IMG/VR virus record: IMGVR_UViG_3300006923_000127
Coordinates: 1 to 23,827 of that record
Direction: 5' to 3' (one strand)
DNA from: a virus
Length of the DNA stretch: 23,827 nucleotides
This document shows, piece after piece, positions 1 through 23,827 of this stretch (its first letter is position 1; every line of letters starts with the position of its first letter). A program made the position numbers and the translations under genes. The notes under the pieces were generated by a model. It searched no databases. It had not been told where the DNA came from and saw only the letters and a program-made list of their open reading frames with translations.

Positions 1-186
1 GATTAGTTGATTTTCTACTAATGAGATTTTTTTGTTAGCACTTAGACTATTTTCGTATGGATACAGTGTAAATCGTATCTTGCCGTTTTTAGCCTCACAT
101 ATCTCAATTACTTCGTAATTAAGCCCATTGTGAATATCAACTTTATCACCTAACGAAACTTCGCAAGCGTGTTTTTGTTCTATCAT
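1..186 (-). CDS. Small hypothetical protein, partial (runs off the left edge)
   Basis: An open frame on the minus strand starts with ATG at 186 and stays open for 62 codons to the window edge, so the C-terminus is missing. The visible protein begins MIEQKHACEVSLGDKVDIHN and continues with alternating hydrophobic and polar residues, suggesting a small beta-rich (SH3/KOW-like) fold; this is inference from pattern only. It is the last visible gene of the leftward microgene operon, separated by 83 nt from the gene before it. The leader ends in AATAGAATT-ATG with no Shine-Dalgarno sequence, as for its neighbours. Function unknown. Confidence 0.6.
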   Translation of the reverse strand, partial: MIEQKHACEVSLGDKVDIHNGLNYEVIEICEAKNGKIRFTLYPYENSLSANKKISLVENQLI

Positions 187-269
187 AATTCTATTGTTAA
201 AGTTCTTATAAATCGCAAGTCTAACGACCTGCACAGAATACACCTGTATAGATGTACTCTAGCAGATAA

Positions 270-476
270 CTAGTCAATCAATTCTAAATCAGTTATTTTG
301 CCGTTGATAATTTCCGCCACCGCTTCTCTGCCCTCCCACGAGGTTGTAATACCATAAGTAAATCCAGCATCATTTTTGGTCTTGGCAGATACATTATTCT
401 CAAATTCTATCAAGTAATTAGGATTACCATTGACTGAATTCTTTATCCTCTCAATGTTGTGAATTTTCGTTCTCAT
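270..476 (-). CDS. Small conserved-looking hypothetical protein (68 aa)
   Basis: The 68-residue protein starts MRTKIHNIERIKNSVNGNPN. The pattern of an NSxNGNPxY segment followed by a TKxDAGFxYGI segment recalls a small protein type I have seen in phage and actinobacterial genomes, but I cannot name a function. The ATG at 476 lies one base after the stop of the upstream membrane microprotein (TAA-t-ATG), which supports both the start and co-transcription. It is followed by an 83-nt gap, the largest in this operon. No motif indicates enzymatic activity; an early or regulatory accessory role is only a guess from its location. Confidence 0.65.
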   Translation of the reverse strand: MRTKIHNIERIKNSVNGNPNYLIEFENNVSAKTKNDAGFTYGITTSWEGREAVAEIINGKITDLELID

Positions 477-477
477 A

Positions 478-627
478 TTAGTTCAATTTAATGATTGTTA
501 ATGCTCCTAAAACAAGTAAGATAATTACTATCCTCCATGTTCTTTTCCTGCTCTTACTCCTAAACTCTGGATATAGTTCTGAATGTTGCATGGTTGCTTG
601 TTGTTTTTCTAGTTGTGAATGTTGCAT
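478..627 (-). CDS. Single-pass membrane microprotein (49 aa)
   Basis: A minus-strand frame from ATG 627 to TAA 478 gives 49 residues. The N-terminal half is polar, the middle is basic (RSKSRKRTW), and the C-terminus is one hydrophobic span, IVIILLVLGALTII, ending KLN. The positive-inside rule would place the N-terminus in the cytoplasm. The N-terminal coding sequence contains a 12-nt direct repeat (618-629 and 581-592), so MQH occurs twice and a second in-frame ATG at 592 is a possible alternative start. Gaps to both neighbours are one base (TAA-n-ATG), which argues that it is a real gene. Small phage membrane proteins can act as holin-like, superinfection-exclusion or anchoring factors; none of these can be chosen here. 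Confidence 0.6.
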   Translation of the reverse strand: MQHSQLEKQQATMQHSELYPEFRSKSRKRTWRIVIILLVLGALTIIKLN

Positions 628-628
628 G

Positions 629-787
629 TTAGTATTCTCTTTTAGTTAGTTCCCTTTCTAATTCTAGTAATTCTCCAATCACATCATCTAATGCACCGTT
701 TGTGTGTTTTGATAGTTCTGCTATCAATTCCTCATGCCTTTCAATGATGTAATCATCTGTTTTATCCTCTATATTTTTGCTTTCCAT
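629..787 (-). CDS. Acidic helical microprotein (52 aa)
   Basis: A minus-strand frame from ATG 787 to TAA 629 gives 52 residues beginning MESKNIEDKTDDYIIERHEE. It is strongly charged with regular Leu/Ile spacing (for example DDVIGELLELERELTKREY), so a helical, possibly coiled-coil peptide is likely. The start lies one base after the stop of the upstream gene and its own stop one base before the next start. This spacing pattern recurs in the operon and supports the call. No recognised family. Confidence 0.55.
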   Translation of the reverse strand: MESKNIEDKTDDYIIERHEELIAELSKHTNGALDDVIGELLELERELTKREY

Positions 788-788
788 G

Positions 789-959
789 TTAATAGTTTTG
801 TTTAATATATGCTAATAATGCGTCTAACTCCTGTATTACATCAGATGATAGCTCATAATCGCCTTGCATAAGCTCCTTATAATCATCTGCAAAGTAGTTA
901 TTAAGGTACTTTTTAAGCCACCATAAGTGGTGTAGTAATTGTTTGTCGTTTTTTTCCAT
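789..959 (-). CDS. Small hypothetical protein (56 aa)
   Basis: I place the start at ATG 959 (MEKNDKQLLHHLWWLKKYLN) and not at an upstream in-frame codon. The extension would overlap the preceding gene, while ATG 959 gives a 2-nt gap consistent with the rest of the operon. The protein is helical, with an aromatic-rich amphipathic first helix (HHLWWLKKYLNNYF) and a C-terminal helix containing VIQELDALLAYIKQ. It could be a small DNA- or protein-binding adaptor, but there is no specific motif. Confidence 0.6.
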   Translation of the reverse strand: MEKNDKQLLHHLWWLKKYLNNYFADDYKELMQGDYELSSDVIQELDALLAYIKQNY

Positions 960-961
960 GG

Positions 962-1153
962 TTATATTGTTATTTCGTGCTGGCAGTTGTCGCAATGGAT
1001 TGTCATTTCTTCGTCTGCCTCTTGTAAATAGTCTAATAACGCCAGTGTGCTGTTAACAGACTCCACTGCTGTCTTTTCTCCTGCATTTAGAGGGTTGTCT
1101 TTCTTGTAAATGAATATTGCCTCTCTGATTGTGTCTTGTAAGTTGTTTTCCAT
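962..1153 (-). CDS. Small protein with C-terminal CxxC (63 aa)
   Basis: The 63-residue protein starts MENNLQDTIREAIFIYKKDN at ATG 1153. Most of it is predicted helix. The C-terminus reads MTIHCDNCQHEITI, where CDNC plus flanking histidines resembles one half of a zinc knuckle; a dimer or partner would be needed to complete a zinc site. It sits in the middle of the leftward operon, 41 nt downstream of the double-membrane microprotein gene. The leader ends in AATAGAATT-ATG, the same sequence that precedes the gene starting at 186. Confidence 0.6.
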   Translation of the reverse strand: MENNLQDTIREAIFIYKKDNPLNAGEKTAVESVNSTLALLDYLQEADEEMTIHCDNCQHEITI

Positions 1154-1194
1154 AATTCTATTTATTTAGTTAATAATCACAAAGTAAAAACCGA

Positions 1195-1311
1195 TTAACT
1201 GTTTGCTATCGAAATCAATGTTAGAAAAAAGACAGGTAATCCAATTAGAATTATATCTGTATCTATCATTCCTGCTAACATTATCCCTGCAAATACCACT
1301 ATTGCTCCCAT
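1195..1311 (-). CDS. Hydrophobic two-helix membrane microprotein (38 aa)
   Basis: A minus-strand frame from ATG 1311 to TAA 1195 encodes 38 residues. Two hydrophobic stretches, GAIVVFAGIMLAGMI and IILIGLPVFFLTLISIA, are separated by the short polar turn DTD, giving a membrane hairpin. The start has the typical local leader TATAAAATT-ATG. It is the first gene of the leftward operon. The size and topology resemble tiny holin-like or membrane-stress peptides, but that is inference. A chance hydrophobic frame is possible at this length, so confidence is moderate. Confidence 0.5.
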   Translation of the reverse strand: MGAIVVFAGIMLAGMIDTDIILIGLPVFFLTLISIANS

Positions 1312-1360
1312 AATTTTATATATTTAACTGATAATCTTACTTCCTCTTAAACATAGCATA

Positions 1361-1373
1361 GTTATCTGATAAC
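1361..1373. repeat. 13-bp palindrome GTTATC-T-GATAAC
   Basis: A perfect inverted repeat, 6-bp arms around one central T, lies 11 nt from the DnaA-box pair. The related half-site CTGATAATC occurs at 1328-1336. It is a plausible operator for a dimeric regulator of the leftward operon or an origin-associated site; the function is inferred. Confidence 0.4.
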
Positions 1374-1384
1374 ACAAGCATAAG

Positions 1385-1404
1385 TTATCCACACCTGTGG
1401 AAAA
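1385..1404. promoter_or_regulatory. Inverted pair of DnaA boxes
   Basis: TTATCCACA at 1385-1393 matches the bacterial DnaA box consensus (TTATNCACA) exactly. Two bases later TGTGGAAAA (1396-1404) is the inverted box with one mismatch. The pair overlaps the expected -35 area of the TATAAT at 1417 and lies between divergent gene blocks. It could serve as a phage origin element or as a DnaA-responsive switch. Confidence 0.55.
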
Positions 1405-1416
1405 GTATCAATGTTG

Positions 1417-1422
1417 TATAAT
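1417..1422 (+). promoter_or_regulatory. Predicted -10 box TATAAT for the intergenic transcript
   Basis: A consensus TATAAT would start transcription near 1429, nine bases before the 5' arm of the candidate structured RNA at 1438. No good -35 hexamer is seen at the usual distance; that area is occupied by the DnaA-box pair. No protein gene follows closely, which favours an RNA product or a long leader. Confidence 0.45.
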
Positions 1423-1437
1423 TAGATTAAGAGTAAA

Positions 1438-1529
1438 ACATATCTGACGGTGAAACCCGCCGTTTCAATCGCCTCATGACTGAGGGTAATGAATAAAGAA
1501 CCGACACCATACGGAACAATAGGATATGT
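1438..1529 (+). ncRNA. Candidate structured RNA (multi-way junction)
   Basis: A 7-bp perfect closing stem pairs ACATATC (1438-1444) with GATATGT (1523-1529). Inside it are three local hairpins: TGAAAC/GTTTCA with a CCGCC loop (1451-1467), CCTCA/TGAGG with a TGAC tetraloop (1472-1485), and a weaker CCG/CGG (1501-1514). Together these form a plausible four-way junction directly downstream of a TATAAT. I do not recognise a known riboswitch or ribozyme; the hammerhead core was considered and does not match. The pairing is seen in the sequence; the RNA gene is inference. Confidence 0.4.
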
Positions 1530-1584
1530 AGATAATAGTTTAATTGAATATAATCTGTTTACAGGGGTTCAAGGTTTACCGTAG
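1489..1584 (+). CDS. Possible 31-aa leader peptide
   Basis: ATG 1489 opens a 31-residue frame beginning MNKEPTPYGTIGYVDN and ending in TAG at 1582-1584. It overlaps the 3' half of the candidate structured RNA, so translation and RNA folding would compete. No Shine-Dalgarno sequence is present and a random open frame of this length is common in AT-rich DNA. Listed only because it lies on the same predicted transcript. Confidence 0.15.
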   Translation: MNKEPTPYGTIGYVDNSLIEYNLFTGVQGLP

Positions 1585-1609
1585 AGGATATCAGGTGCAT
1601 AACAGTATT

Positions 1610-1640
1610 ACAGCTATTGGTACTAATCAATAGCTACTGT
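1610..1640 (+). repeat. Strong intergenic hairpin
   Basis: AGCTATTG (1612-1619) pairs perfectly with CAATAGCT (1628-1635) around an 8-nt loop. An alternative register pairs ACAG (1610-1613) with CTGT (1637-1640) around a shortened 6-bp inner stem. It is followed by TTAATTAAAT and not by a clean T-tract, so a canonical intrinsic terminator is doubtful. It could end or process the transcript started near 1429. Confidence 0.4.
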
Positions 1641-1927
1641 TAATTAAATCGCTTAGAACTCAATTTTAAGCTTTATATTGTAGTTTAAGGTAAGTTTATC
1701 AAGGGTAATGTGATGTGATATGTGACATTATGCAATCATAGTCTAGTGTTTTATATTGCTTGTATGTCTATTATCACCACACACACCCTACTATAAATCA
1801 CTGAACATTAAAGGGGGGGGTAGTAAGTCAAGTTGAATTGTAAGTTAAAATATATGATTTAGACTATCTACACAGACTAGAAATGAGACAAATGAGATAA
1901 GCTCAGTTAAAAGTTTGGGGAGGGGTG

Positions 1928-1936
1928 TGCTAGAAT
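1928..1936 (+). promoter_or_regulatory. Extended -10 promoter for terminase
   Basis: TGCTAGAAT fits the extended -10 form TGnTANAAT. The ATG of the terminase gene is only nine bases downstream of the box, so the transcript would be nearly leaderless. A GGGGAGGGG tract lies immediately upstream (1917-1925), too far from the ATG (and upstream of the predicted transcript start) to act as a ribosome binding site. Confidence 0.4.
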
Positions 1937-1945
1937 ATAAGATAT

Positions 1946-3466
1946 ATGAGTAAAAAACCTATTGATGATTACGAGAAGTTAGGACAAGCTCTTTTAGATG
2001 GTAAAGTTATTAATGAGATTACTTTGAAAGGTAAGCATTATAAGTTTGCTTACACCTATGATGAGTTTTTATCTAAGGCTCTGAGTAATGGTTGGCCTAG
2101 AGAGTTTGTTGATGATGTTGTATGGCCTAAATATCGACCTGTGCAGGCTGAGTTTATCTCTGATATGAAGTCGGACTTTGCGTTAGGGAGTGGGGGGTTC
2201 GGTTCAGGTAAGTCTCTGGCTCTATATGTGAAGCTTATTCTAACTTGTCGTTGTTTTCCGAATAACCGTATCCTTGTAGGTAGAAAGACTCTGTCTGACA
2301 TTGAACGTGCGATTCTACCTGATTTGTTTGATTTGATGCCAGCTAGTTGGTATGAGTACAGGGTGAAGGATGGAGTGATTAATTTTAAGAATGGTAGCCA
2401 GATTATCCTTTTTGGGTTGGATGCGATGCAATCTGGAGGGGTAGCTGATATTAAGAAGGCGGAACAGAAGCTAAAGTCTCTGAACTTAGGAGGTTATTTC
2501 ATTGACCAGTTGGAGGAAATTGAGGAATCAGTGTTTGATGTTCTTAATTCTCGTCTTAGAAGGACTAATGTACCCTTTAGACAAGGAAATATGACTACAA
2601 ACCCTGCTAACTTCTGGGCATATGATGCTTGGGTGGCTAATCCAAGGCCAGGATATGAGTTATATGAGTCTTGTATGATATTTAACCCCTCTTTGCCTTG
2701 GGATTACCTCCGAAAACAGCTTGCTATGCCCGAAGACTACGTAAAAAGGTTCGTTATGGGAGAATGGACTACTGATTTGCTCTTAAAAGGGGCTGTATTT
2801 GCTAAAGACAACATCCAATATCAAGAAAAGATGCTAAAACAACCTCTGATGGTAGAGGAGGAGTGTGAAATCTACGAAATGCCGAAGCCTGGGGTGGAGT
2901 ATAGGATGGGTGTAGACCCTTCTATGGGTGTTGTAGACCCTAGTTCTATTTCGGTGGTGTCTTCTGAGGGTAGGAAGGTAGCTAAATTCAATGGAAAGGT
3001 TCCCGTTACCGCTTTAGCAGAAAGAATCAAATTTTTATACTATAAGTACAATAAACCTCTGATTATTCCAGAAACAAACTGTACGGCAGGTGGTGGATTG
3101 ATACGGGAGATACGAGACCTTAATGTCTATCGGAGGAAGGAGTTAAACTCTAAGTACGATAAGGAATCTGAGAAACTCGGCTTCCATACCTCCTCTTCTT
3201 CAAAGGCTCAACTCATCACCCACTTCAATAGATTGTTAAATGAGAAGGTTCCAAAGATTTATGATAAGAAGACTATTGAGGAGATGAAGACTTTCCTTTG
3301 GAGTGATGAAGCAAAGCAACAGGGGGCGGGGGCAGCCAGAGGATTTCATGATGATGACATCATGTCCACCATGCTCGCATACTGGGATTTCTATCCAGAG
3401 AAGGTAATTGAAAGGCAAGTTGCTAAAGCTCAACCCATTGCAAGAAAGAAGTTTCAATATACGTAA
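1946..3466 (+). CDS. Terminase large subunit (TerL)
   Basis: This is the ATP-driven DNA-packaging motor and headful/cos nuclease. The 506-aa length is typical of TerL. The N-terminal ATPase domain has Walker A GSGGFGSGKS at residues 81-90, a Walker B-like hydrophobic strand ending YFIDQLEEIEE near 184-194, and the coupling motif TTNP near 217-220. The C-terminal RNase H-like nuclease has the first acidic motif GVDPSMG (D324), a middle strand IIPETNCTAGGG, and the late acidic cluster HDDD near 468-471. The ATG at 1946 is preceded by AAGATAT. No small terminase gene is visible upstream, where a long non-coding region lies. Downstream come a 46-aa gene and the portal, the usual packaging order. 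Confidence 0.95.
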   Translation: MSKKPIDDYEKLGQALLDGKVINEITLKGKHYKFAYTYDEFLSKALSNGWPREFVDDVVWPKYRPVQAEFISDMKSDFALGSGGFGSGKSLALYVKLILTCRCFPNNRILVGRKTLSDIERAILPDLFDLMPASWYEYRVKDGVINFKNGSQIILFGLDAMQSGGVADIKKAEQKLKSLNLGGYFIDQLEEIEESVFDVLNSRLRRTNVPFRQGNMTTNPANFWAYDAWVANPRPGYELYESCMIFNPSLPWDYLRKQLAMPEDYVKRFVMGEWTTDLLLKGAVFAKDNIQYQEKMLKQPLMVEEECEIYEMPKPGVEYRMGVDPSMGVVDPSSISVVSSEGRKVAKFNGKVPVTALAERIKFLYYKYNKPLIIPETNCTAGGGLIREIRDLNVYRRKELNSKYDKESEKLGFHTSSSSKAQLITHFNRLLNEKVPKIYDKKTIEEMKTFLWSDEAKQQGAGAARGFHDDDIMSTMLAYWDFYPEKVIERQVAKAQPIARKKFQYT

Positions 3467-3475
3467 TGGTATAAT
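3467..3475 (+). promoter_or_regulatory. Extended -10 promoter (ATGGTATAATT type)
   Basis: TGGTATAAT begins directly after the terminase stop codon and lies 28 nt before the next ATG. It is a perfect extended -10 box. The surrounding 11-mer ATGGTATAATT recurs at 13592 and, with one base changed, at 5666 and 22943. No convincing -35 hexamer is present. It probably drives the portal/head genes. Confidence 0.55.
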
Positions 3476-3503
3476 TTAACTATTACTAGATAAAACACGT
3501 GTT

Positions 3504-3644
3504 ATGAAAAATCCTTTAAAAAAGAAAAAGGTTGCTGAAAAGGTGGAGAAGGAAAAAGTTGAGGTTGTACAGCCTCAAAGTATTGAGGAACATCCTGAAT
3601 ATGACCCTGACCTACCTTTGCATAAGCAACGACACTTAATATAA
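3504..3644 (+). CDS. Small basic/acidic hypothetical protein (46 aa)
   Basis: The ORF runs from ATG 3504 to TAA 3644 and encodes 46 residues. The N-terminal half is very lysine-rich (MKNPLKKKKVAEKVEKEKVE) and the C-terminal half contains EEHPEYDPDLPLHKQRHLI. It lies between the terminase and portal genes, 29 nt after a strong extended -10 promoter and 7 nt before the portal start. That position and the low-complexity charge suggest a small packaging- or portal-associated protein. No family is recognised; at this length a fortuitous frame cannot be excluded, but promoter and spacing support it. Confidence 0.55.
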   Translation: MKNPLKKKKVAEKVEKEKVEVVQPQSIEEHPEYDPDLPLHKQRHLI

Positions 3645-3651
3645 GCAAACA

Positions 3652-5430
3652 ATGGCATTAAATGAAATCAGAAAAGAAGTTGAAGATTTCGAGACAAAGG
3701 AGGTGCAGATAGTGCCTGGTCTTACCTTTAATCAAAAAGATATGATAGAGAATATTTTCTTCTACTATCATTCTAAGTTTGTTACTGGTGATGAAGATGA
3801 TGAGGGGGATAGAAAATATTTCTATAATATTGTTAAGAACCCTTGTAAGGTCTTCTCAAAAGCTATTGACTTTGATACTAAGAATATTCGCCTGCTAACT
3901 ACGGGTGGGGGAGACCCTCTAAAGACATGGTTCATGGAGAGGGACTTGAAGTATTGGATGCGAGATAAACAATTTGGTAAGACTCTGAATAGAATCTTTA
4001 AAGAATTACCTATCTTCGGTAGTGTGGTTTTGAAGATTGTTGATGGTACTCCTTTCTTTGTAGATTTACGAAACTTCATTGTAGAACAGTCTGCTGACAA
4101 GTTAGACGAATCTAATTACATTATTGAAATTCACAACTTCACTGTGGATGAATTTCGTACTGTAGGAAAGAAGATGAAATGGGAACAATCTAAGATTGAT
4201 GAAACAATCAAACAGTTCCGAGAGATGAGAGGTACATCTCATATTCGAGTTTATGAACGATATGGTGAATATGAAGATGTTAATGAAAAGGGTGAGAGCA
4301 AATACTCAAATCGTAGAGTATTCTTCGCTGATGTTGGAGTAGACGAATATGACCAATACGATAATCTAGTTACTCCAAAACAAGGTGTAGAACTTTCTTC
4401 AGATGAATGGGATGGAAACCCTTATTGGGAGTTCCATACAGACAAGTTATCTGGAAGATGGTTGGGAATGGGAGTAGTTGAATCTCTGATTGAGCCTCAG
4501 GTTCGTCAGAATGAATTAGCTAACCTACAATCCAAGGCTTCTTACTGGGCTGCTCTTAGAGTATTCCAAACGAGAGACTCTGCCATTAACAGAAATCTTC
4601 TAACTGATACAAGGAACGGTGAGATTCTAAACGTTGACCAAGAAGTTACTCAGATTGATATGTCAGATAGAAACCTGGCGTTCTTCAATCAACAACGAAC
4701 TGATTGGATGCAGAACAGGGATGAATTAACATTCTCCTTTGACGCTATTCAAGGTGAGAGGTCTCCTGCGGGAACTCCTCTAGGTTCAACTCAAATCTCT
4801 GTAGGACAATCACTATCGTATTTTGAAGGTATCCAAGAGAACATTGCTCTAGATATTAAAGAAATGCTTTATAAGGTGATAATCCCTCAATTTGAGAAGG
4901 ATAGTAAAGCTAAGCATACACTACGATTAGTAGGTGAAGACTTAGATACTTACATTGGAATGGTGAAGAACCAACTTGTATTGAAAGAAATCATCAGACA
5001 AGCAGACCAATATGGAACACTTCCTGATGGTGAACAGAAAGAGGTGATTGAATTGGCTATTACTGAATCAATCAAGCAAGAGAAAGAAAAGATTCTGGAT
5101 GTTCCTAAAGGGTTCTATGATGACAGTAAATACGATATTGATATTGATATTACTGGAGAAAGTATTGATACCAGAGTACGAAGTGCGACAATGCTATCAA
5201 TCTTACAAGCTGTAACTGCTGACCCTCAGATGACTGTAGACCCTGTAAAACGAAAGATTCTATACAGAATGGCAGAAGATGGAGGTATTAACCCTAATGA
5301 TTTGTTTGATGTGGAAACTAAGGAGGTAGAAAATGCTATCCCTGCTGAAGCCGCTAGAGCTGGAGGTGGAGTATCTGCACCAGCAATGGGAGGTCAATCA
5401 GCTCCAGGTCAAACTCAACAAACAGTCTAA
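3652..5430 (+). CDS. Portal protein
   Basis: The 592-aa protein follows terminase and precedes scaffold and capsid, the canonical portal position. It would form the ring at the unique capsid vertex through which DNA passes and to which the tail attaches. The sequence shows the expected long mixed alpha/beta body, a WLGMGVVESLIEPQVRQNEL segment in the stem/clip region, the helix SYWAALRVFQ, and a downstream QGERSPAGTPLGSTQISVGQ loop followed by long helices, as in large podovirus-type portals. The C-terminus is a low-complexity Ala/Gly/Gln tail (AEAARAGGGVSAPAMGGQ), often disposable in portals. The start ATG 3652 is 7 nt after the previous stop. The family assignment rests on context plus overall pattern, not on a unique catalytic motif. 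Confidence 0.85.
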   Translation: MALNEIRKEVEDFETKEVQIVPGLTFNQKDMIENIFFYYHSKFVTGDEDDEGDRKYFYNIVKNPCKVFSKAIDFDTKNIRLLTTGGGDPLKTWFMERDLKYWMRDKQFGKTLNRIFKELPIFGSVVLKIVDGTPFFVDLRNFIVEQSADKLDESNYIIEIHNFTVDEFRTVGKKMKWEQSKIDETIKQFREMRGTSHIRVYERYGEYEDVNEKGESKYSNRRVFFADVGVDEYDQYDNLVTPKQGVELSSDEWDGNPYWEFHTDKLSGRWLGMGVVESLIEPQVRQNELANLQSKASYWAALRVFQTRDSAINRNLLTDTRNGEILNVDQEVTQIDMSDRNLAFFNQQRTDWMQNRDELTFSFDAIQGERSPAGTPLGSTQISVGQSLSYFEGIQENIALDIKEMLYKVIIPQFEKDSKAKHTLRLVGEDLDTYIGMVKNQLVLKEIIRQADQYGTLPDGEQKEVIELAITESIKQEKEKILDVPKGFYDDSKYDIDIDITGESIDTRVRSATMLSILQAVTADPQMTVDPVKRKILYRMAEDGGINPNDLFDVETKEVENAIPAEAARAGGGVSAPAMGGQSAPGQTQQTV

Positions 5431-5433
5431 AAT

Positions 5434-5664
5434 ATGATTAACGACCAACAAAGAGAACTAATGAAACAATTACCTGATACGGCTCATGGACGGGCTTTAA
5501 AGGACTACTTAGACGGAAAATTAAAAGAAATTCTGGATGTTTCAACATGTAATTCATGGGAAGAAACTCTAGGAAGAAAGTATGCCGCTCAACTGATAAA
5601 AGACCTTTTCTACATGATGGAGAAGAGAGAAACAGTCAAAAAGAGCAAAAACACGTATGAGTAG
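5434..5664 (+). CDS. Small conserved-looking head-module protein (76 aa)
   Basis: This 76-aa protein, beginning MINDQQRELMKQLPDTAHGR, lies 3 nt downstream of the portal gene. It is predicted mostly helical. The pattern LPDTAHGRALKDYLDGKL followed by SWEETLGRKYAAQLIKDLF looks like a conserved small phage protein that I associate with portal neighbourhoods, without a known function. A role as a portal- or scaffold-associated factor is inferred from location only. The gene ends just before an ATGGTACAATT promoter-like element. Confidence 0.7.
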   Translation: MINDQQRELMKQLPDTAHGRALKDYLDGKLKEILDVSTCNSWEETLGRKYAAQLIKDLFYMMEKRETVKKSKNTYE

Positions 5665-5666
5665 AA

Positions 5667-5675
5667 TGGTACAAT
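5667..5675 (+). promoter_or_regulatory. Extended -10 promoter (ATGGTACAATT variant)
   Basis: TGGTACAAT lies just after the stop codon at 5664, matching the perfect 3467 element at all but one position. It would drive the scaffold and capsid genes. The predicted leader to ATG 5733 is about 50 nt and can fold a small hairpin GGCAG/CTGCC (5699-5717). Confidence 0.45.
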
Positions 5676-5732
5676 TACATTGTGGTTATTAGAAATTTGG
5701 CAGTTGTGTAATCTGCCGTAACAAAAACAACG

Positions 5733-6362
5733 ATGAATGAAGAAAATGAGGTAGTGGAGACTACCGAAAATACTCCCGACAATGGTGATGTTGTCGAAAA
5801 TTCTGAAGAAGCTCCAGAGGAAACTCCAGAGACTCCTGAGGAATCATCAACCGAATCTTCTCAAGAGGACTTGGTAGCTGTGGAACATCAGAAGTTCCAA
5901 GACCAAAAAAAGAGAGCTGAAAAGGCAGAATCAGAGAGAAAGGCTCTGGAAGATAAGCTAAACAAAGCTAATCAAACCAACACAAAAGACGGTGAGCAAT
6001 CATCAGCTCTAGATGTTGAAGATTACATTGGTATTAGCACTTCTCTCGAAGGGTTAGACCAGCGTGAAAAAGAACGACTGGCACGAGAGCATAAGCTTAC
6101 GGGTCGTCCCTTAGATGAAATACGACAAGATGAAGACTTCGCCCTTTGGCAAGATGCCTACCGAGCAAAGAAGGAGAAAGAGCAGGCCGCTTTAGCTCCT
6201 AGCGGTAAGCAAGGTGATGCGACTAAACCTACAACTCTGATGGATAGATTAGCTAACGCTTCTATTGAAGAGAAGGAGGCTATTCTTCAAGAGGCTGGAC
6301 TTTATAAAGCTCCAACCACTAAGAAAGACCGTGCACCGATTGGCGATGGACGAGGTAATTAA
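5733..6362 (+). CDS. Putative scaffold protein
   Basis: The 209-aa protein lies immediately before the major capsid gene, where tailed phages usually keep the scaffold. Its composition fits: residues 1-50 are an acidic, Glu/Thr/Pro-rich disordered segment. Residues about 53-90 form a charged coiled coil (HQKFQDQKKRAEKAESERKA). A middle helical region contains GLDQREKERLAREHKLTGRP. The C-terminus is basic (KKDRAPIGDGRGN), as expected for the coat-binding end of a scaffold. It would act inside the procapsid during assembly and then be removed. No protease signature is present and no separate head maturation protease gene is seen nearby, so exit through the shell is more likely than cleavage by a linked protease. 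Assigned by context and composition. Confidence 0.75.
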   Translation: MNEENEVVETTENTPDNGDVVENSEEAPEETPETPEESSTESSQEDLVAVEHQKFQDQKKRAEKAESERKALEDKLNKANQTNTKDGEQSSALDVEDYIGISTSLEGLDQREKERLAREHKLTGRPLDEIRQDEDFALWQDAYRAKKEKEQAALAPSGKQGDATKPTTLMDRLANASIEEKEAILQEAGLYKAPTTKKDRAPIGDGRGN

Positions 6363-6371
6363 AAGATTACC
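6354..6371 (+). repeat. Small inverted repeat across the scaffold stop codon
   Basis: GGTAAT (6354-6359) and ATTACC (6366-6371) form a 6-bp stem with a TAAAAG loop that contains most of the scaffold stop codon. It sits 18 nt before the capsid ATG. It may affect coat-versus-scaffold expression or mRNA stability; this is speculation from position. Confidence 0.3.
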
Positions 6372-6389
6372 AATTAACTTACATTAAAA

Positions 6390-7325
6390 ATGACTCAAGT
6401 AGTATCAAATGATGTTAGTGCAATCACACCTGAATTATGGTCAAGCATGGTACAGGTTCCTTTGTACAAGTCTCTTGTTGCTCTAGAGGTTGCAAACACT
6501 CGTTTAGAGAATGAATTGCGAAATGCGGATACAATCCACATGCCACGATTCGGTGACCTTTCAGCACAGACTTATACTCCAGGCACAACAATCACAGCCA
6601 CAGCTCAAGACTGGGCATACGACACACTTGTGGTTTCAGCTTACAAGCATGTTACATTCTATGTAGACAATGTTGAGCAACTACAAGCTAACGTAGACCA
6701 AGCACGAGAACTGGCTACAGAAGCCGCTTACAGACTACGTGACTCTATTGACACTCACGTATTCGCAAACATTACTGGAACAGATGGATTTACAGTCGCT
6801 GACGATGAAGACCTTCTAGGAGGAACAAACGCACGACCTATCTCAGCAGGTACAGCAAACATCATCAACTTGTTTGCAGGTGCTCGAAAAGTTCTACGTG
6901 AGAACAACGTAGAAGAAATGGGAGATTGGGTAACTGTTGTTACACCTAAGGTTGCAGCCGACATCGAAATCAAGGCAGCTAACGTTGGATTCAACGTAGC
7001 AGATGCCACTCTTCGTAATGGTTATGCTGGAGACTTCATGGGATTCCAAGTGTACATCTCAAACAACCTACCATCAGGTAGCGTTTCAGCGATTGCACCT
7101 CAAATTTCAGGAGGAGCAGTTTCAGCTACAACAGCCACATCTATGTACTTCGGACGAAAAGGAACTATTGATGTAGTTCTACAAAAAGCACCCGCTTTGG
7201 AAATTCGTCAGAAAGATGACATGATTGGTGCAAACTTCATTACCTACACAGTTTATGGTTCAAGTGTATTCACAAAGAACCGTTCACGAGGTTTGAACGT
7301 TGCAGTTGACGCAGCATTTGCCTAG
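6390..7325 (+). CDS. Major capsid protein (HK97 fold)
   Basis: The 311-aa protein follows the putative scaffold and has features typical of HK97-fold coat proteins of podovirus type. A short N-terminal arm contains TPELWSSMVQVPLYKSLVA. It is followed by a beta-strand E-loop-like region (TIHMPRFGDLSAQTYTPG) and then AYKHVTFYVDNVEQLQ, leading into the long spine helix (DQARELATEAAYRLRDSIDT). The A-domain includes AGARKVLRENNVEEMGDWVT and the segment VVTPKVAADIEI. Codon use is cleaner and richer in C-ending and CGA/CAA codons than in its neighbours, as expected for the most highly expressed gene. It forms the icosahedral shell. Two competing hairpins follow the stop. Confidence 0.88.
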   Translation: MTQVVSNDVSAITPELWSSMVQVPLYKSLVALEVANTRLENELRNADTIHMPRFGDLSAQTYTPGTTITATAQDWAYDTLVVSAYKHVTFYVDNVEQLQANVDQARELATEAAYRLRDSIDTHVFANITGTDGFTVADDEDLLGGTNARPISAGTANIINLFAGARKVLRENNVEEMGDWVTVVTPKVAADIEIKAANVGFNVADATLRNGYAGDFMGFQVYISNNLPSGSVSAIAPQISGGAVSATTATSMYFGRKGTIDVVLQKAPALEIRQKDDMIGANFITYTVYGSSVFTKNRSRGLNVAVDAAFA

Positions 7326-7344
7326 TCCTTTCGACTAAGTTGTT

Positions 7345-7388
7345 TATCGCCTATTCTACTCACTTTGGAGTAGGCGATACAAAGTGAG
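7345..7388 (+). promoter_or_regulatory. Overlapping, mutually exclusive inverted repeats after the capsid gene
   Basis: TATCGCCTA (7345-7353) pairs with TAGGCGATA (7371-7379), and CTCACTTTG (7359-7367) pairs with CAAAGTGAG (7380-7388). Each is a perfect 9-bp stem. The loop of each contains one arm of the other, so both cannot form as simple hairpins; a pseudoknot would be the alternative. A third stem, CTACTC/GAGTAG (7356-7361 and 7368-7373), can extend the first. There is no T-tract. A small separate hairpin (TAGTC/GACTA, 7323-7337) precedes it. It is likely a structural-mRNA stabiliser, partial terminator or switch that separates abundant capsid mRNA from the sugar cassette. Confidence 0.55.
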
Positions 7389-7422
7389 AGTAACTTAGAT
7401 ACTACTTATTAACTTAACGATT

Positions 7423-7638
7423 ATGAAAATATTTTACCGTTGGTTAGCAAAAAGCCGACTAATTAGAAGATACAAATATCTTATTGAAGTGAATAATATT
7501 CTAGAGGAATATATTACTCACAAGATTACTCAAGGTGGTAGTTCAGAATTTCTGACAAAAGCCCGACAAGACTTGGTAAACAAGCAAGCAGAGATTAAGG
7601 AGACTTCTGCTATGTTGGACTTCTTAAAAAAGGTGTAA
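7423..7638 (+). CDS. Small helical hypothetical protein (71 aa)
   Basis: The 71-aa protein starts MKIFYRWLAKSRLIRRYKYL. The basic N-terminal helix is followed by a helical region rich in Glu/Lys/Gln (QDLVNKQAEIKETSAMLDFL) that could form a coiled coil. It lies between the capsid hairpins and the glycosyltransferase gene, 34 nt downstream of the second stem. The stop codon abuts the TATAAT of the next promoter. No family is recognised. It might be a small capsid-associated or regulatory protein; there is no motif evidence for either. Confidence 0.6.
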   Translation: MKIFYRWLAKSRLIRRYKYLIEVNNILEEYITHKITQGGSSEFLTKARQDLVNKQAEIKETSAMLDFLKKV

Positions 7639-7644
7639 TATAAT
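7639..7644 (+). promoter_or_regulatory. -10 box for the sugar cassette
   Basis: TATAAT overlaps the end of the stop codon at 7636-7638 by adjacency and lies 7 nt before ATG 7652. A start site at the normal distance would give an essentially leaderless mRNA for the first glycosyltransferase. No clear -35 or TG extension is present. Confidence 0.4.
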
Positions 7645-7651
7645 ATTATCT

Positions 7652-8767
7652 ATGAAAATACTGTTTATGACAGATAGCCAGATGTGTTTCCAATCTGGAA
7701 TCTGGTGGCACAGGATAGAGATGCCAACAAGAGCTTTGGAAAAAAGAGGACATGCTGTTAAGCAAGTTGCTATTGGAGCTGAAGTACCAGAAGCATTAAT
7801 GGAGTGGCCAGATGTTGTAATCTTTGGTCGTTCTTATGCAGAGTGCTTTGACCCTGTTAAGATAATGCGTGATTACAAGAAGAGAGGTACACGAGTATTG
7901 TACGATATGGATGATGATTTCTGGGAAGTAGCCGAACATAATCCATCAAGTCTTGTATCTAATGCCCATAAAGACCAATACGAAGGCATGATTAAAGAGG
8001 CTGATGTAGTAATTACTCCAAGTAAGAATCTAGCCAAGAAGTTCAAGAAACACTTCAAGAAGCAGAAGGTAATGATTTGCCCTAACGCTATTGATACCAA
8101 GGAATACAAACCACGACCTAAGCAAATGGATAGACCAGTTATTGGGTACATGGGGGCAGCTTCACACTGGAAAGACCTACAGCTTATTGGAGAAGTAATT
8201 GAAGACCTATCAAAAAAGTACGATTTCTTCTTCACTATCTACGGAATTACAGGTGATGCTCTTGAAGCAGCGTTGTATATGTACAACAAGATGTACAAGA
8301 TGAATCTAAAGCCAGAGCAGAATGAATACTTCAAAGCTGCCTTGGAATTTAGAGACCAACTGAAAGAAACTAAACTCCTACACATACCTTTCATGCCACC
8401 AGAATTACATCCTGGGGTACTTTCACGTTCTGACTTTGACATTGGTATTGCTCCTCTAGAGGATACTGAGTTCAACAAAGGAAAATCTTGTGTGAAATTC
8501 TATGAGTATGCTGGTGTAGATACTGTAACTCTAGCTTCTGACGTAGAACCCTATAAATCAGAGGTTAATTATCGAGCCAAGAATACTAAAAAGGATTGGT
8601 ACAACAAACTAGAGAAGTTACTGGTAGATAAAGACTTTAGAGAGAAGACTCTGGCTGAACAACAGAAGTATGTTCTAGAGAATAGAACTGTTGAAACTGT
8701 AGGTGTTGATTGGGAAGTAGCCTTACAAAATCAAGACGGAATTAAGACTCGTAACCAAAGGAAATAA
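7652..8767 (+). CDS. GT-B fold glycosyltransferase (GT4-like)
   Basis: The 371-aa protein has the two-Rossmann-domain layout of GT-B glycosyltransferases. The N-terminal domain opens with MKILFMTDSQ, then shows a WPDVVIFGR strand (52-60) and the characteristic YDMDDDFWEV (84-93). The linker CPNAIDTKEYKP (143-154) leads to the nucleotide-binding C-terminal domain with RPVIGYMGAASHWKDL (161-176). The donor-site region SDFDIGIAPLEDTEFNKGKS (about 260-279) is followed by KFYEYAG, matching the family's E-x(n)-E area. It would transfer a sugar from an activated donor to a glycan or protein in the host cytoplasm. It is the first gene of the cassette, one base before the next. Donor and acceptor cannot be read from sequence. 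Confidence 0.85.
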   Translation: MKILFMTDSQMCFQSGIWWHRIEMPTRALEKRGHAVKQVAIGAEVPEALMEWPDVVIFGRSYAECFDPVKIMRDYKKRGTRVLYDMDDDFWEVAEHNPSSLVSNAHKDQYEGMIKEADVVITPSKNLAKKFKKHFKKQKVMICPNAIDTKEYKPRPKQMDRPVIGYMGAASHWKDLQLIGEVIEDLSKKYDFFFTIYGITGDALEAALYMYNKMYKMNLKPEQNEYFKAALEFRDQLKETKLLHIPFMPPELHPGVLSRSDFDIGIAPLEDTEFNKGKSCVKFYEYAGVDTVTLASDVEPYKSEVNYRAKNTKKDWYNKLEKLLVDKDFREKTLAEQQKYVLENRTVETVGVDWEVALQNQDGIKTRNQRK

Positions 8768-8768
8768 T

Positions 8769-9635
8769 ATGAAGGTTCACATCCAAGACCACAATCAAAT
8801 CTTGGGGGACATTCGTAAAGAATTTGAGGTTGTTGAGAAGTTAGATGAAGCTGATGTTCTGTTTATCTGGAACGATGTGTTGTCTGTAGAACGTTCTATC
8901 ATTGATTATGCAAAGAAACGGAAGATTAAGACTTATGTGTTTGAACATGGTAGACGAGGCTCTTCAAAGTATTACCCTCCATTCAACGAAGAAATCTATG
9001 CAGACACGATGTTTGTTTGGGGAGAATTAGACAAAGAGAGGTTAATTGAAGCTGGTAGAAAGAAGAAAAAGATTAAAGTCGTAGGTACCACCGTTTTCTC
9101 TCATCTCAAAGGGAGGAAGGAACATGAAGGTATAAATGTCGTCTTCTGTCCTGAACATTGGGATAAGCCAGTAATTGAGAATCAGCAAGTACGGAAAGAA
9201 TTGAACAAATTGAAGGGAGTAAATATCGTTACTAAGCTGATTGATATGCACGACCCAAGTTTGTTTGATAATCCTATAATCTCAGACCGAAGGAGTCCTG
9301 ACCATCTAGATATTTGTGCTGATGTTCTATCTACCGCAGACCTTGTGGTGGGTGTTGCTGAAGGAACATTTGAGTTAATGGCACAGGCTCTAGACATTCC
9401 AGTTGTGACAATGGAGGAGTGGTCTCCTAAGGCGTTTGGGGGTGATGAGAAGTATGAGGTATACACTCGTCATATATCTCCAGCATCTAAGAGAGCAACG
9501 ATGGATAATCTTCTGGAGGTGATTCAATCACAGCTAGATAATCCAGATGAACTGAAAGAAGAGAGAAAGAAAGCTGTAGAAGACGAGGGAGGAATGAGCT
9601 TAGACACAATCAAATTAATAAAAGAACAATTATGA
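8769..9635 (+). CDS. GT-B-like surface-sugar protein (glycosyltransferase or NeuC-like epimerase)
   Basis: This 288-aa protein resembles the GT-B superfamily that includes CDP-glycerol glycerophosphotransferases, nonulosonate transferases and UDP-GlcNAc 2-epimerases. It has an N-terminal domain with ADVLFIWNDVLSVERSIIDY, then KTYVFEHGRRGSSKYYPP (the 'His-Gly' after a strand, as in these families), TMFVWGELDKERLIEAG and KIKVVGTTVF. The C-terminal domain contains STADLVVGVAEGTFELMAQA followed by IPVVTMEEW, typical of the sugar-nucleotide pocket. It is shorter than usual (most are over 350 aa). It could be the transferase for the CMP-nonulosonate made by the following genes, or supply the hydrolysing epimerase step. 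ATGA overlap with the next gene implies coupled translation. Confidence 0.6.
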   Translation: MKVHIQDHNQILGDIRKEFEVVEKLDEADVLFIWNDVLSVERSIIDYAKKRKIKTYVFEHGRRGSSKYYPPFNEEIYADTMFVWGELDKERLIEAGRKKKKIKVVGTTVFSHLKGRKEHEGINVVFCPEHWDKPVIENQQVRKELNKLKGVNIVTKLIDMHDPSLFDNPIISDRRSPDHLDICADVLSTADLVVGVAEGTFELMAQALDIPVVTMEEWSPKAFGGDEKYEVYTRHISPASKRATMDNLLEVIQSQLDNPDELKEERKKAVEDEGGMSLDTIKLIKEQL

Positions 9636-10885
9636 AAATAAAAGATACAATCAGCGAATTATTTAAATTCAACCGATGTCTATTGGGAGAAGGATATGAT
9701 AATGCGATGGAGTATATTAATCAGTTGGTAGGGGTGGAAGTTACATCAGTTCCTAGTGGGACAGAATTAGGAACATGGACTGTACCTGATGAGTGGGTTA
9801 TACGGGATGGTTGGATTAAATTCAATGGAAAGAAGATTGTTGATTACAAGAAGAATCCTCTTTCAGTAGTTGTTGGTTCTATGCCAATCCATAAGAAAGT
9901 TAAAAGGGCTGAGCTATTGAATCATCTCTACTACAATGAAGAGAGACCAGATGATTACAAGTATGAATATAAGTTCTATGACAAGGACTGGGGGTTCACT
10001 ATGCCCTATAACAAAGTTAAGGACGAAGAAGGTAAGGTGATTCTAAAAGAAGGAGAGTATGAGGTATTTGTAGATGCTGAATATAAGCCTGGTAATCTAA
10101 AGTATGGGGTGCATACTATTCCAGGTAAGACAGATAGAGAAATACTTCTATTCGCCCACCTAGACCACCCATATCAGGCTAATGATAATCTATCAGCAGT
10201 AGCTTGTTTATTGGACTTAATTAAGGATGCTAAGAAGGCTAACTTTGACCATACAATCAAGCTAGTATTCTGCCCTGAAACTATTGGTTCTCAAGCGTAC
10301 GGTTATACGGAAGACCTTTCCAAGGTTGATTTTGTAGTGGCCGTAGACATCTGTGGTAATGACAATCCTCTTCTATTCCAGAAGTCATTCGATGCAGACC
10401 ACATTCTCAACAAGATTACTCACAGTGCCTTTCACACACTGGCTCGTCAGTACAGAAAGGGACAATTCCGAAACCTAATTGGTTCAGATGAATATTTCTT
10501 CAATGACCCTAATGTAGGTATCCCAGGAATAATGTTGAGTCGTCATCCATATCCTGAGTATCATACAGATAAAGATACTCCAGATATTATTGATGAGAAG
10601 ATGGTGCATGAGACAGGAGAGGCTATTCTGAAGATGATTGAAGTCTACGAGAATGACTTTATCCCTAAGAGATTAGCAAAAGGTTCTCTGATGAGAAGTC
10701 GTTATGGGTATCAAACTCTAAGTCCACAAACAAACCTAACTCTGGATTACTTCTACTACTCAATAGATGGAAAGAAGACTCTTGCTGAGTTGTGTTGTGA
10801 TTATGGTCTTAGCTTTGACCACATGAAAGAATTATTAGAAAAAATTGAAAAAGATGGAAAACTTGAAAGGGTTAATAATAGCTAA
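9632..10885 (+). CDS. M28/DUF4910-like zinc aminopeptidase homologue
   Basis: The 417-aa protein matches the layout of DUF4910/M28-type metallopeptidase homologues, which often occur in bacterial surface-polysaccharide clusters. An N-terminal region with TWTVPDEWVIRDGWIKFNGK precedes the peptidase core. The core has AHLDHPYQANDNLSA (H176, D185 as metal ligands), PETIGS (E216, catalytic base/ligand), GSDEYFF (D286) and PEYHTDKDTPD (H311), so a complete set of ligands seems retained. A C-terminal winged-helix-like segment (residues about 360-417) contains YYSIDGKKTLAELCCDYGLS. Its role in glycan pathways is unclear; removal of an acyl or amino-acyl group from a sugar precursor is a guess. The start ATG lies inside the previous stop (ATGA) and the end overlaps the next gene by 32 nt. 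Confidence 0.75.
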   Translation: MKIKDTISELFKFNRCLLGEGYDNAMEYINQLVGVEVTSVPSGTELGTWTVPDEWVIRDGWIKFNGKKIVDYKKNPLSVVVGSMPIHKKVKRAELLNHLYYNEERPDDYKYEYKFYDKDWGFTMPYNKVKDEEGKVILKEGEYEVFVDAEYKPGNLKYGVHTIPGKTDREILLFAHLDHPYQANDNLSAVACLLDLIKDAKKANFDHTIKLVFCPETIGSQAYGYTEDLSKVDFVVAVDICGNDNPLLFQKSFDADHILNKITHSAFHTLARQYRKGQFRNLIGSDEYFFNDPNVGIPGIMLSRHPYPEYHTDKDTPDIIDEKMVHETGEAILKMIEVYENDFIPKRLAKGSLMRSRYGYQTLSPQTNLTLDYFYYSIDGKKTLAELCCDYGLSFDHMKELLEKIEKDGKLERVNNS

Positions 10886-11426
10886 ACAAAATAGCAATAG
10901 GCTTCCAGGCAAAAACACTCTAGACTTTAATGGTGAGCCAATGTTCCTAACGAATGTGAAGAAATGTCTAGAAATCTTTGATGAGGTATACGTCAGTTCT
11001 GACAGTAAGGACATCTTGGCTCTTGCGGAAGAGGTTGGAGCTAAGACAATCATCAGAGGAGAGGAACTTTGTGGTGAGACTCCTAATGTGAAGGTCTATC
11101 AACATGCTATTAAGCATATGGGAGATGTTAGCGGTATTGTTGCAGTTCAGGCTAATAGCCCCACTGTGGAATCAAAGAATATATTACTAGCAAAGTATCT
11201 ATTGGAAGCAGGATTACAGGAAGTAATGACCAGCCATCCTGTGGTACATCAGAAGAAGTATCATGACCAGAACGCTAAGATATATGGTTCGGTATGGGGA
11301 ATGTCAAAGAATAGGCTTGAGCATTACCCAGACCCATATAAGCCTAATCCTGATGCTTTACTGACGGATTATAGTATTGATATAGAGACAATAGATGAGT
11401 ACCAAGAAGCATTAAAAACTAATTAA
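10854..11426 (+). CDS. CMP-nonulosonate cytidylyltransferase (NeuA-like)
   Basis: The 190-aa protein belongs to the cytidylyltransferase family that activates sialic-acid-like sugars with CTP. The signature IIAKQNSNRLPGKN (residues 8-21) corresponds to the IxARxxSxRLPxKN nucleotide-binding motif. Next come DEVYVSSDSKDILALAEEVG, VAVQANSPTVES (equivalent to the usual QPTSP) and, near the C-terminus, TDYSIDIETIDEYQEAL, which contains the late acidic residues. It is a minimal catalytic domain, somewhat shorter than typical bacterial NeuA (about 220 aa). I chose ATG 10854 over an upstream TTG at 10845 because it leaves a short N-terminus before the first strand. It lies 8 nt before the neuB-like gene, a pairing seen in bacterial nonulosonate clusters. 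Which nonulosonate is used cannot be read. Confidence 0.85.
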   Translation: MENLKGLIIAKQNSNRLPGKNTLDFNGEPMFLTNVKKCLEIFDEVYVSSDSKDILALAEEVGAKTIIRGEELCGETPNVKVYQHAIKHMGDVSGIVAVQANSPTVESKNILLAKYLLEAGLQEVMTSHPVVHQKKYHDQNAKIYGSVWGMSKNRLEHYPDPYKPNPDALLTDYSIDIETIDEYQEALKTN

Positions 11427-11434
11427 TAATTACC

Positions 11435-12502
11435 ATGATTAAGATAGGAAATAAAATATTAGGAGAGAAGCCATACATCATTGCCGAGTTTGGCGTGAAT
11501 CATAATGGCTCTTTAAAGAGAGCAAAAGAAGGTATTAGAAAAGCTGCCCATGCTGGTGCAGATGCAATAAAATTCCAGACATATACAGCAGATGAGCTTG
11601 TATGTAAGGGTACGCCCAAATTCTGGGAGTTTGAAGAGGACGAGGAAAAAGACCAACATGAAGCTTATGAAGGTCTAGGGGGAGAACCAATGGAATGGTA
11701 TCCCGAACTGATGAAGTATTGTGAGGAGTGTGGAATTGAGTTCATGACTACTTGTTTTAGTGCTGAAACTGCTGACCACTTCAATGAACTAGGAATGAAA
11801 GCATTTAAGGTAGCATCCTCTGATATGTCTACAATTCCGTATCTAAAGCATATTGCTAGATACAATAAGCCAATCCTTCTATCAACAGGGGCTTCTACAA
11901 TGGAAGAGATTGAGGAGGCTGTACAAGCTATCAAGGAAGAGGGCAACAATCAGATTGTGGTAATGCACTGTACTCTTTGTTACCCAACAATGTATCCTGA
12001 CAGAGAGGTACATTATGAAGATGCTAATTTATCAATTATTCAGACCCTAAAAGCTAAGTTCCCAGATTTAGTGATAGGAATATCTGACCATACTCAGACT
12101 CCATCTTCTTCAGTTATAGCTTACGCTATGGGAGCTGATGTTATTGAGAAACACTACACAGTAGACAAGACACTGGGTAAGTCAGCCGACCACTGGTTCT
12201 CAGTTGACCCCGAAGAATTGAAAGAGATTGTAGATAATTGTAAAGAAGTCCAGACACTCAAAGGTACGGCAGAGAAGAAAGTATTTGACTGTGAGAAAGA
12301 AACTCGCTTACACGACAAACGGAGTATTGTATTGAAAGTAGATGTTAAGGAGGGAGATGCAATCACAGAAGATATGTTGACCTATAAGAGACCAGGAACA
12401 GGTATCTGGCCATCAGAGTTAGATGAAGTAATTGGTTCAACAGCTTCTGAAGATATTAATAGAGATAATCCACTACAATGGCAGCAACTAAAAAGGAAAT
12501 AA
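11435..12502 (+). CDS. Nonulosonic acid synthase (NeuB-like, with SAF domain)
   Basis: The 355-aa protein is a full-length NeuB-family synthase, condensing phosphoenolpyruvate with an N-acetylated hexose to give a nine-carbon sugar acid. The TIM barrel shows IIAEFGVNHNGSLKRAKEGI (15-34), KFQTY (46-50), STGAST (150-155) and HCTLCYPTMYP (178-188). It also has GISDHT with H219 and IEKHYT with H240; these two histidines, 21 residues apart, correspond to the metal ligands of meningococcal NeuB. ADHWFSVDPEEL follows. Residues about 290-355 form the SAF (antifreeze-like) domain, with RSIVLKVDVKEGDAI and RPGTGI supplying the conserved arginine. The product could be sialic, legionaminic or pseudaminic acid. 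Its stop overlaps the next ATG by one base. Confidence 0.93.
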   Translation: MIKIGNKILGEKPYIIAEFGVNHNGSLKRAKEGIRKAAHAGADAIKFQTYTADELVCKGTPKFWEFEEDEEKDQHEAYEGLGGEPMEWYPELMKYCEECGIEFMTTCFSAETADHFNELGMKAFKVASSDMSTIPYLKHIARYNKPILLSTGASTMEEIEEAVQAIKEEGNNQIVVMHCTLCYPTMYPDREVHYEDANLSIIQTLKAKFPDLVIGISDHTQTPSSSVIAYAMGADVIEKHYTVDKTLGKSADHWFSVDPEELKEIVDNCKEVQTLKGTAEKKVFDCEKETRLHDKRSIVLKVDVKEGDAITEDMLTYKRPGTGIWPSELDEVIGSTASEDINRDNPLQWQQLKRK

Positions 12503-13050
12503 TGAAAGACCTTAAAGATGTTATGGCCGTCTTTAAGAGATTTGGAGTAGAGGCCTATCTATCTTATGGAGCAGTTCTTGGAGCTGTGCGAGATGGAGAC
12601 TTTATCCCCTGGGATGATGACATTGATATTGATGTTATAGACGATATTCCTTTTGAGGTTAGAAAGGCAATAGGTTGGGCACTATATGATATTGGTTTTA
12701 ATCCCCAACCAATCTCTTTCAATATCTTTGGAAGGATGGAGTTAGCTGAATTAGGGTACAACGGAGATGCTGAAACAGGAATCATTGTTTGTGAGAGAAA
12801 CTTCCCATTTTCAATATTCTTCTATAGGGAAGAGGGAGATGAAATGGTTTGTACTCCGAAGGTAGGTTGTAGAAAGCTCCTTAGCGTACCTACTAAGTTC
12901 TACAAGAAACCTGATACAGTTAAACTACATAGGACTAAGTTCAAGACACCAGGCCCTGTTAAAGAGTATCTGACCTACGTCTATGATGACTGGAAAGAAC
13001 CAGTTAAAGATTATCACGCACCTAAATACGAAGACCGACATGCAAACTAA
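12502..13050 (+). CDS. LicD-family nucleotidyltransferase-fold protein
   Basis: The 182-aa protein carries the LicD/fukutin-type signature YGAVLGAVRDGDFIPWDDDI at residues 22-41, continuing DID, with the metal-binding acidic cluster WDDDID. Family members transfer phosphocholine or a sugar-phosphate from a nucleotide-activated donor onto glycans. The protein is compact compared with most LicD proteins (about 260 aa), so it is a minimal version. The start at 12502 overlaps the neuB stop (TAATG); an in-frame ATG at 12478 would add eight residues inside neuB and is less likely. The end overlaps the following methyltransferase gene by 11 nt. Suggested role: phosphoester decoration of the phage-modified glycan. 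Donor unknown. Confidence 0.82.
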   Translation: MKDLKDVMAVFKRFGVEAYLSYGAVLGAVRDGDFIPWDDDIDIDVIDDIPFEVRKAIGWALYDIGFNPQPISFNIFGRMELAELGYNGDAETGIIVCERNFPFSIFFYREEGDEMVCTPKVGCRKLLSVPTKFYKKPDTVKLHRTKFKTPGPVKEYLTYVYDDWKEPVKDYHAPKYEDRHAN

Positions 13051-13573
13051 ACATTGGAAAGATTTTTACGAATCACATAAAGAAACACAAGGAGCTAGTT
13101 CTTTTGCTAAGTTCACCTTACGTCTAATGAGAGATAGTGGAGGGAAGGTTGTAGACCTCGGCTCAGGAGACGGGCGAGACACTAACTTCTTTAAGAAGTG
13201 GGATATAGACGTTACGCCAGTTGATATTGCTACGACAGGAGTATCAGTAAAGGATTATATGAAAGACAATTCATCTCCGAAGTATGTATATACCAGATTC
13301 TTCTGGCATGCTATCTCCAGAGAAGAACAGCTAGCTATATTAGAATGGGCTTCTGATTACGTCTTAATTGAAGCCAGAACTACAGATGATGAGGGAAGGA
13401 CAAAGATATATGATGACCACAACAGAAACTATGTTGATGTTAATAAATTAGTTAGTGACCTGAAGTATCATGGCTTTGAAATAAGGTATCTGGCAGAAGG
13501 TACTAACTTCTCTAAGATGGAAGATGAAGACCCTCATCTTGTAAGAGTAGTAGCTCATAAAACAAAGAAGTAG
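13040..13573 (+). CDS. SAM-dependent methyltransferase-like protein
   Basis: The 177-aa protein has class I methyltransferase motif I, VVDLGSGDGRDTNFF (37-51), followed by the acidic strand DVTPVDIA (57-64), where the aspartate would hold the SAM ribose. RFFWHAISREEQLAILEWAS and DYVLIEAR make up the later strands. I chose ATG 13040 (MQTKHWKDFYESHKE): this first segment is typical for sugar or small-molecule methyltransferases, and the longer frame from 12983 would overlap the LicD gene further. It may O-methylate the glycan or a capping sugar. It is the last cassette gene; a promoter for the tail module begins 20 nt after its stop. Confidence 0.78.
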   Translation: MQTKHWKDFYESHKETQGASSFAKFTLRLMRDSGGKVVDLGSGDGRDTNFFKKWDIDVTPVDIATTGVSVKDYMKDNSSPKYVYTRFFWHAISREEQLAILEWASDYVLIEARTTDDEGRTKIYDDHNRNYVDVNKLVSDLKYHGFEIRYLAEGTNFSKMEDEDPHLVRVVAHKTKK

Positions 13574-13592
13574 ACAGCTTGTTACACCTCAA

Positions 13593-13601
13593 TGGTATAA
13601 T
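13593..13601 (+). promoter_or_regulatory. Extended -10 promoter (ATGGTATAATT type) for the tail module
   Basis: TGGTATAAT within ATGGTATAATT is identical over 11 bases to the element at 3466. It lies in the only gap between the sugar cassette and the neck gene and 24 nt before ATG 13626. Downstream, TTGGATTATATAACCAA (13601-13617) is a near-perfect palindrome that may be an operator or initial transcribed hairpin. Confidence 0.6.
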
Positions 13602-13625
13602 TGGATTATATAACCAATATATATT

Positions 13626-14321
13626 ATGAATGTAACTGATTTAAAAGCAGATGTAGACTTTTTGTGCGGTTCTACCTCTGCAACATACCCAGATGCAGAT
13701 AAGATTAGAAACATTAATATTGCTTACCAAGATGTAGCCCGAACTATTTGGGAATCTGCTGACGGTTGGCAATATGACGATTCTAATGCAACAACCTTAC
13801 CAATCGCTAAGGCTAATATGGTGCATACCCAGCAGGATTACTCTATACCTTCTACAGCTCAGAGAATACAGCGTGTAGAGGTTAAAGATTCCGCAGGTAA
13901 TTTTAAGAAGCTAAAGCAGGTTGATATACACGATGTAACTATCGCTATGGGTGAATTTAATGAGACACCAGGACTACCAGTCTATTACGATGTGGTTGGC
14001 CGTTCTTTGATGTTATATCCGACACCAGCATCAGGGAGTGTAACTTTATCAGCAGGTTTGCAGTTGTACTTTGATAGGGATATTGAGGACTTTGCAGTAT
14101 CAGCTTCAACTGAAACACCAGGGTTTGCAAAACCATTCCACAGATTACTTTCTTATGCAGCTTCAATAGATTTTGTACGAGATGACAATGAAAAGAGAGT
14201 ATTGGCAGAACAGAAGAAACGACTATCTGATGGTCTTACAAGATTCTATGGAAAGCGTAACGTAGAGTACAAATCAACGATTAAGCCTGCTGGTAAGAAG
14301 AGGTGGCGACAATACTTGTAA
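13626..14321 (+). CDS. Putative head-tail adaptor (neck) protein
   Basis: The 231-aa protein has the look of podovirus adaptor/connector proteins that sit below the portal. An N-terminal helical segment, YPDADKIRNINIAYQDV, is followed by WESADGWQYDDSNATTLP. A central beta-rich part includes QDYSIPSTAQRIQRVEV, VYYDVVGRSLMLYPTPASG and SVTLSAGLQLYFDRDI. A C-terminal helical part has PFHRLLSYAASIDFVRDDNE, and the tail is basic (KPAGKKRWRQYL). It starts the tail module after a strong extended -10 promoter and is followed at 2 nt by a small gene. Assigned from pattern and position; a profile search against SU10-like adaptor proteins would settle it. Confidence 0.65.
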   Translation: MNVTDLKADVDFLCGSTSATYPDADKIRNINIAYQDVARTIWESADGWQYDDSNATTLPIAKANMVHTQQDYSIPSTAQRIQRVEVKDSAGNFKKLKQVDIHDVTIAMGEFNETPGLPVYYDVVGRSLMLYPTPASGSVTLSAGLQLYFDRDIEDFAVSASTETPGFAKPFHRLLSYAASIDFVRDDNEKRVLAEQKKRLSDGLTRFYGKRNVEYKSTIKPAGKKRWRQYL

Positions 14322-14323
14322 TT

Positions 14324-14584
14324 ATGACAAGCTGGAACGAACAAACAAAAAATAGTACGTCATTCACAAACTGCGAATTAGACAGTCAGACACTCTGGAG
14401 TGACCCGCAAACAACATGGGCTGACTCAGGAGCGTTCTGGGCAGGAGGTATCTCTTGGATTGATACAGGTAAGAGCTTACAGTTATTAATGATAGATGAT
14501 ACATATTTATTTGAAATAGATTCACTTGGTCACAATCTAATCATTGACGATGCAAGTGCATGGACTAACAGAATTAAAAATTAA
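14324..14584 (+). CDS. Small Trp-rich tail-module protein (86 aa)
   Basis: Starting at ATG 14324, 2 nt after the previous stop, the 86-aa protein is rich in Trp, Ser and Thr (TLWSDPQTTWADSGAFWAGG) with a beta-rich C-terminus (SLQLLMIDDTYLFEIDSLGH). A GTG-initiated extension from 14303 would only add residues overlapping the adaptor gene. Its place between adaptor and fibre genes suggests a small virion component, perhaps part of the neck or a fibre-attachment protein. No recognised family. Confidence 0.65.
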   Translation: MTSWNEQTKNSTSFTNCELDSQTLWSDPQTTWADSGAFWAGGISWIDTGKSLQLLMIDDTYLFEIDSLGHNLIIDDASAWTNRIKN

Positions 14585-14586
14585 TT

Positions 14587-15645
14587 ATGGCTACAAATTT
14601 CCCAACAGGATTACAGGACTTAGACCCAACTCGTGGTACAGATAACGAGAGGCTTGATAGTCCCAATCATGCAACACACCATGAAACAGAAGATGATACT
14701 ATTGAAGCCTTGCAAGCCAAGGTGGGTATTGATAGTTCCGCAGATACTACTTCCTTAGACTATAAATTGAAAGATTCTGGTTCTATAGACCCAGGACACA
14801 AGCACACACCATCCACATCACTAAACACCAGTGGTACTCCAGGGGCGGGTACTTTTTTAAGAGGAGATGATTACTGGTCTACAGCACTTATCACAGATGT
14901 TCAAATTTTCACTTCTGGTGGTACTTGGACTAAACCAGCAGATGCGGAAACTGTAACCCTTATTGCTATTGGAGGTGGTGGAGGTGGTGCTAGACCAACT
15001 AATGTTGGTAATACTACCTATGGTATAGGAGGAGGTGGTGGTGGCGGGGGAGGTCTTTCAATACTGACACTAAATGCTGATATTGCTGGTGCTACTGAGA
15101 CAGTAACCTTGGGTTCAGGTGGTAGTGGAGGGACTACAAATGGAGATGCTGGTGATGCTGGTGGCGACACATCATTCGGGTCTTTGGTCTATGCTCGTGG
15201 CGGAGGAGGCGGAAGTGGTAGAACTGCTGGGGCTGGAGGGGTTGGTCTATATACTGGTGGAACTGGTGGAACTGGTGCGACTATGGGTGCGGATGATGCT
15301 GTTGCTGCAGTAGACACATTGTTTGCCCCTGCGGGTGGTGGAGCAGGAACTTCACAAAATAATCATAATAATGCAGATGGTGCAGATATATCTGGCCCTA
15401 TAGAGAGGGCGGGTGGAACATCCAGTGGGGATGCAGGTGAGAGTTCAGCTGCCAATGATGCCAATGGTGGTGGTGGAGGTGCTGGAGGAACTGGGGGTGT
15501 TGGAGGAGCACCAGATGGCTCTGCAGGAGGTGCTGGAGGTAACTATGGAGCTGGCGGGGGAGGAGGAGGAGGTTGTGGTACGGACGGTACTTCGGGCAAC
15601 GGTGGAGATGGAGCCGATGGTATCTTGATTGTAATTACAAACTAA
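14587..15645 (+). CDS. Glycine-rich tail fibre/adhesin 1
   Basis: The 352-aa protein has a phage-fibre N-terminus: the segment LDSPNHATHHETEDDTIEAL leads into QAKVGIDSSADTTSLDYKL, a common attachment module in tail fibres. The linker GHKHTPSTSLNTSGTPGAGT follows. From residue about 120 a beta strand pair (GTWTKPADAETVTLIAIGGG) opens a long glycine-rich domain, with runs of up to nine Gly, that ends DGADGILIVITN. Polyglycine-II sandwich packing is known for the receptor-binding gp38 adhesins of T-even phages such as S16, so this domain is a candidate receptor-binding tip. Its C-terminal part resembles that of the next gene. Confidence 0.75.
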   Translation: MATNFPTGLQDLDPTRGTDNERLDSPNHATHHETEDDTIEALQAKVGIDSSADTTSLDYKLKDSGSIDPGHKHTPSTSLNTSGTPGAGTFLRGDDYWSTALITDVQIFTSGGTWTKPADAETVTLIAIGGGGGGARPTNVGNTTYGIGGGGGGGGGLSILTLNADIAGATETVTLGSGGSGGTTNGDAGDAGGDTSFGSLVYARGGGGGSGRTAGAGGVGLYTGGTGGTGATMGADDAVAAVDTLFAPAGGGAGTSQNNHNNADGADISGPIERAGGTSSGDAGESSAANDANGGGGGAGGTGGVGGAPDGSAGGAGGNYGAGGGGGGGCGTDGTSGNGGDGADGILIVITN

Positions 15646-15654
15646 GAATTAAAC

Positions 15655-16641
15655 ATGGCTTACGATTCAAATAAAAAAGGAACAGAATTAGACGCATTAA
15701 CATCCTTAGATGATGGAGATGTTATTATCGTCTCTGACTTAGATGATTCTGGTAGAGCAAAGAAGATTACAGCAGGAAATTTAGCTGATGACCTATTTGC
15801 TGACACAACAGCACTAGACTCTGCTGGTATTTATCGTACTGGTAGCACAGATGTGGCTGTGGCAGATGGTGGTACTAATATATCTTCTTATACAAAAGGG
15901 GACATCTTAGTAGCAACTGGAGCTACTACTCTAGCTAAGTTAGGGGTTGGTGCCAACGACACGGTGCTGAAAGCCGATAGTGGAGAATCTTCTGGAGTAA
16001 AATGGGCAGGAGCAGCTAATACTCCAACGGTTGTTGTTTATGAAGTTGGAGATTCCCCTGCCACATGGACAAAGGCGGATTACTCAGGTTTGGTCTATGT
16101 AGAAACAGAGGTAGTTGGTGGAGGGGGTGGTGGTGGTGGTAATAACGATGATAACGCTGGTTCTGGTGGGGGTGGTGCTGGTGGTTATTCTAAAAAAACT
16201 ATCGCCGTGGCCGACCTGGGAGCAACTGAGACTGTTACTGTTGGGGCGGCTGGAACTGCTGGGATTAGTAGTGGTGGTGCTGGTGGAGTGGGAGGGACAT
16301 CATCTTTTGGTTCCCACGCATCTGCCACTGGTGGTGCTGGTGGAGCAGAAGCGGGGGACGGAGGTGTTGGTGGGATTGGCTCTAGCGGAGATTTGAATAT
16401 TGATGGTGGAGACGGCGGGCCTACTGAGTATGGTTATTCTGGCTCTGAAACAATCGGTCGTGGTGGAGAGGGAGGTAAATCACAACTAAGTGGACAAACA
16501 AGAAGAAATTTGTCTGGGGCTGGTGAGACGGGTTCTTCTTATGGTGGTGGTGGTTCTGGAGCAAAAGCCCCTAACGGTTCTGGTGCAACGGCTGGAGGTG
16601 CTGGGGCAGCAGGAGTGGTTGTCGTAACTATGTATACATAA
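15655..16641 (+). CDS. Glycine-rich tail fibre/adhesin 2
   Basis: The 328-aa protein begins with MAYDSNKKGTELDALTSLDD and the D-I-I-V-S-D repeat typical of phage fibre N-termini. GGTNISSYTKGDILVATGAT then ANDTVLKADSGE follow, the classic fibre-shaft repeat. From residue about 153 comes a glycine-rich domain (EVVGGGGGGGGNNDDNAGSG) with several GGAGG repeats, ending GAAGVVVVTMYT. It parallels the preceding gene in having a non-homologous N-terminal part and a shared style of glycine-rich C-terminus, suggesting duplication of the tip domain or exchange of adhesin modules. The stop overlaps the start of the next gene by one base. Confidence 0.75.
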   Translation: MAYDSNKKGTELDALTSLDDGDVIIVSDLDDSGRAKKITAGNLADDLFADTTALDSAGIYRTGSTDVAVADGGTNISSYTKGDILVATGATTLAKLGVGANDTVLKADSGESSGVKWAGAANTPTVVVYEVGDSPATWTKADYSGLVYVETEVVGGGGGGGGNNDDNAGSGGGGAGGYSKKTIAVADLGATETVTVGAAGTAGISSGGAGGVGGTSSFGSHASATGGAGGAEAGDGGVGGIGSSGDLNIDGGDGGPTEYGYSGSETIGRGGEGGKSQLSGQTRRNLSGAGETGSSYGGGGSGAKAPNGSGATAGGAGAAGVVVVTMYT

Positions 16642-18086
16642 TGCGATTTCAAATAATACAAAACAATCTTGCTTTAGGAGGCTTCGCACCAGCGTGGTAT
16701 AACGAAACATATCCATCCTACGGTAATAAGAACAATGCAGGAGACATGACTAATATAGACATGACTAATGCTGGATATATCTGTCAGGGGCCTGGTCTAG
16801 CCACTCTTACCGATGGAGACCAAGACGGAGCAGTTACTACCCTAATCAAGGGAGCAGAAGACCGTTCTATTACATCTGACACTACTTACGGTGTTGGAGG
16901 TAATCAGTTATATCAAATCAGCTCTACTGCTGTAGCTAATGCAGGTATTTGGCCTCACACGATAGATAAAGCTGCTGTAACAGGAGAATTGGGAGAGGAT
17001 GTTGCTTACTATCAAGGTAAAATATACTACTCATACAATCACTCTAGTTCTGCTGGAGATATAGGACAATACGACCTAGCTACTACATTTGATGATGACT
17101 GGGGTTCAACCTCTCCATCTGGTGCTACGGCTCTAGGAGATAATCCTCATCCAATGGTAGTTGGAGGTGCTGATGACATCCTCTACATTGCAGATGGACA
17201 GTATGTGGCCTCTTATGATGGTACAAACTACGTATCTCAAGCTATTGACCTACCAGCTAATAATGTAATTACATCACTTGCGTGGTCATCAGACCGTCTG
17301 TGGATGGCAGCTAATAGTCCTGACCTTACAGGTTCTAATAAGAACTCAGCCTCTATCTTTATCTGGGATGGTACAACCAACCAATTTGAATCAGAGATTA
17401 GAGTTATGGGACGAGTTGGAGGACTCCATGTTAAGAACGGAGTTGTGTTTGTATTCTTCCAAGACATTACATCTACTGGTGGATATAAGCTGGGTTACGT
17501 TAATGGTTCTGGCATTACAGAATTAGCTAACTTTACAGGTTCTCTTCCTGAGTTCCATCAGATTTCAGATTATAAAGACTTTATTATTTGGAACTCTAGT
17601 GGAGAAATCTGGGCTTATGGGTCTGGAGATAGAGACTTACCAGCTAGACTATTCCAGATTGCAGATGGAGGACATGCCACTGGAGGTGCTCTATTCTGCC
17701 CATTTGGGACTCCTATGACAGCATCATGGGATGATAGTACCAATTATAAATTAGCTAAGTTCTCTGGTTATGACGTGAACTCTGATTGGAAAGGAATGAC
17801 ATTTGATATTACAGCCAATCAATTAGTATCTTCGTTGAACTTTATGGTGATTACCTTTGAAGCATTAGCAACAGGAGCTAGAGTTGATTGGAGTATCAAG
17901 AATAACAAAGGAACAACGTTAATAAACGACAACATTTCGTTTGGTAAACTTGGTGCTGCAACCAGCATCCGAGTCCCTCTGAATGACCTAGTTACTGAGA
18001 ACTTTAGATTAGAGCTAGATTACTCTAATGGAGATACAACCAACACGGTAAAGATTAAGACAATTAAAATTTATGGAACCAACTAA
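16641..18086 (+). CDS. Beta-propeller-like tail protein (candidate nozzle/tail hub)
   Basis: The 481-aa protein begins MRFQIIQNNLALGGFAPAWY and contains blade-like repeats: TTYGVGGNQLYQIS, EDVAYYQGKIYYSYNHS, DDILYIADGQYVASYDGTNY, LAWSSDRLWMAANS, LHVKNGVVFVFFQDITSTGG and FIIWNSSGEIWAYGSGDRDL. Each has the strand-turn-strand rhythm with G/D turns of a beta-propeller. The last third (about 375-481) is a separate beta-sandwich domain. Podovirus tail nozzle proteins (T7 gp12, P22 gp10) contain propellers and follow the adaptor in the tail. This makes a nozzle or hub the best guess, though enrichment for fibre-like neighbours leaves a receptor-binding role open. The start overlaps the previous stop (TAATG). 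Confidence 0.6.
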   Translation: MRFQIIQNNLALGGFAPAWYNETYPSYGNKNNAGDMTNIDMTNAGYICQGPGLATLTDGDQDGAVTTLIKGAEDRSITSDTTYGVGGNQLYQISSTAVANAGIWPHTIDKAAVTGELGEDVAYYQGKIYYSYNHSSSAGDIGQYDLATTFDDDWGSTSPSGATALGDNPHPMVVGGADDILYIADGQYVASYDGTNYVSQAIDLPANNVITSLAWSSDRLWMAANSPDLTGSNKNSASIFIWDGTTNQFESEIRVMGRVGGLHVKNGVVFVFFQDITSTGGYKLGYVNGSGITELANFTGSLPEFHQISDYKDFIIWNSSGEIWAYGSGDRDLPARLFQIADGGHATGGALFCPFGTPMTASWDDSTNYKLAKFSGYDVNSDWKGMTFDITANQLVSSLNFMVITFEALATGARVDWSIKNNKGTTLINDNISFGKLGAATSIRVPLNDLVTENFRLELDYSNGDTTNTVKIKTIKIYGTN

Positions 18087-18459
18087 TCAACCAGAAGGAA
18101 TAGAACCAATCCAAGAAAAGGGAGATGTAGCTCCTGAGGGTTTTGAGGCTAAATCATGGAATGATACGGTCAAGATTAATAAGGAATACTTCAGGAGTCG
18201 TGGTTCAAATGTAGCCTCTAACGTAGCGATTGAAACCGAGGCAGATACCGCTGGTTCTCCTGGTTCTACTATCTCAGTAGCACAGGGAGGTACTGGAGCA
18301 ACGACCCTAACAGGTATACTTAAAGGTAATGGTACGAGTGCCGTTACGACAGTTGCACCCTTAGCAGGAACAAAGGTTTATTACGTTGCAGATTCATCAG
18401 GAGGAGCTGTAACAAGGAAACTCACATTTACTGACGGAATACTTACAAGTGAAACTTAA
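18073..18459 (+). CDS. Small fibre-like protein (128 aa)
   Basis: The 128-aa protein overlaps the preceding gene by 14 nt. Its centre carries the recurrent phage fibre repeat VAQGGTGATTLTGILKGNGT followed by SAVTTVAPLAGTKVYYVADS. The N-terminus (EPTNQPEGIEPIQEKGDVAP) is disordered and probably binds another virion protein. It may be a short fibre, a fibre chaperone-like tip, or an adaptor for a larger fibre. The similarity in repeat style to the genes at 15655 and 22964 points to shared modular origin. Confidence 0.65.
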   Translation: MEPTNQPEGIEPIQEKGDVAPEGFEAKSWNDTVKINKEYFRSRGSNVASNVAIETEADTAGSPGSTISVAQGGTGATTLTGILKGNGTSAVTTVAPLAGTKVYYVADSSGGAVTRKLTFTDGILTSET

Positions 18460-18481
18460 TTATTAATATAACGAATTTATC

Positions 18482-19741
18482 ATGCCTACAACACCAGATG
18501 GAACAGCATTAACTACAGAAAATACTCCAACTCAAGGAGGAGACCAGTCCCTTCAACCAGAGGGAGTAGACCCTACATTTGAAGGATTCATACGACCTTC
18601 AGAGGTCTTTGGTGATAAATCATCTCTGCCTAAAGCAGAGGCTCCTAGTGATGTTTCACAAATAAGTAAGGCTGGTGAAATACAGCTTCCTGGAGGAGAA
18701 CCTGATGTAATATCTGGAACTCCAGCTATTTCCTTTGCTAAAGGTGAAAGTGCTCGTGATGCTGTGACTAAAGCTGAGGAAGATAGTAGGCTTGAAGATA
18801 AAGGTGATGATAAGAAAGGATTCCTACGGACAGTTCTCGGAGGTAGTGATAGATTTGATGATGCAAGGCGAACTACAGAGAGAACAACAGGTGTAGATTT
18901 TGATGAAAACAGGGCAGCTAAAGCCGCAGCATTTGCTCAGATGGAAGCTCTTGCAGGACAGCAAGCTAACCTGATTAAAATTAGGGATGAGCAAGTTGCA
19001 GAAGCAATGGGACGACCAGGTTCTACAATTAACTTTGCTAACAACAGAGTTGCACAGATTCAAAGGAACGCAGCTCCACAAATCAACCAACTAACTGCAA
19101 TGATGAATGTACAAGCTTCTAAGATTGCACAGCTTAACGATGACTTTGGATTAGCGACACAGTTTCTTAATAGTGCTGTACAGGCTGCGACTTCAGAAGA
19201 TAAATTCAAGTTGGATATGTATCAAACATTCCAACAAGACAATCAGTTTGAGATTAGTCGTCTTGATAAGAAAGAACAGGATGCTCTGGATAGAGCTCAT
19301 GACTTTGCTTTGGTGAATTATCGTGAGGCAGTGAAGAACGCTTATGACCAATTTGGAGGTGATGATATGAAGCGTATTACTGACTTCAATGATGCGGCTT
19401 CAGAGTTTGTTGTTGATATGGCAAACTCTGAAGATATGGACTGGGGTACAGCATGGAACGCCATGAGGTCTAGATTCCCAGAGTTCACTAATGAAGATAT
19501 TGATGAGGCTCTGAATAAAGCAGCTAATGTTCCATTTGATGATGGAAGTGGCGGATTTGGTTCTTTCGTAGGAGGAACACTTAATAAACTATTCCCAGTG
19601 AATAGGGAAGAGGGAACATCTACAACGAGAGGGTCATTTGACCGACAAGCTTCTTACGAGAAGTTATTCCCTGGGTTGAAAGATGCAGACCCTCTAGAGG
19701 GAATCAAAGATGCTTATCAAATAGTTAAAGACCAAATATAA
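18482..19741 (+). CDS. Helical virion/ejection-protein candidate (419 aa)
   Basis: The 419-aa protein has a disordered N-terminal third rich in Pro, Gly, Glu and Thr. A long helical region follows from about residue 140 to 290 (RAAKAAAFAQMEALAGQQAN; QINQLTAMMNVQASKIAQLN), with many Gln/Ala and no enzymatic motif. A segment with GWG-type small residues and a short C-terminal helical part follow (KDADPLEGIKDAYQIVKDQI). Such Gln/Ala-rich helices are typical of internal core or ejection proteins of podoviruses, which leave the capsid with the DNA. It is the first of three consecutive large proteins before the last fibre gene. Not assigned to a known family. Confidence 0.5.
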   Translation: MPTTPDGTALTTENTPTQGGDQSLQPEGVDPTFEGFIRPSEVFGDKSSLPKAEAPSDVSQISKAGEIQLPGGEPDVISGTPAISFAKGESARDAVTKAEEDSRLEDKGDDKKGFLRTVLGGSDRFDDARRTTERTTGVDFDENRAAKAAAFAQMEALAGQQANLIKIRDEQVAEAMGRPGSTINFANNRVAQIQRNAAPQINQLTAMMNVQASKIAQLNDDFGLATQFLNSAVQAATSEDKFKLDMYQTFQQDNQFEISRLDKKEQDALDRAHDFALVNYREAVKNAYDQFGGDDMKRITDFNDAASEFVVDMANSEDMDWGTAWNAMRSRFPEFTNEDIDEALNKAANVPFDDGSGGFGSFVGGTLNKLFPVNREEGTSTTRGSFDRQASYEKLFPGLKDADPLEGIKDAYQIVKDQI

Positions 19742-19743
19742 AC

Positions 19744-21219
19744 ATGGCTACAGAAGGTCAATTAAGAAGAATACGGCAAGCAAGGGAGGCTGCTTCTAGG
19801 AGACCACGTACTATTGAAGAGTTTAGTGCAAGGTCAGCTAAGGCTGCTAAATTTTCTGAGTTCAGAAGACAACAAGCCTTCTTTGACGAGGAACAACGAA
19901 AAACTGAGATGACTGAGAGTGCTCTAGAGAGCGTAACCAATATTCTACCTAATTTCTTTAGATTGGTGGCTGATGGATATAGTTCTGCCCCTGACAAATT
20001 TATAGAGAATACAAAGGAAGCAGCTAAAGATTATCAAGAAGGTCGCTGGGTACGGGGAACTCTGAAGGGTGGTCTAAGAAATGCTGGAGATGCAGCAATT
20101 ACATTATTTACTCCATTTACTGCTGCTATTGGAGCAGTATTGCAAGGTTTAGGTGGTCAGAAGCTCGTTGATAAAGCGGGAGAAGTTATTGCAGATAAGT
20201 CTGGTATTACTGATTGGGAAAGATTCCAGCAGTTTGCAATGGAACATCCTAACGCTGGAGAGGACTTTGAAAGAGCATTGATGTTATCAATGTCAGGAGC
20301 TGTTAAAGGAGATATAAATCCTAAACGGATGCAAGCAGAAGCTAAGAAGCTGATTGACCACGTTAAGAACCCTACACCACCTCCTGTACGTTTACCTGTC
20401 CGAAGTGCTCCAGAGTCTAAAATACCAATCAAAAGAGACTTCTCTCAGAGATTTACTCCTGATTCTAAGCTCCCTGTAATTGAATTTGGTGGCAAGGCTA
20501 GACCTAGAGGCAAATTACCTACGATAGAGTTTGGGGATGTAGGCCCTCGTGATTACGCTACAACCCGTATTAAGGTTGGTGAATTTGTTTATGAACCTAT
20601 CGGAGGTGTTAAAGCTCCTCAAATATCTCCTGTCCGTAAAGCTACTGCACCGAAAGTCCCATCACCAGGAGCACCAACACCAAGAGTGCAACCATTAGAG
20701 ATTAGTGCTACTGCTGAGAAGATTGTAGCTGAAGCTCGGAGATTGGGATTGGAAGCCGACATAGCAGGAATACCCAAGGTGAAACAAATAACTCTGATAA
20801 ATGAATCAGCTAAAGCTATTGAGTTCATGAAGAATGAGCCAGCTAAAGCTAAACGTGTTGCTCTTGGACAAGAACCTGCTCCTGCTGGGATTATCTCTCA
20901 GAGGGTATTTATTGAGATGAAGAAGAAGGCCTTCGCTGAGATGGATACGTCATTAATAAATGAACTATCTAGAACTACAGTTGGTACAGAAGCAGGTCAG
21001 GCTCTGGTGTCTCTTAGGGATTCGTTCTTTGAGATAGACCCAGTAAGAATCATCCGAGACCTAAGAAAGAATCGACAGGATGCGGTACAGAAGAAGCTCG
21101 GTAGTAAAACTACTGTTGCTAAAGAGACTTCAAAGATTAAAAAAGAGATTAACAAAGAGATTGCTAAGGAGAACAAGAAAACTACTTGGGAGTCATTTGT
21201 TAAATCTATCCAATGTTAA
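19744..21219 (+). CDS. Putative internal virion protein (491 aa)
   Basis: The 491-aa protein begins with a basic helical stretch (MATEGQLRRIRQAREAASRR), then has a hydrophobic segment near residues 113-138 (DAAITLFTPFTAAIGAVLQG) that could insert in membranes. A Pro-rich linker around 205-330 includes the tandem repeats KLPVIEFGGKARPRG and KLPTIEFGDVGPRD. A helical, lysine-rich C-terminus (KKEINKEIAKENKKTTWESF) ends the protein. The membrane-active segment plus helical regions fit a DNA-ejection protein. It starts 2 nt after the previous gene and its stop codon overlaps a promoter-like box for the next. No enzymatic motif is seen. Confidence 0.5.
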   Translation: MATEGQLRRIRQAREAASRRPRTIEEFSARSAKAAKFSEFRRQQAFFDEEQRKTEMTESALESVTNILPNFFRLVADGYSSAPDKFIENTKEAAKDYQEGRWVRGTLKGGLRNAGDAAITLFTPFTAAIGAVLQGLGGQKLVDKAGEVIADKSGITDWERFQQFAMEHPNAGEDFERALMLSMSGAVKGDINPKRMQAEAKKLIDHVKNPTPPPVRLPVRSAPESKIPIKRDFSQRFTPDSKLPVIEFGGKARPRGKLPTIEFGDVGPRDYATTRIKVGEFVYEPIGGVKAPQISPVRKATAPKVPSPGAPTPRVQPLEISATAEKIVAEARRLGLEADIAGIPKVKQITLINESAKAIEFMKNEPAKAKRVALGQEPAPAGIISQRVFIEMKKKAFAEMDTSLINELSRTTVGTEAGQALVSLRDSFFEIDPVRIIRDLRKNRQDAVQKKLGSKTTVAKETSKIKKEINKEIAKENKKTTWESFVKSIQC

Positions 21220-21222
21220 AAT
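21214..21222 (+). promoter_or_regulatory. Extended -10-like box overlapping a stop codon
   Basis: TGTTAAAAT fits TGnTANAAT and includes the TAA stop of the preceding gene. ATG 21229 follows six bases later, so any transcript from it would be leaderless. The same box-to-start arrangement is seen at 1928 and 7639. AT-rich chance similarity is possible. Confidence 0.3.
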
Positions 21223-21228
21223 AAAATT

Positions 21229-22926
21229 ATGCCATTTTGCTTACCCAAAACAATAGCCGATAAGTTCATCAAAGACCTGCCAAGGGATATTAATACTCTT
21301 GTGGAAAAGACAAGTGCTGAGAGACGTGCAATATTTTCTAAGTCTGTAGGAGAAAGTAATGCTAAGCAAGTTAATGCTCTATTTGAAAGTAAATTATTGC
21401 TGAAGAATCAGCAGAAGGGATTAATTAACTGGGTGGAGAAGGTTGCTAACATGAAACCAGAGGTTAAACGAGACCTGATTAGTAGGGTCAATCGGATGAC
21501 AGAGGCTCTTACTCCTGAGACAAAGGCTATGTTCTTAGAGGATTTGGTGGCTAAGAGACTAGGTTTTGAGGTGACAGTTAATGAAGCTGGAAAGATTGCA
21601 GATTTGGCTAAGACCGTTGAGGCTTACAAGAAGAGAATTACAGATACAATGCCAGACAATCATCCTGTTGTTATTGAGTATGGTATGGCTGCTGAGAAGT
21701 TCCAACAATACACAGCTGAGCTCAAGGTAAGAGCTAAAGAGAAGACTGTTTTTGAGACAATCAAAAGTCCAAGTGAACTTATTAATGAGGTGGGTGGTTC
21801 ATCAAAGGCGGTCAAATCTACATTTGATAACTCGTTTACTGGACGACAAGGATTACCTGTCTTAGCTACAAATCCGACAATCTGGGCAAAGACCTTTCTT
21901 GAATCATGGAAAATTTTTGGTGAAGCATTAATGGGTGGAAATCCTATAGATGGAGTAAGAGGAGCAATTTTGGGTATGAAAAACACAAGGAACGGTAAAA
22001 TTAAAGCTGGCGGATATGACCTCGGGGTAGTTGGGGAAGAGGCCTTTCCAAAAACTAAAATAATACAGGGTATCGAAAGAATACCAATATTAGGTCATCT
22101 TCTAAAAGCGTCTGAACAAGCATACAATGGAGCAGCCTTATTATTACGTGCCAAATTAGCAAATGAGTATATCAGATATGGAGAATCACGAGGAGCTAAT
22201 ATGCTAAATCCAGCAGAGGCTAAACCTCTCGGAGAAATTGCTAACATAATGACAGGTCGTGGTTCATTAGGTAGAGCTGAGGCTGCTGCTGATTTAATAA
22301 ATGTAGGAGTATTCTCCGCTAAGAAACTCAGTGCCGACTTCGGGTTCTTTACGAAACCAATCACGGCCAAAACTAAAATTGCAAAACAACTTGCTATGAA
22401 GAATCTTTTGATTAATGTCGGAGCTTTGGCATCTTTCATATACATTACTAACATAGTTAGACCAGGAACTATCGAACTAGACCCACGAAATGCCAACTTC
22501 GGTAGTATGAAAATAGGAAATTCTAGGGTTGATATTACTGGGGGTAAGAAATCTATGGTTATTTTAGCCTCTCGTTTGTTTCCAACACAACATAAAGGTG
22601 AGTGGGGAGCATGGTATCAAAGTAGTACCTCTGGTAAATGGACTTTCTTATCAGAGCCTAAGTTTGGTCAGATGAGCCGTTGGGACGTAATGCAGTCTTA
22701 TTTTGATGGTAAATTAGCTCCACTTGCAGGTGTTCTTAGAGACAGACTCAAGAATACTATGTTTGATGGTAGTGAAGCTACAGCTAAGGAACTATTAAAG
22801 CAGAACACTTTACCTTTATCAGTAGATACATTTAGGGAACTACAAACTACAGATGGTGCAGGCCCTCTTGGTTTGATAATACTAGAAACACTAGGATTTG
22901 GTGTTACAACATATGGTCGTAAATAA
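21229..22926 (+). CDS. Large virion protein with LPD38-like C-terminal region
   Basis: The 565-aa protein is helical in its first 170 residues (for example SRVNRMTEALTPETKAMFLE). From about residue 196 it shows a pattern that I associate with the phage polyvalent-protein module LPD38: FDNSFTGRQGLPVLATNPTI, then ERIPILGHLLKASEQAYNGA and LLRAKLANEYIRYGES. Later come the RVDITGGKKSMVILASRLFP strand and SRWDVMQSYFDGKLAPLAGV, ending in TLGFGVTTYGRK. A hydrophobic span lies near 389-410 (LLINVGALASFIYITNIV). In larger phages this module sits in huge multi-enzyme injected proteins; here it stands alone. Ejection with DNA is the favoured role. The family call is from memory and needs a profile search. 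Confidence 0.5.
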   Translation: MPFCLPKTIADKFIKDLPRDINTLVEKTSAERRAIFSKSVGESNAKQVNALFESKLLLKNQQKGLINWVEKVANMKPEVKRDLISRVNRMTEALTPETKAMFLEDLVAKRLGFEVTVNEAGKIADLAKTVEAYKKRITDTMPDNHPVVIEYGMAAEKFQQYTAELKVRAKEKTVFETIKSPSELINEVGGSSKAVKSTFDNSFTGRQGLPVLATNPTIWAKTFLESWKIFGEALMGGNPIDGVRGAILGMKNTRNGKIKAGGYDLGVVGEEAFPKTKIIQGIERIPILGHLLKASEQAYNGAALLLRAKLANEYIRYGESRGANMLNPAEAKPLGEIANIMTGRGSLGRAEAAADLINVGVFSAKKLSADFGFFTKPITAKTKIAKQLAMKNLLINVGALASFIYITNIVRPGTIELDPRNANFGSMKIGNSRVDITGGKKSMVILASRLFPTQHKGEWGAWYQSSTSGKWTFLSEPKFGQMSRWDVMQSYFDGKLAPLAGVLRDRLKNTMFDGSEATAKELLKQNTLPLSVDTFRELQTTDGAGPLGLIILETLGFGVTTYGRK

Positions 22927-22943
22927 AGAGTTATAGCCCTAAA

Positions 22944-22952
22944 TGGTAAAAT
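22944..22952 (+). promoter_or_regulatory. Extended -10 promoter (ATGGTAAAATT variant)
   Basis: TGGTAAAAT within ATGGTAAAATT differs from the 3466 and 13592 elements by one base. It lies in the 37-nt gap after the previous gene and 11 nt before the ATG of the last fibre gene, so the leader would be only a few bases. Confidence 0.5.
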
Positions 22953-22963
22953 TAAGATAATAT

Positions 22964-23827
22964 ATGACATTTGAACAAATTGAAAAAGTAATTAAAAGGG
23001 CAATAAGACTTGCTGTTAAAGAAGCAGATGAAGAAGGAATTGACCTTAATGAGCCAGAATATGATGATATAAGGCTAGAGATTAGAGATTCTATCCTAGC
23101 TCGTTTTGGTGTCAGTGTAGAGGACTATGAGGAATACTCAGGTAAGAAACAACAAGCTTTCTCAGAAGCTAAAGCAAGGGTACTAGGTGAAGGTATCAGC
23201 AAAGTAATTCCTGATATTCAATGGGACAAGATTCAAGGAACACCTCATGTATTAACCTCTAAGGAGGTAAGGGAGATTGCTAAGGAGATTGCTAGACAAC
23301 ATGTTCCTAAACAGAAGATAGTTCATAGAATAGAAAAACCTAAGATTGTTAAGAAGGTTACTGAAGTTATAAAGGAAGAGTATGATGATGAACCTATTAG
23401 GAAAGAGTTTGCAGGTCTACAGAAGACCCTGAAAGAAATTCAAAAGATAAAGCCTCTTGATATACCTAAGCTAAAGAAAGAATTAGGTAGTGATTTCTCT
23501 GTGATGTTTGAAAAGAATATAGATACTCTAGGGATGCCCAACTTCCGTAAGTTAGCGATGGGTCTACAAGACCAGATTGATAATATTACAGGTGGTGACG
23601 GTGCTCTTGGTTGGGGAGATATAGGAGGAACAATCACAGACCAAACTGACCTTACAACCTACATTGCAGACCAAGTAGCTACATCAGATACCTTGCAAGA
23701 GGTAACAGACAACGGTGCTACTACAACGAATGATATTACAGTTGCAGGATTGGAAATTTCAGATACATCTCCTACCCTAACCATAACCCATACAACATCA
23801 GGTGATAATGCTGATATTGTGTATACA
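22964..23827 (+). CDS. Tail fibre-like protein, partial (runs off the right edge)
   Basis: An open frame from ATG 22964 continues for 288 codons to the window edge with no stop. The N-terminal part is helical and charged (MTFEQIEKVIKRAIRLAVKE), with lysine-rich helices (RIEKPKIVKKVTEVIKEEYD) up to about residue 185. The later part shows the fibre shaft style TTYIADQVATSDTLQEVTDN then GATTTNDITVAGLEISDTSP and TLTITHTTSGDNADIVYT, a repeat type found in many phage tail fibres and structural proteins. The helical N-terminus probably anchors it to the tail or head. It is preceded by an ATGGTAAAATT promoter-like element. The receptor-binding end lies outside the window. Confidence 0.75.
   Translation, partial: MTFEQIEKVIKRAIRLAVKEADEEGIDLNEPEYDDIRLEIRDSILARFGVSVEDYEEYSGKKQQAFSEAKARVLGEGISKVIPDIQWDKIQGTPHVLTSKEVREIAKEIARQHVPKQKIVHRIEKPKIVKKVTEVIKEEYDDEPIRKEFAGLQKTLKEIQKIKPLDIPKLKKELGSDFSVMFEKNIDTLGMPNFRKLAMGLQDQIDNITGGDGALGWGDIGGTITDQTDLTTYIADQVATSDTLQEVTDNGATTTNDITVAGLEISDTSPTLTITHTTSGDNADIVYT

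Follow-up and report, generated by a model that had tools for sequence, protein, structure and literature searches.

An interlocked, covarying RNA element between the major capsid gene and the next gene in a clade of uncultured tailed phages

What separates the major capsid protein gene of an uncultured phage from the gene that follows it, and might this short gap control how the two are expressed? The question is raised by a 23,827-nucleotide stretch of viral DNA (IMG/VR record IMGVR_UViG_3300006923_000127, positions 1 to 23,827; hereafter, the window), a tailed-phage fragment in which the order is terminase, SU10-like portal, major capsid protein, RNA element, a 71-aa open reading frame (ORF), and a sugar cassette. 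The initial annotation of the window had read a capsid gene with a sugar cassette downstream, and profile matches showed this reading to be correct; in addition to the match listed in Table 1, the capsid protein matched Pfam Phage_capsid_2 at 7.7e-5, under the cut-off of that family. The product of the 71-aa ORF, which has a basic N-terminus and a helical, coiled-coil-like character as judged by eye, matched no confident family in a Pfam search. Further downstream, long Gly-rich repeats (GGTGGTGGAGG-like) run across two adjacent ORFs at 14959-16388, whose sequences make tail-fibre or spike-type proteins likely.

Directly after the capsid gene, two perfect and interlocked 9-bp stems had been reported at 7345-7388, and an inverted-repeat search recovered them exactly as described. 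They belong to an RNA element of ~64 nt (window 7335-7398) with three helices: a stem that surrounds the rest (P1), a hairpin (P2), and a helix (P3) that pairs the P2 loop with the segment connecting P2 to P1 (Table 1). The 9 bp noted earlier for the hairpin are the perfect lower part of P2 (7345-7353/7371-7379), and P3 is 100% paired. A third inverted repeat, CTAAGTT/AACTTAG at 7335-7341/7392-7398, was absent from the initial annotation and encloses both stems; when GU pairs are counted, it extends to the 10 bp of P1. The element begins 9 nt after the capsid stop. The 7326-7425 region was the top-scoring site for the P1-P2xP3 topology on either strand of the window, with a score of -44.4, whereas 2000 dinucleotide shuffles averaged -10.4 and reached -29.4 at best, 0 of them being as good. 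Exact interlocked 9+9 stems occurred once in the window and in 0 of 200 whole-window shuffles, while ordinary RNA folding of the region gave z = -3.6.

Table 1. Positions of the RNA element and neighboring features in the window
Feature	Position	Strand	Basis or remark
Major capsid protein gene, 311 aa	6390..7325	+	PHROG 267 major head protein E=2.3e-37
Major capsid protein gene stop TAG	7323-7325	+	ORF call
P1 5' strand, enclosing stem, CTAAGTTGTT	7335..7344	+	topology finder; inverted repeat; inner 5 pairs canonical in 47/47 relatives
P2 5' strand, TATCGCCTATTC	7345..7356	+	inverted repeat; covariation
P3 5' strand, within P2 loop, CTCACTTTG	7359..7367	+	inverted repeat; covariation
P2 3' strand, GAGTAGGCGATA	7368..7379	+	inverted repeat
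P3 3' strand, CAAAGTGAG, abuts P2 with zero linker	7380..7388	+	inverted repeat; link 0-2 nt in nearly all relatives
P1 3' strand, AGTAACTTAG	7389..7398	+	topology finder; inverted repeat; relatives' pairing
Small downstream ORF, 71 aa	7423..7638	+	follows element in nearly all relatives
Promoter-like site TGGACT-17-TATAAT	7616..7644	+	10/12 consensus match only; surroundings, outside element

To place the element among relatives, capsid searches yielded 55 loci and further IMG/VR loci were then added; together these supplied 67 distinct regions downstream of the capsid stop. In 47 distinct relatives, the P1-P2xP3 layout separates the capsid gene from the ORF that follows, and it proved specific to this locus, with few matches away from the 3' side of the capsid gene in ~1.2 Mb searched on both strands. 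One relative sits in a bacterial MAG (L187) and one distant relative in a Halovenus MAG (L188). Three loci (L047, L050, and L098) and deeper lineages carry a plain strong hairpin instead, and therefore interlocking is not essential for the role of the site, whatever that may be. On a capsid tree, loci with the plain hairpin cluster, and at least 4 changes are required to account for that state and 6-8 for the pseudoknot state, which indicates that the element was gained or lost several times. Among cultured phages with distant capsid homologues (L060-L064), we found plain hairpins or gaps and no interlocked element. One of these, Microcystis phage MaAM05 (L060), has a similar order of small ORF, ~205-aa protein, capsid, 143-nt gap, and 73-aa ORF, and the gap likewise held no interlocked element.

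Several individual loci depart from the common layout. An interlocked chain of three helices (p a p' b a' b') follows the capsid stop in L012, L017, L019, L040, and L110; by eye, p' has two alternative partners, p and an extended b' strand, which makes this a strand-sharing variant. At L037:3624-3694, the element lies inside an extended capsid frame that continues to a later stop, reflecting either a natural extension or a sequencing error. An HNH endonuclease ORF flanked by two elements of different subtypes is located downstream of the capsid gene and ahead of the small ORF at L138:3469-3945, and in L054 an HNH ORF follows the element, with its start codon inside P1. Homing genes seem to use the capsid/small-ORF spot.

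The initial annotation had proposed looking for covarying changes in both stems, and both P2 and P3 were found to covary and to be kept, rather than only one of them. Primary sequence is largely replaced among the relatives while P1, P2, and P3 all stay paired, at near 100% canonical across the 47 elements with the P1-P2xP3 layout that make up our structural table, compared with 39-70% when partner strands were shuffled; most stem positions show 4-6 pair types. Because the topology finder selects structures by their pairing, three controls were needed: (i) the same finder on shuffled sequence, (ii) minimum free energy (MFE) folds without knowledge of P3, and (iii) a MAFFT alignment with shuffled and slid partners. 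In the MFE test, 23 folds had a 3' bulge, and in 18 of these pairing of the bulge with its own loop beat that of shuffled bulges (p<0.02). In the MAFFT alignment of nine sequences (A4), 96% of cells pair, and the covariation score was 0.616, compared with 0.228 for shuffled and <=0.20 for slid partners; both sides have changed in 7 of 11 P2 pairs and 6 of 7 P3 pairs. We relied on A4 and the structural table since another alignment (A3) placed P3 poorly, owing to differing arm lengths. Between L046 and L112, whose capsids are 84% identical, four double compensations were found in P2 and P3 and zero broken pairs there.

The strand on which selection acts can also be read from the pairs. At isolated non-Watson-Crick positions, GU outnumbers AC by 62 to 3, and the + strand is the more stable in 43 elements and the - strand in 2, which together indicate selection on the coding-strand RNA. 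The same two observations make it barely credible that the element is a DNA-level site for packaging, recombination, or replication, a reading that inverted repeats at a fixed genome position might otherwise favor. The element is therefore under selection as coding-strand RNA, with strong covariation in all three helices.

The geometry of the element bears on whether it is, as had been proposed, either an RNA switch or an H-type pseudoknot. In nearly every member, the 3' end of P2 is only 0-2 nt away from the 3' strand of P3; since in most members P1 also borders P2 directly on the 5' side, nearly all bases are helical. With so short a link, full P2 and full P3 are mutually exclusive, and a coarse A-form phosphate model found the two together infeasible in 47 of 47 elements. 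In this coarse model, a standard H-type pseudoknot becomes possible once 1-6 pairs of P2 (median 4), for the most part those at the bottom, are opened, while a complete simultaneous H-type pseudoknot and a side-by-side packing of P3 along P2 were both excluded. The covariation of P3 supports pairing of the loop with an outside strand, as in H-type pseudoknots, but a full-length H-type fold fails because both helices cannot be complete together; two exclusive folds that are both under selection, as in a bistable switch, are indicated by the coarse geometry and the covariation. The earlier wording was thus a fair description of the locus, but its two terms are not alternatives, since opening about four P2 pairs allows the pseudoknot: as modelled, "switch" and "pseudoknot" would be two states of one strained element. 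In state A, P1 and P2 would form a hairpin from which the 3' strand of P3 bulges, and state C would be an H-type pseudoknot of P1, upper P2, and P3 with ~3-5 P2 pairs melted. By approximate energies, state C is favored over state A in 46 of 47 elements at a pseudoknot initiation cost of +9.6 kcal/mol and in 33 of 47 at +15, although pseudoknot energies are crude and state A bears loop penalties that are absent from state C. We prefer a two-state element to a single static fold because the bottom P2 pairs, which are melted in the pseudoknot, still covary.

Several familiar roles for a structured RNA at this position fit the element poorly. A transcription terminator or attenuator would be in line with the ordinary hairpin, in some cases with a U-tract, that distant relatives have after the capsid gene. 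However, a GC-rich hairpin running directly into a U-tract, as in intrinsic terminators, was not found: no U-tract follows P2 or P1 in the window, the relatives inspected by eye look the same, and a terminator scan of the window gave no + strand site here, leaving this reading improbable. Two exclusive folds are typical of riboswitches and could suggest a ligand-binding riboswitch or a self-cleaving ribozyme, but conserved unpaired core nucleotides are missing; neither loops nor junctions are constant in length or sequence, the single invariant unpaired nucleotide is an A in the canonical subset, and there is no Rfam match, which makes such an RNA very unlikely. A pseudoknot soon after a stop codon also recalls a stimulator of frameshifting or of readthrough of the capsid stop. 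Recoding stimulators require a fixed spacing to the recoding site, whereas the distance from the stop to the element is anything but a constant short spacer (0-56 nt), which argues against this function, and in the window the frame beyond the stop closes after ~14 codons; we regard it as scarcely plausible.

The spacing around the element bears on its probable function. Among relatives, the capsid stop lies a median of 9 nt before P1, with the range just given, and the next ATG a median of 3 nt after the end of P1 (range -9 to +71), 24 of 46 loci falling within -9 to +3, that is, with the ATG inside P1 or no more than 3 nt from it. Shine-Dalgarno pairing is little or none (weaker than -3 kcal/mol) at 19 of 21 gene starts in the window, and structure at the start site should consequently weigh heavily. 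These short distances, together with the scarce Shine-Dalgarno pairing, suggest that the element is a translational barrier or coupling device for the downstream cistron, a reading to which we assign a probability of roughly 45%. The element would enclose the translation start of the downstream gene in structure, given that roughly half of the loci have the ATG within P1 or beside it, and a ribosome ending the capsid gene at this distance from P1 would be placed to melt it. The net effect would be that capsid output is high while the downstream gene is expressed at a low level coupled to it; shielding of the capsid mRNA from exonucleases is a possible additional role. Against the barrier reading, the spacing varies widely to both the capsid stop and the ATG, and burial of the start codon does not apply directly in the window, where 24 nt separate P1 from the ATG that follows. 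Sequestration of a Shine-Dalgarno sequence was considered, as the 3' strand of P3 often contains GAGG or GGAG, and was rejected: many members are without it, and the window phage scarcely uses such sites.

It had also been suggested that the stems set the ratio of capsid mRNA to sugar-cassette mRNA. For the sugar cassette specifically, this found no support, as the element is tied to the capsid/small-ORF boundary and the cassette has its own promoter-like site directly before its start (Table 1). In that sigma-70-like match, and in another just after the element in L024, the -10 box is ~10 nt or less from the next ATG, which suggests near-leaderless transcripts.

The main rival to the barrier or coupling reading is that the element protects or processes mRNA, either by shielding the 3' end of the capsid message from exonucleases or as an RNase III-type site that cuts it from the downstream mRNA. 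Relatives with plain strong stems lacking U-tracts at the same place are consistent with this, in that a generic barrier may suffice; so is the ~20-bp stem with a 3' bulge that P1 and P2 form together, and so is the L024 promoter, a consensus-like one (11/12) directly after the element. On its own, however, such a role leaves the conservation of P3 by covariation unexplained, and the number of promoter-like sites that follow the element shows no significant excess (8 vs 4.5 plus or minus 2.8), so we consider it possible but rather unlikely. More improbable than a terminator is a trans-acting or self-pairing RNA, in which the loop of P2 in one molecule would bind the bulged strand of P3 in a second to yield dimers or rings, in the manner of the intermolecular loops of phi29 prohead RNA. 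With P2 complete, the loop and the bulge are free, complementary, and unable to pair fully in cis, and the element is located in the head-gene region; yet loop size ranges from 7 to 37 nt, the element is always embedded between two ORFs, and cis pairing becomes possible once ~4 pairs open.

Comparison with known RNAs places the element among partial likenesses. No Rfam family was reached at gathering score, and a low-threshold scan returned chance-level matches only. The rpsO operator of E. coli (ribosomal protein S15), an mRNA region near a start codon, reportedly alternates between hairpin and pseudoknot to control translation, much as modelled here; there, protein S15 picks the state, whereas in our element the interlocked stems are linked by 0-2 nt and no conserved protein-binding sequence was seen. 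Dianthovirus-type exonuclease-resistant RNAs of plant viruses are said to combine a stem with a loop-to-3'-strand pseudoknot in competing conformations, as the element does, but they belong to eukaryotic RNA viruses and Xrn1, their 3' strand is arranged otherwise, and the likeness is one of structure alone. Among phages, the gene 32 mRNA pseudoknot of T4-like phages is regulatory as well, but it lies in the 5' leader of its own gene and serves autoregulation by gp32. The prohead RNA of phi29 is a small RNA of the head region whose sequence changes while pairing is kept, also a feature of the element; it is a separate transcript that acts in the packaging motor, with loops that pair between molecules. 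The L17 downstream element is a structured RNA after a highly expressed bacterial gene, a ribosomal protein gene of Lactobacillales and Listeria (PMC2864571). Both elements follow a gene, but ours follows a phage capsid gene and has no Rfam match. We found no description of the element in the open-access literature, the scope of our search, with subscription literature outside it. From these comparisons, we would class it as a new family of RNA elements, with membership in the rpsO type or the exonuclease-resistant RNAs putative.

Taken from sequence, our results point to a hitherto undescribed RNA control element at the junction of the capsid gene with the gene that follows it. It is conceivable, though we consider it doubtful, that it represents a phage mRNA element of a new class, which would exchange between a hairpin and a strained pseudoknot as ribosomes leave the capsid gene, its two helices being mutually exclusive by topology alone (a 0-2 nt linker and no shared nucleotides), and would control the downstream cistron without protein or ligand. 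In any case, a widespread and strongly supported RNA structure without an Rfam match marks the place where the capsid gene gives way to its downstream neighbor in a clade of uncultured phages. Its ~50 sequence-diverse versions are a natural test set for the workings of a topologically frustrated RNA, and for the means by which phages that lack a terminator behind the capsid gene might keep capsid output apart from that of the remaining late operon.
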